Shown: positions 1 to 64,000 of the stretch, one piece after another | How the letters are laid out: every line of letters begins with the position of its first letter | Numbering within the stretch: position 1 is the stretch's first letter | DNA from: Candidatus Kurthia intestinigallinarum | GTDB lineage: Bacteria; Bacillota; Bacilli; Bacillales_A; Planococcaceae | Direction of reading: 5' to 3' | Length of the DNA stretch: 64,000 nucleotides | Assembly: GCF_003991225.1 (NCBI RefSeq) | Contig: NZ_JTFC01000009.1 | Span: forward strand, 1 to 64,000 | Program-made: the position numbers and the translations under genes | Notes under the pieces: model-generated | Told to the model about the DNA's origin: nothing | Database searches by the model: none | The model's input: the letters and a program-made list of their open reading frames with translations, nothing else

Positions 1-120
1 CCAAATATACTTTCATGTCACAGTTTATCCAGTTTTGAAAGAACAATCTTTCAATGAACTTACGCTAAGTTCACAACATCCGTGTTGTAACGCGTAAGTA
101 CGTACATCCTTGTACGAAAG

Positions 121-236
<116 letters not shown>

Positions 237-309
237 GAGTCATTAGCTCAGTTGGTAGAGCATCTGACTTTTAATCAGAGGGTCGCTGGTTCGAATCCTG
301 CATGACTCA
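237..309 (+). tRNA. tRNA-Lys (anticodon TTT)
   Basis: A full cloverleaf can be drawn. The acceptor arms are GAGTCAT (237-243) and ATGACTC (302-308), with discriminator A309. The D-loop carries AGCTCAGTTGGTAGAGC and the anticodon loop CTTTTAA carries TTT at 270-272. The T-loop is GGTTCGAATCC. The 3' CCA is not encoded. The gene abuts the 5S gene with no spacer, so it is processed from the rRNA operon transcript. Confidence 0.97.
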
Positions 310-313
310 TATT

Positions 314-365
314 AAAAAAACACGTCATATAGATGGAAAAATCTATCTATATGACGTGTTTTTTT
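314..365 (+). terminator. rRNA-tRNA operon terminator
   Basis: A 14-bp perfect stem (321-334 with 345-358) is flanked by an A-run on the left and a T-run on the right. It is symmetric enough to act on both strands and ends the rRNA/tRNA transcript. Confidence 0.9.
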
Positions 366-661
366 CTGTCCTTTTTTATTGAAATTTATTTTTTATACTT
401 AGTATTAGTACCAGGTGACAAATATCACTATTAATAACTTATACAAGCGTTTATACTCAAAAATGTCATCATTGCTAAATTATTATATTTAGAAAGAAAT
501 ATATAATATATTACTATTTCTAATAGCTGTGAAATAAGTAATTATCAGAAAATTACGAATATACTTATATATTGTAAAATAATTCATAATCGAATATGAT
601 AATAGTATGAACGATAAAATGACTTTAAACAGCTAAAAATAACATAAACGAGGTGATTTCT
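366..661. other. AT-rich gap with promoter of the E2-E1 cluster
   Basis: No gene is visible on either strand. A sigma-A-like promoter can be read at 572-600 (TTGTAA, 17 bases, TATGAT) about 60 bases upstream of the E2 start. No sigma-54 -24/-12 element of the kind that drives the Bacillus bkd operon was found. A weak cre-like sequence near 456-470 was not accepted. Confidence 0.55.
572..600 (+). promoter_or_regulatory. sigma-A-type promoter for E2-E1 operon
   Basis: TTGTAA at 572-577 and TATGAT at 595-600 are separated by 17 bases. The position, about 60 bases before the GTG start, fits. Assigned by inspection only. Confidence 0.5.
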
Positions 662-1909
662 GTGGAAAAAGTGTTGTTTACAGATGTTGGTGAAGGGCTA
701 CATGAAGCTGAAATTTTGCAGTGGTTTGTTGACGTTGGCGATACCGTAGAACGTGATGAAGCACTTGTAGAATTACAAACAGATAAGGTGGCAATCGAGG
801 TAACAGCTCCAAAAAAAGGAATCATTATGCAACGCATTGGGGATATTGGCCAACGCATTATTGTTGGTGATACACTCGTAGAAGTAGATACTGGGGAGGC
901 TTCTAGCACGGTAGTTGAGGAATCACAACAAGTAGCAGCACCTGAACAAGCTATCGAATCTGTTGCGACAACCGAAAAGAAAGCTACTCTAGATGAGAAA
1001 GGGCCAAAACGTATTAAGGCAGCGCCGAGCGTACGTAAATTGGCACGTGAACTAGGGATAGATATTCAAACGGTACAGGCCTCTGCAGCACATGGGCGTA
1101 TAACGAAAGAGGACATTCGAAATGCTACTTCAGGAAGTTCAGCAGAAGTATCACAAGCTGATCCAACAAAAGAAGCTGCAAAAGTATCGGTACATCGTGT
1201 AGCACCTATTATGGGTGAAAAACGTCGTGAAAAAATTTCTGGTGTACGTAAGCAAATGTATCAAAACATTGCGTATTCACTAGCGAATATCCCACATACG
1301 ACAGCGATGTACGACATGCAAGTTGATGAACTGAATCGTGTGCGTAAAGACTTGAAAGCGTTTACAGAACAGCCATTAACCTACTTACCATTCTTTATTA
1401 AAATTATTACGTATGTGCTACAAGAAAATCCGATTTTTAATGCGAGTATTGATGAAGAAAAAGAAGAAATTATTTATCATGAAAATGTAAATATTGGGAT
1501 TGCGATGGCAACAAAGCAAGGTCTTGTCGTACCAGTTATTCATAATGTAGAAACATTATCGCTAGAAGAAATTGCCACACAGCTTCAAGATTTAACAGAG
1601 CGTGGGCGTAATAATAAATTATCACTACATGAATTAAAAGGTGCTACATTCACTATCTCAAGTACGGGTATGCGCGGAGGTGTTTATGCAACACCTGTTA
1701 TGACAGCACCTCAAGTAGCAATTTTAGGGCTACATGCAATGGTGGAAAAACCAGTTATTTTACCAGACCGCACAATTGGTATCGGTACGGTAATGGGGTC
1801 AAGTCTATCATTTGATCATCGTATTATTGATGGGGAAGCAGTCGGCTACTTTATGGAAGCATTTAAGAACTATGTAGAAAATCCAAAACGCTTGTTATTA
1901 AAAGCATAG
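662..1909 (+). CDS. 2-oxoacid dehydrogenase complex E2, dihydrolipoyl acyltransferase
   Basis: E2 core of a pyruvate/branched-chain/acetoin-type dehydrogenase complex; it moves the acyl group from lipoamide to CoA. The 415-residue protein has an N-terminal lipoyl domain (about 1-75) with the lipoyl lysine in QTDKVAIEV (Lys42). A linker and an E1/E3-binding domain follow (APSVRKLARELGID, about 120-155). The C-terminal catalytic domain carries the active-site SFDHRIIDG motif. GTG at 662 is preferred over GTG at 653 because AGGTG at 651-655 is its ribosome binding site. It is the first gene of a three-gene operon, whereas E2 usually follows the E1 genes. The substrate cannot be fixed from sequence. 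Confidence 0.9.
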   Translation: MEKVLFTDVGEGLHEAEILQWFVDVGDTVERDEALVELQTDKVAIEVTAPKKGIIMQRIGDIGQRIIVGDTLVEVDTGEASSTVVEESQQVAAPEQAIESVATTEKKATLDEKGPKRIKAAPSVRKLARELGIDIQTVQASAAHGRITKEDIRNATSGSSAEVSQADPTKEAAKVSVHRVAPIMGEKRREKISGVRKQMYQNIAYSLANIPHTTAMYDMQVDELNRVRKDLKAFTEQPLTYLPFFIKIITYVLQENPIFNASIDEEKEEIIYHENVNIGIAMATKQGLVVPVIHNVETLSLEEIATQLQDLTERGRNNKLSLHELKGATFTISSTGMRGGVYATPVMTAPQVAILGLHAMVEKPVILPDRTIGIGTVMGSSLSFDHRIIDGEAVGYFMEAFKNYVENPKRLLLKA

Positions 1910-1921
1910 GAGGTGCCTTAA

Positions 1922-2950
1922 ATGGAAATGACAAAATGGTTAGATGAGCAAGGGAACTTAATTGGCGATGTAGCGGTGCCATCAGATGATGTATTAAAGA
2001 CGATGTACGCAGAAATGAAACGTGGCCGTATGATTGATACAAAAATGTTTAAAATGCAGCGTCAAGGGCGTATGGCACTTGTGGCGCCAGTGAGTGGTCA
2101 AGAAGCGATTCAGGTAGCGAGTGCGCTTGTATTAAATAAAGAGGACTGGATAGCGCCAAGTTACCGTGATTCGGTTGCGACGATGCTTCATGGTATGCCG
2201 CTTGAAAATATTATTCGTTATTTCAAAGGGTATAGTGACGGCGGTGGTGCTCCTGAAGGTGTCAATGTCTTGCCGGTACAAATCATTATTGCAGCACAAA
2301 TGCTTCATGCGACAGGTGTGGCGTTTGCATCGAAAATTAAAGGCGAGCAGGCACGTACGGTGACGTTTTTCGGCGATGGTGCAACGAGTCAGGGAGATTT
2401 CCACGAGGCGCTAAACTTCGCAGCCGTTTATAAGCTACCTGTGATTTTTGTATGTCAAAACAACCAATATGCGATCAGTACGCCAGTTAGTAAACAAATG
2501 AACACAGAAACAATTGTGGAGCGTGCAAAGGCATATAATATGGCCTATGAATATGTAGATGGCAATGATATATTAGCTTGCTATGATGTAATGAAACGTG
2601 CCTATGACAAAGCACAGGATGGGCCTGTATTTGTCGAGGCTGTGACGTATCGTTTAGGACCACATACAACGTCAGATGACCCGAAAAAATACCGTGAACA
2701 GACGGAAGAACAGCAGTGGCAACAAAAGGACCCACTTGTACGTATGCGTGCTTTTTTAGAAGCGAGAGGTCTATGGGACGCGGCATTTGAACGTGCTATA
2801 GAAGACCGTGCATCGGAGGAAATCGAGGAAGCTGTGGCGAAAATTGAAGAAACCCCGCCACCGACATTAGCGGATATGCTAGAGAAAGTTTACGAAACAC
2901 CTCCAACGCTTATTCAAGAGCAAATCGATGGTTTAAGGGGGAATGAATAA
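1922..2950 (+). CDS. 2-oxoacid dehydrogenase E1 component, alpha subunit
   Basis: Thiamine diphosphate-dependent E1-alpha (342 residues), which with E1-beta decarboxylates a 2-oxoacid and acylates the lipoyl arm of E2. The ThDP/Mg motif begins at FFGDGATSQGDF and runs to the QNNQYAIST block. The GPHTTSDD segment is the E1-alpha phosphorylation-loop region. Parts such as the EGVNVLP block and the KDPLVRMRAFLEARGLW tail resemble Bacillus PdhA, so a pyruvate-like substrate is possible, but branched-chain or acetoin use is not excluded. The ribosome binding site AGGAGGTG lies 6-7 bases before the ATG. The stop overlaps the ATG of E1-beta (TAATG). Confidence 0.9.
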   Translation: MEMTKWLDEQGNLIGDVAVPSDDVLKTMYAEMKRGRMIDTKMFKMQRQGRMALVAPVSGQEAIQVASALVLNKEDWIAPSYRDSVATMLHGMPLENIIRYFKGYSDGGGAPEGVNVLPVQIIIAAQMLHATGVAFASKIKGEQARTVTFFGDGATSQGDFHEALNFAAVYKLPVIFVCQNNQYAISTPVSKQMNTETIVERAKAYNMAYEYVDGNDILACYDVMKRAYDKAQDGPVFVEAVTYRLGPHTTSDDPKKYREQTEEQQWQQKDPLVRMRAFLEARGLWDAAFERAIEDRASEEIEEAVAKIEETPPPTLADMLEKVYETPPTLIQEQIDGLRGNE

Positions 2951-3927
2951 TGAGCGAAAAAACGATTGTACAGGCGATTAATGAGGCATTATTTCATGCG
3001 ATGGAGCATGAGGATGTTGTGTTATTAGGCGAAGATGTAGCAACAAACGGCGGTGTATTCCGTGTGACGGATGGGCTGAAGGAAAAGTTTGGCCCGATGC
3101 GTGTCATTGATACACCACTTGCAGAGTCTGGCATTATCGGTACAGCGGTCGGTATGAGTGTTAACGGTTTACGTCCAATCGCAGAAATTCAATTTTTCGG
3201 CTTTATTTATGAAGCAATGGATCAAATGGTTAGCCAGGCTACGCGTATGCGTTACCGCTCAAATGGCCGCTTCCATTCACCGATTGTCGTACGTAGTCCG
3301 TATGGTGCAGGCGTTAATACACCGGAGCTTCATGCAGACAGTATTGAAGCGATTTTTAGTCATTCTCCAGGTATGAAAATTGTGATGCCATCGAGTCCAT
3401 ATGACGCAAAAGGCTTACTTCTTGCAGCAATTGAGGACCCCGATCCGGTACTGTTTTTAGAGCCGATGAGCATTTATCGTTCGGTACGTGAAGAGGTACC
3501 AGATGAAGCGTATACGGTACCGATTGGTGAGGCAAAAATCGTCCAAGAAGGAACGGATGCAACGATTGTGACATGGGGACCGCCTGTTGTATGGCTACAG
3601 CAAGTTGTAGAAGACTATGCAAAACAAGGGGTATCGATCGAGCTAATTGACCTGCGTACAGTGGCGCCGCTAGATATTCATACAATTGTAGCCTCAGTTG
3701 AAAAAACCGAACGATTATGTATTGTACATGAAGCAGTTAAAACAAATGGTATCGGTGCAGAAATTGCTGCGCTTGTTTCAGAACGCGCTATTTTCTCGCT
3801 TGTTGGGCCGATTAAACGTGTGACAGGGTTTGATTCACCTTACCCGGCAGGCACCATTGAACGAGACTGGATGCCAAATCCAAGCCGTGTAAAAATCGCC
3901 ATTGATGAATTACTAACATACGAATAA
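2950..3927 (+). CDS. 2-oxoacid dehydrogenase E1 component, beta subunit
   Basis: E1-beta (325 residues), forming the alpha2-beta2 E1 with the preceding product. It has the transketolase pyrimidine-binding domain (LGEDVATNGGVFRVTDGL, IDTPLAESGIIG, EIQFFGFIYEAMDQ) and the C-terminal transketolase domain (TIVTWGPPV, IDLRTVAPLD). It is translationally coupled to E1-alpha by a one-base overlap. A terminator follows at once, so the operon contains no E3 (dihydrolipoamide dehydrogenase); E3 must be supplied from elsewhere in the genome. Confidence 0.92.
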   Translation: MSEKTIVQAINEALFHAMEHEDVVLLGEDVATNGGVFRVTDGLKEKFGPMRVIDTPLAESGIIGTAVGMSVNGLRPIAEIQFFGFIYEAMDQMVSQATRMRYRSNGRFHSPIVVRSPYGAGVNTPELHADSIEAIFSHSPGMKIVMPSSPYDAKGLLLAAIEDPDPVLFLEPMSIYRSVREEVPDEAYTVPIGEAKIVQEGTDATIVTWGPPVVWLQQVVEDYAKQGVSIELIDLRTVAPLDIHTIVASVEKTERLCIVHEAVKTNGIGAEIAALVSERAIFSLVGPIKRVTGFDSPYPAGTIERDWMPNPSRVKIAIDELLTYE

Positions 3928-3932
3928 AAATT

Positions 3933-3972
3933 AAAAAGTCGCATAAAATGTTCGATAAATGCGACTTTTTTT
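3933..3972 (+). terminator. Terminator of the E2-E1 operon
   Basis: An 11-bp stem (AAAAAGTCGCA, 3933-3943, with TGCGACTTTTT, 3960-3970) and a T-run. Confidence 0.9.
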
Positions 3973-4051
3973 CTGTTGTCTAATTTACAGTATTTATGCG
4001 TTTTCTTTAGTTGTAAAATAAAAAAATTCTTGAAAATTTTCTAAAAATTTA

Positions 4052-4080
4052 TTGACATTAAAACACGGTGTTGTTACGAT
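4052..4080 (+). promoter_or_regulatory. Strong sigma-A promoter of the polyamine leader/operon
   Basis: TTGACA (4052-4057), 17 bases, TACGAT (4075-4080). The -35 is consensus and the spacing ideal, predicting a start near 4087. This is about 410 bases upstream of speD, which implies a very long untranslated leader or a separate small RNA. Confidence 0.8.
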
Positions 4081-4086
4081 AAATGC

Positions 4087-4442
4087 GTTGTTCAACAGGG
4101 AAGTCGTTTTCGAGTGAGTCTTTCCGAGCAATGATTATTTGACCACTCCTTTAAGGAGTTAAGGCCATACGGACAGCCGGGTCGACTGCCGCTTGGTGGA
4201 GCCATTCCACCTATTGATTGAGTTAAAAGCTCAAGTTTTATAAGTTGGTTACTTTACAACCAGTGTTTAAATGCACATCAACTTGTGAAATTGGTCAATA
4301 TGAGTAGTAAAAGTAATTATTTGCTATATAGACTCTAAAAAGCCATGATAGGATTAACTTCGAAACCGATACGGGAATTTAGGCGATTTTTTCTGTTTTT
4401 CTGAACTTGTCTATTTTTTTACGAATTCGTATGTATATATCC
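4087..4442 (+). ncRNA. Structured leader RNA upstream of polyamine operon (candidate riboswitch or sRNA)
   Basis: About 350 nt with no coding potential but many hairpins readable by eye. These are GGGAAG/CTTTCC around an inner TCG-TTTT-CGA; ACTCC/GGAGT (4145-4159); CGG-A-CAG/CTG-CCG (about 4170-4191); GGTGGA/TCCACC with loop GCCAT (4195-4211); TTGAG/CTCAA (4218-4234); and AAGTTG/CAACTT (about 4242-4273) enclosing two smaller hairpins. A GC-rich core (4160-4212) stands out from the AT-rich surroundings. A T-run at 4385-4392 could be the 3' end of an independent RNA. The second terminator at 4443-4483 suggests a transcription-attenuating leader. I could not match it to lysine, SAM, T-box, M-box, c-di-AMP, guanidine or 6S consensus elements. 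Confidence 0.6.
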
Positions 4443-4483
4443 AAGAGCAAGTGATGCCAAAGTGCATTGCTTGCTCTTTTTTT
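4443..4483 (+). terminator. Leader terminator (attenuator) directly before speD
   Basis: A 15-bp stem (4443-4457 with 4464-4478) has nine perfect outer pairs, a six-base loop and a seven-T run (4477-4483). It lies between the leader promoter and the speD ribosome binding site GGAGGTG (4488-4494). With no other promoter evident, expression of the six-gene operon should require reading through this structure, as in riboswitch- or protein-controlled attenuation. Confidence 0.85.
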
Positions 4484-4499
4484 GTTGGAGGTGTGGAAA

Positions 4500-5255
4500 A
4501 TGAAACGATTAAAGCTGTATGGATTTAATAATTTAACAAAGGCACTGAGCTTCAATATTTATGATGTGTGTTATGCGGAGACGTCTGCAGAGCAACAAGC
4601 CTATATAGACTATATTGATGAGCAATACAATGCAGACCGCCTAACGGATATTTTATTGCATGTGACGGAAATGATTGGTGCGCACGTGTTAAATGTCTCA
4701 AAGCAAGATTATGATCCGCAAGGCGCGAGCGTGACGTGTTTAATTGCTGAGCAACAACTAGCGCGCTATGGTAGTGATACACTCGTTGCTCATTTAGATA
4801 AAAGTCATGTGACGGTGCATACATATCCGGAATTTCACCCAGAAAACCATTTAGCGACGTTCCGTGTAGACATTGATGTCGCAACTTGTGGTGAGATTAC
4901 ACCGCTATCGACACTCGACTATTTAATTTCATCATTCGATTCAGATGTCATCACAATGGATTACCGCGTACGAGGATTCACGCGTGATATTCATGGCAAT
5001 AAAGTGTATCTTGACCATCCAGTTCACTCGATTCAAGACTATATTGCGTCTCCTACACTTGCTAAATACGACGTTGACGATATGAATGTCCCACATGCCA
5101 ATCTGTTTCACACGCGAATGCGTTTAAAAGATTTACCACTCGAAAATTATGTATTTGATATGGATTTAACTGACGTGTCGTCGCTTAAAAAAGAGCAGAT
5201 GCTTGCGGCGCTTCACGTCGAAATGGAAGAAATTTTTCACGGAACGGGAGTGTAA
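4500..5255 (+). CDS. speD: S-adenosylmethionine decarboxylase proenzyme (E. coli type)
   Basis: Makes decarboxylated SAM, the aminopropyl donor for spermidine synthase. The 251-residue proenzyme aligns along its length with the Escherichia coli SpeD type (class 1A; LYGFNNLTKALSF start, QDYDPQGASVT, FRVDIDVATCG, DYRVRGFTRDIHG). It is not the short ~125-residue class 1B enzyme typical of Bacillus. Autocleavage should occur in LDKSHVTVHTYPE, with Ser102 becoming the pyruvoyl group. ATG at 4500 follows GGAGGTG by six bases and is chosen over an upstream in-frame start inside the terminator. First gene of the polyamine operon; speA follows after 6 bases. Confidence 0.95.
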   Translation: MKRLKLYGFNNLTKALSFNIYDVCYAETSAEQQAYIDYIDEQYNADRLTDILLHVTEMIGAHVLNVSKQDYDPQGASVTCLIAEQQLARYGSDTLVAHLDKSHVTVHTYPEFHPENHLATFRVDIDVATCGEITPLSTLDYLISSFDSDVITMDYRVRGFTRDIHGNKVYLDHPVHSIQDYIASPTLAKYDVDDMNVPHANLFHTRMRLKDLPLENYVFDMDLTDVSSLKKEQMLAALHVEMEEIFHGTGV

Positions 5256-5261
5256 CGATTC

Positions 5262-6725
5262 ATGCAGCAACTTGCAACAACGCAGCAAAAGGCACCGCTT
5301 TATGAAGCACTGATGCACTTTAAAAAACAACGCATCGTACCGTTTGATGTACCAGGTCACAAGCGAGGTCGTGGTAATCCAGAACTTGCTGCTTTTCTAG
5401 GCGAAGATGCATTGGCCGTCGATGTTAACTCGATGAAACCACTCGATAATTTATGCCATCCTGTATCGGTCATTAAGGAAGCAGAAGAAGTCGCTGCACA
5501 AGCTTTTGGTGCAAACGAAGCCTTTTTTATGGTCGGTGGAACGACATCGGCTGTACAGGCAATGGTCTTTAGCACGACGAAGCAGGGCGATGAAATTATT
5601 CTACCGCGCAATGTCCATCGTAGCGTACTCAATGCGCTCGTGTTAAATGGCGCGATTCCGGTATATGTCAATCCAGAGGCGAATGATGAACTTGGGATTG
5701 CACTCGGCATGTCGATTACCCAAGTACAGCGTGCCATTGAAGAGCATCCAAATGCGAAGGCCGTATTTGTGAATAACCCAACGTATTACGGGATTTGCTC
5801 AGATTTAAAAGGTATCGTTGATGTGGCACATAAAGCAGGTATGAAAGTACTTGCGGATGAGGCACATGGTACGCATTTTTATTTTGGTAAAGATATGCCG
5901 ATTTCGGCAATGGCAGCTGGAGCTGATATGGCTGCAGTGAGCATGCATAAATCAGGCGGCAGCCTAACACAAAGCTCCTTTTTATTAATGGGGCCTGGCA
6001 TGAACGCCGATTATGTACGTCAAGTAGTGAATTTAACGCAGACGACAAGTGCATCGTATTTATTAATGGCGAGTCTGGATTTATCACGTCGCAATTTAGC
6101 GTTAAATGGTCATGACATTTTCCAACAAGTCGTCGATTATACGAATTATGTGCGCGACGAATTGCATGCCATTGGGGGTTATTATGTGTTCGGTAACGAT
6201 TTGATTAACGGCGATAGTGTCTATGATTTAGACCCAACTAAACTTTCTATTCATACTTTAAACGTAGGTTTAGCGGGAATTGAAGTGTACGATATTTTAC
6301 GGGATGATTACGATATTCAAATTGAATTTGGAGATCTTGGAAATATTTTGGCATACATTTCCGTTGGCGACCGCGAGCGTGATATTGAGCGCTTAGTCGG
6401 AGCATTAGCCGATATTAAACGTCGCTTTGAACGTTCGAAAAAAGGCATGCTGACGCAGGAATATCTTGAGCCAGTGGTTGCCATTTCACCGCAACAAGCC
6501 TTTTATGCACAAAAAGAGCTGTTGCCACTTCATGAGGCAATTGGCCGTATATGTGGTGAATTTGTTATGTGCTATCCACCGGGTATTCCGATTTTAGGAC
6601 CAGGGGAAGTCGTGACTGAGGCCGTTGTGACGTATATTGCCTATGCGAAGGAAAAGGGCTGTCAGTTAACCGGCACAGAGGATTTACAAGTAGAAAAATT
6701 AAATGTCGTCAAGGAAGGTGTTTAG
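5262..6725 (+). CDS. speA: Arginine decarboxylase (Orn/Lys/Arg decarboxylase family)
   Basis: PLP enzyme of fold type I, 487 residues, the size of the short Bacillus SpeA-type decarboxylases. Visible motifs are FDVPGHKRGRG near the N-terminus, FMVGGTTSAVQAM, the PLP-binding Asp in LADEAHGTHF and the Schiff-base lysine in SMHKSGGSLTQSS. Arginine rather than lysine or ornithine is inferred from the operon, which holds agmatinase downstream. The product agmatine feeds SpeB. The gene ends one base before the ATG of speE, indicating translational coupling. Confidence 0.88.
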   Translation: MQQLATTQQKAPLYEALMHFKKQRIVPFDVPGHKRGRGNPELAAFLGEDALAVDVNSMKPLDNLCHPVSVIKEAEEVAAQAFGANEAFFMVGGTTSAVQAMVFSTTKQGDEIILPRNVHRSVLNALVLNGAIPVYVNPEANDELGIALGMSITQVQRAIEEHPNAKAVFVNNPTYYGICSDLKGIVDVAHKAGMKVLADEAHGTHFYFGKDMPISAMAAGADMAAVSMHKSGGSLTQSSFLLMGPGMNADYVRQVVNLTQTTSASYLLMASLDLSRRNLALNGHDIFQQVVDYTNYVRDELHAIGGYYVFGNDLINGDSVYDLDPTKLSIHTLNVGLAGIEVYDILRDDYDIQIEFGDLGNILAYISVGDRERDIERLVGALADIKRRFERSKKGMLTQEYLEPVVAISPQQAFYAQKELLPLHEAIGRICGEFVMCYPPGIPILGPGEVVTEAVVTYIAYAKEKGCQLTGTEDLQVEKLNVVKEGV

Positions 6726-7580
6726 ATGGAGCTATGGTATAGCGAGCCACATACGAAAGATGTCAAATTTTCGATTAAAGTGAATAAACAACTCTATAGC
6801 GCACAAAGTGAATTTCAGCGCATTGACGTATTTGAATCAGCGGAGTTTGGCCGTTTTTTAACGCTTGATGGCTATATGATGCTGACGGAAAAAGATGAAT
6901 TTATTTACCATGAAATGCTTGTACATGTACCAATGTCTGTGCATCCAAAAGCAGAAAATATTTTAGTTATTGGTGCAGGAGATGGCGGTATTTTACGCGA
7001 GCTAGCACAGTATCCATCGGTTCAAACGATTGATCTTGTAGAAATTGATGAGCAGGTTATTGACGTGTGTAAAAAGTATTTACCACAAACAGCATGTGGC
7101 TTTGACGACCCACGTGTAACGGTGCATATTGCAGATGGCTTAAAATATGTACGCCATGCAGAAAATCAATATGATGTCATTATCGTCGATTCAACAGATC
7201 CCTTTGGACCAGGTGAAGGGCTCTTTACGAAAGAATTTTACGGCAACTGCTACAACGCGCTGAAATCAGATGGTATTATGGTCAACCAGCATGAAAGTCC
7301 ATTTTACGAAGAGGACCGTTTAGCGATGCAGCGTGCACATAAGCGCATCGTGGAAAGCTTTCCGATTAGTCGCGTTTATCAGGCGCATATTCCGACGTAC
7401 CCATCAGGTCATTGGCTTTTTGGTTTTGCGTCAAAACAGTATCACCCAATTGAGCACCAGCAGGCGGAGCGCTTTAAAAAATTGAATATTCCGACGAAAT
7501 ATTATAATCATCAGTTACATATCGGAGCGTTTTGCCTACCAAACTATGTAGAGGAGCTATTAGCAGATGTTGAAGACTAA
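6726..7580 (+). CDS. speE: Spermidine synthase (aminopropyltransferase)
   Basis: Transfers the aminopropyl group of decarboxylated SAM to putrescine. The 284-residue protein has the Rossmann glycine motif VIGAGDGGILREL, the acidic cofactor residues in LVEIDEQV, the catalytic DSTDPFGPGEGLF loop and the PSGHWLF segment typical of SpeE. The start codon directly follows the speA stop. The last 14 bases overlap the start of speB. Confidence 0.95.
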   Translation: MELWYSEPHTKDVKFSIKVNKQLYSAQSEFQRIDVFESAEFGRFLTLDGYMMLTEKDEFIYHEMLVHVPMSVHPKAENILVIGAGDGGILRELAQYPSVQTIDLVEIDEQVIDVCKKYLPQTACGFDDPRVTVHIADGLKYVRHAENQYDVIIVDSTDPFGPGEGLFTKEFYGNCYNALKSDGIMVNQHESPFYEEDRLAMQRAHKRIVESFPISRVYQAHIPTYPSGHWLFGFASKQYHPIEHQQAERFKKLNIPTKYYNHQLHIGAFCLPNYVEELLADVED

Positions 7581-8424
7581 TATTCAAACATTTATCGGCT
7601 GTGAAGCGGATTACCGCGACGCAACGCATGTATTATACGGCGTGCCATTTGATGGGACGACGAGCTATCGTCCGGGGACACGTTTTGGTCCATCGGCCGT
7701 ACGCGCAGAATCATTTGGTTTAGAAACGTATAGCCCGTACCAAGATAAGGATTTAACGGATTATGCAGTGTTTGATAGTGGCGATTTAGAGCTACCATTT
7801 GGTAACCCAGTGCGTGTGTTAGAGGCAATTGAAGCACGTGCAACAACCATTTTAGACGATGGGAAATTTCCATTTATGGTTGGCGGTGAGCATTTAGTGA
7901 CCCTTGGAGCCGTACGTGCAGCGTTTAAAAAACATCCAGATTTACATATGATTCATTTCGATGCGCATACGGATTTACGGGATGATTATTTAGGCGAAAA
8001 ATTATCACATGCGACCGTATTACGTCGCTGCCATGATTTACTAGGCGACCAAAAAATTTATCATTTTGGTATTCGCTCAGGCGACCGTCCAGAATTTAAA
8101 TGGGCAGACGAGGGCCATACAACGCTTCAAAAATTTAATTTCGATGGTTTAGCACAAGCACTACAAGCCATTGGTAATAAGCCAGTCTATTTCACGATTG
8201 ATTTAGATGTCCTCGACCCGTCAGAGTTTCCGGGAACGGGGACACCAGAAGCGGGTGGTGTAACATTTACAGCACTTATTGACGCATTGATTGCTGTTAG
8301 TAAACAGGCCAATGTTGTCGCTTGTGATGTCAATGAGCTCGCACCAATTTATGATCCATCCGGCCGTTCAACGGCACTTGCAGGAAAAGTTATTCGCGAG
8401 TTTTTAATCGCACTTCAAAAATAG
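7567..8424 (+). CDS. speB: Agmatinase (ureohydrolase family)
   Basis: Hydrolyses agmatine to putrescine and urea. The 285-residue protein shows all binuclear manganese motifs: GGEH, HFDAHTDLRD and FTIDLDVLDPSEFPGTGTPE. The C-terminal ELAPIYDPSGRSTALAG block is also present. It overlaps speE by 14 bases. An alternative substrate, N1-aminopropylagmatine, cannot be excluded, because SpeE of some bacteria acts on agmatine and the operon also holds an aspartate-semialdehyde branch. Confidence 0.93.
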   Translation: MLKTNIQTFIGCEADYRDATHVLYGVPFDGTTSYRPGTRFGPSAVRAESFGLETYSPYQDKDLTDYAVFDSGDLELPFGNPVRVLEAIEARATTILDDGKFPFMVGGEHLVTLGAVRAAFKKHPDLHMIHFDAHTDLRDDYLGEKLSHATVLRRCHDLLGDQKIYHFGIRSGDRPEFKWADEGHTTLQKFNFDGLAQALQAIGNKPVYFTIDLDVLDPSEFPGTGTPEAGGVTFTALIDALIAVSKQANVVACDVNELAPIYDPSGRSTALAGKVIREFLIALQK

Positions 8425-8442
8425 AAAAGGGGTTATGTAAAA

Positions 8443-9642
8443 ATGGGTAAAGCATTAATTATTGGCTGTGGCGGTGTCGCATCAGTCGCAATTCATAAAT
8501 GTGTACAAAATAGCGAGGTATTTGAGGAGATTTGTATCGCAAGTCGTACAAAATCAAAATGTGATGCCTTAAAGGAAAAATTAGATGGCCAAGGAACGAT
8601 TATTACAACGGCACAAGTAGACGCAGATAATGTAGAAGAATTAATCGCTTTAATTAATGAAGTGAAGCCAGATATCGTCATGAACCTAGCACTTCCATAT
8701 CAAGATTTAACAATTATGGATGCATGTTTAGCGACGAAAACGCATTATATGGATACAGCCAATTATGAGCCTGAAGATACAGCGAAATTTGAATATAAAT
8801 GGCAATGGGAATACCGCGAACGTTTTGAAGAAGCGGGCATTACGGCATTACTTGGTTCAGGTTTTGACCCAGGTGTGACCGGTGTATTCTCAGCACATGC
8901 ATTAAAACATCATTTCGATGAAATTAATTACATCGATATTTTAGATTGTAATGCTGGCGACCACGGCTATCCATTCGCTACCAATTTTAACCCAGAGATT
9001 AATATTCGCGAAGTAACGGCAAATGGCTCGTATTGGGAAAATGGTGACTGGGTAGAAACAGCGCCAATGGAAATCAAACGTGTATACAACTTCCCGGAAG
9101 TCGGCGAAAAGGATATGTATTTACTACATCATGAAGAGTTAGAATCGCTTGCATTAAATATTCCGGGTATTAAACGTATTCGCTTCTTCATGACATTCGG
9201 TGAATCGTATTTACGCCACTTACAATGTTTAGAAAACGTTGGTATGACAGCGATTGAGCCTATTATGTATGAAGGAAAAGAAATCATTCCGCTCCAATTT
9301 TTAAAAGCCGTACTACCAGATCCAGCATCTCTTGGTCCACGTACAAAAGGGAAAACAAATATCGGCTGTATTTTCCGCGGTAAAAAAGATGGCCAAGATA
9401 AAACATATTATGTTTATAATGTGTGTGACCACGAGGCGTGTTACGCGGAGGTTGGCTCACAGGCAGTATCTTATACGACAGGTGTACCAGCCATGATTGG
9501 CGCAGCACTTGTGATGAATGGTACATGGCAAAAACCAGGTGTCTACAATATCGAGGAGTTTGACCCAGATCCATTCATGGAAGGCTTAAATAAATGGGGC
9601 CTACCATGGCAAGAAAGCTTAACGCCGGAGCTTGTTGATTAG
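8443..9642 (+). CDS. Carboxyspermidine/carboxynorspermidine dehydrogenase (saccharopine dehydrogenase family)
   Basis: Condenses a diamine (putrescine, 1,3-diaminopropane or perhaps agmatine) with L-aspartate beta-semialdehyde and reduces the imine with NAD(P)H. The 399-residue protein has an N-terminal Rossmann fold with IIGCGGVASVAIHKC, followed by SRTKSKCDAL and the family signature LLGSGFDPGVTGVFSAHAL. Length and motifs fit the CANSDH/CASDH group rather than lysine-forming saccharopine dehydrogenase. The ribosome binding site AAAGGGG precedes ATG 8443. The next gene encodes the partner decarboxylase, which supports the assignment. Confidence 0.88.
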   Translation: MGKALIIGCGGVASVAIHKCVQNSEVFEEICIASRTKSKCDALKEKLDGQGTIITTAQVDADNVEELIALINEVKPDIVMNLALPYQDLTIMDACLATKTHYMDTANYEPEDTAKFEYKWQWEYRERFEEAGITALLGSGFDPGVTGVFSAHALKHHFDEINYIDILDCNAGDHGYPFATNFNPEINIREVTANGSYWENGDWVETAPMEIKRVYNFPEVGEKDMYLLHHEELESLALNIPGIKRIRFFMTFGESYLRHLQCLENVGMTAIEPIMYEGKEIIPLQFLKAVLPDPASLGPRTKGKTNIGCIFRGKKDGQDKTYYVYNVCDHEACYAEVGSQAVSYTTGVPAMIGAALVMNGTWQKPGVYNIEEFDPDPFMEGLNKWGLPWQESLTPELVD

Positions 9643-9643
9643 C

Positions 9644-10771
9644 ATGAAGATAACTGATATTGCGACGCCTGCCTATGTGGTAGACGAAACATTAATTGAG
9701 CGGAATCTGCGCATTTTAAAGGAAGTCATCGACGAAACAGGCTGTCATATTTTATTAGCGCAAAAGGCATTTAGCATGTATAGCTTGTATCCGTTAATCG
9801 GGGAATATTTACATGGGACAACGGCAAGCGGTTTATATGAAGCAAAGCTTGGCTATGAGGAAATGGGCAAGGAAAATCATATTTTTTCACCAGCCTATAA
9901 AGACAGTGATTTTGCGGAAATCGTATCGATTTGCGATCATATTGTCTTTAACTCATTTTCACAGTTAACACGCTTTGGCGAGCAAGTAGTAGCTGCAGGG
10001 AAAAGCATTGGGCTGCGTATTAATCCAGAGCACTCCACACAAGTAGGACATGAAATTTATGACCCTTGTGCGAAAGGTTGTCGTTTTGGCATTACCGCAC
10101 AGCATTTTGACCGTGAGGCACTTGCGAATGTTTCGGGGCTGCATTTTCATACATTATGCGAGCAAGATAGTGATGATCTGTGGACAACGATTTTAGCAGT
10201 AGAGGAGCGCTTTGGTGATGTGCTGTATGACATGGAATGGCTGAATTTTGGCGGAGGTCATCATATTACAAAACCGGGCTATAATCTAGCGCTACTAAAA
10301 AAATGCATTACGTATATGAAGCAAAAGTATAATTTAAGCATTTACTTAGAGCCAGGCGAGGCTATCGCATACGAAGCGGGCTATCTTGTAACGACCGTTC
10401 TAGATACGACATATAATGACGGAGATATCGCTATTTTGGATACGTCTGCCTCTTGTCATATGCCAGATGTGCTTGAAATGCCGTACCGTCCACCACTTCA
10501 AAACAGTGGGGAAGCGGGTGAAAAAGCACATACGTATCGTCTCGGTGGCCCGACCTGTCTTGCGGGGGATGTCATCGGCAATTATTCATTTGATGCACCG
10601 CTTAAGCCGGGTGACCGACTTGTCTTTGAAGATATGGCGATTTATTCAATGGTGAAAAATAATACGTTTAATGGGATGGCATTACCGGATTTAGTTATTC
10701 AAGATCGCGATGGAAATTGTCGTTTACAAAAACGCTTTGGCTATGAAGATTTTAAAGGGCGCCTTTCCTAA
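9644..10771 (+). CDS. nspC: Carboxyspermidine/carboxynorspermidine decarboxylase
   Basis: PLP enzyme of the alanine racemase/fold III group that decarboxylates carboxy(nor)spermidine to (nor)spermidine. The 375-residue protein starts MKITDIATPAYVVDE and carries the PLP lysine in LLAQKAFSM. The SGLHFHTLCEQ block and the glycine-rich phosphate-binding NFGGGHHITK are diagnostic for the family. The cysteine motif SASCHMPD is present near the C-terminal half. ATG 9644 begins two bases after the stop of the dehydrogenase; an upstream TTG would overlap it. Last gene of the polyamine operon. Confidence 0.9.
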   Translation: MKITDIATPAYVVDETLIERNLRILKEVIDETGCHILLAQKAFSMYSLYPLIGEYLHGTTASGLYEAKLGYEEMGKENHIFSPAYKDSDFAEIVSICDHIVFNSFSQLTRFGEQVVAAGKSIGLRINPEHSTQVGHEIYDPCAKGCRFGITAQHFDREALANVSGLHFHTLCEQDSDDLWTTILAVEERFGDVLYDMEWLNFGGGHHITKPGYNLALLKKCITYMKQKYNLSIYLEPGEAIAYEAGYLVTTVLDTTYNDGDIAILDTSASCHMPDVLEMPYRPPLQNSGEAGEKAHTYRLGGPTCLAGDVIGNYSFDAPLKPGDRLVFEDMAIYSMVKNNTFNGMALPDLVIQDRDGNCRLQKRFGYEDFKGRLS

Positions 10772-10781
10772 AACTTGTCTG

Positions 10782-10820
10782 AAACACTTCCAAAGAGATT
10801 TTCTCTTTGGAAGTGTTTTT
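10782..10820 (+). terminator. Terminator of the polyamine operon
   Basis: A 17-bp stem (AAACACTTCCAAAGAGA with its complement) with a short T-rich loop and a terminal T-run. Confidence 0.92.
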
Positions 10821-10917
10821 CGTTAGACTGCGTACAACACAGTCATACAAAATTCCTACATTATTTTACATTGTATGATAGGATAAGATTTAGTTTAAAT
10901 GATTTTGGAGGAACAGC

Positions 10918-11613
10918 ATGAAGAAATATACACATTTACTATTTGATGTAGATAATACGATTTTAAATTTTGACGCAGCGGAGGAAGTCGCGCTCGCTAA
11001 AATTTTATCCAAGTATGGTCCGACACTTGACCAAGAAAGTCTCCATGCGACGTATCAAAAAATCAATCGCAGTATGTGGCACGCGTTTGAACGTGGGGAG
11101 ATGACACGCGAATATTTACTTGATACACGCTTTTTTGAAACCTTTTATATTTATGATATTATGGTGGATGGTGTTGCACTAGCGGCCGAATATCAAGCCT
11201 TGTTAGCGGAAGGTCATGAGCAAGTAGAAGGCGCAAAACAAGTGCTTGAAGCATTATGTGATATACCAAAATACGTTGTCACAAATGGTGTTGGCTCAAC
11301 GCAACATCGCCGTCTAAAAGATTCGGATTTCACGCAGTATTTCGAGGCGATTTATGTTTCAGAGGAGCTTGGCTATCATAAGCCTCAGCGTGAATTTTTC
11401 GATATTGTCTTCGCTGAGTCCCCTGAAATTATCCCGGAAACGACATTAATGATTGGCGATTCGTTAACGAGTGATATTCAAGGTGGTATTGTCGCAGGGC
11501 TTGATACATGTTGGTTTAATTTCCATCATACAGCAAATGATACCGGCATTGAACCGACCTATACGATTGAGTCCATTGCTGAGGTATTGCATTTATTACC
11601 CGAGTTAGTCTAG
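10918..11613 (+). CDS. HAD-family hydrolase, YjjG-type pyrimidine nucleotidase
   Basis: Haloacid dehalogenase superfamily phosphatase of 231 residues. Motif I is FDVDNTILNFD with Asn in the DxDxT position normally occupied by Asp or Gly; this VDNTL form is typical of YjjG. Motif II is VVTNG and motif III/IV is KPQREFF followed by IGDSLTSDIQGG. YjjG-like enzymes dephosphorylate non-canonical pyrimidine nucleotides. The ribosome binding site GGAGG lies 7 bases before ATG. Monocistronic between two terminators. Confidence 0.85.
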   Translation: MKKYTHLLFDVDNTILNFDAAEEVALAKILSKYGPTLDQESLHATYQKINRSMWHAFERGEMTREYLLDTRFFETFYIYDIMVDGVALAAEYQALLAEGHEQVEGAKQVLEALCDIPKYVVTNGVGSTQHRRLKDSDFTQYFEAIYVSEELGYHKPQREFFDIVFAESPEIIPETTLMIGDSLTSDIQGGIVAGLDTCWFNFHHTANDTGIEPTYTIESIAEVLHLLPELV

Positions 11614-11620
11614 GCAATAG

Positions 11621-11648
11621 CGTCTGCAGAAGTGCAGACGTTTTTTTT
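11621..11648 (+). terminator. Terminator after the HAD gene
   Basis: CGTCTGCA and TGCAGACG pair around GAAG and are followed by eight T residues. Confidence 0.92.
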
Positions 11649-11732
11649 ATAGAATAAAAGTTTTTAATAGAATAATGTTGATTTTATGAGAAAAAATAAG
11701 ACATAATATAGGTGGAGGTGTTAAACGACACT

Positions 11733-12164
11733 ATGGTGATGAAATGGCATTCTGTTGGGGAAGAAATGTTAAAATTGGGGAATTACGAGGATTATTTTTT
11801 TCAAAGTGTGACCTTAAAAGATGATGAACAAGCAATTGTCTATGCATCCATTCAAGGACGGTTTCTAGTTGACTTTATTGATGCGTTTGTTGATTTATAT
11901 GAGCAACCAGGTACGAAGGAAATTTATACGTATCGCAATAATACAGTTAAATTGACACGACAAGCGCAACAATTAATTGTAGAATCTGAAAAATGTGGAC
12001 GATTTGTTTATCCATTTGACGATGGCTTTGAGCAAATTTTTATTGCGTTGAAACGTTATTTAACGAAAATAAAACGAGATAATGCACGCGTTGCTTTAAA
12101 TGATGAATATCCGCAACTTGCAAGTCGTGTTTATTGGTATGAGCAACTGAATTGTCGTACATAG
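11733..12164 (+). CDS. Hypothetical protein
   Basis: A 143-residue soluble protein that I do not recognise. There is no signal peptide or membrane segment. It is rich in aromatic and acidic residues (MKWHSVGEEMLKLGNYEDYFF, shortened view of the start) and ends with RVYWYEQLNCRT. A GGAGGTG at 11714-11720 serves as ribosome binding site; ATG 11733 (or 11739) is preferred to GTG 11712, which overlaps that site. It stands alone between terminators. Confidence 0.65.
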   Translation: MVMKWHSVGEEMLKLGNYEDYFFQSVTLKDDEQAIVYASIQGRFLVDFIDAFVDLYEQPGTKEIYTYRNNTVKLTRQAQQLIVESEKCGRFVYPFDDGFEQIFIALKRYLTKIKRDNARVALNDEYPQLASRVYWYEQLNCRT

Positions 12165-12177
12165 AAACGAATGAAAT

Positions 12178-12221
12178 ATAAAAAACAGGCAGCGCTTTTT
12201 AAAAGCAATGCCTGTTTTTTT
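12178..12221. terminator. Bidirectional terminator between convergent genes
   Basis: AAAAACAGGCA and TGCCTGTTTTT form the outer stem, with an inner GCTTTT/AAAAGC helix. A-run and T-run on both sides serve both converging transcripts. Confidence 0.88.
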
Positions 12222-12224
12222 GTA

Positions 12225-13385
12225 CTATGCTGCTTGTTGTTTTGAAATGAGTACTTTCAACATCGGCGGTGTCACAAGTGTTGAGACGACGATGGCAATC
12301 ACCATTGGCGTGTAATATTCTTGTGAGAATAAGCCGGCAGCTAAACCAATAGAAGAGGTAATCAACGCCACCTCACCACGTGAAATCATCGCAGTCCCGA
12401 TAATAAGCGAGGAGGACATATTAAATCCAGTAATACGTGCACCAAAGCCGGCGCCAATTACTTTTGTCGCTACAGCCACAATTGATAACACAATGATTAA
12501 TAAGAGATGCTCTGCTAGGCCATCTAATGACACAGCTAAACCAATGCTTGCGAAGAAGATTGGAATAAAGATGATATTAACAGACGGTAATAATTTGCCT
12601 TCTAAATTTTCACGTAATAGGTCATTATTTGCGAGTGCTAAGCCCGCGAAGAATGCGCCGATAATATTACTAATGCCCATAAATTCAGCGAACCATGAAT
12701 ACAGGAAGCATAAAATAACGCCATAGAAAATGGCCATATCCGGAATCGGCATTCGAATGATGATTTTTGTCAGATGCGGTAATAGCTTGTGCATCGCAAT
12801 AATGACAACGAAGAAAATTACTTGCTTTAAGACAATAAGTGATAACGGATCACCACTACCAACGGTCATACTAATCATAATTGCTAAAATAATTAAGCCG
12901 ATAATATCATCAGCAATTGCTGCGCCGAGGACAGTTGCGCCTTCGCGCGTACTCATATAATGAAGCTCGCGGAAGGTTTGCACTGATATACTAACCGATG
13001 TGGCAGTCAGTACAATACCTAAAAAAATCGCGTGCAATGAATCCATACCAAAGCTTACACCGACGATATATCCGCCAATAAACGGTAAAATAACGCCGAA
13101 TACCGCGACTGTTAATGCCGACTTCATACTACTTGTTAAATCCTTTAAATTCGTTTCAACACCTGCGAAGAACATGAGGAAAATAACACCAATTTCACTT
13201 AGTAAATGGAGCACATCATGTCCATTTGTATGTACAAGTCCAAATACAGCCGGTCCGATTAAAATACCGGCAATAATTTCGCCTAATACGCTCGGTTGAC
13301 CAAAGCGTGAGGCGAGAGTGCCACATAATTTTGCGGCAACAATAATTATCATGAGTTGAGCTAATAATTCGCCTAACTCTACCAT
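12225..13385 (-). CDS. Cation:proton antiporter, CPA2 family
   Basis: A 386-residue integral membrane protein with about 12 hydrophobic segments and no C-terminal TrkA-N domain. Family landmarks are FGQPSVLGEIIAGILIGP in the N-terminal part, FFAGVETNL, the ATSVSISVQ discontinuous helix, the ion-binding AAIADDIIGL motif with paired aspartates, and ISRGEVALI near the C-terminus. It should exchange Na+ or K+ for H+. ATG 13385 is preferred to the upstream TTG 13400 because GGAGG lies between them. Faces the preceding gene convergently. Confidence 0.9.
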   Translation of the reverse strand: MVELGELLAQLMIIIVAAKLCGTLASRFGQPSVLGEIIAGILIGPAVFGLVHTNGHDVLHLLSEIGVIFLMFFAGVETNLKDLTSSMKSALTVAVFGVILPFIGGYIVGVSFGMDSLHAIFLGIVLTATSVSISVQTFRELHYMSTREGATVLGAAIADDIIGLIILAIMISMTVGSGDPLSLIVLKQVIFFVVIIAMHKLLPHLTKIIIRMPIPDMAIFYGVILCFLYSWFAEFMGISNIIGAFFAGLALANNDLLRENLEGKLLPSVNIIFIPIFFASIGLAVSLDGLAEHLLLIIVLSIVAVATKVIGAGFGARITGFNMSSSLIIGTAMISRGEVALITSSIGLAAGLFSQEYYTPMVIAIVVSTLVTPPMLKVLISKQQAA

Positions 13386-13965
13386 ATAAAAAACCTCCAA
13401 TTAAAATTACTGGAAAATTCAGAAAAATAAATAATGTAAAATCGTGTCGAGTCAATTGATGACCTAGCATGAGTTGTTAGCAATAAAAAGCTCATGCAAT
13501 TACTATTATATCATAATATAAAGAAGATGACGGACAATTTATGTTGGAATTATTCGTTGAGGAATAATGTATAAAAATTAATTTTTAAAATTAAAAATAC
13601 ATTTTATTCACTATGGGAAATCGGAACCTTTCAACACTTAAATGAGTGAACGTTCGTTAATAAATGAAATATGTCGTATAAATATTTTTAATGTTCGACT
13701 ATGATCCCGTAGAGAAATGCCTATATCTTTGTTTTTCAGACAGTAATGTGTATAAAAATAGAAAAAAAGATTCTTAATAGATGAAAAAACATAAAAGACA
13801 TAAAATCTTTAAATTGTTCGAATTATTTTATTTTTTTATATACATTGACGTCGTTAAAATGAATTGATATTGTATATTTACAACAATATAATTTCCATAT
13901 TGGGATTGGAAATATACTGCTATAAAAAAACGAGTGATTCATTTTCACAAAAGGGGAGTTTGCTT
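13386..13965. other. Long AT-rich intergenic region
   Basis: Between divergent genes; no convincing gene on either strand. It holds the ribosome binding site of the antiporter (minus), a promoter for the next plus-strand gene at 13845-13873 and a small leader hairpin at 13891-13913 (ATTTCCA/TGGAAAT). Nothing else is recognised in 13420-13840. Confidence 0.5.
13845..13873 (+). promoter_or_regulatory. Probable sigma-A promoter
   Basis: TTGACG (13845-13850), 17 bases, TATTGT (13868-13873). It would give a ~85-nt leader that includes the hairpin at 13891-13913 before the gene at 13966. Confidence 0.5.
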
Positions 13966-14361
13966 ATGACAGTAACAATTGAATTAACACAAGCATTACA
14001 AATTGAAGCATTACGTAGCAATGGTTTAACGAATGATGAAATTTTATACAAAGTAAAACGTAATCAACTAGAAGCATTCACAAGTAAAGTAGCAAACATG
14101 GAGTTTGAGACATTAGTAGAAGCGTACAACGCCAATGCAACAATGTTTGAGCAAGTATTACGTGTAGGATACGAAGCGAAAACGATGACAACAGAAGCTG
14201 CCATCGCATTATTAGGTTATTTATTCTCTGCAAAAGAAGGCGATCATTTTGTAGTGGTGAATGATCGTATCCAAATTACACGTCTTTCAGACAAGCAACG
14301 CGCACGATTTAATGCAATCTTACCAGCGAGCTGGAAAGAATCATTGTTACAAGCAAACTAG
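13966..14361 (+). CDS. Hypothetical protein
   Basis: A 131-residue soluble protein that I do not recognise. It begins MTVTIELTQALQIEALRSNG and contains a mostly helical N-terminal half and a C-terminal segment with VVVNDRIQITRLSDKQ. ATG 13966 follows AAGGGGAG by 7 bases; the longer reading from 13864 has no ribosome binding site. It is monocistronic, with its own promoter and terminator and a codon pattern (frequent GCA, TTA, ACA) suggesting good expression. Confidence 0.7.
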   Translation: MTVTIELTQALQIEALRSNGLTNDEILYKVKRNQLEAFTSKVANMEFETLVEAYNANATMFEQVLRVGYEAKTMTTEAAIALLGYLFSAKEGDHFVVVNDRIQITRLSDKQRARFNAILPASWKESLLQAN

Positions 14362-14427
14362 GGGATATGAATTATTTTCACAAAGAATGATTCATAAACG
14401 AGTAACGGACAATGTCTAGCACTCACT

Positions 14428-14468
14428 AAAAAAGAGCTATTGCGTATGTACGCAGTAGCTCTTTTTTT
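14428..14468. terminator. Bidirectional terminator
   Basis: AAAAAAGAGCTA-TGCGTA pairs with TACGCA-TAGCTCTTTTTT, with one mismatch pair; it serves the plus-strand gene and the converging azl genes. Confidence 0.9.
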
Positions 14469-14474
14469 ATGTCG

Positions 14475-14798
14475 TCATGCAAAAAAATAGCGTAATAGGG
14501 CCATTGTCAGAACACCGACAATAACGGTTTTTGATAAACTTTTTGTCCAAATCGCAACGAATAATGTCGGAAGGAAGGCTGCAAAATTTAACCAATTAAT
14601 CGATGTCATAAATACACCTTTTGTATAAAGGGAGTCAAATACGAGTGCGCTTAATATACATACCGGAATATACGTTAAAAAGCGCATCATAAATGCAGGA
14701 AGCGTTACAGCTTTTACGAGAATAAACGGGATGACGCGCGGTAGCCATGTAACGACTGCACATCCTAAAATAAGCCAAACCATCGTCCAGGTTGTCAT
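14475..14798 (-). CDS. azlD: Branched-chain amino acid exporter subunit, AzlD family
   Basis: A 107-residue protein with four hydrophobic segments, the usual AzlD size, and the family motif TWLPRVIPFIL near residue 18. It is the small subunit of an AzlCD-type amino acid exporter. ATG 14798 overlaps the stop of azlC (ATGA), so the two are translationally coupled. Confidence 0.88.
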   Translation of the reverse strand: MTTWTMVWLILGCAVVTWLPRVIPFILVKAVTLPAFMMRFLTYIPVCILSALVFDSLYTKGVFMTSINWLNFAAFLPTLFVAIWTKSLSKTVIVGVLTMALLRYFFA

Positions 14799-15502
14799 TT
14801 TTCGGTTAACACCCCAATCAATGCAACAAGTACTGTACTAATGAGCACCGCTAAATGCCCAGGTAGAAAATTCATTAACACGAACATGGCAATACCCATA
14901 TAAAGAATTAGTGATAGATAATGCATTAATTTATTTTTGGGTGTACTTTCTAAATTAAGAATGAGTAGTGCTACAAACATGGCTGTTAATGCAAAATCTA
15001 AACCCCAATTTTCAGGGTTAGGAATCCATTTTCCAACAAAGGCTCCGAAGACAGAGGCAATAATCCATGATAAATAGGCAGTTACATTTAAGCCGTCCAT
15101 CCAGCGCCCCGATAATGTATGCCCCTGTGCAAGCTTTGTCATCGCTACGCCGTAAGTTTCATCAGTCAGTAAGGTACCGAAGCCTATATTTCGTGCCAAC
15201 GATTCGTTTTTGAAGGACGGGGCAACAGAGAGTGCCATTAAAAAATGTCGCAAATTGACGATAAAGGTCGTCAAAATAATGGCAGACACTGGTGTACCTG
15301 CTACAAAAAGACCACAAAAAATAAATTGTGCTGCCCCTGCGTAAATAAGCAGTGATAATAAAAAGATTTCAAAGGTGGATAAATGTGATGCGATGCCGAC
15401 GACACCAAATGCAAAGCCGATACTAATATAGCCTAGTAAGGTTGGAATGCAATCTTTGATGCCGTCTAGAAATGTTTTTTCAGTATGTATACTTTCTGCC
15501 AA
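14795..15502 (-). CDS. azlC: Branched-chain amino acid exporter large subunit, AzlC family
   Basis: A 235-residue membrane protein with about six hydrophobic segments. Motifs include GYISIGFAFGVV, IYAGAAQFI and the NLRHFLM segment followed by LTDETYGV, all characteristic of AzlC/YgaZ. TTG 15502 is chosen because GGAGGTG (15515-15509) sits six bases before it; the upstream ATG 15517 overlaps that site. It likely works with AzlD to export branched-chain or related amino acids. Confidence 0.88.
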   Translation of the reverse strand: MAESIHTEKTFLDGIKDCIPTLLGYISIGFAFGVVGIASHLSTFEIFLLSLLIYAGAAQFIFCGLFVAGTPVSAIILTTFIVNLRHFLMALSVAPSFKNESLARNIGFGTLLTDETYGVAMTKLAQGHTLSGRWMDGLNVTAYLSWIIASVFGAFVGKWIPNPENWGLDFALTAMFVALLILNLESTPKNKLMHYLSLILYMGIAMFVLMNFLPGHLAVLISTVLVALIGVLTEK

Positions 15503-15675
15503 TGAAGACACCTCCATTTAAATAGTACCGAATATTCAGATTTAATGCTATCTATTATTCAATAGGCCTTTTATCAAAAAATAAGTAATAATAATTATTT
15601 TACAAAAATAACCTGCGAAACGACCCGATTTATTGATATTATTAGTAAATAAAAGAGAATTCAGGGGGATTACGA

Positions 15676-16890
15676 ATGAAAAAAATGACAAAAACAGCGA
15701 TGGCTACTTTATTTACAGGAGCGATGGCACTAAGTGCTGTGGCAACACCTGCAAGTGCACTTGAAAAACGTGTGATCGATGAAACAACAGCAAAAACAAC
15801 TACGACATCAATTAACGGGCAATTAGATACTGATTCAATTGATGTCGTTAAAGTAACTGTACCAACTAATGGTGAGTTAAAAGTACATATCGCAGATGCG
15901 AAGAATAAAGGTTTATCCGTTATGTTAACAACAAAATTAAATCCATTTTACTCATATGAGTTTACAACACTTGGGGATATTTTTGATTACTTACGTCCTG
16001 TTAAACTAACAGATGTAGAATCTGTATTAGAAGAATTACTTGATTCTTCATCAGCAATCAACTACGGTGTGAACGAAAAATTCTTAACAGAAGGTGACGA
16101 TTCATACGAAAGCTTAACAGGCGAGTATTTACCATTAGAAGAGCCTTCACCAACATTTAAAACCGGTTTAAAAGCAGGCACATACTATTTAGTTGTAACA
16201 GGTGGGTCATTAAAAGAGTATAAAGATTCAACGTACCGTCTAACAACAAAATTTGAAGCGAAAAATAAAATTGAGTTAGAAAGCAATAATGATCGTAAAT
16301 CAGCAACAGCATTACCATTAAATAAAACATTTACGGGCGTTGCCAATGATTTAGACCCAATGGATTACTTTAAAGTAGACGTTGCAGAAGCAGGGAACCT
16401 TGTGTTAAAAGCGACATCATCAAATCCGAATGCAGATTTAGGCTACACATTATATGATGCCAACCGTAAAGGCGTTAAAAACTTTGAATATGTTGCGAAT
16501 CGCCAAGCAACTAAATTAACAAGCTCAACTTATGTTAATAAAGGAACATACTATGTACGCGTAGCAGGTTCTGACGAAGAAGTATTTGGTCATTCAAATT
16601 ATTCATTGAAAGCAAATGTTGTTACTAAATCTGTAAAACGTTCAAATGTTGTCGTGAAAAATGCTGCAAAATCAACAATTACTTTAAAAGCATTACCAGT
16701 TGGTGCAACAGTAAATGTCTATAGTGATGCGAAGAAAAAGAAAAAAGTAACAAGCTTCAAAGCGACAAGTGCCACAATGACAAAAGCCATTAAATTAAAT
16801 AAAAAAGGTGGCAACCTATACGTAGCACTTAAAAAATCAACACTTGCAGAAGGTGCTGCCACAAAAGTACCATACAACAAAGCAAAATAG
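15676..16890 (+). CDS. Secreted protein with two PPC-like beta domains
   Basis: A 404-residue exported protein. The signal peptide is MKKMTKTAMATLFTGAMALS (start) with an AxA cleavage site ATPASA before residue 29-30. Two regions (about 45-190 and 205-315) look like bacterial pre-peptidase C-terminal (PPC) beta-sandwich domains, with the pattern NG-L-DS-D-V-VTVP and the GTYYVRVAG/GTYYLVVTG strand. The lysine-rich C-terminal part (about 320-404) may bind anionic cell wall polymers. No protease or LPXTG motif is seen. GGGGGATT is the ribosome binding site. Confidence 0.75.
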   Translation: MKKMTKTAMATLFTGAMALSAVATPASALEKRVIDETTAKTTTTSINGQLDTDSIDVVKVTVPTNGELKVHIADAKNKGLSVMLTTKLNPFYSYEFTTLGDIFDYLRPVKLTDVESVLEELLDSSSAINYGVNEKFLTEGDDSYESLTGEYLPLEEPSPTFKTGLKAGTYYLVVTGGSLKEYKDSTYRLTTKFEAKNKIELESNNDRKSATALPLNKTFTGVANDLDPMDYFKVDVAEAGNLVLKATSSNPNADLGYTLYDANRKGVKNFEYVANRQATKLTSSTYVNKGTYYVRVAGSDEEVFGHSNYSLKANVVTKSVKRSNVVVKNAAKSTITLKALPVGATVNVYSDAKKKKKVTSFKATSATMTKAIKLNKKGGNLYVALKKSTLAEGAATKVPYNKAK

Positions 16891-16948
16891 TTTAGTACAC
16901 ATGCTATCGGGTATAGAAAATTAAGACAAAACTAGAGGAGTTGGTAAT

Positions 16949-17224
16949 GTGAGTTTGCTTGATTTGCTCGGACAGGTGCAGGCAATTACCGGAGGGAAAT
17001 ATGGCTTATCTGATTTATTATCAGAGGATTTTATTCGTGAAAAAACCGATTTTGCTTCGATTGAACAGCTGTTGAAAGAATTGCCAATTGATATTAACAA
17101 TGTTGCCGATGTCCAACGCTTATCGGAAAGCGACTTAAATGTTTTTGTAAAAGAACATTCATCCTATGACACATGGAAAGGTCTTTTGGCAGAAGCAATG
17201 CATTTTCTAGATAACCGACAGTAA
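16949..17224 (+). CDS. Hypothetical protein
   Basis: A 91-residue acidic soluble protein of unknown function (start MSLLDLLGQVQAITGGKYG). It is mostly predicted helical. GTG 16949 follows AGAGGAG with normal spacing. It lies 58 bases after the secreted protein gene with no terminator between, so the two may be co-transcribed. Confidence 0.65.
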   Translation: MSLLDLLGQVQAITGGKYGLSDLLSEDFIREKTDFASIEQLLKELPIDINNVADVQRLSESDLNVFVKEHSSYDTWKGLLAEAMHFLDNRQ

Positions 17225-17267
17225 TAAAAAAAGAGGAGTTGCGTCTTTCGCAATTCCTCTTTTTTTC
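17225..17267. terminator. Bidirectional terminator
   Basis: AAAAAAGAGGA-TTGCG pairs with CGCAA-TCCTCTTTTTTT. It sits between convergent genes and belongs to a recurring terminator type in this window whose right arm ends ATTCCTC or ATTCCTTC. Confidence 0.9.
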
Positions 17268-17274
17268 ATAAATG

Positions 17275-17493
17275 CTAACTCAATTTAACATAGCGATAGC
17301 GGTTTTTAATTGAACGCGTGAAATACGTGCCGTGCGAATCGGCAGCCATGAAATCATTATAGACAAGTTCAGGCACACCATAGTATTCGAAAACGCCATC
17401 TTTATGGAATTCAACACGTAAAATCATCGGGCTTGCTTCATATCCAATAGCGTTAATTTTAGACGACTCTACAGGAATCATATGTGTTTGCAT
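17275..17493 (-). CDS. KTSC domain protein
   Basis: A 72-residue protein matching the KTSC domain (first described as an extension of some lysyl-tRNA synthetases). It shows VESSKINAIGYE, LRVEFHKDGVFEYYGVPELVY and GTYFTRSIKNRYRY. The function is unknown; RNA binding has been suggested for the family. A perfect cre sequence lies 22-35 bases upstream of the ATG, so catabolite control is likely. Confidence 0.85.
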   Translation of the reverse strand: MQTHMIPVESSKINAIGYEASPMILRVEFHKDGVFEYYGVPELVYNDFMAADSHGTYFTRSIKNRYRYVKLS

Positions 17494-17514
17494 TTAAAAA
17501 ACTCCTCTCTTTTT

Positions 17515-17528
17515 TGAAAGCGTTTACA
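17515..17528. promoter_or_regulatory. cre site (CcpA operator)
   Basis: TGAAAGCGTTTACA matches the CcpA consensus TGWAARCGNTWNCW at every position. It sits just upstream of the KTSC gene, probably in its promoter or 5' leader, where it would repress. Confidence 0.75.
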
Positions 17529-17660
17529 TTTTTGTAAGTAAACTATATCGAAAAAGGAAATGAAAGTCAATACAAACTGTTTTTAAGCATCAATTTCCTG
17601 TTTTTTGGCATAAAAAAACAGAAATCAATGAAGTGATTCCTGTTTGTAAAAAGCGATTGA

Positions 17661-18449
17661 TTATTCGAATGTACGGTCCTTTTCGATAACCGCATGAACG
17701 GCCTCGTGGACAGCATGCTCAAATGAATGCGCTTTTAATGTCATAACACCTTCAATCGTTGTACCACCAGGTGAGCACACTTGATCGACTAGCTCAATCG
17801 AATGCGTTTGACTCTCTAACACCATTTTGGCACTACCTAATACAGCGTCTGCGGCAATTTGAAGAGCAATCGGTTTTGCCATGCCTTCTTTTACTGCGGC
17901 GCGTGCAATAGCATCCATATAAAGGTAATGGAAGGCAGGTGCTGCACCAGCGATAGCAGAAAAAATCGCAAACTGCTCTTCTGGTAAGGCAATCATCGAA
18001 CCCGTTGCTTCTAATAATGTAACGGCTTGCAGTTGTTGTGCAGTTGTTACGGCATCTGACACGGCATAGCTTGTTGTCGAGTGGCCAACAGCTGCATTAA
18101 CATTTGGCATGATACGCATGAAGGCATCGTGTCCAAATAATGCTTGCAATGCGTTAAGATCTTTCCCAGCTGCCATTGAGACAACTAATTGTTCGTTTCT
18201 TAAATGCGGGCGAAGCTGTGCGGCAATCTCATGTAATTGCTGTGGTTTGACACCAAGGAATACAATGTCTGCCTGTGCGGCTTGCTCGATTGTTGTGGCA
18301 GCAGTAATGCCTGTTTCAGCGGCAAGTGCCTCTGTTTTTGTCGTTGTGCGGTTATAGCCAATAATAAAGCTTGCATCATCGTGAGCAGCAGCAATGCCAC
18401 GAACAATGGCCGAAGCCATATTACCAAGGCCGATAAAACTAATCTTCAT
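17661..18449 (-). CDS. proC: Pyrroline-5-carboxylate reductase
   Basis: Last step of proline synthesis, reducing 1-pyrroline-5-carboxylate with NAD(P)H. The 262-residue protein has the N-terminal Rossmann motif FIGLGNMASAIVRGI, FLGVKPQQ, MRIMPNVNAAVG, and the C-terminal dimer/active-site signature LVDQVCSPGGTTIEGV. Length is normal. ATG 18449 follows AAAGGAG on the minus strand. Monocistronic. Confidence 0.95.
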   Translation of the reverse strand: MKISFIGLGNMASAIVRGIAAAHDDASFIIGYNRTTTKTEALAAETGITAATTIEQAAQADIVFLGVKPQQLHEIAAQLRPHLRNEQLVVSMAAGKDLNALQALFGHDAFMRIMPNVNAAVGHSTTSYAVSDAVTTAQQLQAVTLLEATGSMIALPEEQFAIFSAIAGAAPAFHYLYMDAIARAAVKEGMAKPIALQIAADAVLGSAKMVLESQTHSIELVDQVCSPGGTTIEGVMTLKAHSFEHAVHEAVHAVIEKDRTFE

Positions 18450-18671
18450 GAATAGAAAACTCCTTTCGAATGCCTTCAGTATAACGAAAGCACTGTCAGA
18501 AATATAGATAGTTGCCTACGATAGTAATTAATGAATCGTGTCTTTTATGTGAAATCGTCAAATACAATAGGTAATTGAATTATTTTTTGTTATGATAGAC
18601 ATATTGCAAGAAGGAAGCACGAATAGGATTAGTCGCATTTTAACGCACTAATTTGAAAAGGAATGAAGTAC

Positions 18672-19622
18672 ATGCGAAGTCAGCAAAAAACAAAAAATAT
18701 GGCAAGTCAACATGCCGCACTCGATGTAGAAAATCCGACGATGATGAAAGTTTTAGCACAAACAATTAAAACGGGCATTATTAAATCGAATTTAATTACG
18801 ATGATTGCGGGTCTTATGCTTGCGATGTACACATACCATGTCAATCCATTTGATGAAAAGCTCGCCATTTTACTCGCGATTGCAGGAACGGCAGCTGTTA
18901 TTGGTGGAGCGGGCGCGTTTAATAACTGGTATGACCGTGATATTGATGCAAAAATGCGTCGTACGCAAAAACGTCCAACCGTAACAGGTGAAGTTTCACC
19001 TGTTATGACGTTAGTGATTAGCTTTACATTATTACTTGCCGGTTTGGGCATGCTTTATATTGCATCTCCAATGGCGGCACTACTTGGCTTTTTAGGCTGG
19101 TTTTTCTACGTTGTACCGTATACAATGTGGACAAAGCGTCATACGGTTTATAACACCGAAGTCGGGAGTTTATCAGGCGCGATGCCTCCGTTAATTGGTT
19201 GGGGTGTTGTCAGCAATGATATTTTCCATCCGGCGATTATTAGTTTATTTATTATCGAATTAATTTGGCAAATGCCACACTTTTATGCGATTGCTATTCG
19301 AAAAATGGAAGATTACCGTGCCGCTGGTGTACCGATGCTACCGGTAGCAAAAGGGATGAAGCGCACATATGTGACCACAAATGTGTATTTAGTTATCTTG
19401 ATCCTTTGCTGTATTCCACTTGGTTCATTAAGTACAGGACTTATGCTCGTAGCGATTATTTTAAGCGCTGTATGGCTTGTATTAAATATTTATGGTTATC
19501 ATAAAAAAGATCCGAAAAAATGGGCGAATTTATTATTTGTCTATTCATTGCTGCATATGGTGATTTTATTCTCAACAGTCATTCTTTACGCATTGATTGG
19601 CTTATATTTAGATTTTAATTAA
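18672..19622 (+). CDS. ctaB: Protoheme IX farnesyltransferase (heme O synthase)
   Basis: UbiA-family prenyltransferase that attaches farnesyl to heme B for heme-copper oxidases. The 316-residue membrane protein has the first Asp-rich motif NNWYDRDID, the CtaB block KRPTVTGEVSP, and YNTEVGSLSGAMPPLIGW followed by FYAIAIRKMEDYRAAGVPMLPV. ATG 18672 is chosen because AAAGGA ends nine bases before it; ATG 18663 is too close. No other oxidase assembly gene is adjacent. Confidence 0.93.
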   Translation: MRSQQKTKNMASQHAALDVENPTMMKVLAQTIKTGIIKSNLITMIAGLMLAMYTYHVNPFDEKLAILLAIAGTAAVIGGAGAFNNWYDRDIDAKMRRTQKRPTVTGEVSPVMTLVISFTLLLAGLGMLYIASPMAALLGFLGWFFYVVPYTMWTKRHTVYNTEVGSLSGAMPPLIGWGVVSNDIFHPAIISLFIIELIWQMPHFYAIAIRKMEDYRAAGVPMLPVAKGMKRTYVTTNVYLVILILCCIPLGSLSTGLMLVAIILSAVWLVLNIYGYHKKDPKKWANLLFVYSLLHMVILFSTVILYALIGLYLDFN

Positions 19623-19630
19623 TATATATA

Positions 19631-19664
19631 AAAGCAGGTAGCTTATCGGCTACCTGCTTTTTTT
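19631..19664. terminator. Bidirectional terminator
   Basis: AAAGCAGGTAGC and GCTACCTGCTTT form a 12-bp stem with loop TTATCG, flanked by A- and T-runs; shared by ctaB and the converging lipoprotein gene. Confidence 0.92.
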
Positions 19665-20277
19665 ATGGTTGTAACGTAAATGTTGTTTGTTTTGTGAGCT
19701 GTTGTTCATGTTCGTCAAAAACCGCACTCGTTGTAACAGTAAGCGTATCATCACCCGGCTCGGTAATGTAGCCGATATTGCCTTGCTTTTTTTCTGAAGG
19801 GGCAAAGGAGCCACTTATATTATCTAAATAAATATCTCGTTCAAATGATTGTGTGCCTGAAGCGGCTTTTAACGTTGCAACAGGGGAGAAGTGACGTGTT
19901 TCTTTGGCGGTATTTTCAATCGTCACATACGCTTTTACAAAATCGAATGTTTCCTTATGTGTGAGCTGATGGAAATAATCAACCATACTATAGTCTGGCT
20001 CTAAATGGATACGCTTCACATCATGAATCGTTAAATGAATATCGCCAACGACAATCGTTTGCGGCTCAAAGTTTGCCTCCTTTAAGGTCATAAAGCCCTT
20101 TTCTGCTTGAATCGTATCGTTTTCCTTTAACAGGGTACGGTCATCTGGAATTTGTGCATTACCGTTATAGCCTGTTACATAATCGGTTCGTGGTAGATGG
20201 TCATCTGCCGTCGCCTTCTGTTGACATCCCGCTAACAGGACGACGAGCAAGATACCAATGAAAAAGCGAATCGGCAT
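19663..20277 (-). CDS. Lipoprotein of unknown function
   Basis: A 204-residue protein with a lipoprotein signal peptide and lipobox VLLAGC (Cys18). The mature part looks like one beta-rich domain (GDIHLTIHDVKRIHLEP, VKAYVTIENTAKETRHFSP, GYITEPGDDTLTVTT). This layout resembles DUF4352-type extracellular immunoglobulin-like domains. It starts 12 bases after the alkaline phosphatase gene and is probably co-transcribed with it. Confidence 0.75.
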   Translation of the reverse strand: MPIRFFIGILLVVLLAGCQQKATADDHLPRTDYVTGYNGNAQIPDDRTLLKENDTIQAEKGFMTLKEANFEPQTIVVGDIHLTIHDVKRIHLEPDYSMVDYFHQLTHKETFDFVKAYVTIENTAKETRHFSPVATLKAASGTQSFERDIYLDNISGSFAPSEKKQGNIGYITEPGDDTLTVTTSAVFDEHEQQLTKQTTFTLQP

Positions 20278-20289
20278 CCTCTAGCTCCC

Positions 20290-21672
20290 TTAGTTCATTT
20301 TTTTATCGTTGATTTTTGTTTTCTTTTTTGTGTTTTGTTCGAGTAATTCAAATACGAGCTTGGCTTGGTCGGTATTATCGATTTGACCAGCAAATTTTTC
20401 TGCCTGTGGCCCATACGCATAAACATTAACATCTTCGCCTGTATGACCACCTGTCGTCCAGCCGGTGTTTGAACGGCTATCTGCAATTTTTTCGATGGCA
20501 TTATCGATATCGGTTACTTTTTTCGTTGTCGCGGCTTCTTTCACTTGGTCGATTTCAGCTGTCGTTAAATCAAGCTTGATATATTGTTTAAGTGTTTGTT
20601 CCACGTCCGCACCACCTGCGATTTGTGCAGCTAGATAATCAGGCGTTTTTGAGAAAGCTTGCAGTGCTTCAGGATTCCAGTTGTAGTCCCCGTTAGCAGC
20701 AACTGAGAAGCCACCTGTTGAGTGGTCAGCCGTCGCAATAACAAGTGTGTTTTTATCTTTTTTTGCATAGTCGACAGCTTTTTGGAATGCAGCATCAAAG
20801 TCCTTCATTTCACTCATTGCGGCGACAATATCATTATCATGACCTGCCCAGTCGATTTGACTGCCTTCAATCATTAGGAAGAAGCCATCATCGTCTTTTT
20901 TCAATTGCTTTAATGCCGCCGTGGTCATATCGCGTAGAGAGGGGGTGGTGCTCTTACGATCGATCATTTTATCAAGACCGCCATCTGCGAAAAGACCGAT
21001 AAGCTGGTCCTCTTTATTTTTTGCTAAAGCTTTTTTATCCGTTACATAATGGAAGCCGGCTTTTTCAAATTCCTTTGTTAAGTCGCGGTCTTGTCGCACG
21101 AAATTTGATTTACCACCACCAAGCAATACATCGATTTTATGCTTTTTACCAACTAATTCATCAAAATAATCATCTGCAATGGCATCCATATTTTTACGGG
21201 ACTCATCATGTGAGCCAAATGCCGCCGGTGTCGCGTGGGTAATCTCTGATGTAGCAACAAGACCCGTTGCTTTTCCTAATTCCTTTGCGCGCTCTAACAC
21301 CGTTTTTACAGGTTGTTTATCGTTGTCGACGGCGATGGCATTATTATAGGTTTTAATGCCCGCAGACATTGCCGTAGCGGCAGAAGCAGAGTCCGTTACA
21401 TTTTGTGCGGGATCTTCAGGATAGGTCATTTGCTGACCGACTAAGTATTGATCTAGTTTGGTTTGTTTCACGAATTGCTGCTGTGGTGCGTTTTGCATAT
21501 AACGATACGCAGAAGTATAGGAATTTCCCATGCCATCACCGATTAAAAAAATAATGTTTTTCGGTGAGTCCTTCTTTTTGGATGCTGCCTCGGCGTTTGT
21601 AGCACCAAAGGCACTTAACGCAAGCGCAGAGCTTGCTAAAACTGCAGCGAATTTCTTAGACCAAATTTTCAT
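20290..21672 (-). CDS. Alkaline phosphatase, PhoA family
   Basis: Secreted phosphomonoesterase of 460 residues with a signal peptide (about 1-29, cleavage near AEA). Metal and active-site motifs are IIFLIGDGMG, the nucleophile serine in TDSASAATAM, EITHATPAAFGSHDESR, FLMIEGSQIDWAGH, ATADHSTGG and GWTTGGHTGEDV, so all zinc/magnesium ligands appear present. Upstream lie several TTACA-like repeats typical of a PhoP-regulated promoter. The ribosome binding site is AGGAGG. Confidence 0.95.
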   Translation of the reverse strand: MKIWSKKFAAVLASSALALSAFGATNAEAASKKKDSPKNIIFLIGDGMGNSYTSAYRYMQNAPQQQFVKQTKLDQYLVGQQMTYPEDPAQNVTDSASAATAMSAGIKTYNNAIAVDNDKQPVKTVLERAKELGKATGLVATSEITHATPAAFGSHDESRKNMDAIADDYFDELVGKKHKIDVLLGGGKSNFVRQDRDLTKEFEKAGFHYVTDKKALAKNKEDQLIGLFADGGLDKMIDRKSTTPSLRDMTTAALKQLKKDDDGFFLMIEGSQIDWAGHDNDIVAAMSEMKDFDAAFQKAVDYAKKDKNTLVIATADHSTGGFSVAANGDYNWNPEALQAFSKTPDYLAAQIAGGADVEQTLKQYIKLDLTTAEIDQVKEAATTKKVTDIDNAIEKIADSRSNTGWTTGGHTGEDVNVYAYGPQAEKFAGQIDNTDQAKLVFELLEQNTKKKTKINDKKMN

Positions 21673-21703
21673 GTAACTTCCTCCTTAAATGGTATAACTT
21701 TAC

Positions 21704-21753
21704 TGTAACGAAGAAATGTAAGGAGAGCTTTAACGCAGCGTAAAGAAATGTAA
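21704..21753 (-). promoter_or_regulatory. Pho-box-like direct repeats upstream of alkaline phosphatase
   Basis: Read on the minus strand, TTACA, TTACG, TTAAA, TTACA and TTACA occur at 21753, 21743, 21733, 21721 and 21708 (5' ends), at spacings of 10, 10, 12 and 13 bases. PhoP of Bacillus binds TTAACA-like hexamers spaced by about 11 bp, so this is a credible phosphate-starvation control region. Confidence 0.65.
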
Positions 21754-21859
21754 AATTCGTGAACAGGATGCGAGGAAATTTCATTGAAATGAAAGAAAAG
21801 GTTGTTCGACCATAGAGAGCTATGGCATGATGGAGAAATGTAGGAAGGGAGAGATAAAA

Positions 21860-22204
21860 ATGGAGAACATTCCAAACTGTCCGAAGTGCAATTCGGCCTA
21901 TACGTATCATGATGGCTCAGCGTTCATTTGCCCAGAGTGTGGCAATGAATGGACGGCATTTGAGCAACAACAAGCAGAGGAAGCGGCGCTTATTCGCGAT
22001 AGCGTCGGCAATATTTTAAATCCAGGTGATAGTGTCACAATTATTAAAGATTTAAAAGTGAAAGGTGCCACATCTGACTTGAAAGCTGGTACAAAAGTGA
22101 AAAATATCAAATTTTGTGGCGATGTTGACGGGCATGATTTAGAAGCGAAAGTAGAAGGTTTTGGCTCTTTATATATTCGTTCACAATATGTGAAAAAAGT
22201 TTAA
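21860..22204 (+). CDS. yjdM: YjdM/PhnA-family zinc-ribbon protein
   Basis: A 114-residue protein with an N-terminal zinc ribbon (CPKCNSAYTYHDG...CPECGNEW) and the C-terminal domain DSVGNILNPGDSVTIIKDLKVKG, the standard PhnA/YjdM architecture. The family was named for alkylphosphonate use, but the true function is unclear. ATG 21860 follows AAGGGAGAG; the upstream start at 21827 lacks a site. Transcribed divergently from alkaline phosphatase. Confidence 0.9.
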   Translation: MENIPNCPKCNSAYTYHDGSAFICPECGNEWTAFEQQQAEEAALIRDSVGNILNPGDSVTIIKDLKVKGATSDLKAGTKVKNIKFCGDVDGHDLEAKVEGFGSLYIRSQYVKKV

Positions 22205-22207
22205 TGA

Positions 22208-22347
22208 CAAAATAGGCTTTAACATACGTGTAAAAACAACCGCTCCTATGAGCATAAAAAAACCGGAATTGCGCTGTGGCGCGGTTCCGGTTTTTCGTTG
22301 CGAATGCTAAAAAAGGAAAATAAAATGTTTTGTACTAACCTTTTTTT
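22208..22347. repeat. Dispersed intergenic repeat, copy 1
   Basis: Shares with copies at 26062 and 29249 the blocks CATACGTGTAAAAA, CAACCGCTCCTATGAGCATAA, a central CCGGAA-GCGC/GCGC-TTCCGG hairpin and GTTGCGAATGCTAAAAAAGGAA. The terminal inverted repeats seen in copy 3 are decayed here (AATAGGCTTT and ACTAACCTTTTTT). The central hairpin with flanking A- and T-runs acts as a bidirectional terminator between convergent genes. Confidence 0.85.
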
Positions 22348-22351
22348 ATAA

Positions 22352-23233
22352 TCAGGTGACTGGGGTAAGTTGTTTTGACGATGTGTCTACAATAAAACGA
22401 ATGGCGGTTCTTGTAATCGCGTATTGCTGCTTTAAGAGCGTCAGCACTTCTTGTTCAACGGTTTGAATTGGTGCATCAGCTGTAATATATAGCTGACAAC
22501 TAAACGTCATTTCTTCGCCAACAACCGTCCATAATTGTAAATTTGCAATGTCTGTAACAGCATCTAAACGATACAAACTTCCTTGAATAGCGGCAAGTTG
22601 ACGTTGTTCGGAGGTGCCTTCTGTCATTAAAATGAGCGAGCGTTTTAAAATGTGATATGCTTGGTTAAATAGGGTAAGTGCAAGCATAAACGCCAATACT
22701 TCATCAATAGTAGATACTTGCCATCTAATTAACAGGAAAGATACTAAAATGACAAGCAATGCATTTAAGCCGTCTGCACGCAGTAAATAACGTGTAAATG
22801 CTTTTGAACTCGTTTCGTATGATGACAGTAGCAAATAACAACAGAGGTTACTAATTAAAATAAGCACGGCGATTTGTAAAATCGGCTCAATAGCAACTAC
22901 TATAGGCTCAGGCTCCATAAGGCGTAGCATACTCATAACTAATAAGAAGCAAGCCATAAGCGAAAAAACAAGCCCGCAGCATAAAATTAAAAAGCGTTCA
23001 ATCAACCACATATGGTACATCTGACGAGATTTTGCTTTTTTTGCGATATAGTTCTGGTTTACAATATAGAAAAGGAGCAATGAAATCGTCATCAGCAGAT
23101 GACTTAATGCGCAAAAAAGCGCTAAACTTTTTGTCTCAAAGGCGATTGTCATAGTAATTACATATGAAATAATTAATAAAAAACAAGCCATTGCTGTTTT
23201 TGTCGTCTGCCATTTTGATGTGTTGGACAACAT
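22352..23233 (-). CDS. Degenerate cation diffusion facilitator-like membrane protein
   Basis: A 293-residue protein with about six membrane segments and a C-terminal cytoplasmic domain. Its layout follows the CzcD at 33480: TKSLALFCALSHLLMT corresponds to TNSLALLSDAGHMLSD, LLRADGLNALL to LAHVISDMLGS, and MTEGTSEQRQLAAIQGSL to LMEGTPTNVVFDDIVKTI. The metal-site aspartates are replaced (D to A and D to T in the first motif; HxxxD of the fifth helix is changed), so zinc transport is unlikely. The ribosome binding site is poor. It is a paralogue that may have a regulatory or lost function. Confidence 0.6.
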   Translation of the reverse strand: MLSNTSKWQTTKTAMACFLLIISYVITMTIAFETKSLALFCALSHLLMTISLLLFYIVNQNYIAKKAKSRQMYHMWLIERFLILCCGLVFSLMACFLLVMSMLRLMEPEPIVVAIEPILQIAVLILISNLCCYLLLSSYETSSKAFTRYLLRADGLNALLVILVSFLLIRWQVSTIDEVLAFMLALTLFNQAYHILKRSLILMTEGTSEQRQLAAIQGSLYRLDAVTDIANLQLWTVVGEEMTFSCQLYITADAPIQTVEQEVLTLLKQQYAITRTAIRFIVDTSSKQLTPVT

Positions 23234-23315
23234 TGTAATGATAATAACCCCCTAGCATTACTCTAGTTATACCCGTATTGTCTTTATTTGTAACGCAACG
23301 AAAGGAGGGAAACGT

Positions 23316-24008
23316 ATGCCAACAACCGGCTTTTCATTGTACGATTCTTTTCATATAGGTTGGCTAGCATTTGGAATACTTGCGATTTGGTTTGTCGCGC
23401 ATCAATATCGTTTAGCAACAGACGAGGCGCGAAAGAAAATTCGCATTGCTTTAGCCTGGGCACTTATTTGTGCGGAAATGATCCGCGATAGTTATATTTT
23501 CTTTCTTGAGACTTGGTCAATCCGTTCATTGCCACTAGATTTGTGTGGTATGGCATTAGTCGTTATTTTAATTTATGCTTACACGCAAAATAAAACGGTT
23601 GGCGAGTTATTATATAGCATCTTTTTACCGGGTGCATTCGCCGCACTCTTATTTCCGAACTGGACGCATCGTGAAATGTTTAGTTTTATGAATAATTATA
23701 GCTTTACGTATCATATTTTAATTGTGGCATTTATCATCATGCTAATTGCTTCAAAAGAACTACGCCCACAACCGAAAAACTTATGGAAACCGGCCTTATT
23801 TTTACTAATTTTAACGCCGATTATGTATATGTTTAACAAGCATTATGAGACCAATTTCTGGTTTTTAAGCACACCATCAGCGGGCTCACCAATCGTGCCG
23901 CTTGAACATATTTTTGGAAACCCAGGCTATATTTTTGGCCTTGTTTTATTATTATTTATCGTGTGGCTTGTGCTTTATTTGCCATTTGCATTACGTAAGA
24001 AATCATAA
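23316..24008 (+). CDS. YwaF-family (TIGR02206) integral membrane protein
   Basis: A 230-residue protein with about seven membrane segments. It has the family layout: F-S-YDSFHIGWL start, SIRSLPLDLCGMALVV, PGAFAALLFPNW, NYSFTYHI and the NPGYIFGL C-terminal motif. The function is unknown. AAAGGAGGG precedes ATG 23316. Divergent from the CDF-like gene, with only 82 bases between them. Confidence 0.85.
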   Translation: MPTTGFSLYDSFHIGWLAFGILAIWFVAHQYRLATDEARKKIRIALAWALICAEMIRDSYIFFLETWSIRSLPLDLCGMALVVILIYAYTQNKTVGELLYSIFLPGAFAALLFPNWTHREMFSFMNNYSFTYHILIVAFIIMLIASKELRPQPKNLWKPALFLLILTPIMYMFNKHYETNFWFLSTPSAGSPIVPLEHIFGNPGYIFGLVLLLFIVWLVLYLPFALRKKS

Positions 24009-24036
24009 AAGAGAATGTCATTTGATAGTGATGTGC

Positions 24037-24081
24037 AAAAAAAAGAAGGAGTCGCGTGTTGGCGCGATTCCTTCTTTTTTT
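24037..24081. terminator. Bidirectional terminator
   Basis: AAAAAAGAAGGA-TCGCG pairs with CGCGA-TCCTTCTTTTTT. It lies between convergent genes and shares its arm sequence with the terminators at 17225, 34486 and 61948. Confidence 0.92.
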
Positions 24082-24117
24082 ATGCTTATATATGGTTGTT
24101 TCAGGTTCATGTAATAC

Positions 24118-25281
24118 TTAAAGAGCAGCTTTGAAAATCGCTTCTGCGTCAGAGGCTGTAACGGTCGCGAAATTCCCGAAATCCCCTTGACGCATCGCGC
24201 GATCGACAATGATATTAAGCGTCGAGTCGTCGATTTGATACGTAGCTAAATGTGTCGGAGCACCAATTGACTCCCAGAAGGCTTCAAGTTTTTCGATGCC
24301 TTTCATTGCTACTTCTAAATCACTTAATCCCGTCGTATTGACATTGAATACACGTGTTGCGAGCTTACGGAAGCGCTGTACATCCTCGTGAACATAATGG
24401 CGCATCCAGCGAGGGAATAAAATCGCCAGGCCGCCACCATGTGGAATATCGTGTACAGCAGAGACGGCATGTTCTAAATTATGCGTTGCCCAGTCGCCGC
24501 GATAACCCATATTTAACATGCCATTTAACGCCATTGTACTGCCATACATTAAGGTAGCACGTGCATCATAGTTTTCAGGGTTTTTCAGCACATCGGGTGC
24601 GGCTTCCATAATCGTTAATAATAATCCCTCACACATACGGTCTTGGAACTCTGTATGGTCGGCCTCGTGGAAATAATGTTCGAGTACATGGCTCATACTA
24701 TCGACAATACCATAAATTGTTTGGTCTTTTGGTACAGAAAATGTATAGGCTGGATCTAATATTGCAAATTGTGGGAATGTTTTTGAAGAACCCCAGCCGT
24801 ATTTTTCTTTTGTCTCCCAGTTTGTAATAACAGAGCCTGAATTCATTTCTGAGCCCGTTGCCGCCAGTGTTAAGACAACACCAAATGGTAGTGCATCACG
24901 CACTTTTGCTTTACGTGTCACAATATCCCAAGCTGATGCATCGGTTTTCGCGCCTGCAGCAATTAATTTAACGCAATCAATTACAGAGCCACCACCAACG
25001 GCTAAAATAAAGTCAATGCTCGTATCACGACAAATGCGGATACCTTTTTCAGCTGTATCGACACGTGGATTTGGCTCAACGCCACCTAACTCGACAATAT
25101 TAGCACCTGCGTCTGATAACACTTTATAGACATCGTCATAGACACCATTTTTAAAAATACTACCGCTTCCATAAACGAGTAAAACGTTTTTACCGTAATG
25201 TGTTAGCTCCTGCTCTAATTTTAAGATTTGTCCCTTCCCAAAATGAAGGCGCGTTGGATTATAATACGTGAAATTTTCCAT
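24118..25281 (-). CDS. Iron-containing alcohol dehydrogenase (YugJ/butanol dehydrogenase type)
   Basis: A 387-residue group III alcohol dehydrogenase. The N-terminal Rossmann part has [15 protein letters not shown] and [12 protein letters not shown]. The metal-binding helical part has MSHVLEHYF, with the ligands D, H, H and H spread through [13 protein letters not shown] and the [16 protein letters not shown] block. It resembles NADH-dependent butanol/aldehyde dehydrogenases of Bacillus. ATG 25281 follows GAGGGAG; the longer reading to 25329 lacks a site. Confidence 0.92.
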
Positions 25282-25371
25282 AAAATCCCTCCCTCTCTTC
25301 ATAGTAAGAAATTGTGCGCATTTGTACAACTAATTCGCACGCTTTATAATAAATAAAAAGGGGGAATCGAC

Positions 25372-25842
25372 ATGATTCGGCGAGCTACATATGAAGATAT
25401 ACCGATGATTCAAAAAATCGCCGTTGAAAGTTGGCGTCAAACGTATCAACAAATTATTCCACCGAAGCTACAGCAGCAATTTTTAGCATTTGATTATAAT
25501 TATCGTCAATTGCGCCACCGCATTGATACGACGCTATTTTTCGTTGCGTTGCAGCAAGATGTCATTGTTGGCTTTGCTAATTTTTCAATAGGTACACGAA
25601 ATGAGCTGGAGACAATTTATTTAAGCCCAGCCGTTTTTAGTGAGGGGATTGGGCATCAATTATTGATAACAGGAGAATCCTTCTATCCAGCAGGCACTGA
25701 GCTATACGTACGTGTCAATGCATTGAATGAGCGAGCGATTGCTTTTTATACAGCGCATCAGTTTACGTTCGTAGAGCAGCGCTTGGAGCAAATTGAAACG
25801 ATTCAGTTTAGAACGAATACGATGCACAAAATCCTGCTATAA
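25372..25842 (+). CDS. GNAT-family N-acetyltransferase
   Basis: A 156-residue protein of the GNAT fold. It begins with the typical IRRATYEDIPMIQKIAVESW helix, carries VIVGFANFS and the acetyl-CoA-binding strand/loop LETIYLSPAVFSEGIGHQLL, and ends with NERAIAFYTAHQFTFVE. The pyrophosphate loop (usually RGxGxG/A) is reduced to EGIGHQ. The substrate is unknown. Possibly co-transcribed with the small membrane protein gene 36 bases downstream. Confidence 0.85.
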   Translation: MIRRATYEDIPMIQKIAVESWRQTYQQIIPPKLQQQFLAFDYNYRQLRHRIDTTLFFVALQQDVIVGFANFSIGTRNELETIYLSPAVFSEGIGHQLLITGESFYPAGTELYVRVNALNERAIAFYTAHQFTFVEQRLEQIETIQFRTNTMHKILL

Positions 25843-25878
25843 CGTGATACAATCAACAAAGAAGAAGGGACGAACCAC

Positions 25879-26052
25879 ATGATGAAAAAAATGGCCATTC
25901 AGCTCGTATTTATTATCGTGATTATTGCGTATTTGATATATCATAATTTCAATTTACAAAATATAAACGGTGTTATTATTACAATTATGATAGGGCTTTG
26001 GGTACTAGCTACTGTGATGATGGTGACATTAGATCGTTCAAAACGAAGTTGA
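25879..26052 (+). CDS. Small two-helix membrane protein
   Basis: A 57-residue open reading frame starting MMKKMAIQLVFIIVIIAYLI, with two hydrophobic segments (about 7-21 and 32-50) and a positively charged tail DRSKRS. A ribosome binding site GAAGGGA lies nine bases before the start. It lies between the GNAT gene and repeat copy 2. The function is unknown. Confidence 0.65.
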   Translation: MMKKMAIQLVFIIVIIAYLIYHNFNLQNINGVIITIMIGLWVLATVMMVTLDRSKRS

Positions 26053-26061
26053 TTGTTACTG

Positions 26062-26199
26062 TAAAAAAGAGGCTTTGACATACGTGTAAAAATAACCGCT
26101 CCTAGGAGCATAAGAAAAACCGGAATCGCGCTGTAGCGCGGTTCCGGTTTTTGTTGCGAACGCTAGAAAAGGAACATGATGTTGTCGCAATCTCTTTTT
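26062..26199. repeat. Dispersed intergenic repeat, copy 2
   Basis: Same orientation as copy 1. It has AAAAAAGAGGCTTTGACA at the left, the CCGGAATCGCGC/GCGCGGTTCCGG hairpin in the middle, GTTGCGAACGCTAGAAAAGGAA, and a decayed right end (GTTGTCGCAATCTCTTTTT). It lies between convergent genes and supplies their terminator. Confidence 0.85.
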
Positions 26200-26208
26200 A
26201 TGGTTGAG

Positions 26209-27591
26209 TTATACTTCCGCAATTAATTTGCCTGGGTTTAAAATGTTTTTAGGATCTAATGTGTGCTTAATGGCACGCATAACATTTAGCGATTCGCCGT
26301 GCTCGCGTGATTGATAAATCATTTTACCAACACCAACGCCGTGCTCACCTGTACAAGTACCACCATTTTCAAGACCAAACTCGACAAGACGTGCATTATA
26401 GGCTTTCGCACGTGCTACATCCTCTGGGTTATTTAAATCCATCATCACAAGTGAGTGGAAGTTGCCGTCACCGACATGTCCAAGAACGCCACCAATCATG
26501 CCCGTTTCATCAATTAATTGACGTGCAAATTCAATCGCATCTGCTAACACACCAATTGGCACCACGACATCGGTTGTCATCATTTTTTTGCCAGGATACC
26601 CATGAATATAAGCATAAGCCAAATTATGACGCGCTTCCCATAGCTCATGACGCGCTTTATTGTCTGTTTCAAAGAAAATTTCTAAGCAGCCATTATCATT
26701 CATGATTTCTGTTGTAAATTCGACGTCTTGCTTCAAACCTGCCTCATTACCATGGAATTCTAAAAATAATGTTGGTTTTACTAAGTAAGACGTTCCGCTA
26801 TAGGCATTGGCTTGCTCCATTGATTGCTCATCAACTAATTCAATACGTGCAATCGGCACACCTGCTTGTAAGACCATTGTAGCCGCTTCAATTGCTTGAC
26901 GAACCGTAGGGAATACAGCACGTGCGGCCATTTCAAATTCAGGAATACCATATACTTTTAATGTCAGTTCCGTAAAACAACCAAGTGTGCCTTCTGAGCC
27001 TACGAATAAGCCATTTAAGTGATAACCAGATGATGATTTCGCGGCAAGATTCCCCGTATGCATAACACGTCCATCTGCAAGCACGACTTCTAAGTCCCGT
27101 ACTTGGTCACGCATGACACCATAGCGAACTGCTGTTGTACCACTGGCATTCGTTGCGGCCATCCCACCAAGCGTAGCGTCAGCTCCTGGATCTACTGAGA
27201 AGAATAGGCCATGTTTTTTCAGTTCTTTATTTAATTGCATACGTGTGACACCAGGTTGTACACGCACTAATAAATCTTCAGGGCGCACTTCTAAGATTTG
27301 ATTCATTTGGCTAAAATCAATTGTTAGCGTATGTGTTACTGGGATAATATGGCCCTCTAAACTAGAGCCTACACCAAAGGGGATAACCGCAATTTCATAT
27401 GTATTTGCGACTTGCATAATTTTTGATACTTCCTCAGTCGTACGAGGGAAGACGACGATGTCAGGTAGAGCCATTTCATGATAGGATTCATCACGACCAT
27501 GATTCTCACGGACTGTCTCATTTGTCGAAAGCTGATCCTTCCCTAAAAAGGTCTGTAATTCTTCGAGGATTTTTTCTAGTTGAGCGTGCAT
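26209..27591 (-). CDS. FAD-linked oxidase, D-lactate dehydrogenase/GlcD type
   Basis: A 460-residue flavoprotein of the FAD-binding PCMH family, with an N-terminal FAD domain and a C-terminal FAD-oxidase domain. Motifs are VIPFGVGSSLEGH (pyrophosphate loop), DPGADATLGGMAATNASGT and VGSEGTLGCFTEL. The C-terminal metal/substrate motif includes GHVGDGNFH and NGGTCTGEHGVG. It probably oxidises D-lactate or glycolate. No GlcE/GlcF partner is adjacent, which favours a single-subunit D-lactate dehydrogenase. Confidence 0.9.
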   Translation of the reverse strand: MHAQLEKILEELQTFLGKDQLSTNETVRENHGRDESYHEMALPDIVVFPRTTEEVSKIMQVANTYEIAVIPFGVGSSLEGHIIPVTHTLTIDFSQMNQILEVRPEDLLVRVQPGVTRMQLNKELKKHGLFFSVDPGADATLGGMAATNASGTTAVRYGVMRDQVRDLEVVLADGRVMHTGNLAAKSSSGYHLNGLFVGSEGTLGCFTELTLKVYGIPEFEMAARAVFPTVRQAIEAATMVLQAGVPIARIELVDEQSMEQANAYSGTSYLVKPTLFLEFHGNEAGLKQDVEFTTEIMNDNGCLEIFFETDNKARHELWEARHNLAYAYIHGYPGKKMMTTDVVVPIGVLADAIEFARQLIDETGMIGGVLGHVGDGNFHSLVMMDLNNPEDVARAKAYNARLVEFGLENGGTCTGEHGVGVGKMIYQSREHGESLNVMRAIKHTLDPKNILNPGKLIAEV

Positions 27592-27659
27592 CTATATCAC
27601 CATTCCTTTTGAAAATTCGTTATTTTCTGATAATTATATCGTGAAATGGAAGATTTGAA

Positions 27660-27696
27660 CAGTAAAAAACCATCATTCTTTAAAAGAATGATGGTT
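27660..27696 (-). terminator. Terminator of the small minus-strand gene
   Basis: AACCATCATTCTT and its complement form a long stem; on the minus strand it is followed by a six-T run. Confidence 0.85.
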
Positions 27697-27714
27697 GACT
27701 GAACTATGGATAAT

Positions 27715-27885
27715 TTACGATGCTTGTGGGCCTGGATTAACGACAGCGCTATGCGTTGACTGAATCAAAAGTAATAATTCTTTTAAAGCTGCTTCGATGT
27801 CTTCGAAAGAGACAGATGCATCAAGGAAAGCAGGGATTTCAACGTTTGTGTCATACGGGTCAATAGCAATATTTTTAACATTCAT
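27715..27885 (-). CDS. Small hypothetical protein
   Basis: A 56-residue acidic protein beginning MNVKNIAIDPYDTNVEIPAF and ending VVNPGPQAS. A strong AGGAGG lies seven bases before ATG 27885, and a good terminator follows. I do not recognise the family. Confidence 0.65.
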   Translation of the reverse strand: MNVKNIAIDPYDTNVEIPAFLDASVSFEDIEAALKELLLLIQSTHSAVVNPGPQAS

Positions 27886-28086
27886 AGCCATTCCTCCTAG
27901 TGCCTTTTCTCTATTATACCTAAAAAGACAGAAAATTTCAAACAAATTTTATTATAATATGTAAAGCTTTTGTAAAAATAAAAGACTTAAAAAATTAAAT
28001 TTTCTGAAATTAATTTGCTTTTTCATCGAAAGCATGATAAAGTAGTGTACATTTATAGCGAAATAGAAATTTAAGAGGTGACGCAT

Positions 28087-29247
28087 GTGCAACAAGTGCT
28101 GGAACAACATAAACCATTTTTACGACAAGTATATGAACAACTACATGCTATTCCAGAAGTTGGCTGGCAAGAATATAAAACGACTGCGTATTTGGCAAAA
28201 ATCTTACGTGATCAAAATTTCCATGTCACAACTTTTGAAGGTTCGACTGGCTTATATGTTGAAATCGGTGAAGGTGCGCCAGTTATCGGACTTCGCACAG
28301 ACATCGACGCTCTATGGCAACAAGTAGATGGCGAGTTTCGTGGCAATCATTCATGTGGTCATGATGCACATATGACGATGGCAGTAGGAGTACTTTTACT
28401 ATTAAAAGAGTTACACAACCCTGCATCAGGAAAAATTCGCGTCTTGTTTCAACCTGCTGAGGAAAAGGGTAACGGCGCATTATCTTTTGTAGAACGTGGT
28501 TTAGTTGATGGTATGCAGTTTTTGTTTGGTATGCATATTCGTCCTGTACAAGAAATGCAAGATAATAGCTATAGCCCGGCACTTTATCACGGAGCAGCAC
28601 GTTTAATTGAAGGCACCATTGTTGGCCAAGAATGCCACGGTGCACGCCCGCATTTAGGGAAAAATGCCATTGAAATCGGCTCAAGTCTTGTAACGGCCTT
28701 ATCTCATATTCATATTGACCCGATGATCCCATCGTCTGTTAAATTAACAAGCTTCCAAGCAGGAGATATTCAAAATGCGAATACAATTCCTGGCATTGCG
28801 CGTTTTACAATTGACGCACGCTCCCAAACAAATGAAGGTATGGAACAGCTAATGGCTCAGCTACAGTTAGCGATTATGGGTGTTGAACAATCCCATCGTG
28901 CTAAAATTGAATTTGAAACGAAAGCAACGATTGTCGCAGCGGAGGTAGACGATACGGCTAAACAATTAATGAAGCAAGCCATTATTGATACATGTGGCTT
29001 AGATCATTTAGCGGCAGACGTTGTAACGCCGGGGGGAGAGGATTTTCATTATTATACATTGAAGCGTCCATACATTAAGGCGACGATGCTAGGTGTAGGT
29101 TGTGGCGTTACACCGGGGCTACATGATCCACATATGACGTATAATCGCGACCGTTTATTTACAGGTATTGAAATTATGACAAAAACCATTTTACATGCGG
29201 TAGCCTTTAGTCAGCGTAGCGTGATACAACGCGGTGCAACCTCTTAA
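28087..29247 (+). CDS. M20-family amidohydrolase/aminoacylase
   Basis: A 386-residue metallohydrolase of the M20D group (N-acyl-amino acid amidohydrolase, YxeP/HipO-like). Visible motifs are LRTDIDALW, SCGHDAHMTM (metal ligand His and Asp), PAEEKGNGA (catalytic Glu), CHGARPHLGKNAIE in the dimerisation domain, and the C-terminal GGEDFHYY. GTG 28087 follows AGAGGTG by six bases; GTG 28078 overlaps that site. The substrate is not determinable. Confidence 0.88.
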   Translation: MQQVLEQHKPFLRQVYEQLHAIPEVGWQEYKTTAYLAKILRDQNFHVTTFEGSTGLYVEIGEGAPVIGLRTDIDALWQQVDGEFRGNHSCGHDAHMTMAVGVLLLLKELHNPASGKIRVLFQPAEEKGNGALSFVERGLVDGMQFLFGMHIRPVQEMQDNSYSPALYHGAARLIEGTIVGQECHGARPHLGKNAIEIGSSLVTALSHIHIDPMIPSSVKLTSFQAGDIQNANTIPGIARFTIDARSQTNEGMEQLMAQLQLAIMGVEQSHRAKIEFETKATIVAAEVDDTAKQLMKQAIIDTCGLDHLAADVVTPGGEDFHYYTLKRPYIKATMLGVGCGVTPGLHDPHMTYNRDRLFTGIEIMTKTILHAVAFSQRSVIQRGATS

Positions 29248-29248
29248 T

Positions 29249-29392
29249 AAAAAAAGAGGCTGGGACAAAACACGTCATTTTCCTTTTTTAGCGTTCGCAA
29301 CGAAAAGCCGGAACCGCGCTACAGCGCAATTCCGGCTTTTCTTATGCTCATATGAACGGTTGTTTTTATACGTATGTCCCAGCCTCTTTTTT
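29249..29392. repeat. Dispersed intergenic repeat, copy 3 (inverted, best preserved)
   Basis: Opposite orientation to copies 1 and 2. Terminal inverted repeats are intact: AAAAAAAGAGGCTGGGACA at the left and TGTCCCAGCCTCTTTTTT at the right. The central hairpin is CCGGAA-GCGC/GCGC-TTCCGG. Together these make a long cruciform-like RNA that serves as terminator for both flanking convergent genes. Confidence 0.88.
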
Positions 29393-30293
29393 ACGATATT
29401 ACTTGCTGCTCAAATTCGTGAATTAATTGCTCAATATCATCAATTCGCGAAAGCTCACGAATCCAGTGTGCGGGGATATGATGTAGACCGTAAAGCATAC
29501 CAGCGAGTGAACCCGTTAGTGCGCCAACGGTATCTGTATCACTACCTAACTCAATTGCTGTGAAAATTGCCTGCTCATAGCTAAAAGACTGTGCCATGCT
29601 CCAGCAAACCGCTTCGAGTGTATCGATGACATAGCCGGAGCTTTTTATTGTTTCTCTAGGTGCAGTTAGAATTGTTGTGTCCATTAATCTTGCAAAATGC
29701 GGTCGCTCACCTTGGAATGTCATAAAATGTGGCTGTGTGTAGCGTTGTGCCAACTGAAAGCTATCAGCAAATGAATGACCATCTTTTAATGCTAAAACGA
29801 TATGACCGAAGAATGTGCAACTTAAAATGCTTCGAATATGCAAATGAGTCAGTGCATAGCGGCGACTTAATTGGAATACGTCATCATGCGAGTTTGCTGC
29901 CAACATAACGGGTAAAATACGCATAAGGGCTCCATTGCCGTTTTGATGCTCATCACAAGGCAATTCCGTATCAAAGCCATATTGTAGCCACCGATCAATA
30001 GCATGTTTTGTTGTATTGCCGACATCAAAGCTTGCTTTTCGGTTATATGTCCAGTAGCCATTATAAAGCCAATCACAAAATTTCTGCTTTAAGTCATCGA
30101 TGTCACTGTGCTCAATTTGATGGCGCATTGTACAAAATAGCATCGATGAATCATCTGAAAAACTACCTGCTGGTACGTCCCACGAGCCAAAGCCTTCATA
30201 ATCTGTCACTGTAAAGGTATCGCGCGCACGAAATTCAAATGGTACACCCATGGCATCGGCAATTGCATGTCCAAGTATTGCTTGTCGAATCAT
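29391..30293 (-). CDS. ADP-ribosylglycohydrolase family protein
   Basis: A 300-residue protein of the DraG/ADP-ribosylhydrolase fold. The N-terminal GHAIADAMGVPFEF, the metal-binding GSFSDDSSML and the C-terminal ELGSDTDTVGALTGSLAG match the family's dinuclear-magnesium site. It may remove ADP-ribose from proteins, nucleic acids or small molecules. ATG 30293 follows GGAGGG; TTG 30296 is less likely. No ADP-ribosyltransferase is adjacent. Confidence 0.9.
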   Translation of the reverse strand: MIRQAILGHAIADAMGVPFEFRARDTFTVTDYEGFGSWDVPAGSFSDDSSMLFCTMRHQIEHSDIDDLKQKFCDWLYNGYWTYNRKASFDVGNTTKHAIDRWLQYGFDTELPCDEHQNGNGALMRILPVMLAANSHDDVFQLSRRYALTHLHIRSILSCTFFGHIVLALKDGHSFADSFQLAQRYTQPHFMTFQGERPHFARLMDTTILTAPRETIKSSGYVIDTLEAVCWSMAQSFSYEQAIFTAIELGSDTDTVGALTGSLAGMLYGLHHIPAHWIRELSRIDDIEQLIHEFEQQVIS

Positions 30294-30320
30294 CAAAAAT
30301 CCCTCCTTTCTTTAAGCATA

Positions 30321-30357
30321 CAAAAAAGCGCTGGCAAATGCCAACGCTTAAAAAAAT
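30321..30357 (-). terminator. Terminator of the aminotransferase gene
   Basis: AAGCG-TGGCA/TGCCA-CGCTT stem. On the minus strand it is followed by a T-rich run into the next gene's leader. Confidence 0.8.
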
Positions 30358-30358
30358 G

Positions 30359-31660
30359 CTAGTTTGCTGCTTCGATTTCTTTCACAGCTGCATATAATAA
30401 ATCGAATAATTCTTCGATGCCATCTTCTTCAATACAAGAGAAGGCAACGCGTAAATCCGTGTCACCAAGTGCAATCGCACCAACACCAAATTGTTCTAAT
30501 GCTACTTTACGTAGTGCATCTGAAGAGACAGTTTTAAGTTTTAAGCACATGAAGTAACCTGAGTTGAATGGGTAGTAGCTCCATGCATCATCATATTTAC
30601 CACTATCAAGGACGGCTTTTGTTTTTAAAGCACGGCCTTTCATAATATCGAATTTTTGTTGTTTTTGTGCGTCGAATTCATTGCTTTCAAGCGCTTTTAA
30701 GACGAATGTTTGGGAAGGGTGTGGACCTGAAGAAATCGTTGCACGAATAATACCACGCGCTTTTTCTTCTAGTGCATGAATTACATCCTGTGATTGTGCA
30801 GCAAATGTAATGAACCCTACACGGAAGCCCCAAACGTATTCTTCTTTTGTAGCACCGTCGACTTTGATAGCTAATACATTTTCATGTACATCAGCTAATT
30901 TACCGAATAATGATTCTGTAATTGAATCCTCAAAAAATAATGAGAAGTACGCATCATCCGTTACCGCCACAACTTTTACGCCTGTTTCTGCCGCTTCTTT
31001 AATCGCTTGTACGATTGATTCACCTTCAGCAGCATTAGGTGTGTAACCAGTTGGGTTGTTCGGGAAGTTTAATAGAACGATTGCTTTACCAGTCGCATCT
31101 TTTTGTGCAATGATTGTTTCTTTTAATGCCTCGGCATTGAAAAGATCTTGTTCATTATAAAGTGGGTATGTAACGACGTTTGCGCCGCGGCGAATGCCGA
31201 ATACCATATCGTAGTTTTCCCAGTTTTTATCGGGAATGATGAGGGCATCATTTGTATCAGCAAATAAATCTGCGACAATTGATAAACCATGTGTTAACGC
31301 ATTTGTTACGATTGGTGTACCGAAAGTTTTGCCTTCTAATGAAGGATTTTCTTTCAGCATTTTTTTACGCCATGCTTGGCGAAGCTCTGCTTTTCCTTCT
31401 GGAGGAGCATATGGGTATAAATCTTTTGGCTCGTATGCAGAAAGTGTATCTTGAATGACTTTAAGGTGCATCGGTTTGCCATTTTCAAGTGCAGTACCAA
31501 TTGTTGCATTGTACTTTTTAGCTGATTTGGCTTCAGCAGATTGCGATAAAATACCTTCTGTTGGGTAGTACATTTCTTTACCAAGGTTTGAAAGCATGTC
31601 CAAAACAGTTGGTGCTTGTTGTTGTAATGTGTCGTTTAATTGAGCTGCTAATTTATGCAT
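30359..31660 (-). CDS. Aminotransferase class I/II
   Basis: A 433-residue PLP enzyme of fold type I. It shows the NALTHGLSIVADLF cofactor region, LNFPNNPTGY, VAVTDDAYFSLFF (Asp-Tyr binding PLP), and the Schiff-base lysine in DGATKEEYVWGFRVGF. A C-terminal Arg is likely in TDLRVAFS. It is related to aspartate/aromatic aminotransferase-like enzymes; the substrate is unclear. Probably in the same direction as the ADP-ribosylglycohydrolase gene but separated by a terminator. Confidence 0.88.
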   Translation of the reverse strand: MHKLAAQLNDTLQQQAPTVLDMLSNLGKEMYYPTEGILSQSAEAKSAKKYNATIGTALENGKPMHLKVIQDTLSAYEPKDLYPYAPPEGKAELRQAWRKKMLKENPSLEGKTFGTPIVTNALTHGLSIVADLFADTNDALIIPDKNWENYDMVFGIRRGANVVTYPLYNEQDLFNAEALKETIIAQKDATGKAIVLLNFPNNPTGYTPNAAEGESIVQAIKEAAETGVKVVAVTDDAYFSLFFEDSITESLFGKLADVHENVLAIKVDGATKEEYVWGFRVGFITFAAQSQDVIHALEEKARGIIRATISSGPHPSQTFVLKALESNEFDAQKQQKFDIMKGRALKTKAVLDSGKYDDAWSYYPFNSGYFMCLKLKTVSSDALRKVALEQFGVGAIALGDTDLRVAFSCIEEDGIEELFDLLYAAVKEIEAAN

Positions 31661-31987
31661 AAACGTCGCCTCTTTTTCATAATAGTATGCAGGTTTGTAA
31701 TGGGACGCATGAAAATAGAATTATAGAAATTATCGAATAATTTTATAAGCAGGTCTACTTTCATTCGTGTTTTGCGTGAGCCTCGCCATTACTCTCCTCC
31801 ATAATAAGGTCTAAATGCCGTAAAATCAATGATTTATCGTGAATATAGAAAATTTTTCTATTCCCGTTAGCCATTCATTAATGATATAATTTTGAAAATT
31901 TTGAATTAAGGAATTTGTATTTTTCATAGAAGTGGCATGAAAATCATGCTAGAGAAAAACAATCATCCCGTATAAGGAGGGATTTAT
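31661..31987. other. Intergenic region between divergent genes
   Basis: No gene is seen. An extended -10 element (TGATATAAT, 31882-31890) could start the plus-strand gene at 31988. A short palindrome ATAGAAAATTTTTCTAT lies at about 31846-31862. Nothing else is recognised. Confidence 0.45.
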
Positions 31988-32995
31988 ATGCAATTTGAAG
32001 AAGCGTTTCATCTAAGTGTGGAAAAGATTTTACAAGGGAATCGTGAGCAGGCGCACTCTTTTGAACAATGTGCACAAGCATTGTATGATCCCAAAAAGCA
32101 TGCCGACTTTTTTTCAGTAGATGGCTATAAAAAATACATCGTGCACAAAACGGCGAACTATACACTTGAATTTTATAAATGGCAGGGCATCGCTCGGGGG
32201 ATTGTGGCAGCATTTGATACGGTGGAATTAACCGTAGATGATCCGATTTTTTCAACATATTATATTAATAATCAACAATTAGACATCGTTGCATTGCGAC
32301 GTAATCGCATCGACTATTATTATGAAGATATTTCACAGGCGCACTACAAGGCATTAACAGCCGCTATTTTTAAAAATTATAATAAGACCTTTGCTTATGG
32401 CACGAGCCTTGCTGGTTATTGTGCGCTGTATTTAGGTGCCGTTATTCCGAATGTGAAAATTCTTGCATTTTCGCCTCGAAATTTAGGAAAGCAAACGTAT
32501 AAACAATTTCCGATTGTTAGCGCACCCGTTACCTTATTACTCGATGTAAAAAACGCGACAGATGGGCGCTTTTATGAAGAAAATTTAAAGAATACACTAC
32601 TTCAGTGCACCTTTTTAGCGCTACCATATGCAGGGCACCGTGTCCCGCTTTATTTAAAGGAAGTAGGACAGCTTCGTCATGTGTTTGAACAATTTTTTGC
32701 AGAGCAACCCGTTACTTTAGCATTTCCTCGTAGTCGGCGCTACGAATCTGCTGAATATATGACGAATTTGGCGAGGCGTCTGCGTAGGCATCAGCATTAT
32801 AAATGGGCGCTACAAGCAAGTGAGCACGCGCTACGCTTAGCTCCTAGCCTTGACCGAGCGCTTTATGAGCAGGCATTAATTTTACATGAAATGGGCAATA
32901 TAACAGCTGCCATTACGTGCTTAGAAGAAGCCATCGAAAAAGGAACCACATTACTAGAAATCCCCAAAACCTTGGCGTTATTTCGTGCCGAATAG
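31988..32995 (+). CDS. Alpha/beta-hydrolase-like protein with C-terminal TPR-like helices
   Basis: A 335-residue protein that I cannot name. The middle (about 120-220) has a hydrolase-like nucleophile elbow FAYGTSLAGYCALYLGA followed by VKILAFSPRNLG, VTLLLDVKNATDG and the possible catalytic histidine in LPYAGHRVP. The last 80 residues form repeated helices (HYKWALQASEHALRLAPSLD, ALILHEMGNITAAITCLEEAIEKG) of the tetratricopeptide type. The ribosome binding site AGGAGGG precedes ATG 31988. An esterase or a non-enzymatic hydrolase relative are both possible. Confidence 0.6.
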   Translation: MQFEEAFHLSVEKILQGNREQAHSFEQCAQALYDPKKHADFFSVDGYKKYIVHKTANYTLEFYKWQGIARGIVAAFDTVELTVDDPIFSTYYINNQQLDIVALRRNRIDYYYEDISQAHYKALTAAIFKNYNKTFAYGTSLAGYCALYLGAVIPNVKILAFSPRNLGKQTYKQFPIVSAPVTLLLDVKNATDGRFYEENLKNTLLQCTFLALPYAGHRVPLYLKEVGQLRHVFEQFFAEQPVTLAFPRSRRYESAEYMTNLARRLRRHQHYKWALQASEHALRLAPSLDRALYEQALILHEMGNITAAITCLEEAIEKGTTLLEIPKTLALFRAE

Positions 32996-33003
32996 ATGCA
33001 GTG

Positions 33004-33045
33004 AAACAGCGCGTACCATCGTATTGGTAAACGGCGCTGTTTTTA
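33004..33045 (+). terminator. Terminator
   Basis: AAACAGCGC-TACCA/TGGTA-GCGCTGTTTTT with T-run, after the hydrolase/TPR gene. Confidence 0.88.
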
Positions 33046-33078
33046 GTTTTCAATTAGTAAATCAATGCATGAAATACA

Positions 33079-33126
33079 TTGACAGGAACGTTAAGTGGAA
33101 ATATACTATATATGAACATATAATCA
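33079..33126 (+). promoter_or_regulatory. Promoter and ArsR-type operator of the czrA-czcD operon
   Basis: TTGACA (33079-33084), 17 bases, TATACT (33102-33107). Starting six bases downstream is TGAACA-TA-TAATCA (33113-33126), very close to the SmtB/CzrA half-site pattern TGAACA-N2-TATTCA. Placed at the transcription start, it would allow autorepression relieved by zinc. Confidence 0.75.
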
Positions 33127-33148
33127 TATAAGCATAAGAGGTGATGGT

Positions 33149-33469
33149 ATGGATGTACAACCAACGATAGATTTCACGCAGGAATTAGATGAAGAAACGC
33201 TATTTATCGTGTCGCAAACATTTAAAGCGATTAGTGACCCGACGCGTATTCGTATTTTATATTTGTTATTTGATCGAGAATATGCAGTGAATGAAATTAG
33301 TGACGAGTTAGCATTAAAACAATCGACTGTGTCACATCAATTACGATTTTTAAAAAATATGCGTCTTGTAAAATCTCGTCGAGAGGGAACAAGCATTTAT
33401 TATTCACAAGCTGACAAGCATGTCATGCAAATATTAAAACAAATGATTGAGCACGCCGCTCACTGCTAG
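33149..33469 (+). CDS. czrA: ArsR/SmtB-family metal-responsive repressor (CzrA-like)
   Basis: A 106-residue winged-helix repressor. It has [17 protein letters not shown], the recognition helix in [21 protein letters not shown] and the wing RREGTSIYY. The C-terminal alpha-5 helix ends in [19 protein letters not shown], with the D-x-H...H-x-x-H arrangement of the zinc sensor site of CzrA. It stands 10 bases upstream of czcD and has its own operator, so it controls zinc/cobalt efflux. Confidence 0.9.
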
Positions 33470-33479
33470 GAGGAGTTTT

Positions 33480-34451
33480 ATGGGACACTCACATGATCAT
33501 GGTCACGGTGGCCATGGACACGACCATACACATGGCGCAAACAAAAAAACATTATTAATTGCCTTTATTATTATTACGGCCTACATGGTCGTAGAAGTAA
33601 TCGGTGGCTTTATGACCAATAGCTTGGCATTATTATCTGATGCAGGGCATATGCTAAGCGATTCGATTGCACTTGGTGTCGGGGTTGCCGCTTTTGCGAT
33701 GGCCGAAAAAGTAGCGAATACGACGAAAACATTTGGCTACAAACGATTTGAAATTTTAGCAGCTGTTTTTAACGGTGTTACGCTAATTGCAATCGCCATT
33801 TTTATTTTTTTTGAGGCAATTCAGCGCTTTATGCAACCAGCAGAAATTGCGACTACTGGAATGCTGATTGTGGCTATTATTGGCTTGCTTGTGAATATTT
33901 TAGTAGCGTTCATTTTACTACGCGGTGGCGATACACATGATAATTTGAATATGCGTGCAGCATTGGCGCATGTCATCAGCGATATGCTAGGCTCATTTGG
34001 TGCTATCATTGCGGCACTGCTTATTATGGCATTTGGCTGGAGTTGGGCGGATCCGTTAGCAAGTATTATTGTTGCGGTACTTGTTTTACGAAGCGGTCTT
34101 GCCGTAACAAAAGATTCGGTTCATGTTTTAATGGAAGGAACACCAACAAATGTAGTGTTTGATGACATCGTTAAAACGATTGAGGAGACACCTGCTATAA
34201 AACGTCTGCATGATTTGCATATTTGGACGATTACAAGCGGTACGAATGCACTGAGCTGTCATATCGTTGTAGATGATAATTTAACGATTCGTGAAACACA
34301 AAAAGTATTAGACGATTTAGAGCATAAATTACAGCATAAAAATATTACGCATATAACGGTGCAGTTTGAATCAAGTGAATCAACGCATCATAATGAATTG
34401 ATTTGTGACTTAAATGAAGAGCATCATCACGATCATGACCACGTACATTAA
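33480..34451 (+). CDS. czcD: Cation diffusion facilitator, zinc/cobalt exporter CzcD
   Basis: A 323-residue inner membrane Zn2+/H+ antiporter. A His-rich N-terminus (HSHDHGHGGHGHDHTHG) precedes six transmembrane helices. The metal ligands are intact in SDAGHMLSDS (HxxxD) and AHVISDMLG (HxxxD). The cytoplasmic domain has LMEGTPTNV and HDLHIWTITSGTNALSCHIV, and a second His-rich tail ends the protein. ATG 33480 follows AGGAGGAG. Confidence 0.95.
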   Translation: MGHSHDHGHGGHGHDHTHGANKKTLLIAFIIITAYMVVEVIGGFMTNSLALLSDAGHMLSDSIALGVGVAAFAMAEKVANTTKTFGYKRFEILAAVFNGVTLIAIAIFIFFEAIQRFMQPAEIATTGMLIVAIIGLLVNILVAFILLRGGDTHDNLNMRAALAHVISDMLGSFGAIIAALLIMAFGWSWADPLASIIVAVLVLRSGLAVTKDSVHVLMEGTPTNVVFDDIVKTIEETPAIKRLHDLHIWTITSGTNALSCHIVVDDNLTIRETQKVLDDLEHKLQHKNITHITVQFESSESTHHNELICDLNEEHHHDHDHVH

Positions 34452-34485
34452 GTAGGTTGAGGTAAGAATAAAAACAAATTCAGTC

Positions 34486-34529
34486 AAAAAGAGAAGGCAT
34501 TGCGCATGAGCGCGATTCCTTCTTTTTTT
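34486..34529 (+). terminator. Terminator of the czrA-czcD operon
   Basis: AAAAAGA-AAGG-AT-GCGC pairs with GCGC-AT-CCTT-CTTTTT; T-run of seven. Confidence 0.88.
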
Positions 34530-34608
34530 GTGAAATTGTCGATAGTTGTTCATATACAATTCATATTTCTTCGGTATACTATAGTCACAATGAAAGGGTG
34601 GAGAAGAC

Positions 34609-36087
34609 GTGAAAAAAACACTCATCGCATCATTACTTGTCGGCACAGCATTATTAGCAGCATGCGGCAATGAAAATGCATCAACAGAAGACACAACAGA
34701 AGCCTCAAAACATCAGCATTCGATGGCGAATACGCATCAAAATGGCTCGATGGACCATGAGCAGCTCGTATTAAAGGACAATAAAGGAACAAATACATTA
34801 ACATTCCCAGCAGTAATAAAGCCGGATAGTGTAAAAGGGAAGAAGGTCGAATATTCGTTAACAGCACAAGCCGGTACAACGGAACTATTTAACGGCTATG
34901 AAACAAAAACATACGGCTATAACGGTAATTTACTTGGTCCAACATTACGCTTAAAAGAAGGCCAGCATGTGACGATTCACTTAAAAAATGATTTACCTGA
35001 AGCAACAACATTCCACTGGCATGGGTTAGAAGTTTCAGGTAAGGCAGATGGTGGACCGCATGCTTTAATTGAACCAGGTGAGGAAAAAATAATTCAATTT
35101 ACGGTGACACAACAGGCAGCGACACTTTGGTATCATCCGCATCCAATGGGCAATACAGCACAGCAAGTGTATAAGGGGCTAGCAGGGCTCTTGTATATTG
35201 AGGATGCCAATGCAGAAGCACTTGATTTGCCAGAAGATTACGGTGAAAATGATTTCCCAATCATCTTACAAGACCGTGCATTCGTTAAAGGAAAACAGCT
35301 TGATTATAGTAAAGTGGCCAATATTGACGGCACTTATGGGGATACAATGATGATCAATGGCGTTATTAATCCCGTATTAAAAACAGAGAAAAAATTAGTT
35401 CGCTTACGTGTGTTAAATGGCTCCAATGCGCGCAATTACAACGTCCATTTTGATAATGATATGGCTTTTACGCAAATTGCGACAGATGGTGGCTTTTTAA
35501 ATAAACCACAAAAAATGAAGGAATTATTATTAGGTGCGGGTGAACGTGCAGAGATTTTAGTTGATTTATCGAAAGTGAAAGGAAAGCGTGTATCACTAGT
35601 AAATGACCAAAATGTTGTGTTATTACCGATTGATGTAAACGATACTAAATCGGCAGTGAACGCATCGACAAAGCTAAATACGATTAAAGTAGACAAAGCG
35701 CTTCTAGAGCAACAACCAACAAAAGTTGTCAAAATGGAAGGCATGCGTGAGAACGTGACGATTAATGGCAAAAAATTTGATGAAAAGCGTGTTGATTTCA
35801 CACAGAAAAAAGGTGAAACAGAAGTCTGGGAAATTGACAATGCTATTACCGATGAAGGCGGTATGATTCATCCTTTCCATATTCATGGTACACAGTTTTT
35901 AGTACTAAGTGTGAATGGTGAAAAGCCAGAGCCAAGCTTACAAGGCTATAAAGATACAATCACGTTACAGCCTGGTCAAAAAGCGCGTATTGCGGTTAAA
36001 TTCCCATACGAAGGGATGTATATGTTCCACTGTCATATTTTAGAGCATGAGGATAATGGTATGATGGGCCAAATTGAAGTGAAGTAG
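34609..36087 (+). CDS. Multicopper oxidase, lipoprotein
   Basis: A 492-residue extracytoplasmic copper oxidase anchored by a lipobox (LLAACG, Cys20). A His/Met-rich segment (about 35-50) follows the anchor. Cupredoxin domains carry the copper ligands HWHGLEVSG and WYHPHPMG in the N-terminal domain. HPFHIHG and HCHILEHEDNGMM are in the C-terminal domain. It may oxidise Cu(I), Mn(II), Fe(II) or phenols. GTG 34609 follows GGTGGAG. Monocistronic. Confidence 0.92.
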   Translation: MKKTLIASLLVGTALLAACGNENASTEDTTEASKHQHSMANTHQNGSMDHEQLVLKDNKGTNTLTFPAVIKPDSVKGKKVEYSLTAQAGTTELFNGYETKTYGYNGNLLGPTLRLKEGQHVTIHLKNDLPEATTFHWHGLEVSGKADGGPHALIEPGEEKIIQFTVTQQAATLWYHPHPMGNTAQQVYKGLAGLLYIEDANAEALDLPEDYGENDFPIILQDRAFVKGKQLDYSKVANIDGTYGDTMMINGVINPVLKTEKKLVRLRVLNGSNARNYNVHFDNDMAFTQIATDGGFLNKPQKMKELLLGAGERAEILVDLSKVKGKRVSLVNDQNVVLLPIDVNDTKSAVNASTKLNTIKVDKALLEQQPTKVVKMEGMRENVTINGKKFDEKRVDFTQKKGETEVWEIDNAITDEGGMIHPFHIHGTQFLVLSVNGEKPEPSLQGYKDTITLQPGQKARIAVKFPYEGMYMFHCHILEHEDNGMMGQIEVK

Positions 36088-36090
36088 TAC

Positions 36091-36121
36091 AAAAAAAGAC
36101 GCGTTTTTATGCGTCTTTTTG
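36091..36121 (+). terminator. Terminator
   Basis: AAAAAGACGC and GCGTCTTTTT with a seven-base loop. Confidence 0.88.
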
Positions 36122-36220
36122 CATTTATATATAAAAAAATTGAAAAAACAAAAAATTTACACTGTTCTTGAATTGGCGTATGATATAAACTGTCTTATTT
36201 TTAATTAATGGAGGAATGAC

Positions 36221-37525
36221 ATGCAGCGAGCAAATAAATGGGCGCTATTGCCCTTCGTTGCGTTTATCGTGTTATTTATTGGCATAGGGATTATTAGTGG
36301 TGACTTTACGGCAATGCCGTTAAATGTTGCGGTATTAATTGCCTGTATGATTGCCTTTTTGATGAATCGACAAGAAAAACTAGCAACGAAAGTAGAAATT
36401 TTTACGAAAGGTGCCGGCAATTCAAATGTGATGTTGATGGTCGTCATCTTCGTGTTAGCAGGAGCCTTTTCAAGTGTTGCGAAGGGGATGGGAGCCGTTG
36501 ATTCAACGGTAAACTTAGGTTTAGACTTTGTACCACCAAGTTTATTATTAGTAGGTCTGTTTATTATAGGATGCTTTATTTCCGTATCAATGGGAACATC
36601 GATGGGGACAGTAGTCGCGCTTGCGCCAATAGGTGTTGGGATTGCAGAAAGCACAGATATTCCAATGGCACTTGCTATGGCGACGGTTGTTGGTGGTGCA
36701 ATGTTCGGGGATAATTTATCGATTATTTCAGATACAACGATTGCTGCCGTACGTACGCAAGGTACGAATATGCGTGATAAATTTAAAGTGAACTTCTTTA
36801 TCGTGTTACCAGCTGCGATTTTAACTTGTGTTATTTTATATTGGTTAACAGCAGGTAGTAGTGCGGATGCCGTAGAAGTAGCAAAGTATTCATTCGTAGA
36901 AGTGTTACCGTATTTAATTGTCTTAATTGTGGCGTTAGCAGGTCTGAATGTTATGCTTGTTTTAGTCATCGGTATCGTATTGTCTGGTATTATCGGTTTT
37001 ATGAATGGCTCGTATACATTTTTAACATTTATCAAGGCTGTAAGTGACGGTGTGATTGGGATGGAAGACATTGCGCTTATTGCGATTTTAATTAGTGGTC
37101 TCGTAGCACTGATTGAACATCATGGTGGTTTAGCATATTTACTAGAAGTCGTGTCAAAACGTGTCAAAAAGAAAAAAGGTGCTGAATTGGGGATTGCTTC
37201 ATTAGTATCAGTTGTTGATATTGCGACGGTAAATAATACCATTGCGATTTTAATGGCTGGTCCATTAGCAAAAACAATTGCTGATAAATATGAGGTGGAT
37301 CCACGTAAATCAGCGAGTTTACTCGATATTTTCGCCAGTTTTTGGCAAGGGTTATTACCGTATTCACCGCAATTACTAGCTGCTGCTAGTATTGCCGGTA
37401 TTTCGACAGTTGGTATGTGGCAAGTGTATTCAATTTATCCACTCTTGATGGGTGTGATGGCGATTATTGCGATTTTAATGGGCTATCCCGCATTAAAGAA
37501 CAAAAAGAAAACATCTCATAAATAA
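36221..37525 (+). CDS. Na+/H+ antiporter, NhaC family
   Basis: A 434-residue membrane protein with about 11-12 hydrophobic segments. Motifs of the NhaC group are ISVSMGTSMGTVVALAPIGVGIA and VVGGAMFGDNLSIISDTTIAA, plus a second inverted-repeat half with DIATVNNTIAILMAGP and LLDIFASFWQGLLPYSPQLL. It may be a Na+/H+ or amino acid/malate-linked antiporter. GGAGG precedes the ATG. Confidence 0.88.
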   Translation: MQRANKWALLPFVAFIVLFIGIGIISGDFTAMPLNVAVLIACMIAFLMNRQEKLATKVEIFTKGAGNSNVMLMVVIFVLAGAFSSVAKGMGAVDSTVNLGLDFVPPSLLLVGLFIIGCFISVSMGTSMGTVVALAPIGVGIAESTDIPMALAMATVVGGAMFGDNLSIISDTTIAAVRTQGTNMRDKFKVNFFIVLPAAILTCVILYWLTAGSSADAVEVAKYSFVEVLPYLIVLIVALAGLNVMLVLVIGIVLSGIIGFMNGSYTFLTFIKAVSDGVIGMEDIALIAILISGLVALIEHHGGLAYLLEVVSKRVKKKKGAELGIASLVSVVDIATVNNTIAILMAGPLAKTIADKYEVDPRKSASLLDIFASFWQGLLPYSPQLLAAASIAGISTVGMWQVYSIYPLLMGVMAIIAILMGYPALKNKKKTSHK

Positions 37526-37570
37526 AAAAGAAGGGATTAGGCTACTGATAGCTTGATTCCTTCTTTTTTT
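37523..37570 (+). terminator. Terminator
   Basis: Imperfect stem with outer AAAAAAGAAGG/CCTTCTTTTTT and inner GGCTA/TAGC; overlaps the end of nhaC. Confidence 0.8.
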
Positions 37571-37602
37571 CGGGTATAAAGGGCAATAAAGGAGTGGTAA
37601 AG

Positions 37603-38724
37603 ATGACTGGAATTTATGATTATATGACAATGCATATGAAAGAGATTCAACAAGACATTTTAACGCTCGTTCAAAAAGAATCCCCATCGATAGATCGTGA
37701 TGCTGCCAATCAATGCAAAGAGGCAATCCAACAATTGCTAATGCGTGAATTCAAACAACGTGCAGAAGAATTTCCACAACAAGAGCATGGTAGCCATCTA
37801 CGTTTTGAGTACGGAGATGGCGCAGAACAATTATTACTAGTTGGACATTATGATACGGTGTGGAAAAAAGGGGTATTTCCAATAAAACAAGACGGCGATA
37901 AATTGTATGGACCCGGTATTTTAGATATGAAATCGAGTATTGTGATGGCGGTTTGGGCAGTGAAAGCTTGTAGAGAATTAGAGATAGGTATCCCTTATAA
38001 AATCGTCTGTATTTTTAATAGTGATGAAGAAGTTGGTAGTAAAACATCGCGTGAATTAATTAAGGAAGAGGCGAAAAAAAGTAAAGTAGCACTCGTGCTA
38101 GAGCCACCAGAGGCAAGTGGTGCGCTAAAGACAAGTCGAAAAGGCATTTTATCGTATGATATTGAGATTATTGGAAAGGCGGCGCATGCAGGGAATGCAT
38201 TTACCCTAGGCGTTAGTGCTATTATCGAAGCGGCGAAGCAAATTGAACATTTAAGTCATTTGACGGATTTAGAACTTGGCACAACCGTTAATATTGGGAC
38301 TATTCAAGGTGGTAGTGCCAAAAATGTCGTTCCTGAGCGTGTTCACTTAGGTGTTGATGTGCGCGTGCTCACGAAGCATCAACAAAGTCATATCGAGCGC
38401 CTTTTTAAACAGTTAAAACCAACGCGTAAAGACATTACATTAACCGTTACAGGCGGTGTCGATCGTCCACCAATGCCACGTTTGGATAGCACCGAGCATA
38501 TTTTTGATGAAACATATGCTATTGCTGGAGAACTTGATTATATTGTAAAACAAATTGCGGCAGGTGGAGGCAGTGATGCGAATTTTACGAGTGAGTTTAC
38601 GCCAACATTGGACGGTTTAGGGGTTATTGGTGAAGGTATGCATGCGAGTAATGAACATATTGTGTTATCAGAAATTCCAAAGCGCTTTGCGTTATTGGCC
38701 AAATTAATAACGGAATTAAAATAA
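37603..38724 (+). CDS. M20-family peptidase, carboxypeptidase G2 type
   Basis: A 373-residue zinc peptidase of the glutamate carboxypeptidase (CPG2) group. Motifs are LVGHYDTVW, GPGILDMKSSIVMA, the catalytic/metal FNSDEEVGSKTSRE, GKAAHAGNAF in the dimerisation domain and GGGSDANF. ATG 37603 follows AAAGGAG by eight bases; GTG 37594 overlaps that site. It may cleave C-terminal glutamate from peptides or folates. Confidence 0.88.
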   Translation: MTGIYDYMTMHMKEIQQDILTLVQKESPSIDRDAANQCKEAIQQLLMREFKQRAEEFPQQEHGSHLRFEYGDGAEQLLLVGHYDTVWKKGVFPIKQDGDKLYGPGILDMKSSIVMAVWAVKACRELEIGIPYKIVCIFNSDEEVGSKTSRELIKEEAKKSKVALVLEPPEASGALKTSRKGILSYDIEIIGKAAHAGNAFTLGVSAIIEAAKQIEHLSHLTDLELGTTVNIGTIQGGSAKNVVPERVHLGVDVRVLTKHQQSHIERLFKQLKPTRKDITLTVTGGVDRPPMPRLDSTEHIFDETYAIAGELDYIVKQIAAGGGSDANFTSEFTPTLDGLGVIGEGMHASNEHIVLSEIPKRFALLAKLITELK

Positions 38725-38868
38725 TGCTGTTACTTTTTGTAGAAATTGTGTGGATTGTCGCACAATTGAAGAAACGTGTCATTTTCCACTGTAATGCGAC
38801 TGTTAGAGTTGAAATAGAAAAGCTATAATAGAGAAGAACTGAACGATAGATAAGGAGAGATTTAGATA

Positions 38869-39330
38869 ATGAAAGGTTTAAAATGGGCATTTGCAACATT
38901 TGCAACAACAGGGCTATTACTAGCTGGTTGCGGTGAAGATGTCACACAACCACCCAAAAGTGAGTTGATGACAACGAATAATAAAGATAAAGGTGTTTTA
39001 GGCGATTATTGCTGGGAAGTAGAAGGAAAAGAAAACTGCGAAAAAGGCGAGGACATCGTTGAAACATTAGAAAAAGCAGAAGCTATTCCAGCAACAATGG
39101 GGACAGCGTTAACATTCGCAATTGATAGTAAAGATCGTCCGACTTCAGGTGAACTAGAATGGGTTACAGAAGAAGGAAAAAAAGGGAAAGAAAAATTAAA
39201 AGGTTCTTTATTATTCGTACCGCAAGATAAAGGTATTTATTATTACACGTATACAGCGAAATGGGACGGCTCTGGTAAAAAAGGATATAAAGGTGAAGCG
39301 GAATATTATTATAAATTACGCGTTCAATAA
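38869..39330 (+). CDS. Lipoprotein of unknown function
   Basis: A 153-residue protein with lipobox LLLAGC (Cys21). The mature part is acidic and beta-rich, containing a short cysteine pair (DYCWEVEGKENCEKG) that may form a disulfide. A C-terminal segment (LLFVPQDKGIYYYTYTAKWD) resembles an extracellular beta-sandwich. AAGGAGAG precedes the ATG. Flanked by its own terminator. Confidence 0.75.
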   Translation: MKGLKWAFATFATTGLLLAGCGEDVTQPPKSELMTTNNKDKGVLGDYCWEVEGKENCEKGEDIVETLEKAEAIPATMGTALTFAIDSKDRPTSGELEWVTEEGKKGKEKLKGSLLFVPQDKGIYYYTYTAKWDGSGKKGYKGEAEYYYKLRVQ

Positions 39331-39334
39331 TTTG

Positions 39335-39373
39335 CAAAAAAGGAAAAACTTGAAAAAGTTTTTCCTTTTTTCT
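39335..39373 (+). terminator. Terminator
   Basis: AAAAAAGGAAAAACTT and AAGTTTTTCCTTTTTT around GAAA. Confidence 0.9.
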
Positions 39374-39448
39374 TTTTGCTTCAACTACTCGATTTTACAT
39401 AAAATCGCTTAATTATAAGTAAACTTGTAGGAAATGTATAAAATCACG

Positions 39449-39476
39449 TTACAATATTCAAATGATTTACTATAAT
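39449..39476 (+). promoter_or_regulatory. Probable promoter of tsuAB
   Basis: TTACAA (39449-39454), 16 bases, TATAAT (39471-39476), about 40 bases before the start of tsuA. Confidence 0.55.
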
Positions 39477-39517
39477 AAATCATATAAATTTACTGGGTTT
39501 TGAAGGAGTTTAGACGA

Positions 39518-40558
39518 ATGACATTTATGATTTTAACAGGTCTATTTGTAGGTGCCCTATTAGGCTTCGTGTTGCAACGTGGTCGCTGGTGCCTAACGGG
39601 TGGTTTCCGTGATATGTATATCGCAAAAGATAATCGTATGTTTTATGCATTATTACTGGCAATTACTGTACAAAGCGTTATGGTTTACGCGTTAATTGCT
39701 GCTGGAAAAGTTCAATTTACAGCAGGCACATTTTCATTAGTTGCGATTATAAGTGGTGCTTTTGTATTTGGTATAGGTATTATTTTAGCGGGTGGCTGTG
39801 CGACCGGTACTTGGTATCGTGCGGGTGAAGGCCTTATTGGTAGTTGGGCTGCACTTGGGTTTTATATGCTGACAGCAGCGATGATGAAAACAGGTGTACT
39901 TGCAGGGATTACAACATCTGTATCTTCTGCAGGTGTCGTTAATAATTCGATGGCTGAGACACTTCATGTGAACACATGGATACTGATTGCTGTGCTTGTG
40001 CTTGTTGTGTCAGTAGTGCTAATAAATTATGCACGTCGCCCAAAAGTGAAAATTCCACAATTAAAGCCAAAAAAATCAGGACTTGCGCATATTTTATTTG
40101 AAAAGCGCTGGAGTCCCTTTGTAACAGCTGTACTGGTCGGTTTGATTGCTGCAATTGCATGGCCTGTATCAGAAGCCACAGGTCGTATGTTTGGCCTTGG
40201 CGTTACAGTACCGACGGCTAATATTTTACAATATGCAGTAACAGGAGATAATCAATTTTTAAACTGGGGTATGTTTTTAGTATTAGGTTTATTTATCGGT
40301 TCATTCATTGCGGCGAAAGCAAGTGGTGAATTCCGCTGGCGTGTACCAAATGCTAAAACGATGGTGACAAGTTCAGCAGGTGGCGTTTTAATGGGTATTG
40401 GTGCAAGTCTTGCAGGTGGATGTTCAATCGGTAACGGTTTAGTAATGACAGCAATGATGACTTGGCAAGGCTGGATTGCGCTAGTATTTATGATTTTAGG
40501 CGTTTGGGTAGCGTCATACTTTGTGTTTGTACGCCCAACAAAACAACGCGCCGCTTAA
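39518..40558 (+). CDS. tsuA: Thiosulfate/sulfur transporter, YeeE/YedE family
   Basis: A 346-residue membrane protein of the YeeE/YedE family that imports thiosulfate-type sulfur. It has two similar halves, each with a conserved cysteine in LAGGCATGTWYRAGEG and LAGGCSIGNGLV, plus the N-terminal RGRWCLTGGF cysteine. ATG 39518 follows AAGGAG; the TTG at 39500 overlaps that site. The TusA-like partner gene lies 18 bases downstream. Confidence 0.9.
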   Translation: MTFMILTGLFVGALLGFVLQRGRWCLTGGFRDMYIAKDNRMFYALLLAITVQSVMVYALIAAGKVQFTAGTFSLVAIISGAFVFGIGIILAGGCATGTWYRAGEGLIGSWAALGFYMLTAAMMKTGVLAGITTSVSSAGVVNNSMAETLHVNTWILIAVLVLVVSVVLINYARRPKVKIPQLKPKKSGLAHILFEKRWSPFVTAVLVGLIAAIAWPVSEATGRMFGLGVTVPTANILQYAVTGDNQFLNWGMFLVLGLFIGSFIAAKASGEFRWRVPNAKTMVTSSAGGVLMGIGASLAGGCSIGNGLVMTAMMTWQGWIALVFMILGVWVASYFVFVRPTKQRAA

Positions 40559-40576
40559 TTTAAGGAGGAAATAATA

Positions 40577-40801
40577 ATGAAAAAAGTATTAGAAACAGCA
40601 GGGAAAGTTTGTCCATTCCCGTTAATCGAAGCAAAAGATGCGATGAAAGACTTACAATCAGGGGACGATTTAGTTATCAATTTTGACTGTACACAAGCGA
40701 CAGAATCAATTCCACGCTGGGCTGCAGAAGAAGGTCATACCGTATCAAACTATGAAGCATTAAGCGATGCTGCATGGACAATTACTGTGACAAAAAAATA
40801 A
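40577..40801 (+). CDS. tsuB: TusA/SirA-like sulfur carrier (YeeD/TsuB type)
   Basis: A 74-residue protein of the TusA fold with the catalytic CPxP motif in GKVCPFPLIEAKDAM (Cys12). It should accept sulfur from the TsuA transporter. AAGGAGG precedes the ATG. The pair is followed by a terminator. Confidence 0.9.
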   Translation: MKKVLETAGKVCPFPLIEAKDAMKDLQSGDDLVINFDCTQATESIPRWAAEEGHTVSNYEALSDAAWTITVTKK

Positions 40802-40804
40802 TTT

Positions 40805-40843
40805 TAAAAAAAGGAAGTGCGATGAATCGTGCTTCCTTTTTTT
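40805..40843 (+). terminator. Terminator of tsuAB
   Basis: AAAAAAAGGAAG-GCGAT and ATCG-GCTTCCTTTTTTT stem with T-run. Confidence 0.9.
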
Positions 40844-40941
40844 GTCTAACGATATTTTATTTTCAAAAAAATAACATTATAACAATTAATGATATAAAAT
40901 AGAGTGTAAAGTAATTGATTTTTGGAAGTTGGTGTCGTAGA

Positions 40942-42411
40942 ATGAAAAACTTATATATGAATGTGTTTGCAAGTTTAATTATTTTTGCGGCCATTTTAAT
41001 TGCAGTATTTAGTTGGTTAAATTATATGATGTTACGAGAAATGCAAGGAAATCAACAGCAAGAGCTTTGGAATTTAGTTGAGAACAATGTCATGACAGAT
41101 ATGCAAACGGTTGATAAAGCCTATTTATATTTTGATGAATCATATACAGAGAAGATGGAGAAAGAATTAAAATCACTGCGCAATTACTATAAAAAGAATC
41201 CCGAAGTTGAAACGTGGGACATTGCAGCGATTAAAGAACGTACAGAAATGGAGTTTTACATAATTGATACAACCAATACAATTATTAAAACAACCTATCA
41301 ACCGGCACAAGGTTTAGATTTTAATGAGTGTTGTGAAAAATTTGCCAAGTTATTAAATGAGCGACGTGCACAAGAGACATTTGTATCGGATGGCTTGGAT
41401 AATTCAGCAGCGACGAAAGATTTATGGAAATATGGTTATATTGCTACGGCAGATCATCAATATATATTAGAATTAGGCGTGCCATTAAGTGATACACAAC
41501 TATTTAAATCCTTTAACTTTTTTGATTCATCTGCATCGTTAAAAGAAAAATATAATGATTTAAAAGATATTCGTATTATTAGTAGTGAAGGATTTTTTTT
41601 GGAGTCATCCGATGATAAAGAATCTATTCATGATATGCCAAAAACATGGCAATCAACATACAACAAAGCTGTAGAAAGTGGTAAAGCACAACGCTATGAG
41701 AGTGAACTTAAAAATGGTAAAAAAATGATTTATCGTTTTAAACCATATACAGCAGAAAATCGACGTGGAAATTCAACAGATCGAGTGATATACACTGCTT
41801 ATACGAATGATACGGAAATGGCCATGTTAAAAGAAAGTCGTAGACAGCTAGAAGTAATGCTTGCTGTAGCTTTTGTCACATCAATTATGGCGTTATTAAT
41901 TATCTTTAAAATTTTCACACGCCCACTACGATTAGCAACATATGATGTTTTAACAAATGTTTATAATCGTGCATTTTATTTACAACAAATGCATAAAATG
42001 ATGCAAAACAAACAAAAATATCCAATTGGTTTATTATTAATGGATTTAGATAACTTTAAACAAGTAAATGATCAGTTTGGACATCCAGTAGGAGATGAAG
42101 TATTAAAGCAATTTGCACAGATTTTGCATCAAAATATAGAAAAAGGACACTATGTAGTTCGTTTTGGTGGAGATGAATTCGGTATTATTTTAGAGAAGGC
42201 TACAGAGCAAAAAATGATACAACTTTCGCAAAAAATTATGAATAGCGTCCATGATAAAACAGGTGAATGCTGGAACTTATTGACGACGTCGATTGGTGGA
42301 GCAATTCAACAATGTGAGGATGAAACGGAAAATAGTTTATTTGCAAGGGCAGATGATGCGCTGTATAAAACAAAGAAAAAAGGAAAAGATGGCTATACTT
42401 ACGCAGCGTAG
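40942..42411 (+). CDS. Membrane-bound diguanylate cyclase
   Basis: A 489-residue sensor. One N-terminal transmembrane helix (about 7-25) and a large extracytoplasmic domain (about 30-310) precede a second helix (about 313-332) and the C-terminal GGDEF domain. The latter has DVLTNVYNR, MDLDNFKQVND and an intact RFGGDEF active site, so c-di-GMP synthesis is expected. No RxxD inhibitory site is seen five residues upstream. The sensor part has a CC pair (NECCEKF) and resembles no input domain I can name with confidence. Start ATG 40942 is the first of MKNLYMN; the upstream signal is weak. Confidence 0.88.
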   Translation: MKNLYMNVFASLIIFAAILIAVFSWLNYMMLREMQGNQQQELWNLVENNVMTDMQTVDKAYLYFDESYTEKMEKELKSLRNYYKKNPEVETWDIAAIKERTEMEFYIIDTTNTIIKTTYQPAQGLDFNECCEKFAKLLNERRAQETFVSDGLDNSAATKDLWKYGYIATADHQYILELGVPLSDTQLFKSFNFFDSSASLKEKYNDLKDIRIISSEGFFLESSDDKESIHDMPKTWQSTYNKAVESGKAQRYESELKNGKKMIYRFKPYTAENRRGNSTDRVIYTAYTNDTEMAMLKESRRQLEVMLAVAFVTSIMALLIIFKIFTRPLRLATYDVLTNVYNRAFYLQQMHKMMQNKQKYPIGLLLMDLDNFKQVNDQFGHPVGDEVLKQFAQILHQNIEKGHYVVRFGGDEFGIILEKATEQKMIQLSQKIMNSVHDKTGECWNLLTTSIGGAIQQCEDETENSLFARADDALYKTKKKGKDGYTYAA

Positions 42412-42475
42412 CATTTACAAATGCCAGTATACTATGGCATCATAAAACAGATAATGAAATAAAGGAAGAGATAGA

Positions 42476-42769
42476 GTGACAAACAAATTTACAGTAAATA
42501 ATATGTTAACAGAACGTGAAACCGGTCGCGTGACAAAAATTTATGCGATGACACCTGACCGTCAGCCATTTGATTTATTAGACGTAAGCATTTTAAAACA
42601 TTATGGTGCAATTACAATGGAAGGCTTACACGAAAAAATGGCCGTTTATGCGATTGAAGGCGACTTAAAGCAACAAGGTCATAGTGTAACGCTAACGCTT
42701 GCTACACGTGAGGACGCAGAAAAATTCATCACGCATATTGCCCCACTTTACAATGACGTTTTACAATAA
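42476..42769 (+). CDS. Hypothetical protein
   Basis: A 97-residue soluble protein of unknown family (GRVTKIYAMTPDRQPFDLLD, AVYAIEGDLKQQGHSVTLTL). GTG 42476 follows GGAAGAGA. It lies 64 bases after the diguanylate cyclase gene with no terminator between, so it may be co-transcribed. Confidence 0.65.
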   Translation: MTNKFTVNNMLTERETGRVTKIYAMTPDRQPFDLLDVSILKHYGAITMEGLHEKMAVYAIEGDLKQQGHSVTLTLATREDAEKFITHIAPLYNDVLQ

Positions 42770-42777
42770 ACATCTAT

Positions 42778-42819
42778 AAAAAGAGCCCCTTCCTTATTAC
42801 GAGGAGGGGACTCTTTTTA
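42778..42819. terminator. Bidirectional terminator
   Basis: AAAAAGAG-CCCCT/AGGGG-CTCTTTTT stem with mismatches, between convergent genes. Confidence 0.85.
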
Positions 42820-42820
42820 A

Positions 42821-43072
42821 TTAGTAGAAAACTGCTTCTAAAAAATCGAGTTCAATACAGTCTTCAGGCGCTAGTGGTAAGTTTTCTAGCTCTCCATAGC
42901 TTACTGACAAATGTTGAACTGAAGCGTCATGCTCACGTGCTAATTGTGCAGCCGCTTCTTCATTAGTGAAGGCATAGGCAGCTTCTTGGTTCATTGTGAA
43001 CATGCTGCCATGAGAATAAAAAAGGCCGTCTTTTTCGACGACATAATAATGAATACAATCGCTCGCTTTCAT
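42821..43072 (-). CDS. Hypothetical protein
   Basis: An 83-residue acidic protein beginning MKASDCIHYYVVEKDGLFYS. Not recognised. ATG 43072 is preferred since GAAAGGAC lies before it; the upstream start at 43123 has none. Confidence 0.6.
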   Translation of the reverse strand: MKASDCIHYYVVEKDGLFYSHGSMFTMNQEAAYAFTNEEAAAQLAREHDASVQHLSVSYGELENLPLAPEDCIELDFLEAVFY

Positions 43073-43220
43073 ACGCTTAAGTCCTTTCCGTTCTAAATTA
43101 AGACACAAAGAGTAATTTAACATAGTTTAGCTAAAAAAGAAAGAGACATTTCCACTGTGAATCTTAAATGACGCGCTATTTATCACGATAAAAATAGAAA
43201 CGGCATATGAGGTGACGGAA

Positions 43221-44057
43221 ATGGAATTTTTTAAAAAGCGACGAGAACATCAAAGTATTCAGCGCACGTATGATAAACGAGGTTTTAATAAAGCAGGGTT
43301 GCATTTAAACGGCACAAGCTACGATTATGATGGCTATGATCATGCGGGCTATAATGCGGCTGGCTTTAAGCAAGACGGCTATAACAATGCAGGTTTCGAT
43401 GTAGCTGGCTTTAAACGAGATGGTTTTGATCGTCAAGGTTACAATCGCCAAGGCTATGATGCGCGTGGCTTTAATCAAAAAGGCTTTGATCGACGCGGCT
43501 TTACAAGAGAAGGGAAACGCTATAATGCACGTGGTTTTGACGTGCAGGGCTATAATGTGCGTGGCTTTAATCAAAAAGGTCGGCATCGTAATGGGACGAT
43601 GTTTAATGATGACGGCTATAATGCGGTTGGGTATGATGCGCTTGGTTTTAATAGACAAGGCTATAATGCATCGGGCTATGACCATAATGGTTATAATCAG
43701 GAAGGCTTCGATAAATACGGAAAAAAGCGCTTTGAACAACAAGTAGCCGAGCTAAATCAACGGCAGCAGCCATTGACAAAATTAGAACAACAATTAATTT
43801 CAGTAGCACAACAACCGCTACAAAAGCGAACTTTTTCACCGAGACGGGATTATACGAATCAAAAGGCATACAATCCAAAAGGCAAAGCAGCAGGCCCGTA
43901 TGATGTGTTTGGGTTTAATGAGTACGGCATGCACAAAAATGGGACTCCGTTAGATGAGCAAGGGTATTCAAGAGAAGGTTTAGATAAATACAGCTTTGAT
44001 CAACAAGGTTTTAATAAAGATGGCATCAATGAAAAAGGCGAAAAAAGAGATGTTTAA
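43221..44057 (+). CDS. Pentapeptide-type [YF][ND]xxG repeat protein
   Basis: A 278-residue cytoplasmic protein made almost wholly of a five-residue repeat, aromatic-Asn/Asp-x-x-Gly (examples YDHAG, YNAAG, FKQDG, FNQKG, YDARG). About 23 near-continuous units occupy residues 17-165. A non-repeat linker rich in Gln follows (about 170-205), and roughly eight more units occur at the C-terminus. No signal peptide or membrane segment is visible. GAGGTGAC precedes ATG 43221. I know no function for this repeat; it should form a regular, Gly-turned, tyrosine/phenylalanine-lined structure or a flexible condensate-forming chain. Confidence 0.7.
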   Translation: MEFFKKRREHQSIQRTYDKRGFNKAGLHLNGTSYDYDGYDHAGYNAAGFKQDGYNNAGFDVAGFKRDGFDRQGYNRQGYDARGFNQKGFDRRGFTREGKRYNARGFDVQGYNVRGFNQKGRHRNGTMFNDDGYNAVGYDALGFNRQGYNASGYDHNGYNQEGFDKYGKKRFEQQVAELNQRQQPLTKLEQQLISVAQQPLQKRTFSPRRDYTNQKAYNPKGKAAGPYDVFGFNEYGMHKNGTPLDEQGYSREGLDKYSFDQQGFNKDGINEKGEKRDV

Positions 44058-44181
44058 TCAAATAAGGCAATGTGTAACGAAGTATGCGTTGCTTTTTCTT
44101 CTATTATAATCCAAAAAATTCGCCATTTGGAAATTATAATGGATATATTAAAAACAGAAAATTCCGATTTTTTGAAAACCG

Positions 44182-44210
44182 TTGACACTTTTTCAGGCTC
44201 GTGATAATAT
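44182..44210 (+). promoter_or_regulatory. Promoter of the amino acid ABC importer operon
   Basis: TTGACA (44182-44187), 17 bases, TAATAT (44205-44210). Strong match, 82 bases before the ATG. Confidence 0.7.
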
Positions 44211-44291
44211 TTCAGTACATTAGTGATTTAGCAGACGAAAGTAAAATGGTAAAGAGCTAGAGAATAGGATATGAAATAGGAGGCATTTTGC

Positions 44292-45077
44292 ATGAAACGT
44301 ATTTTTTCATTGCTGTTCATGTTAGTAGGGATTGTTTCGGTTCTTGCAGCATGTGGCTCATCTGATGAGAAATCAGGAGCAGAAGGCAAAGACAAATTAG
44401 TAATTGGGATTGACGACAAATTCGCACCAATGGGTTTCCGCGATGATAAAAACAACATTGTCGGTTTTGATATTGACTTAGCGACAGAAGCAGCAAAACA
44501 TATGGATATGGCTGTTGAGTTCCAACCAATTGACTGGTCAACAAAAGAATCAGAGCTTGCAAGTGGACGTATTGATTTAATTTGGAACGGCTATACAATT
44601 ACAGACGAGCGTAAAGAAAAAGTATTATTCTCAAAACCATACTTAGAAAACGCACAAGTACTTGTTACATTAAAAGATTCTAGTTTAGCGAAATTAACAG
44701 ATTTAACAAATAAAAAAATCGGTGTACAAGCACAATCTTCTGCACTTGACGCATTCAATGATAATGCGATTAGCAAAAAAGTAAAAAACGTTTCAGAGTT
44801 TAAAGATAATGTATTAGCATTAAATGATTTAAAAGCGAAACGTGTAGATGCAGTTGTTATTGACCAAGTAGTAATTGATTACTATATGACGCAACAACCA
44901 GATACATTCAAAATCATGAATGAATCCTTAGCACCTGAGCAATATGGTGTTGGGATTAAAAAAGGGAATGAAGCCCTTCAAACAAAATTACAAGAAGCTT
45001 TAGATAAAATGAACGAAGATGGTACAGCTGAAGAGATCTCAGACAAATGGTTTGGTGAAAACAAAGTTCTAAAATAG
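44292..45077 (+). CDS. Amino acid ABC transporter substrate-binding lipoprotein
   Basis: A 261-residue extracytoplasmic solute-binding protein of the polar amino acid family 3. Lipobox VLAACG (Cys21). The motifs VIGIDDKFAPMGFRDDKNNIVGFDIDLATEAAKHM, in shortened form, and ESELASGRIDLIWNGYTITDERK are typical for glutamine/cystine/arginine binders. It is the first gene of a three-gene importer. The specific ligand cannot be read from sequence. Confidence 0.92.
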   Translation: MKRIFSLLFMLVGIVSVLAACGSSDEKSGAEGKDKLVIGIDDKFAPMGFRDDKNNIVGFDIDLATEAAKHMDMAVEFQPIDWSTKESELASGRIDLIWNGYTITDERKEKVLFSKPYLENAQVLVTLKDSSLAKLTDLTNKKIGVQAQSSALDAFNDNAISKKVKNVSEFKDNVLALNDLKAKRVDAVVIDQVVIDYYMTQQPDTFKIMNESLAPEQYGVGIKKGNEALQTKLQEALDKMNEDGTAEEISDKWFGENKVLK

Positions 45078-45089
45078 CGTATCTTTCTG

Positions 45090-45119
45090 AAGGGGATGTC
45101 CAACAACGGGCATCTCCTT
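45090..45119 (+). other. Intercistronic hairpin between binding protein and permease genes
   Basis: AAGG-GATG-CC and GG-CATC-CCTT form a stem around AACAAC without a U-run. Such a structure could stabilise the upstream mRNA and give excess binding protein over permease, as often seen in ABC operons. It could also be a weak partial terminator. Confidence 0.45.
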
Positions 45120-45168
45120 CCCTCGTTTCAAAACCCTATTCTCGCTCACTATAAAGGAGGAACTATCG

Positions 45169-45825
45169 ATGGCAGATTATTGGTCATCCGTCATTATGCC
45201 GATGCTTGAAGGCGCGCAAATGACATTGCTATTATTTTTTATCGCAATTATTGTATCTGTGCCAATTGGCTTTTTATTAACGCTTGCGATTAACAGTAAA
45301 GTGAAGCCACTTTCTTGGCTTGCAACAATTTACGTAACAATTATGCGTGGGACACCACTCTTACTACAATTATTAATTATTTGTTTTGGTCTACCGATGA
45401 TTCCAGGAATCGGTGAATATTTAACGATTGACCGTTTTGCAGCGGCTTGCTTAGGTTTCATTTTAAATTATGCAGCCTATTTTGCTGAAATTTTCCGTGG
45501 CGGTTTATTGTCAATTGATAAAGGTCAATACGAGGCAGCGAAGGTACTTGGTTTATCAAAATCTCAAACAACGCGTAAAATTATTTTGCCACAAATGTTC
45601 CGCGTAGCACTACCATCGGTTGCCAATGAATCGATTACATTAATTAAAGATACTGCATTATTATATGCGGTTGCTGTACCAGAGCTTTTACACTTTGCTG
45701 AAACAGCCGTTAACCGAGATTTCTCGATTGTACCGTACTTTATTGCAGGTGCGATTTACTTAATCATGACGATTATTTTGACGGTTTTCTTCAAATGGTT
45801 AGAACGTCGCTTTCAATACGAATAG
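45169..45825 (+). CDS. Amino acid ABC transporter permease
   Basis: A 218-residue membrane protein of the HisMQ type with about five transmembrane segments. It has the family's cytoplasmic EAA loop GQYEAAKVLGLSKSQTTRKIILPQ and the IMRGTPLLLQL motif. AAAGGAGG precedes the ATG. It pairs with the ATPase 12 bases downstream. Confidence 0.92.
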   Translation: MADYWSSVIMPMLEGAQMTLLLFFIAIIVSVPIGFLLTLAINSKVKPLSWLATIYVTIMRGTPLLLQLLIICFGLPMIPGIGEYLTIDRFAAACLGFILNYAAYFAEIFRGGLLSIDKGQYEAAKVLGLSKSQTTRKIILPQMFRVALPSVANESITLIKDTALLYAVAVPELLHFAETAVNRDFSIVPYFIAGAIYLIMTIILTVFFKWLERRFQYE

Positions 45826-45837
45826 GAGGACATTGAC

Positions 45838-46578
45838 ATGTCATTAATTGAAGTTCAAAATTTAAAAAAATCATTTGGCGATAATGAAGTATTAAAAAAT
45901 ATTACATTTAACGTCGAAAAAAACGATGTCATTGCGATTATCGGTCCTTCAGGTTCTGGTAAAAGTACGATGCTTCGTAGCTTAATTCATTTAGAAGAAA
46001 TTAACGGTGGTACAATTAAAATTGCCGATGAAGCCTTTGTCGAGGATGGCGTGTATAAACGTCCAGAAATTATTAAAAAGGCGACATCTAAAATGGGCAT
46101 GGTGTTCCAGCAATTTAATTTATTCCCGCATTTAACGGTCAAAGATAATTTAGAGCTGGCTCCAAAAATGGCTGGTAAAAAGACTACAATCTCAGCAATG
46201 ACAGCCGATTTACTACAAAAAGTTGGGTTGTTAAATAAAGAAAAAGCGTATCCAAAAAGCTTATCTGGTGGTCAACAGCAGCGTGTAGCCATTGCGCGTG
46301 CGCTAATGATGAATCCCGAAATTTTATTATTTGATGAACCAACTTCTGCACTTGATCCAGAATTAACAGGCGAAGTATTAAAAGTTATGAAAGATTTAGC
46401 AGAAGAGCATATGACGATGATTGTGGTGACACACGAGATGGGCTTTGCACGGGGTGTGGCCAATAAAGTTGTCTTTATGGATGGCGGCGAAATCGTTGAA
46501 GCGGGTACACCAGACGAATTATTTGGCAATCCACAGCATGAACGGACAAAAGCATTTTTAGCGAAAAATTTAAAATAA
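45838..46578 (+). CDS. Amino acid ABC transporter ATPase
   Basis: A 246-residue ATPase of the GlnQ/HisP type. It shows Walker [11 protein letters not shown]-loop [12 protein letters not shown], signature LSGGQQQR, Walker [15 protein letters not shown] and H-loop VVTHEMGFA. Complete and typical. AGGAGG precedes the ATG; the operon ends here. Confidence 0.95.
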
Positions 46579-46597
46579 ATGAGTGGTATATGATGAG

Positions 46598-46638
46598 AAA
46601 GAACGTCCAAATTCATGACGAATCGGCGTTCTTTTTTT
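46598..46638 (+). terminator. Terminator of the ABC importer operon
   Basis: AAAGAACG-CC-ATTC pairs with GAAT-GG-CGTTCTTTTTTT. Confidence 0.85.
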
Positions 46639-46778
46639 GTGTTTTTGCCTATGAAAAAGCATCTGCCGTTAAAATTTTTTCTTCTTTCCATGAAAAAGGT
46701 GTTGTACAATAAAAACAGTTATCATTGAAATTGGCGATATTTGGATGATGCATAATGCATGAAGGAGGCTCTTTTAGT

Positions 46779-47753
46779 ATGGAAAAGTCGGATTTAATGA
46801 AACAAAAAATTGATGAGCTTTCAGAGAGTCAAGCAAAAAATTTATTGCTGGATTTATATATGGAATTAGATGAAAACGATGAAATATGGTTTAATGAGCA
46901 TTTAAAACATCAATTAGAATGGGATACGTCTACGGTACATATTGTCTTTGGACGTACAGCTTGTCTTAGTCTTAAGCAAGCATTAGATGAACGGGTTATT
47001 GCTTTTCCAGATGTCTTATCAATGGGGCCTATTAAGGCACTTGATACGTGGAAGGGAATGGAGGCGCGTTACGCATGGTTTAAAGAAAACTTACATGATA
47101 CATATAATGAATTTAAAAAAATGAAGCGTAAAATGATGCAGTCTTTCCGTGATCTAAAACGGTTAACAGCAGAGCAAGATGTCGTGATTTGGACATGTGC
47201 AAATTCTGCGGAGCGTTTAGGCACAAGAATCATTATGGCGGCATTGCCACAAGTGCATACGATTCAATTAGTGGATACATACCAAGGATACCGAGATATT
47301 GAACAACATGACACACCAGGTTTTCCACGGACGACAGGCGAGGTAGCACCTGAGTTATTATCAAAAATGGCGCAGCTACCGCCAACACATTTAACGGCAC
47401 AACAAGTTACAGAGCTTAAAGAAGAAGGTAAGCTGTGGTTAATGAGCGAAGCGAAGCTCCATTTATTTGAGGCAGGGGAACTAAAAGCGTTTGATGAAAC
47501 GATTTTAGATGATTTTATTTTAGAACATGTCGCAGATTTACAACAAGGCAGCTATGTAAAAGCAGCTGAATTACTAGGTGACGTGTATAGCACAATGCGC
47601 GATTATACCGGTGATACTTTTTTAGAATATCGTGTGCGTTCACTAATTGATCAGCAGAAGCTGAGCTACAAGGGGGACCTCAGTGATATGATGTTATATG
47701 AAATTAAATTAGCAGAACCGAGTGATGAAGATGTGGATGAACTACTTCAGTAA
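46779..47753 (+). CDS. DUF1835 / DUF3658 domain protein
   Basis: A 324-residue soluble protein. The first half has the DUF1835 start TVHIVFGRTACLSLKQAL followed by FPDVLSMGPI, and the second half matches the DUF3658 pattern (ILEHVADLQQGSYVKAAELLGDVY). The function is unknown. ATG 46779 follows GAAGGAGG; the longer reading to 46755 lacks a site. It overlaps the HPP gene by about 17 bases, which suggests coupling. Confidence 0.85.
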   Translation: MEKSDLMKQKIDELSESQAKNLLLDLYMELDENDEIWFNEHLKHQLEWDTSTVHIVFGRTACLSLKQALDERVIAFPDVLSMGPIKALDTWKGMEARYAWFKENLHDTYNEFKKMKRKMMQSFRDLKRLTAEQDVVIWTCANSAERLGTRIIMAALPQVHTIQLVDTYQGYRDIEQHDTPGFPRTTGEVAPELLSKMAQLPPTHLTAQQVTELKEEGKLWLMSEAKLHLFEAGELKAFDETILDDFILEHVADLQQGSYVKAAELLGDVYSTMRDYTGDTFLEYRVRSLIDQQKLSYKGDLSDMMLYEIKLAEPSDEDVDELLQ

Positions 47754-48243
47754 AATGAAAGGGAATGGACAAAATCCATTTACCGTTTATATGAAAGATA
47801 TTATTGTAACATTTATTGGCACGTTTATAACAATCGCTGGGTTAATCTATTTAACGCAATATTTGCATTCCCAGTGGATCATGGCATCATTTGGTGGTAG
47901 CTGTGCGCTGACCTTTGGGTTATGGCAAGCACCGGTATCCCAGCCACGAAGTATTATTGTAGGGCATGTTTTATCGACAACGATTGGACTTGGTATGTAT
48001 CATTTGGCCGGGAATCATGCTGTTGTTGTCGGGCTTACAATTGCTTTAGCGGTGGCAGCAATGATGCTAACACGTACGATGCATCCACCGGCAGCAGCCA
48101 ATCCATTAGTAATTATGCTGGAAGGCAGTCACAATTGGGGCTTTTTATTATTTCCTGTATTAACGGGCGCAGTGTTTGTTGTTATTATGGCACTACTGAT
48201 TAATAATTTGCGACAAACGCGTAAATACCCAACGTATTGGTAA
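47737..48243 (+). CDS. HPP family membrane protein
   Basis: A 168-residue membrane protein with about four or five helices. It carries the family motif MHPPAAANPLVIML and the SWIMASFGGSCALTFGLWQAPVSQPRS-like block, seen here as WIMASFGGSCALTFG. The HPP family includes nitrite transporters of cyanobacteria and chloroplasts; here the function is unknown. The start is uncertain (47722, 47737 or 47755), as it overlaps the preceding gene and lacks a clear ribosome binding site. Confidence 0.8.
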   Translation: MNYFSKMKGNGQNPFTVYMKDIIVTFIGTFITIAGLIYLTQYLHSQWIMASFGGSCALTFGLWQAPVSQPRSIIVGHVLSTTIGLGMYHLAGNHAVVVGLTIALAVAAMMLTRTMHPPAAANPLVIMLEGSHNWGFLLFPVLTGAVFVVIMALLINNLRQTRKYPTYW

Positions 48244-48342
48244 CAATTTGTCACCGGATATCCATTGCTCTTCATGTAGGATATTGCTACTATTAAGGAG
48301 ATACTGGGCATTTGCCTATTAGACAGAGGAGTATAAAAGAGC

Positions 48343-49002
48343 ATGAATATTGTCGTTCTCGTCGTTTTCTACTTAGTGTCTGTATCACTAGGGATGCTAG
48401 CTATTTATTTAGGTGTGCCAACGAAATATGCAGTCGGATTTTTCGCTGTATTAGCGTTTGCACTTGTAGCTGGTTATTCATATGTGATTACATCAAGTAA
48501 GAATACGAAACTTATTTTACGCTTAATGCGTATGCAAAAAACAGATCCATTATTCCAATATCCTATTACGTTATTGGAAGGTACTAAAGAGCAAGAATTA
48601 GATGAAATTGAACGCATCTTACATAAGCATCGTAAAAATGTAGATACGTTATCTGATTTCCAATTCCGCAAAGCGATTTTGGAAAAGGATTTAACAACAG
48701 CAAAAGCAGTTGTTGGTTCAATGAAAAAGAGCCCATTAAAAAGATTTAACCAAGCGCAGTGTGAAGTATATATGGGTAAATTCGGGATGGCGCGTGAAAT
48801 TCCACAAGTTCAATTATGGATGGACCATGCAATTGAAGCATTAATTGCTTATGAACAAGGTCATAAAGATAAATATATTGAAGAAATGGATAAATCAATT
48901 GAAAGTGCGAAAGGTACTTACCGCGTACAACAATATGCGATTAAAGAGAAAACATTACGTGAATGGCCAGAAAAGAAACCATCTCGTAAACGTTTCCACT
49001 AA
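48343..49002 (+). CDS. Membrane protein of unknown function with helical cytoplasmic domain
   Basis: A 219-residue protein with two N-terminal transmembrane helices (about 3-22 and 28-49) and a charged, helix-rich C-terminal domain of about 165 residues (LMRMQKTDPLFQYPITLLEG, LYMG-like AQCEVYMGKFGMAREI). The tail pattern could be TPR-like. It begins 100 bases after the HPP gene. Not recognised. Confidence 0.7.
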   Translation: MNIVVLVVFYLVSVSLGMLAIYLGVPTKYAVGFFAVLAFALVAGYSYVITSSKNTKLILRLMRMQKTDPLFQYPITLLEGTKEQELDEIERILHKHRKNVDTLSDFQFRKAILEKDLTTAKAVVGSMKKSPLKRFNQAQCEVYMGKFGMAREIPQVQLWMDHAIEALIAYEQGHKDKYIEEMDKSIESAKGTYRVQQYAIKEKTLREWPEKKPSRKRFH

Positions 49003-49012
49003 TATGTAACGC

Positions 49013-49052
49013 AAAAGACGCCTATTATGTCTAAGCATAATAGGCGTCTTTT
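49013..49052. terminator. Terminator
   Basis: AAAAGACGCCTATTATG and its perfect complement form a 17-bp stem with a six-base loop; symmetric. Confidence 0.92.
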
Positions 49053-49217
49053 GGAATTCCACATAAAAAGGCAGAGAAGCTATATTGAAAAAGGATTAAA
49101 AGTCAGATAGAATTAAAATACATATTGAGTAAAATTGTAGATAAAATAGAAAAAAAGATTGTTTTCGTAGAAAAATAACTTTAGCCATCGAATTCGGTAT
49201 ATATGAGGGGTCAGAAA

Positions 49218-50006
49218 ATGAAGAAGACACTGGAAAACTTCCAAGAATTGTCGACGAATCAAAAATTTTTAGAGTATATCGCAACAGATACACCCTTTAC
49301 GTATTGTGGAATATTGCGAAAAAACTCCACCAGTATTTTATATTTAGTAGAAAATCGCCGAACACATGAAAAAATTATTTTAAAAAGAATGCGCAAGCGC
49401 ACGTTAAATCGTACAAAATATAAAAAAAGCTTCGAGCAGGAGCAACAAGTATTGCAAGCGCTTGAGTTAGCGTATGTACCTACTTGGTTAGGCAATGGGA
49501 TGGTCGGAAAAGTTCCTTTTTTTATGATGACGTATATGGAAGGAGAAAATATTCTTGAACATGGACCATATGCTGCTTTAGATGCGTTACGTATTATTAA
49601 ACAAGTTAGTAGCCTACTTCAAAAAATTCATGAGCAAGGCTATGTGCATCGGCATTTAAAACCTGAAAATATTATTTTTAAGCATCAACAATTGGCTATC
49701 GTTGGATTTGATCAAGCAACAAAAATAACAATGCCTAATAAAATGACGAGCGAAGAACTTTATAAACAAACGACGATTTGTAGTGATATTGATCAACTAG
49801 CACGCTTGTTTTTAACATTAACCGATGAAACAGGTCATTTAAAATGGAAAAAGGTCGAGATTGCGCTTGAACAACGTCGTTATACAAAGTCAATTAATCG
49901 GTTATTGTCACGTGCGATGGGCATACGCAAACTGTTTTCATCCTTAGAAGAATTTGATGATGCGTTAGAACACTGTTTGAATGAATTATGTACACCGTCG
50001 ATGTAA
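49218..50006 (+). CDS. Protein kinase-like protein, predicted pseudokinase
   Basis: A 262-residue protein of the eukaryotic-type Ser/Thr kinase fold. The N-lobe retains the ATP lysine in HEKIILKRM and a glutamate in the FEQEQQVLQAL helix. The catalytic loop reads YVHRHLKPENII, with His in place of the catalytic Asp of HRDLKPEN. The metal-binding DFG is replaced by GFD (AIVGFDQAT). Catalysis is therefore unlikely. The C-lobe conserves SDIDQLARLFLTL. ATG 49218 follows GAGGGGT. No transmembrane helix or PASTA domains. Neighbouring genes give no hint. Confidence 0.75.
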   Translation: MKKTLENFQELSTNQKFLEYIATDTPFTYCGILRKNSTSILYLVENRRTHEKIILKRMRKRTLNRTKYKKSFEQEQQVLQALELAYVPTWLGNGMVGKVPFFMMTYMEGENILEHGPYAALDALRIIKQVSSLLQKIHEQGYVHRHLKPENIIFKHQQLAIVGFDQATKITMPNKMTSEELYKQTTICSDIDQLARLFLTLTDETGHLKWKKVEIALEQRRYTKSINRLLSRAMGIRKLFSSLEEFDDALEHCLNELCTPSM

Positions 50007-50112
50007 GCTTCGATAAGAAAGTAGCAAAATAGTTCTAGTTGCTTTCTTATTTCTATTTGACAAAATATTCAATTAATTTTACTGTTAAACCATATAGATG
50101 GGAGGAATTTAC

Positions 50113-50733
50113 ATGTCAAACGAAGTATTTCAAACATTACCAACAACTGCGGTAAGTGATGCGTTAAAGGGGAAGAATCATTTGCCATCAACTATTAAAG
50201 TGCTTGATGCACGCCATCATATTGCCGGAAAGGCAGTGACGGTAAAGTTGCCGATTTATGAAAATGGTGCAGTAATGGAAGCAATGTTACGTGCAGAACC
50301 TGGTGATATTTTAGTTGTTGATATCGAAAATAATACGTCGCGTGCAGTTGCTGGAGACTTCGTTATTGGAATGATGAAGAAGTTGGGTATCGGTGGCCTT
50401 GTCGTTAATGGTGCTATTCGTGATGTTGAAGCAGTGCTGGCATTAGATTTCCCAGTATTCGTGACAGGCATCACACCAGCCGCAGGTGTTAAAAATGGCG
50501 GAGGCAAAGTGAATATTCCAGTAACAATCGGCAAAACAACGGTACAGCCAGGTGATATTATTGTTGGGGATGTTAATGGTGTAGTCGTTGTACCACAAGA
50601 GGCTGCACTAGAAGTAGCTGCGCGTGCAAAAGAAAAAATCGTCCAAGATGAAGAGCGAGAACGCACAGTAACAGCTTCTCGTGAGTCAATTATCGCACAT
50701 TTAACAAAGGTGACAGATAGTTTAAAAGCATAG
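50113..50733 (+). CDS. RraA-family protein (HMG/CHA aldolase-like)
   Basis: A 206-residue protein of the RraA/oxaloacetate decarboxylase-aldolase fold. It has LPTTAVSDALKGK at the start, a conserved glycine-rich segment GDFVIGMMKKLGIGGLVVNGAIRDVEAV with the Arg-Asp pair of the family's metal/substrate site, and DVNGVVVVPQEAALEV. It may act as 4-hydroxy-4-methyl-2-oxoglutarate aldolase or as an RNase E inhibitor homologue; in Bacillota the role is unknown. ATG 50113 follows GGGAGGA. Confidence 0.88.
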   Translation: MSNEVFQTLPTTAVSDALKGKNHLPSTIKVLDARHHIAGKAVTVKLPIYENGAVMEAMLRAEPGDILVVDIENNTSRAVAGDFVIGMMKKLGIGGLVVNGAIRDVEAVLALDFPVFVTGITPAAGVKNGGGKVNIPVTIGKTTVQPGDIIVGDVNGVVVVPQEAALEVAARAKEKIVQDEERERTVTASRESIIAHLTKVTDSLKA

Positions 50734-50757
50734 TATAATGAGTCATGAGGTGTTTTA

Positions 50758-50991
50758 ATGAATCGTTTTGGAATGTATTCCATATTATGTGGTGTAATCG
50801 CGGTGCTTGCATTATTTATTTTAAGTGGTGTACATATGCCGATTTTACTGTTTGCTATTGTATTCCTTGCTTTAACAATTGTAGGTCTTGTATTTGCAGT
50901 AAAAGCAAAGAATGCGATTTACTTATTAACGGGTGGTCTATTAAATGGTCTGTTATTAATTTATACTGTCATTTTAACGTTTGCATCTTAA
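50758..50991 (+). CDS. Small membrane protein
   Basis: A 77-residue protein with three hydrophobic segments. It starts MNRFGMYSILCGVIAVLALF and ends in YTVILTFAS. GAGGTGTTTTA precedes the ATG. It follows the RraA gene by 24 bases and is probably co-transcribed. Function unknown. Confidence 0.7.
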   Translation: MNRFGMYSILCGVIAVLALFILSGVHMPILLFAIVFLALTIVGLVFAVKAKNAIYLLTGGLLNGLLLIYTVILTFAS

Positions 50992-50999
50992 ATAATCTT

Positions 51000-51037
51000 A
51001 AAAGAACGCTATGAAGCTTCATAGCGTTCTTTTTTTG
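51000..51037. terminator. Terminator
   Basis: AAAGAACGCTATGA and TCATAGCGTTCTTT around AGCT with a seven-T run. Confidence 0.92.
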
Positions 51038-51119
51038 TGAAAAAAACGTATAGCTGTGCATGGCAACAACGATTAGATAATGCTAAAATTTGGTTAACGA
51101 TGATTTAGGAGGGGTTACG

Positions 51120-52409
51120 ATGGGATTAATTAAAGCAGGATTAGATGCAGCAAAAGGTGTTTTAGAAGATCAATATCGCGATTATTTTTACTGTGAGGCG
51201 ATGTCATCAGATGTATTAGTACAAAAAGGAATGCGACGTCAAACAAAACGCGGTTCAAATAAAGGCAATGAAAATATCATTTCAAATGGTTCAATCATTG
51301 CTGTCAATGATGGGCAATGTATGCTCATTATTGAGCAAGGAAAAGTAGTTGAAGTTTGTCAGGAACCTGGTGAATTTGTGTACGACACTTCCACGGAGCC
51401 AAGTATTTTTTATGATGGCAACTTCATGGACAACTTAAAAGAAACATTTAAAGAAATCGGCAAACGTTTTACATTTGGTGGAGAACCAGCGAAGGACCAA
51501 CGAATTTATTTCTTTAATACAAAAGAAATTATGGGCAATAAATATGGTACACCTGCACCGATTCCATTCCGTGTAGTTGACCGCAATATTGGACTTGATA
51601 TTGATATTTCGATTCGTAGTCACGGGGAATATTCGTATCGTATTACGAATCCACTCTTATTTTATACAAATGTGACAGGGAATGTGGCAGAGCAATTTAC
51701 GCGTGATGCCATTGATGGACAATTAAAATCTGAAATGATGACGGCATTACAGCCTGCTTTTGCACAAATTTCTGCGCAAGGCGTACGTTATAGCGAAGTA
51801 CCTGCTCATACGATTGAATTAGCGAATGCCTTAAATAAAGTTTTGTCTGAAAAATGGGAGCAAACGCGTGGTATTAAAGTTGGTACAATTGGTGTCAGCA
51901 CGATGAAAGCTTCAGATGAAGATGAAGCAATGATTAAGCAATTACAACGAAATGCAGCATTACGTGACCCAACGATGGGTGCCGCGCAAATTACTGGTGC
52001 ACAGGCAGATGCGATGATGAAAGCCGCGCAAAATGAAAATGGTGCTATTGGTGGCTTTATGGGAATGGGTATGGCGCAAAATGCTGGTGGTATGAATGCA
52101 GGAGATTTATATAAAATGGGTGCACAAACTCAGCAACAGCAACAAACTCAACAAAATAAGGCGAATCAATGGACCTGCGAATGTGGTACTGAAAATACGG
52201 GGAAATTTTGTTCAAATTGTGGTAAATCGAAGCCTGAAAAAGACACATGGACATGTAGCTGTGGTACTGAAAATACAGGGAAATTCTGCTCGGATTGTGG
52301 CAAACCAAAACCACAAGCAAAAGCATGTAGAAACTGTGGTTATGAAGTGCCTGCTGGTCAAACATCACCGAAGTTTTGTCCAGAATGTGGCCAAGCCTTC
52401 AATCAATAG
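51120..52409 (+). CDS. SPFH-domain protein with two C-terminal zinc ribbons (YdjI-like)
   Basis: A 429-residue protein of the YdjI/virion core protein-like group. The N-terminal 300 residues contain an SPFH (band 7)-like domain (IIEQGKVVEVCQEPGEFVY, IYFFNTKEIMGNKYGTPAPI). The C-terminus has a Gln-rich linker followed by two near-identical zinc ribbons, WTCECGTENTGKFCSNCGK and WTCSCGTENTGKFCSDCGK, and a third CRNCGYEVP...FCPECGQ. ATG 51120 follows GGAGGGG. YdjI-type proteins of Bacillus act in membrane stress responses with YdjG/YdjH; that is the likely setting here. Confidence 0.85.
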   Translation: MGLIKAGLDAAKGVLEDQYRDYFYCEAMSSDVLVQKGMRRQTKRGSNKGNENIISNGSIIAVNDGQCMLIIEQGKVVEVCQEPGEFVYDTSTEPSIFYDGNFMDNLKETFKEIGKRFTFGGEPAKDQRIYFFNTKEIMGNKYGTPAPIPFRVVDRNIGLDIDISIRSHGEYSYRITNPLLFYTNVTGNVAEQFTRDAIDGQLKSEMMTALQPAFAQISAQGVRYSEVPAHTIELANALNKVLSEKWEQTRGIKVGTIGVSTMKASDEDEAMIKQLQRNAALRDPTMGAAQITGAQADAMMKAAQNENGAIGGFMGMGMAQNAGGMNAGDLYKMGAQTQQQQQTQQNKANQWTCECGTENTGKFCSNCGKSKPEKDTWTCSCGTENTGKFCSDCGKPKPQAKACRNCGYEVPAGQTSPKFCPECGQAFNQ

Positions 52410-52421
52410 GAGGGTTTTGAT

Positions 52422-53522
52422 ATGACACAACAACATGAAGATGGTGTGAAAGAAGTAAAGGTTGATTTTAATACGGAATGTCCGATGTGTAGTGCTTCCA
52501 TTGCATTTGATCCAAGCTCAGGGAAGTTAACATGTCCGTACTGTGATTATGAGGCGGAAATTGCAACGCCAGAAAAAGAAGCACAGCGTACAGCACAAGA
52601 AATGGATTTTAAGGCGACAGATCGCCGAGAGAGCTATGATTGGGGCGTTGACAAAAAAACACTCGTTTGTGAAGAGTGCGGTGCAGAATCCATTTATGAT
52701 GCACTTCAGGTGGCAGACACTTGCCCGTATTGTGGCTCTCACCAAGTAATGGAAGCCTCTACTATTGATACACTAGCGCCAAATGGTGTCTGTACATTTA
52801 ATGTTACAGAAAAAGAAGCGGGTTCTAATTTTCAAAAATGGATTAAAGGACGTCTTTTCACACCGAGTGCCGCAAAAAAATCAGCGAAGCCAGAAGCTTT
52901 TAGTGGCGTGTATATTCCGTATTGGACATTTGATTCCAATACGATGTCACATTATACGGCAGCATACGGTATTACACGCATTGTAGAGGACCGTGAAGGC
53001 AATACGCGTACAGAAATCGATTGGTACCGTACATCAGGCGTATATCAACGTTTTGTTGATGACGAGCTTGTACTTGCGTCAAAACGCTATGACGGTGAAT
53101 TACTGCGAAAAGTAGAGCCGTATAACACGACTGATAATAAAGTGTACAAGCCAGATTATTTATCTGGTTTTTTAGCGGAGCGCTATAGTATTGGCTTAGA
53201 TGAAGGTTGGGGAATTGCGCAACGACAAATTCACACAACACTTGAGTCAGAAATTACACAACGTATTTTGCGCCAATATGGTGCATCTCAAGTAGCTAAT
53301 TTACAATTTTCAACGACGCATGACCAAATCACGTACAAGTATTTAATGCTACCCATGTGGCTGTCATCATTCCGTTATAAAGAAAAAGTATATCAATTCA
53401 TGGTTAATGGTCAGACAGGTAAGGTAGGTGGCCGCGCACCAATTTCACCAATTCGTGTGACGATTGCGGTAATTCTTGCACTAATTGCGATTTATGTCAT
53501 TTATGTCTTTACTCAATCTTAG
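52422..53522 (+). CDS. Zinc-ribbon protein with C-terminal membrane anchor (YdjG-like)
   Basis: A 366-residue protein with an N-terminal zinc ribbon (CPMCSASIAF...CPYCDYEAE). A second CxxC pair set (CEECGAESI...CPYCGSHQVM) follows. The middle contains a beta-rich domain (KPEAFSGVYIPYWTFDSN) and the last 20-25 residues form one transmembrane helix. The gene follows the SPFH gene by 12 bases. The pairing matches the ydjG/ydjI neighbours of Bacillus, without a ydjH homologue visible. Confidence 0.82.
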   Translation: MTQQHEDGVKEVKVDFNTECPMCSASIAFDPSSGKLTCPYCDYEAEIATPEKEAQRTAQEMDFKATDRRESYDWGVDKKTLVCEECGAESIYDALQVADTCPYCGSHQVMEASTIDTLAPNGVCTFNVTEKEAGSNFQKWIKGRLFTPSAAKKSAKPEAFSGVYIPYWTFDSNTMSHYTAAYGITRIVEDREGNTRTEIDWYRTSGVYQRFVDDELVLASKRYDGELLRKVEPYNTTDNKVYKPDYLSGFLAERYSIGLDEGWGIAQRQIHTTLESEITQRILRQYGASQVANLQFSTTHDQITYKYLMLPMWLSSFRYKEKVYQFMVNGQTGKVGGRAPISPIRVTIAVILALIAIYVIYVFTQS

Positions 53523-53574
53523 AAAGAGTATGCTACAATAAAAGAAAAATGTCTGTATGAAGGAGCCACTCGGT

Positions 53575-53751
53575 TTGCTATGGTTTAAACGAATCTTCTT
53601 TTCATTATGGGTTGTTGCAGGGCTATTTTTCACGATTATATCGTATGATAGTTTATCGCCTGAAGCCAATATGGTAATGCATTTAACGGCAGCAGCAGTA
53701 CTGGCGATTGGTGCAGCACAAGTATATTTTACATTTGAAAGGAAAAAATAA
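53575..53751 (+). CDS. Small membrane protein
   Basis: A 58-residue product (MLWFKRIFFSLWVVAGLFF start) with two hydrophobic segments and a basic tail FERKK. TTG 53575 lies nine bases after AAGGAG; the alternative ATG 53557 overlaps that site. It follows the YdjG-like gene by 52 bases. Unknown function. Confidence 0.6.
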   Translation: MLWFKRIFFSLWVVAGLFFTIISYDSLSPEANMVMHLTAAAVLAIGAAQVYFTFERKK

Positions 53752-53754
53752 CAT

Positions 53755-53792
53755 GAAAAAAGAGGCTACGCATGTTGCGTAGCCTTTTTTTT
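53755..53792 (+). terminator. Terminator
   Basis: AAAAAAGAGGCTACGCA and TGCGTAGCCTTTTTTTT around a three-base loop. Confidence 0.92.
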
Positions 53793-53911
53793 CATGTGCA
53801 AAATCTTTTCTCAAAGGAAGTTTTTATTTTAAATTTTTGGATAATTGTGTAAAATAAGAGCAAGAACATTGTGAAATGGAGAGAATATACGCTTTAATTA
53901 GGGGGATGGAC

Positions 53912-55429
53912 ATGAATACAACAACAGCTTTAGAAATGAACGCTTTACGTATACCAGACGAGGTGTGTTTAGAATTTGGAGAAAAGAATTATACGTGGAA
54001 AGAGTTAGATGAGTTAGCTAATCGCTATGCAAAGGGGTTTGCAGACCGTGGTATTCGCCGGGGGGATCATATCGCTGTCCTAATGAAAAATTCTGATGAC
54101 TTTGTTGTCATTAGCTATGCGATTTGGAAGGTAGGCGCTGTATTAGTACCCATTCATTATTTATCAGCAACACCTGAAGTAACTTACATATTACAGCATG
54201 CTAATATCGTAGCATTTATTTTTGATGATGTCTTTATGCACATAGCTGAGCAAGCATTATCACAACTAGAACAGGCCTTAAACTTAGTCGTTCACCGAGG
54301 AGACCAACAACATCCACAATTTTCACCATTAGCTTCTTTATGTGCTACTTCAATCAAACCAGTCGGTACGCATATAGAAGACTCACATTTTGCAGAAATT
54401 CTATATACACAGGGAACGACAGGGAAACCAAAAGGTGCATTATTTACACATAGTCAAGTGATGGATACTGCATTTATTTATGAACGATTAAGTCAAATGA
54501 CGCGTCAAGATAGCTATTTAGTTAGTGTCCCATTATGTCATGGACTATCATTAAATGCGATTATGCTAATGGCTGCTTTAGTAGGTGGAAAATTAGTTAT
54601 TCAAGAACATTTTGATGCATCAGAAATTTTAACATGGATGCAGACGAGAAAAATAACACATTTCTTTGGTGTCCCGTCGATGTATCATGCGTTAGTAGAG
54701 CAAGCGCCAGTAGATTTTTCAGCACCTGATTTACGAGTAGTAAGCTACGGGGCTGCACCAATGCCTGTGCCACTAATTGACCGTGCCATGGCGTTGTTTT
54801 CAGGCGCACAATTTTTTAATATTTATGGTACGACGGAAAGTGGCCCTACAGGCTTAATGCTATTGCCTTCTGAACATCATCAGCATAAAGGGAAAACAGG
54901 TAAAGCCATGCCTCTAACGGCTGTTCGTTTAGTTAATGAGTATATGGAAGATGTACCACAAGGCACGCAAGGAGAAATCATTATTAAAAGTCCGACAGTT
55001 ATGACGGAGTATTATAAGGACCCTGCAGCGACATTTACAATGAAGAAAAATGGCTGGTTATTCACAGGAGATTTAGCAACGGAGGATAAGGATGGGTATA
55101 TGACCATTGTTGGGCGAAAGGATAATACGATTTTATCTGGTGGAGAAACGGTATATGCAGTAGATATTGAACATGTTTTGCTCACACACCCAGCCGTACA
55201 AGAAGCGGTGATTATGGGCATTCCTGATCAAGTATGGGGAGAAATTGTTGCGGTAACAATTGTGCCTAATCCCGGGAAAACGATTACGGAACAAGAATTA
55301 GTAGCGTATTGTAAAACACATTTAGCAAGCTATAAAATACCGAAGAAGTTTTTATTTATGGATGAATTGCCACGTAGTACATCCGGGAAAATATTAAAAG
55401 ATCATTTGAAAGAAACATTAAAAAAATAA
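53912..55429 (+). CDS. AMP-forming acyl-CoA synthetase / ligase
   Basis: A 505-residue adenylate-forming enzyme of the ANL superfamily. It has the P-loop ILYTQGTTGKPKGALFTHSQ, NIYGTTESG, GWLFTGDLATEDKDGYMTIVGRKDN, in parts, and the C-terminal lysine in RSTSGKILKD. All core motifs are intact. It activates a carboxylic acid, most likely a medium or long-chain fatty acid. ATG 53912 follows AGGGGGA at proper distance; ATG 53906 is too close and 53876 lacks a site. Confidence 0.9.
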   Translation: MNTTTALEMNALRIPDEVCLEFGEKNYTWKELDELANRYAKGFADRGIRRGDHIAVLMKNSDDFVVISYAIWKVGAVLVPIHYLSATPEVTYILQHANIVAFIFDDVFMHIAEQALSQLEQALNLVVHRGDQQHPQFSPLASLCATSIKPVGTHIEDSHFAEILYTQGTTGKPKGALFTHSQVMDTAFIYERLSQMTRQDSYLVSVPLCHGLSLNAIMLMAALVGGKLVIQEHFDASEILTWMQTRKITHFFGVPSMYHALVEQAPVDFSAPDLRVVSYGAAPMPVPLIDRAMALFSGAQFFNIYGTTESGPTGLMLLPSEHHQHKGKTGKAMPLTAVRLVNEYMEDVPQGTQGEIIIKSPTVMTEYYKDPAATFTMKKNGWLFTGDLATEDKDGYMTIVGRKDNTILSGGETVYAVDIEHVLLTHPAVQEAVIMGIPDQVWGEIVAVTIVPNPGKTITEQELVAYCKTHLASYKIPKKFLFMDELPRSTSGKILKDHLKETLKK

Positions 55430-55441
55430 ATAAATTATGCG

Positions 55442-55478
55442 AAAAGCACCGTCATGCTCGTCAGTGGCGGTGTTTTTA
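55442..55478 (+). terminator. Terminator
   Basis: AAAAGCACCG-CA/TG-CGGTG-TTTTT stem-loop after the acyl-CoA synthetase gene. Confidence 0.85.
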
Positions 55479-55550
55479 TATGGGAACCTGTGCGAACTAT
55501 TGGAGTCTAGTAGGCGTCGTTATGTATAATACAAATGAAAGAGGTGTTGT

Positions 55551-56552
55551 ATGAGAGCATTATTTAAATTAGTAATGATTGCACTCGTGTTAGCCCTTTG
55601 TTTTCAATATGTAAAAAAAGAGCAACCACAATTATTACACGATGCAAAAGAGAGTTTTCAAATGCTGTCAGAAGGTAGCCAGCGAGTTGTAGAAATGGCG
55701 CAAGTCGGCGTTGATTCCATAAGTGATACGGCGAATGAACCTAAAAATAAAATAAAGGTTGATACATTAGAAGTAACACGTCTAAAAAGTGAATATGGTG
55801 TCGATTGGATTGTGTCACATAATCACTATAAAGATTTCACATTGAAATTAGCCGATGATTCAGGTGGATATATAGCCGGAAAAGGACGCAGTATTTTAAA
55901 TGTGACGATTGGAAAAACCACAAAAGATGCTGTAAAGAAACAATACGGTGAGCCGCTAGATGGCATTCGTCATGGGCTAACAATGTATCAGTTTTCTAAG
56001 GATGATCAACAAGAACAGCTCGTTTATGAAAAAGATGGCTATTATTTATGGTTCTTTATTGATAAACATAATAATAATCGCGTGCGAGCCGTTCAATATG
56101 TGACGGTTAAAACCGAACAACGTATGAAAAATTACTATGCGACAGCGAATAAGGAGTTGCGTTTGAGCTACGAACAATTAATGGTTCTATTAATGAATCA
56201 AAGTCGTGTAGAAGCTGGATTAAAGCCACTTTTGTATGACAAAGGTTTAAAAGGTGCAACACGTGCACACAGTCAGGATATGATTGATGAAGGCTATTTC
56301 TCTCATACAGGAAGTGATGGGAGCCAACCGAAAGATCGAATGGTTGCTGCCGGTCATACAATGGAAAAGCTTTATGCAGAAAATCTAGCATATGGTCAAA
56401 TTAGTTCGATTTTTGCACATGAGGGATTGATGAATAGTTTAGGGCACCGTGAAAATATCTTACGTGAGGAAGCAACGAATGTTGGTGTAGGCGTTGCGTT
56501 TGATAATAAAAATGTACCATATTATACGATTAATTTTTATACACCAATGTAA
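55551..56552 (+). CDS. CAP-domain (SCP/PR1) extracellular protein
   Basis: A 333-residue protein with an N-terminal hydrophobic segment (about 5-21) acting as signal or anchor. Residues 75-200 form the CAP-associated N-terminal domain (VDWIVSHNHYKDF, LNVTIGKTTKDAVKKQYG). The C-terminal CAP domain (about 215-333) has MNQSRVEAGLKPL, AHSQDMIDEGYFSHTGSDGS, AENLAYG and LMNSLGHRENIL. It resembles Bacillus YlbC/YkwD proteins. Role unknown; cell-surface location likely. Confidence 0.88.
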   Translation: MRALFKLVMIALVLALCFQYVKKEQPQLLHDAKESFQMLSEGSQRVVEMAQVGVDSISDTANEPKNKIKVDTLEVTRLKSEYGVDWIVSHNHYKDFTLKLADDSGGYIAGKGRSILNVTIGKTTKDAVKKQYGEPLDGIRHGLTMYQFSKDDQQEQLVYEKDGYYLWFFIDKHNNNRVRAVQYVTVKTEQRMKNYYATANKELRLSYEQLMVLLMNQSRVEAGLKPLLYDKGLKGATRAHSQDMIDEGYFSHTGSDGSQPKDRMVAAGHTMEKLYAENLAYGQISSIFAHEGLMNSLGHRENILREEATNVGVGVAFDNKNVPYYTINFYTPM

Positions 56553-56570
56553 AAAAATAGGTTTTAGGCT

Positions 56571-56610
56571 AAAAAAGAGCGGAAAGGATTTATGAAACCG
56601 TTCTTTTTTA
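56571..56610 (+). terminator. Terminator
   Basis: AAAAAAGAGCGG and CCGTTCTTTTTT with a 15-base loop. Confidence 0.8.
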
Positions 56611-56750
56611 TTTAGACAATAAATTGATAGTTAGAACTATAAAAAATACAATATTTTATGATACAATGTAATCATTATATAGTATAAAAAAACTATAATA
56701 CGCTTTATTTTAAGAAGTAAAAAAGTATCAGATTATTGAGGGGAATATGA

Positions 56751-57428
56751 ATGGATATTATTCAGGCACAACGTGAAACGCGCGAGCTTATTGTAAATAC
56801 ACAATATATAGCAAAAATGGTGGATGGCGAAGCATATGAGGGCTTTAATAGCGCATGGGCAAAAATGAGAACAATTAGTGCACGCAAAGAACAAATATGC
56901 TCGAGTTGTTTCGTGACGATTCATTATATGGAGCCAATGAATGTTTATTTAGCATTATCCCATGATGATGGTCATTTTCATCGTCAAAATATGTGTATGA
57001 ATTGTATGATGAAGGAACGTCGCCAAACAGCCTCATACATTGCGACAAAATTCGAAAAAGAAATAAAGAGTGTTAGCGTTCTTAATACCACACATTTAAG
57101 AAATATGACGTTGGAAAAAGGTGAGGAAGTTGCACAAAAAATGTGTGAAGATGCGATCTATTTACATGGACATATCCCGGTGAATGTTATTGTAAGAGAT
57201 GGAATGTATTTGTATGAAAATATTCGAGCTGTCACCGCAAAATCCAAGCATTATTGTTATCGCTGTAGTGCGATAATTCCTGTTGATGAAACGACATTTG
57301 TTATTCCTGCAAAAGTAAAAAGTGTCAATCGTCAAGAAATGAACTTTATTTGCCAAACGTGTGCAACAAAATCATTACGCGCTTCTAGTAAACGAATTGA
57401 ACAGTATGAACGTGAAAAACAACTATAA
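56751..57428 (+). CDS. Protein with duplicated four-cysteine (zinc-binding) module
   Basis: A 225-residue soluble protein of unknown family. Two similar blocks are visible: residues about 42-92 (QICSSC...NMCMNCMMKERR) and about 164-210 (HYCYRC...FICQTCATKSLR). Each is a CxxC...CxxC pair separated by about 35 residues, followed by a basic helix and preceded by a Lys-rich segment (ARKEQ, AKSKH). They look like an internal duplication of a treble-clef-type zinc ribbon, separated by a helical linker. GAGGGGA precedes ATG 56751. It may bind RNA or the ribosome; this is inference. Confidence 0.7.
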   Translation: MDIIQAQRETRELIVNTQYIAKMVDGEAYEGFNSAWAKMRTISARKEQICSSCFVTIHYMEPMNVYLALSHDDGHFHRQNMCMNCMMKERRQTASYIATKFEKEIKSVSVLNTTHLRNMTLEKGEEVAQKMCEDAIYLHGHIPVNVIVRDGMYLYENIRAVTAKSKHYCYRCSAIIPVDETTFVIPAKVKSVNRQEMNFICQTCATKSLRASSKRIEQYEREKQL

Positions 57429-57436
57429 AAACACGC

Positions 57437-57478
57437 AAAAAAGTAGGATGCGTCTGAAAAGACGCATCCTACTTTTTT
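57437..57478. terminator. Terminator
   Basis: AAAAAAGTAGGATGCGTC and its complement form an 18-bp perfect stem around TGAAAA. Confidence 0.93.
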
Positions 57479-57682
57479 GTGTGTTATTCATCTCAATTTG
57501 GCATGTATCTAATAATTAAAAAACAAATAAATGCTTTATTTATCGAAAAATGATATGAAGAATGTAGTATTTATAGATGATAACGCTTACTTTTGAGAAT
57601 AAAAAGCATAAAAAAATAGAATAATTAACTGAAAATATTGAAAACTATCTCATTTTGAGCAAAAATAAAGATATCAACAAAA

Positions 57683-57699
57683 TGTTAGAAAACCTCACA
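57683..57699. promoter_or_regulatory. GlnR/TnrA operator upstream of amt
   Basis: TGTTAGAAAACCTCACA matches TGTNA-N7-TNACA at every fixed position. It lies 43 bases before the amt ATG, so it should link amt to nitrogen status. The short distance favours a downstream or overlapping GlnR repressor site rather than the usual TnrA activator position. Confidence 0.75.
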
Positions 57700-57741
57700 T
57701 AAAAAAAGTCGTTTTCCTAACATAATTAGGAGGAGAAGCAT

Positions 57742-59064
57742 ATGGATGAAGCAATGTACTTGATGAACAGTCTTTGGACGATGGTAGCAGCAATTTTAGT
57801 TATTTTTATGATTGGTGGTTTTATTTTATTAGAAGCAGGCTCATTACGAATGAAAAATGCAGGACATGTTGCCGGCAAGACAATTTTTACATTTGGCCTA
57901 GCATCATTAGTTTTCTGGGCAATCGGATATGGCTTTATTTTTGGAGATAACGCAAACTTTTTTGTGGGGATGTCGAATTTCTTTTATGGGGGAACATTAA
58001 CAGAAGGTGACAGTTTAGCAGCGACTGTATTTTTTGTTTTCCAACTAGCATTCGCTGGTATTGCTGTAACAATTGCACTTGGTGGATTTGCAGAACGTGC
58101 GAAGTTTTCAGTGTATGTAATCTTTACAATTTTATTCGGTATGCTTGTTTATCCAGTCGTTGCACATTGGATTTGGGGTGGCGGATGGTTAGCAGAGCAC
58201 GGCAAACAAGATTTTGCTGGCTCAACAGTTGTTCACTTAACAGGTGCGATGGCTGCCTTAGCAGCAACAATGGTTTTAAAACCCCGTATTGGTAAATTTA
58301 ATAAAGATGGTTCGGCAAATAAATTTGCTGGTCATAACCAAGTATACTCAGCGTTAGCTGTACTGATTTTATTTGTTGGATGGTTAGGGTTTAATGCCGG
58401 TTCAACAGTGTCAGTAGAAGGCGTATTCTTTGGCTATGTGGCAGTTAATACAGTGTTAGCCGCATGTGCTGGCGCGGTAGCAGCAACATTTATTTCGTGG
58501 GTTGTGCTAGGGAAATCAGATATTCCAACGATTTTAAACGGCATGCTAGCAGGGCTTGTAGCGATTACGGCATCATGTGCCTTCGTAGATGTATGGGCGT
58601 CTGTTGTAATTGGACTAATTGCAGGTGTTATTACATTCTTCGCTGCACGATTCCTAGAAGCAAAACAAATTGATGATCCAATTTTTGCAGTATCTGTACA
58701 TGGTATTCCGGGAATATGGGGTACATTATCAACAGGCTTCTTTGCAACAGGAGCACTTGCAGAATCCACAGGTGTTGGTCAAGCTGGATTATTTTATGGT
58801 GGTGGTGTTGAGCAATTATGGGTACAATTTATGGGTGTAGCAGTTTGTGGTATTTATGCCTTTGTTGCATCATATGCTATCTTATGGGTAATGAAAAAAG
58901 TGATGGGCACGATCCGTGTTAGTGAAGAGGAAGAAATTATGGGCTTAGATATTTCAGAACATGGTGGGTACGGCTACCCCGAGCATTTAGGGGCAACAGC
59001 TTCTACAATGAAGGACGACGAACCAGAAGTGACAAATGCAACGCAACAACCGAAGCATATTTAG
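57742..59064 (+). CDS. amt: Ammonium transporter, Amt/MEP family
   Basis: A 440-residue membrane protein with 11 expected helices. The twin-histidine pore residues are seen in VAHWIWGGGWL and VSVHGIPGIWGTL, and AGGSTVHLTGAMAAL-like sequence (FAGSTVVHLTGAMAALAA) is present. The cytoplasmic C-terminal tail is retained. It conducts NH3/NH4+ under low nitrogen. AGGAGG precedes the ATG. No glnK (PII) gene follows, unlike the Bacillus nrgAB pair; a GlnD-like gene follows instead. Confidence 0.95.
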   Translation: MDEAMYLMNSLWTMVAAILVIFMIGGFILLEAGSLRMKNAGHVAGKTIFTFGLASLVFWAIGYGFIFGDNANFFVGMSNFFYGGTLTEGDSLAATVFFVFQLAFAGIAVTIALGGFAERAKFSVYVIFTILFGMLVYPVVAHWIWGGGWLAEHGKQDFAGSTVVHLTGAMAALAATMVLKPRIGKFNKDGSANKFAGHNQVYSALAVLILFVGWLGFNAGSTVSVEGVFFGYVAVNTVLAACAGAVAATFISWVVLGKSDIPTILNGMLAGLVAITASCAFVDVWASVVIGLIAGVITFFAARFLEAKQIDDPIFAVSVHGIPGIWGTLSTGFFATGALAESTGVGQAGLFYGGGVEQLWVQFMGVAVCGIYAFVASYAILWVMKKVMGTIRVSEEEEIMGLDISEHGGYGYPEHLGATASTMKDDEPEVTNATQQPKHI

Positions 59065-59083
59065 CTAGTAAATAATCGATAGA

Positions 59084-59116
59084 CGCCATCCTAACGCGCT
59101 CGTTAGGGTGGTTTTT
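59084..59116 (+). terminator. Terminator (possibly leaky) after amt
   Basis: GCCA-CCTAACG/CGTTAGG-TGGT stem followed by five T, ending only 20 bases before the next start. Read-through into the following gene is possible. Confidence 0.75.
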
Positions 59117-59136
59117 GTCATAAAGGAAGTGAGCGC

Positions 59137-60066
59137 GTGACAAAATTTCTAAATGAGACACAGTATCAACATTATTTTGCCAATTGCCAATCTGTTTCAA
59201 TATTAAATGAACGTCACGATAAGTTAATGCAGCAATTGATTAATGATACGTTACAGCAATTGGGCGAACCACCTTGTCCATTTACAATATTTATCACAGG
59301 AAGTGGCGGACGAAAAGAACAAGGTTTCTGGAGTGATCAGGATCATGGCTTAATTTATAGTGATGATGCGCATAAAGCGTATTTTCATACATTCGGGCAA
59401 GTGTTTTCCGATAATATGGCTACTGCTGGTTATGTGTACTGTGAAGGAGGCATTATGACGTCAAATCCGCAATGGAATGCTTCGGTAAAAGAATGGCAGC
59501 AACAGTTAAAGCAATGGTTACAAGCGGCAGAATGGTCTCATATACGCTACACACAAATATTTTACGATGCACGCATATTATATGGTAGTGAAAAGTTATT
59601 AAAGAAGTTGAAAACACAGATTGATCATTATATTTCACATTATCCGTATGTACTTCAGCGTTTCACACATAATATTATGCATTTAAAGCCTGCCTTAGGA
59701 CCGTTAGGACAATTATTACCGGAACGCTACGGGGAGCATCAAGGAGAAATTGATTTGAAATATAGCGCTTTTTTACCATATATTAACTGTGTTCGTTTAG
59801 TAGCTTTAGAACATCATATACATGCAACCTCTACACAAGAACGTATTACCGCATTAGCAGCTAAAGAAGCAGCATTGTTACAAGATGTAGCGTTTTATTT
59901 TGATGAGTTACTGAGAATGCGTTTTCAGTATCAAAAGCCTGAAAAGTATAAAGATACCCATTACATCTCATTGCAAGAGATGTCACTAGAAGATAAGCGA
60001 ATGTTAAAAAAGATATTAAAGCGTGCAAAACGCCTACATGATGAGGTAATTGCGCGTTACGCCTAA
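59137..60066 (+). CDS. DUF294-type nucleotidyltransferase (GlnD-like)
   Basis: A 309-residue protein. Residues about 45-150 form a nucleotidyltransferase domain with the metal motif TGSGGRKEQGFWSDQDHGLIY (Gly-Ser followed by Asp-x-Asp), as in GlnD and DUF294 proteins. The C-terminal DUF294_C region has PYVLQRFTHNIMHLKPALGPLG. CBS domains, common in this family, are absent. GTG 59137 follows AAAGGAAG. It sits between amt and an exonuclease gene, with a 13-base gap to the latter, indicating joint translation. Confidence 0.85.
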   Translation: MTKFLNETQYQHYFANCQSVSILNERHDKLMQQLINDTLQQLGEPPCPFTIFITGSGGRKEQGFWSDQDHGLIYSDDAHKAYFHTFGQVFSDNMATAGYVYCEGGIMTSNPQWNASVKEWQQQLKQWLQAAEWSHIRYTQIFYDARILYGSEKLLKKLKTQIDHYISHYPYVLQRFTHNIMHLKPALGPLGQLLPERYGEHQGEIDLKYSAFLPYINCVRLVALEHHIHATSTQERITALAAKEAALLQDVAFYFDELLRMRFQYQKPEKYKDTHYISLQEMSLEDKRMLKKILKRAKRLHDEVIARYA

Positions 60067-60079
60067 AGGATGATGAGTA

Positions 60080-60805
60080 ATGCATGCATTTGAAGCTTTT
60101 ACACAATTAGTTCGTACATTAACAGGAAAATCGACTATTTCAACGATAACGGATGTTCAAAATGCCGAACAATTAGCTTTTTTACGAAGTTTAAAGCAAC
60201 AACAATCGAGAAATAAAGAAGCATTATTAATGCCGTTAGATCAGTTAGAATTAGTCGTTTTTGATATTGAAACAACCGGTTTTAGACCTCAAAAGGGAGA
60301 TGAAATTATTTCCATTGGGGCTGTGAAAATGAATGGCTTGCAAGTAGTAGAAGAAACATTTTATACACTTGTGAAGCCAACACAGCGCATTCCTCAAAAT
60401 ATTATTGAATTAACAGGGATAGATCAAGAAATGACAGCAAAAGCCCCAACTTTGCGTGAGGCATTACTCGCTTTTCTTATTTTTGCAAAAGGTTGTACAT
60501 TAGTGGCGCATCATGCGAATCATGAACGGAATTTTATGAAACACTATAGTCAACAGCTATTGCAAACGCCTTTTAACCAACGCATTGTCGATACCGCTTT
60601 TTTAATTCAAATTTGCGAATATAATCATACACTTATAACGCTAGATGATGTTTGTCTGCACCAACAAATTCCGATTATTGGGCGCCATCACGCTTTAAGT
60701 GATGCTAAAATGACAGCGCAAGTTTGGCTAAAATACGTGCAGCAAGCTATGAATCTAGGGTGTGATAATTTACAAGATGTGTATGAGCGCTTTGCACGAT
60801 TATAA
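60080..60805 (+). CDS. DEDDh 3'-5' exonuclease (PolC/DnaQ-like)
   Basis: A 241-residue nuclease. It has Exo I VVFDIETTGFRPQKGDEI, Exo II in LVAHHANHERNFMKHY and Exo III HHALSDAKMTAQVW, so all catalytic residues (D, E, D, H, D) are in place. It resembles the epsilon subunit of DNA polymerase III. An N-terminal 60-residue extension has no recognised motif. DUF294 genes and such exonucleases are often neighbours in bacteria; what they act on is unclear. Confidence 0.88.
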   Translation: MHAFEAFTQLVRTLTGKSTISTITDVQNAEQLAFLRSLKQQQSRNKEALLMPLDQLELVVFDIETTGFRPQKGDEIISIGAVKMNGLQVVEETFYTLVKPTQRIPQNIIELTGIDQEMTAKAPTLREALLAFLIFAKGCTLVAHHANHERNFMKHYSQQLLQTPFNQRIVDTAFLIQICEYNHTLITLDDVCLHQQIPIIGRHHALSDAKMTAQVWLKYVQQAMNLGCDNLQDVYERFARL

Positions 60806-60989
60806 TAGTTACCAAAACACGAACGAAGCCTCTGTTTTTTGAACAAAACATGTCGACAATGTTAAGTTTTCGTTAAATACGGTTAGTTTTGAGTGTTTTA
60901 TGTTTACTTTTAGCTATTTTGTGTTATATTTATTCTATCATCTTTTGATTAGATGATTTTTTGAAAATTCATATTAGGAGTGGATGTAT

Positions 60990-61235
60990 ATGTTAAATGT
61001 TACAGTTTCAAAGCAAGATGCTCATTATGTAGTAGCGTATATTACAGAAAATTTTGAACGAAAGGTTGTCCATACAGCAGAATCATTCATTGACAGCATT
61101 TACAACTTAGGGCGCAAATGGCATTTAAATGAGGTTCACTTTGAATTACCAAAGGAATTAGTTAGCTCGGTTACATCATTTTTACGTGTAGAGTATCCAG
61201 GTGAGCTATATGAGCACCGCATCACAGTAGCGTAA
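60990..61235 (+). CDS. Small hypothetical protein
   Basis: An 81-residue soluble protein beginning MLNVTVSKQDAHYVVAYITE. ATG 60990 lies 9 bases after TAGGAG; ATG 60984 is too close. Unknown family; own promoter region of about 180 bases upstream. Confidence 0.65.
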   Translation: MLNVTVSKQDAHYVVAYITENFERKVVHTAESFIDSIYNLGRKWHLNEVHFELPKELVSSVTSFLRVEYPGELYEHRITVA

Positions 61236-61266
61236 TACCTCTTTATGTCATGAAAATCCTTGTCAT

Positions 61267-61412
61267 TTATATAAAGTCATCATCCTTTAGAGAGGGACGG
61301 ATATCCAAATGTTTAGCCAAGCATGTCAATGTGTAGCTATCGAGCTTATTGAGTAGCGTATCGTCTACATCAATTAGTGCGGTAGCTATTTTGCGTTTTA
61401 AAAGAATTTAAT
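61267..61412 (-). pseudogene. Possible remnant of a HAD-like gene
   Basis: On the minus strand a start-less reading frame of about 48 codons ends with a stop at 61267-61269. It reads ...KIATALIDVDDTLLNKL...CLAKHLDIRPSLKDDDF. The DVDDTLL segment looks like the DxDxT nucleophile motif of haloacid dehalogenase phosphatases. It is preceded by an in-frame TAA and has no usable start codon or ribosome binding site, so it is at best a decayed fragment; chance cannot be excluded. Confidence 0.3.
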
Positions 61413-61523
61413 TTAGTAGAGCAATCATAGTGAATCAACGAAAAATGTTGCTATTTTTTTCATTCTTCTAGAGGTTTTGAATATGGTATAATTTAAATAA
61501 ATAATCGATATGTGGAGGAAGTT

Positions 61524-61946
61524 ATGAACAATAGTAAAGTTGTCCTTTTTTATGGACTGTCATTAATTGGTACATTATTGCTTATAGTATGCGCAGCAAA
61601 ATCGACGCTTTCTCAAACTGGTTCGTTGGAAAATCAGTGGATGGGTCCAGGAATGTGGCTTGCCATTATTTTTGCTGCTGTATTATACATAGTAACAATA
61701 GCGCTATATGTTTTTTTAGAAGAAGCAAAAGTAGTACATATTATTTTACAAATTATTGGTTTATTATTAGCTATTTTATTTGCGGTGATCTTAGGAATGG
61801 AAGCACTTGCTTTAAAAGACACGATATTAGCGTATGCAACATTTATTGCTGGCGGTATCGTTGTTGTAGCTAATATCATTATTTTGGTGTTATTATTAAA
61901 ACGTTCTAAACGTAATTATTATGGTAGTTATACAATGTATCGTTAA
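61524..61946 (+). CDS. Four-helix membrane protein
   Basis: A 140-residue protein with four hydrophobic segments (MNNSKVVLFYGLSLIGTLLL start) and a basic C-terminal tail KRSKRNYYGSYTMYR. GGAGG lies 5-7 bases before ATG 61524. Unknown family. Confidence 0.72.
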   Translation: MNNSKVVLFYGLSLIGTLLLIVCAAKSTLSQTGSLENQWMGPGMWLAIIFAAVLYIVTIALYVFLEEAKVVHIILQIIGLLLAILFAVILGMEALALKDTILAYATFIAGGIVVVANIIILVLLLKRSKRNYYGSYTMYR

Positions 61947-61947
61947 T

Positions 61948-61986
61948 GAAAAAGAGGAATCCCGCCAACGCGCGATTCCTCTTTTT
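61948..61986. terminator. Bidirectional terminator
   Basis: AAAAGAGGAATC-CGC/GCG-GATTCCTCTTTTT between convergent genes; arm sequence shared with terminators at 17225, 24037 and 34486. Confidence 0.88.
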
Positions 61987-62025
61987 GTTGAGACAGATAA
62001 TCAAATTGTTTCTTTTAAAGACTTT

Positions 62026-62259
62026 TTATGCGCCAAAGACATTATCTGGACTCGTTATTTCACGTGAAATAGTAATCGCACCAAATCGGCGTAAGTGAAC
62101 GATATTTTCAGGTGTTGTATTGATAATTTTATCGATGTAATAGGCTTGTTTCTCTTCGTCAATACCCATGCTATTAAATTCATCTTTTAGTGCATAGATG
62201 TAAACATTACGTTCATCATTTGTAAGGACACTAGGATTTTTTGATGTTTCCATATTCAT
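62026..62259 (-). CDS. Small hypothetical protein
   Basis: A 77-residue acidic, helix-rich protein (start MNMETSKNPSVLTNDERNVY). AAAGGAG precedes ATG 62259. Unknown family. Confidence 0.65.
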   Translation of the reverse strand: MNMETSKNPSVLTNDERNVYIYALKDEFNSMGIDEEKQAYYIDKIINTTPENIVHLRRFGAITISREITSPDNVFGA

Positions 62260-62465
62260 ATCGCAAAACTCCTTTTTCTTTAATAGTATAATTTAGTATA
62301 GCATAAGACATAAATTATAGTGTTTAAGCTTATTATTACAATTTGCCGAACATTTTTGAGTTATATTGCTTTTCGTCCATAATATTTGTTAGAATAGGCA
62401 AGACGATATAATGCAAGATGTAAAAACTGTCGTATAAATATATGAAAATGCAGGAGATGACAATA

Positions 62466-62900
62466 ATGAAGAAAAAATCTTTATTTGCAGCCGCAGCACT
62501 TTCAGCGGTATTATTAGCTGGTTGTGGCGAAAAAGCTGTAACATCTGAACAAGTGAACGCTTCTAAATTAGAAGATTTCGCAACTGAATATTACAATGAA
62601 GCAAAAGACGGTAAAGACGCTGGTCTAATCGTTATTCAAAATGCGACGAACCAATATTTATATGTAAAAGATTTAACAGACAAAGATGGTAACGCAGTGA
62701 AAATCACAGACATGAAATTCACAAAAGAAAACAAAACACGTAACTCAAACTACCGTGTAGACGTTACAACTGAAAAAGTTTCAGATGCTTCAGAAGGCGA
62801 AGCAATTTACAAATTTGAAAATGCTAAAAACATTGAAACACTTGATTTCTATGTAGATGGCAAACGTGATAGCGTAGATAAAGTTTACGCAAACCACTAA
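62466..62900 (+). CDS. Lipoprotein of unknown function
   Basis: A 144-residue protein with signal peptide MKKKSLFAAAALSAVLLAGC (lipobox LAGC, Cys20). The mature domain is small, acidic and Lys/Asp-rich, with YLYVKDLTDKDGNAVKITDM and YRVDVTTEKVSD. ATG 62466 follows CAGGAG; the reading from 62442 lacks a site. The codon use suggests high expression. Confidence 0.78.
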   Translation: MKKKSLFAAAALSAVLLAGCGEKAVTSEQVNASKLEDFATEYYNEAKDGKDAGLIVIQNATNQYLYVKDLTDKDGNAVKITDMKFTKENKTRNSNYRVDVTTEKVSDASEGEAIYKFENAKNIETLDFYVDGKRDSVDKVYANH

Positions 62901-62907
62901 GCATCAT

Positions 62908-62948
62908 TAAAAGAGCCCATGTGCAATTGCGCATGGGCTCTTTTTTTA
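62908..62948. terminator. Terminator
   Basis: AAAAGAGCCCATG-GC/GC-CATGGGCTCTTTTTTT stem; serves the lipoprotein gene and the converging TSUP gene. Confidence 0.93.
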
Positions 62949-62993
62949 TCTTTTCTAGTCAGAAGACGCCCATGTCAAGGGAATAGTAATAGT

Positions 62994-63764
62994 TCAACTA
63001 AAGAAGTAATCATACGTATTTTTAGCAAGTAGTGCAATTGTGACGACAATGAATAATCCTCGTACATAGCCACTGCCTTTTTTAATGGCAAAGCGTGTAC
63101 CAACGATTGCGCCAAAAACTTGTGCAATGCCCATTGGTAGACCGTAGGCATAATTGATTTGCCCAAGTGATGCAAACACGAGTAGAGCTGCGATATTACT
63201 ACCAAAATTTAAAAAACGGGCACTTGTAGCAGCACGTAAAAAATCAAAGCCGATCATGAGAAATGCAAAGATAAAAAATGAACCAGTCCCAGGTCCTAAA
63301 AAGCCATCATATGCACCAATTAAAAAGACGATGAGCATAAAGCCAACAAGTCGTTTTGTCGTTAATTTTTTATATGTTGACATAGAGCCCCAATCTTTTT
63401 TGAACAAAGTATAAATTAAAACGGCAAACAGCATAATAAGCATGAGTGGTTTCATAACAGCGGGATCTATTAAATGAACTGCCCCTGCACCAATCATCGA
63501 CCCGATAAAAACGAGTGGAAATAATTTTTTCACCGCAGTTAAATCTAATTTACCTGAACGATAAAATGTGATGACGGATGTTAAAGAACCCATCGTTCCT
63601 GCTAATTTATTTGTTGCGATAGCGGCTGCAGGATTTAAGCCAGCAAATAATAATGCCGGTAAACCAATTAATCCACCACCACCGACAACAGAATCAATGA
63701 AAGCAGCTAAAAATCCGAAGAGTACAAGAATAAGAAGTAATTGTAGATCTAAATCAAAAATCAA
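62994..63764 (-). CDS. TSUP (TauE/SafE) family transporter
   Basis: A 256-residue membrane protein with about eight hydrophobic segments. It shows the family start AAFIDSVVGGGGLIGLPALL and ATNKLAGTMGSLTS in the first half and GAYDGFLGPGTGSFFIF and TSARFLNFGSNIAALLVF in the second. It likely exports sulfite, sulfonates or related anions. TTG 63764 is the start, with AAAGGA upstream. Divergent from the TrmB regulator, which may control it. Confidence 0.88.
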   Translation of the reverse strand: MIFDLDLQLLLILVLFGFLAAFIDSVVGGGGLIGLPALLFAGLNPAAAIATNKLAGTMGSLTSVITFYRSGKLDLTAVKKLFPLVFIGSMIGAGAVHLIDPAVMKPLMLIMLFAVLIYTLFKKDWGSMSTYKKLTTKRLVGFMLIVFLIGAYDGFLGPGTGSFFIFAFLMIGFDFLRAATSARFLNFGSNIAALLVFASLGQINYAYGLPMGIAQVFGAIVGTRFAIKKGSGYVRGLFIVVTIALLAKNTYDYFFS

Positions 63765-63785
63765 TGTATGCCATTCCTTTCTTCT

Positions 63786-63805
63786 GTTACTACCGTAATA
63801 GTAAC
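63786..63805. promoter_or_regulatory. Palindromic operator between TSUP and TrmB genes
   Basis: GTTACTA-N6-TAGTAAC is a perfect 7+7 inverted repeat in the 90-base divergent gap. It lies 10 bases upstream of an extended -10 (TGCTATACT, 63812-63820) for the regulator gene and just upstream of the transporter ribosome binding site. A likely binding site for the TrmB-type regulator. Confidence 0.65.
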
Positions 63806-63854
63806 TTAATGTGCTATACTTGTAAATAAGAAAAAAAGTAATGGAGGGTATAAC

Positions 63855-64000
63855 ATGGATGAACTAATTCTCCAATTAAAACAATTAGGCTTAACGGAAT
63901 ATGAGGCAAAGGTATATATTGCGCTCGTACAAGAAAGTCCAGCGAGTGCTGCCCAAATTAGTAAATTATCAACCGTGCCAAGAGCGCGTGTTTATGGCAC
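63855..64000 (+). CDS. TrmB-family transcriptional regulator (partial)
   Basis: First 48 residues of a regulator truncated by the window end. ELILQLKQLGLTEYEAKVYI followed by ASAAQISKLSTVPRARVYG is the winged-helix start of the TrmB family, which often senses sugars or other small ligands. GGAGGG precedes ATG 63855. Divergent to the TSUP transporter with a shared palindrome. Confidence 0.88.
   Translation, partial: MDELILQLKQLGLTEYEAKVYIALVQESPASAAQISKLSTVPRARVYG

Follow-up and report, generated by a model that had tools for sequence, protein, structure and literature searches.

The leader RNA in front of the polyamine operon of Candidatus Kurthia intestinigallinarum is probably a cis-acting riboswitch of an undescribed class, which would bind a polyamine directly and turn the operon off by terminating transcription. 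It lies in the window analysed here, that is the whole stretch of 64,000 nucleotides taken from this bacterium. That the RNA is a cis-acting attenuator for polyamine genes is a firmer claim than the identity of its ligand. On balance, we further think that it represents a second natural class of polyamine riboswitch, structurally unrelated to the first and far more widespread: an RNA with a pseudoknot, roughly 130-230 nt long and found in Bacilli and Clostridia, which would serve both polyamine synthesis and uptake and would be swapped for the SAM-I-derived spermidine riboswitch in related lineages. A first-pass annotation had read the region as an attenuator leader with an aptamer-like RNA and a ligand from the pathway; judged from sequence, this interpretation appears supported by a conserved core, by an antiterminator and a helix (P1) that co-vary, and by a gene context kept in 150 of 151 loci.

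A structured leader precedes a six-gene polyamine operon

The pdh-type operon upstream of the leader ends at 3927; by eye, a T run follows a hairpin at about 3937-3973, between this operon and the promoter. The promoter (Table 1) scores highest among the 15 promoter-like sites in 3500-8500, where 12.1 are expected by chance, and a similar motif is seen by eye in leaders of the same genus (L003, L005 and L006). Transcription would start near 4087, and about 360 nt of structured RNA lie between promoter and terminator in a leader of about 410 nt in all. The operon that follows, speD-speA-speE-speB-CASDH-CASDC, consists of six genes, all encoding enzymes. Because only 16 nt separate the end of the U run from the start of speD, there is no room for a separate speD promoter downstream of 4483, the counter-explanation named in the first-pass annotation, and the leader does lie directly before speD as described there. 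The terminator was also described correctly as to its 15 pairs and its run of seven U (4477-4483), except that two of the seven lie within the stem. At the very start of the window, a Bacillaceae-1 RNA (49-116), a 5S rRNA (121-236) and a tRNA (237-309) stand in a row.

The leader is indeed structured: none of 100 dinucleotide shuffles folds as well (z -3.97), and 4110-4338 outdoes each of 200 (z -4.56). It had also been called GC-rich, which it is in 4140-4210 only (57.7%); the leader as a whole has 37.5% GC against 38.6% for the window, and the core 28.3%. Moreover, the aptamer-like core had been placed at 4145-4273 and had to be moved, since the core comprises 4211-4337 together with the P1 strand 4128-4139, and 4140-4192 is peripheral. 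The linker 4338-4440, which by eye differs between genera, was not counted as part of the switch.

Table 1. Features of the leader and operon in the window, and SAM-I-like aptamers of related operons (last row, positions within each locus).
Feature	Position	Strand	Remarks
Sigma-70-type promoter	4052-4080	+	TTGACA-17-TACGAT, TG before -10
P1, 5' strand	4128-4139	+	Pairs with 4312-4319 and 4321-4324; crosses P6 (pseudoknot)
Peripheral P2 domain (RF02440)	4140-4192	+	P2 4141-4144/4180-4183, hairpin 4145-4159; optional in the family
Hairpin P2b (GGUGGAG/UUCCACC)	4195-4211	+	Pairs vary on both sides among relatives
Conserved core (model R1)	4211-4337	+	127.8 bits, E 2e-25; window sequence part of the training set
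P3	4212-4300	+	4212-4218/4294-4300, enclosing hairpin P3a 4219-4233
P4	4236-4290	+	4236-4245/4281-4290, near-invariant; inside, hairpins P5a 4247-4261 and P5b 4263-4276
Antiterminator strand A (CAUC-A-ACUUGU)	4276-4286	+	Within P5b and P4; co-varies with terminator 5' arm
P6	4302-4335	+	4302-4305/4332-4335; loop contains P1 3' strand
Intrinsic terminator	4443-4483	+	Stem 4443-4478, 15 pairs; U run 4477-4483
Antiterminator strand B (GCAAGUGAUG)	4447-4456	+	In terminator 5' arm
speD, adenosylmethionine decarboxylase	4500-5255	+	TIGR03331, 377.4 bits
speA-type Orn/Lys/Arg decarboxylase	5262-6725	+	No NCBIfam model at cut-off
speE, spermidine synthase	6726-7580	+	PRK00811, 403.1 bits
speB, agmatinase	7567-8424	+	TIGR01230, 290 bits
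CASDH, carboxy(nor)spermidine synthase/dehydrogenase-like	8443-9642	+	420.9 bits, under the model cut-off of 800
CASDC / nspC, carboxy(nor)spermidine decarboxylase	9632-10771	+	TIGR01047, 462.9 bits
SAM-I-like aptamers	L246 1340-1461; L250 3378-3498; L251 2535-2659; L252 3306-3428		

An Rfam family covers a peripheral domain of the leader

A covariance search of the leader against Rfam matched RF02440 (SpF59_sRNA, "Streptococcus sRNA", ldcC RNA) at 4140-4192, with 68.9 bits against a gathering threshold of 37.2. In 3900-4700, a cmscan with E up to 10 gave no other family at its cut-off, the remaining nine matches listed all falling below; on this ground SAM-I, T-box, lysine and other known classes were discarded. 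The same search returned no SAM-family match at all in 3900-4700, and the core, 4211-4337, had no Rfam match at cut-off. Two loci that have the core without P2 (L063 and L165) gave neither RF02440 nor anything above a cut-off in a permissive cmscan. As far as these searches show, the core is absent from Rfam 15, and RF02440 describes an accessory domain. The family and the leader share their gene context, including Streptococcus-like loci before speA/ldcC, but the Rfam entry, 54 nt described as a Streptococcus sRNA, comprises only the optional P2 domain and is without the core, P1/P6, switch, regulon and spread reported below. The first-pass annotation had likened the aptamer-like part to none of several known riboswitch classes, which is right for the core; 4140-4192 does match a family, listed as an sRNA. 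This match is not to an unrelated RNA: it is a fragment of the same leader in other polyamine operons.

Spread of the family

RF02440 matched 7 of 61 near genomes, 31 of 398 genomes of the class and 18 of 398 of the phylum (own genome counted each time), and among those matches conservation reached far past its 54 nt. A pattern scan made from the most conserved part found at least 119 stretches in named genome contigs. Bacillus, Neobacillus, Paenibacillus, Streptococcus, Blautia, Faecalibacterium, Phascolarctobacterium, Lachnospiraceae, Oscillospiraceae and others are represented among the matches listed. Sufficient upstream sequence was available for 108 dereplicated loci, 79 of which have the CGGACAG motif of the P2 domain; among the remaining 29, it is changed in some (e.g. 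L057, L103), missing in others (e.g. L049, L061, L063, L068, L100, L132) and outside the range in L055.

A covariance model of the core alone, R1, is blind to genes and was trained on loci that it met again in its genome searches. Its matches fell in 38 genomes of the class draw and 23 of the phylum draw, each of 398 genomes (57 distinct matches), 7 and 5 genomes more than for RF02440; every RF02440-positive genome in both draws was also R1-positive, and the draws look alike. R1 also hit the window at 16599-16695 with E 0.72; this second match was taken as chance.

In all, 166 loci were gathered, 159 with the search pattern and 153 with a full core, L051, L109, L115, L131, L155 and L157 being lost at the latter step; dereplication left 113, and 90 entered alignment A1, which required a length of 95-150 and the CTCT end motif. 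Because rows were selected in this way (scan loci by a pattern over core columns 2-37, the core cut by a TCAATA/GTCAGTA motif, and the CTCT end), conservation of the P3 strands, the P4 5' strand and the P6 3' strand in A1 is partly by construction, from which the P4 3' strand is exempt. The RF02440 searches supplied a set free of this bias, 47 loci with the window among them: the P4 and P3 3' strands were found in 47 of 47 and P6 in 45 (not in L032 and L033).

The loop between the P5b and P4 arms holds an extra segment of about 130 nt in two leaders of pot genes, L106 and L129. The two inserts are related in opposite orientation (local score 116 for the reverse complement, 27 direct), which would fit a small mobile or repeat element that landed there twice.

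The core is conserved and its helices co-vary in part

P4 is formed by ten pairs (UUUUAUAAGU/ACUUGUGAAA) with two hairpins inside, and P6 by GAGU/ACUC. Across the 90 aligned sequences, 94.3% of the cells are paired, against 34-44% when partners are slid by 1-3 columns. Changes on both sides occur in 9 of the 37 core pairs, mostly in hairpins, a level reached by 1 of 500 shuffles in a control that ignores relatedness. P3, P4 and P6 are close to invariant; this supports function and not pairing as such, and covariation speaks neither for nor against these helices. P2 and its hairpin co-vary, according to RNAalifold counts.

P1 is read in many relatives as GCAAAUA upstream and UAUUUGC inside the P6 loop. 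It was examined in 94 loci (25 after dereplication), a few seemingly misplaced anchors such as L031 and L036 being kept. Covariation was found at the predicted place, offset -12 (z -6.1, 0 of 5000 shuffled pairings), and at the adjacent window, -18 (z -3.8, 0 of 5000); one other of the 13 windows scanned, away from the predicted place, reached z -2.9. Since P1 and P6 cross, the RNA is pseudoknotted if both form. The leader thus contains what is looked for in an aptamer, a conserved structured domain with covariation (in P1 and in 9 of 37 core pairs), and covariation among relatives, which the first-pass annotation had proposed as a check, is present both in P1 and in the antiterminator described below.

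In the window, the energy model prefers an alternative outer pairing, 5' GAGUC with 3' GACUC (P6). Only 46 of 110 dereplicated loci have GAGTC ahead of the core, and the pairing could be an alternative state.

A short frame, 4300-4338, runs through the end of the core, and attenuation by a leader peptide or by ribosomes through this frame would be another way to control the terminator. The window does have an ATG...TAA frame of 12 codons there. However, ATG is found in just 4 of the 90 aligned rows (L001, L003, L071 and L088), 85 having AAG and one ACG, no good ribosome binding site is seen upstream by eye, and the overlap with conserved P6/P1 sequence explains the conservation of the frame. 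With a start codon in so few cores, we discarded it as a conserved translated ORF and consider such a mechanism hardly credible.

An antiterminator would compete with the folded core

A terminator-like hairpin lies downstream of 127 of the 153 full cores, and some of the 26 misses have no downstream sequence. The tests that follow took only hairpins with an energy of -9.9 or lower and no more than 200 nt away. The distance filter removed the wrong-looking hairpins of L072 and L102, and doubtful ones such as those of L050, L060, L065 and L104 were kept; the pairing test (dereplicated 47) and the duplex comparison covered 117 loci, and the scan test, which also needed 100 nt upstream, covered 113 (dereplicated 50).

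The 5' arms of these terminators mirror a strand of the core that ends in CUUGUG: CAUCAACUUGU pairs with GCAAGUGAUG in the window and some other Bacilli, CAGACUUGUG with CACAAGCUG in L036, GCAUAC with GUAUGC before pot operons (L055, L075) and AAGGUC with GACCUU in L100. Averaged over 50 dereplicated loci, the pairing has -13.0 kcal/mol with each locus's own partner versus -9.5 kcal/mol with exchanged partners (z -10.6, 0 of 5000). When 34 windows were scanned along the leader, only four around CUUGUG stood out, at -22, -16 and -10 (0 of 2000 each) and weakly at -4 (6 of 2000). The partner is the 5' arm (z -6.2 without the loop, -10.6 with it); the 3' arm, which served as control, was rejected with z -1.5 and -2.7 (13 of 5000 with the loop).

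Strand 4276-4286 belongs to P4 and P5b, and the antiterminator and the folded core are therefore mutually exclusive, as is required of the expression platform of a riboswitch. Folding of the core frees the terminator to form; thus the leader would be an OFF switch. In 96 of 117 loci, as an OFF switch requires, the antiterminator duplex is stronger than that of P4. The window is one of the 21 exceptions, with -13.2 or -13.7 for P4 (by strand length) versus -10.7 for the antiterminator, and nested folding of its nascent RNA favours P4 by about 7 kcal/mol, in energies that ignore the pseudoknot and the order of co-transcriptional folding.

We propose the following mechanism. When polyamine is scarce, 4276-4286 would pair with 4447-4456 in the 5' arm and block the terminator, and speD-speA-speE-speB-CASDH-CASDC would be transcribed. 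A bound polyamine would hold P4 and P1 together, the terminator would fold and transcription would stop near 4483.

Polyamine genes follow the core

Downstream sequence was readable in 151 loci (the 159 pattern loci minus 8 with too little of it; window included, not dereplicated). Among the matches listed, a polyamine gene comes next in 150 of these, on the same strand and 167-594 nt from the core: speA in 59, CASDH in 52, speD in 21 and potA in 18. The sole exception among the matches listed, L155, precedes a peptidase-like gene. By eye, its core and terminator (18-239) are intact before what looks like a peptidase-like lipoprotein, and a short P5 excluded it from the 153 full cores. In L112, a small P-II-like frame stands by eye before potA, and the core is without the usual GAGUAGUAA segment.

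In L055 and L143, the potA protein scores above the cut-off of NF043075 (spermidine/putrescine transporter), and in L068 this model is its best match. All 49 R1 matches examined, of 57, precede CASDH (30), speD (10) or speA (9), the window and known loci among them; the eight outside this check include the two weakest (E 5.5e-5 and 3.7e-4). Divergent R1 copies without the search pattern (L213-L215) precede speD, a weaker match of 32.4 bits precedes speA in L249, and the core pattern is found before speA in leaders of S. suis (L120) and S. gallinaceus (L109). In Paenibacillus-type loci, CASDH is the first gene. The RNA thus stands before genes of one metabolite, as expected of a riboswitch, in the pattern loci among the matches listed (150 of 151) as in the model matches (49 of 49).

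potA operons move polyamines, and CASDH uses putrescine. Because synthesis and uptake stand under one RNA and CASDH comes first in Paenibacillus-type loci, spermidine or its precursor putrescine is indicated; we would rank spermidine first and putrescine second. Among the ligands that the first-pass annotation had named, the polyamines fit best, since this RNA also stands before potABCD operons, and SAM, arginine and agmatine are less suitable. A riboswitch for one of these other pathway metabolites, or for decarboxylated SAM, would make sense within the operon, where SAM is the substrate of speD and arginine and agmatine are handled by speA and speB. We nevertheless hold it to be improbable, given that among the matches listed 18 loci precede potA and 52 precede CASDH, and neither SAM nor agmatine is common to both.

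The gene context also bears on the view expressed by the Rfam name and by the pneumococcal catalogues, in which the RNA is a trans-acting small RNA. It is entered there as an sRNA of 82-327 nt in the SP0915-SP0916 gap (PMC3395615, PMC12323649, PMC2887815), under the names F59, srn235, Spd_sr49 and SN20 in the available text of these papers, one of which guessed an FMN switch (PMC2887815). SP_0916 is an arginine decarboxylase, according to the title of PMC7531197. However, polyamine genes come next in 150 of 151 loci among the matches listed, and the terminator co-varies with the core, which would be needless in a free sRNA; a function in trans in place of attenuation is very improbable. Most simply, the catalogued pneumococcal RNA would be the prematurely terminated leader, for which a second role in trans is possible.

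SAM-I-like aptamers stand before related operons

speE was found at E up to 1e-40 in 46 of the 61 near genomes. The upstream parts of seven related operons contain a SAM-I-like aptamer in four cases (L246 of the same genus; L250, L251 and L252 of the same family), with 41.7-44.6 bits against a gathering threshold of 44.4 (RF00162). A metK-like gene and then a speA/ldcC-like decarboxylase follow the aptamer in L246, L250 and L251, with speD too in L246; NCBIfam confirms metK in L246 and L251 and speD in L246, and the operon of L252 was read in part. L247 and L248 have neither a SAM-I-like aptamer nor an R1 element, and L249 has the weak R1 copy only. The leader of L248 (3250-3410), a family member, stands before an operon of the same speD-speA type, is without RF02440 or R1 and differs from ours; it ends by eye in a long hairpin, approximately GGTCCCTCTCCAATC...GATTGGAGAGGGAC, and a T run; it is perhaps a third type of attenuator.

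A SAM-I variant has been published as a spermidine riboswitch before polyamine genes of Lysinibacillus, Viridibacillus, Sporosarcina and others, in the sections of PMC10853860 that are accessible. The aptamers of L246 and L250-L252 are likely, by their sequence and position, further members of that class; since metK comes first in L246, L250 and L251, an unusual true SAM switch is possible there. Like our leader, the published riboswitch stands before polyamine genes in Bacilli and is described as a transcription-terminating OFF switch. It differs in its four-stem SAM-I fold, and the leader in the window gives no SAM-I match (RF00162) in 3900-4700 at E up to 10. The same text reports 13 examples (PMC10853860), versus at least 119 stretches of the present class.

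These replacements matter for a further reading, in which a polyamine-sensing RNA-binding protein would bind the core and stabilise P4, with the same antiterminator and terminator. The anatomy of the switch is silent on what stabilises the core, and the long conserved AU-rich strands could be protein sites. On the other hand, a pseudoknotted core of more than 120 nt would have the architecture of an aptamer, unlike short protein sites, a look-alike of the spermidine riboswitch takes its place in 4 of 7 related operons, and the six genes of the operon all encode enzymes. A protein-dependent attenuator therefore seems unlikely to us, and we retain direct binding of a polyamine as the preferred explanation.

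Discussion

Other structured RNAs precede polyamine genes. The speF (PMC11477304), odc1 and potE (PMC8632094) motifs share this position with our leader; the odc1 motif incorporates a uORF, and only RF02440 reaches an Rfam cut-off in the leader. The ABC-leader of Haemophilus and Pasteurella is likewise a predicted attenuator before potABCD (PMC2965389), but it belongs to Gammaproteobacteria.

Within the accessible open literature, we found no description of the core as a riboswitch. A 2017 list reportedly comprises 224 candidate RNAs. The polyamine terms searched for did not occur in the available main texts of PMC11109978 and PMC6429828; what was available of PMC2864571 and PMC10043782 held only an unrelated decarboxylase and only fungal claims on spermidine, respectively, and that of PMC6296669 nothing on SP_0916.

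In the parts of the pneumococcal studies that are available, expression data bear on the direction of the switch. In S. pneumoniae without potABCD, qRT-PCR gave a 16.9-fold rise of speA and a 14.4-fold rise of speE, with no rise in RNA-seq of the same study (PMC8540371). AMXT 1501 raises five pneumococcal polyamine genes 1.4-1.9-fold, and DFMO, which lowers polyamines, lowers two of them 1.5-fold (PMC10887117). These data would agree in part with an OFF switch.

The paper on the validated polyamine riboswitch holds, in its accessible text, that the finding of further polyamine classes "seems certain" (PMC10853860). The leader described here is a testable candidate for such a class, with a defined core, switch strands, a regulon and a wide host range. 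For RNA structure, its interest would lie in how a flexible polycation can be recognised without the SAM-I fold. It would recast a catalogued pneumococcal sRNA as a polyamine leader, and it would explain the control of polyamine synthesis and uptake in many Gram-positive bacteria of gut and soil.
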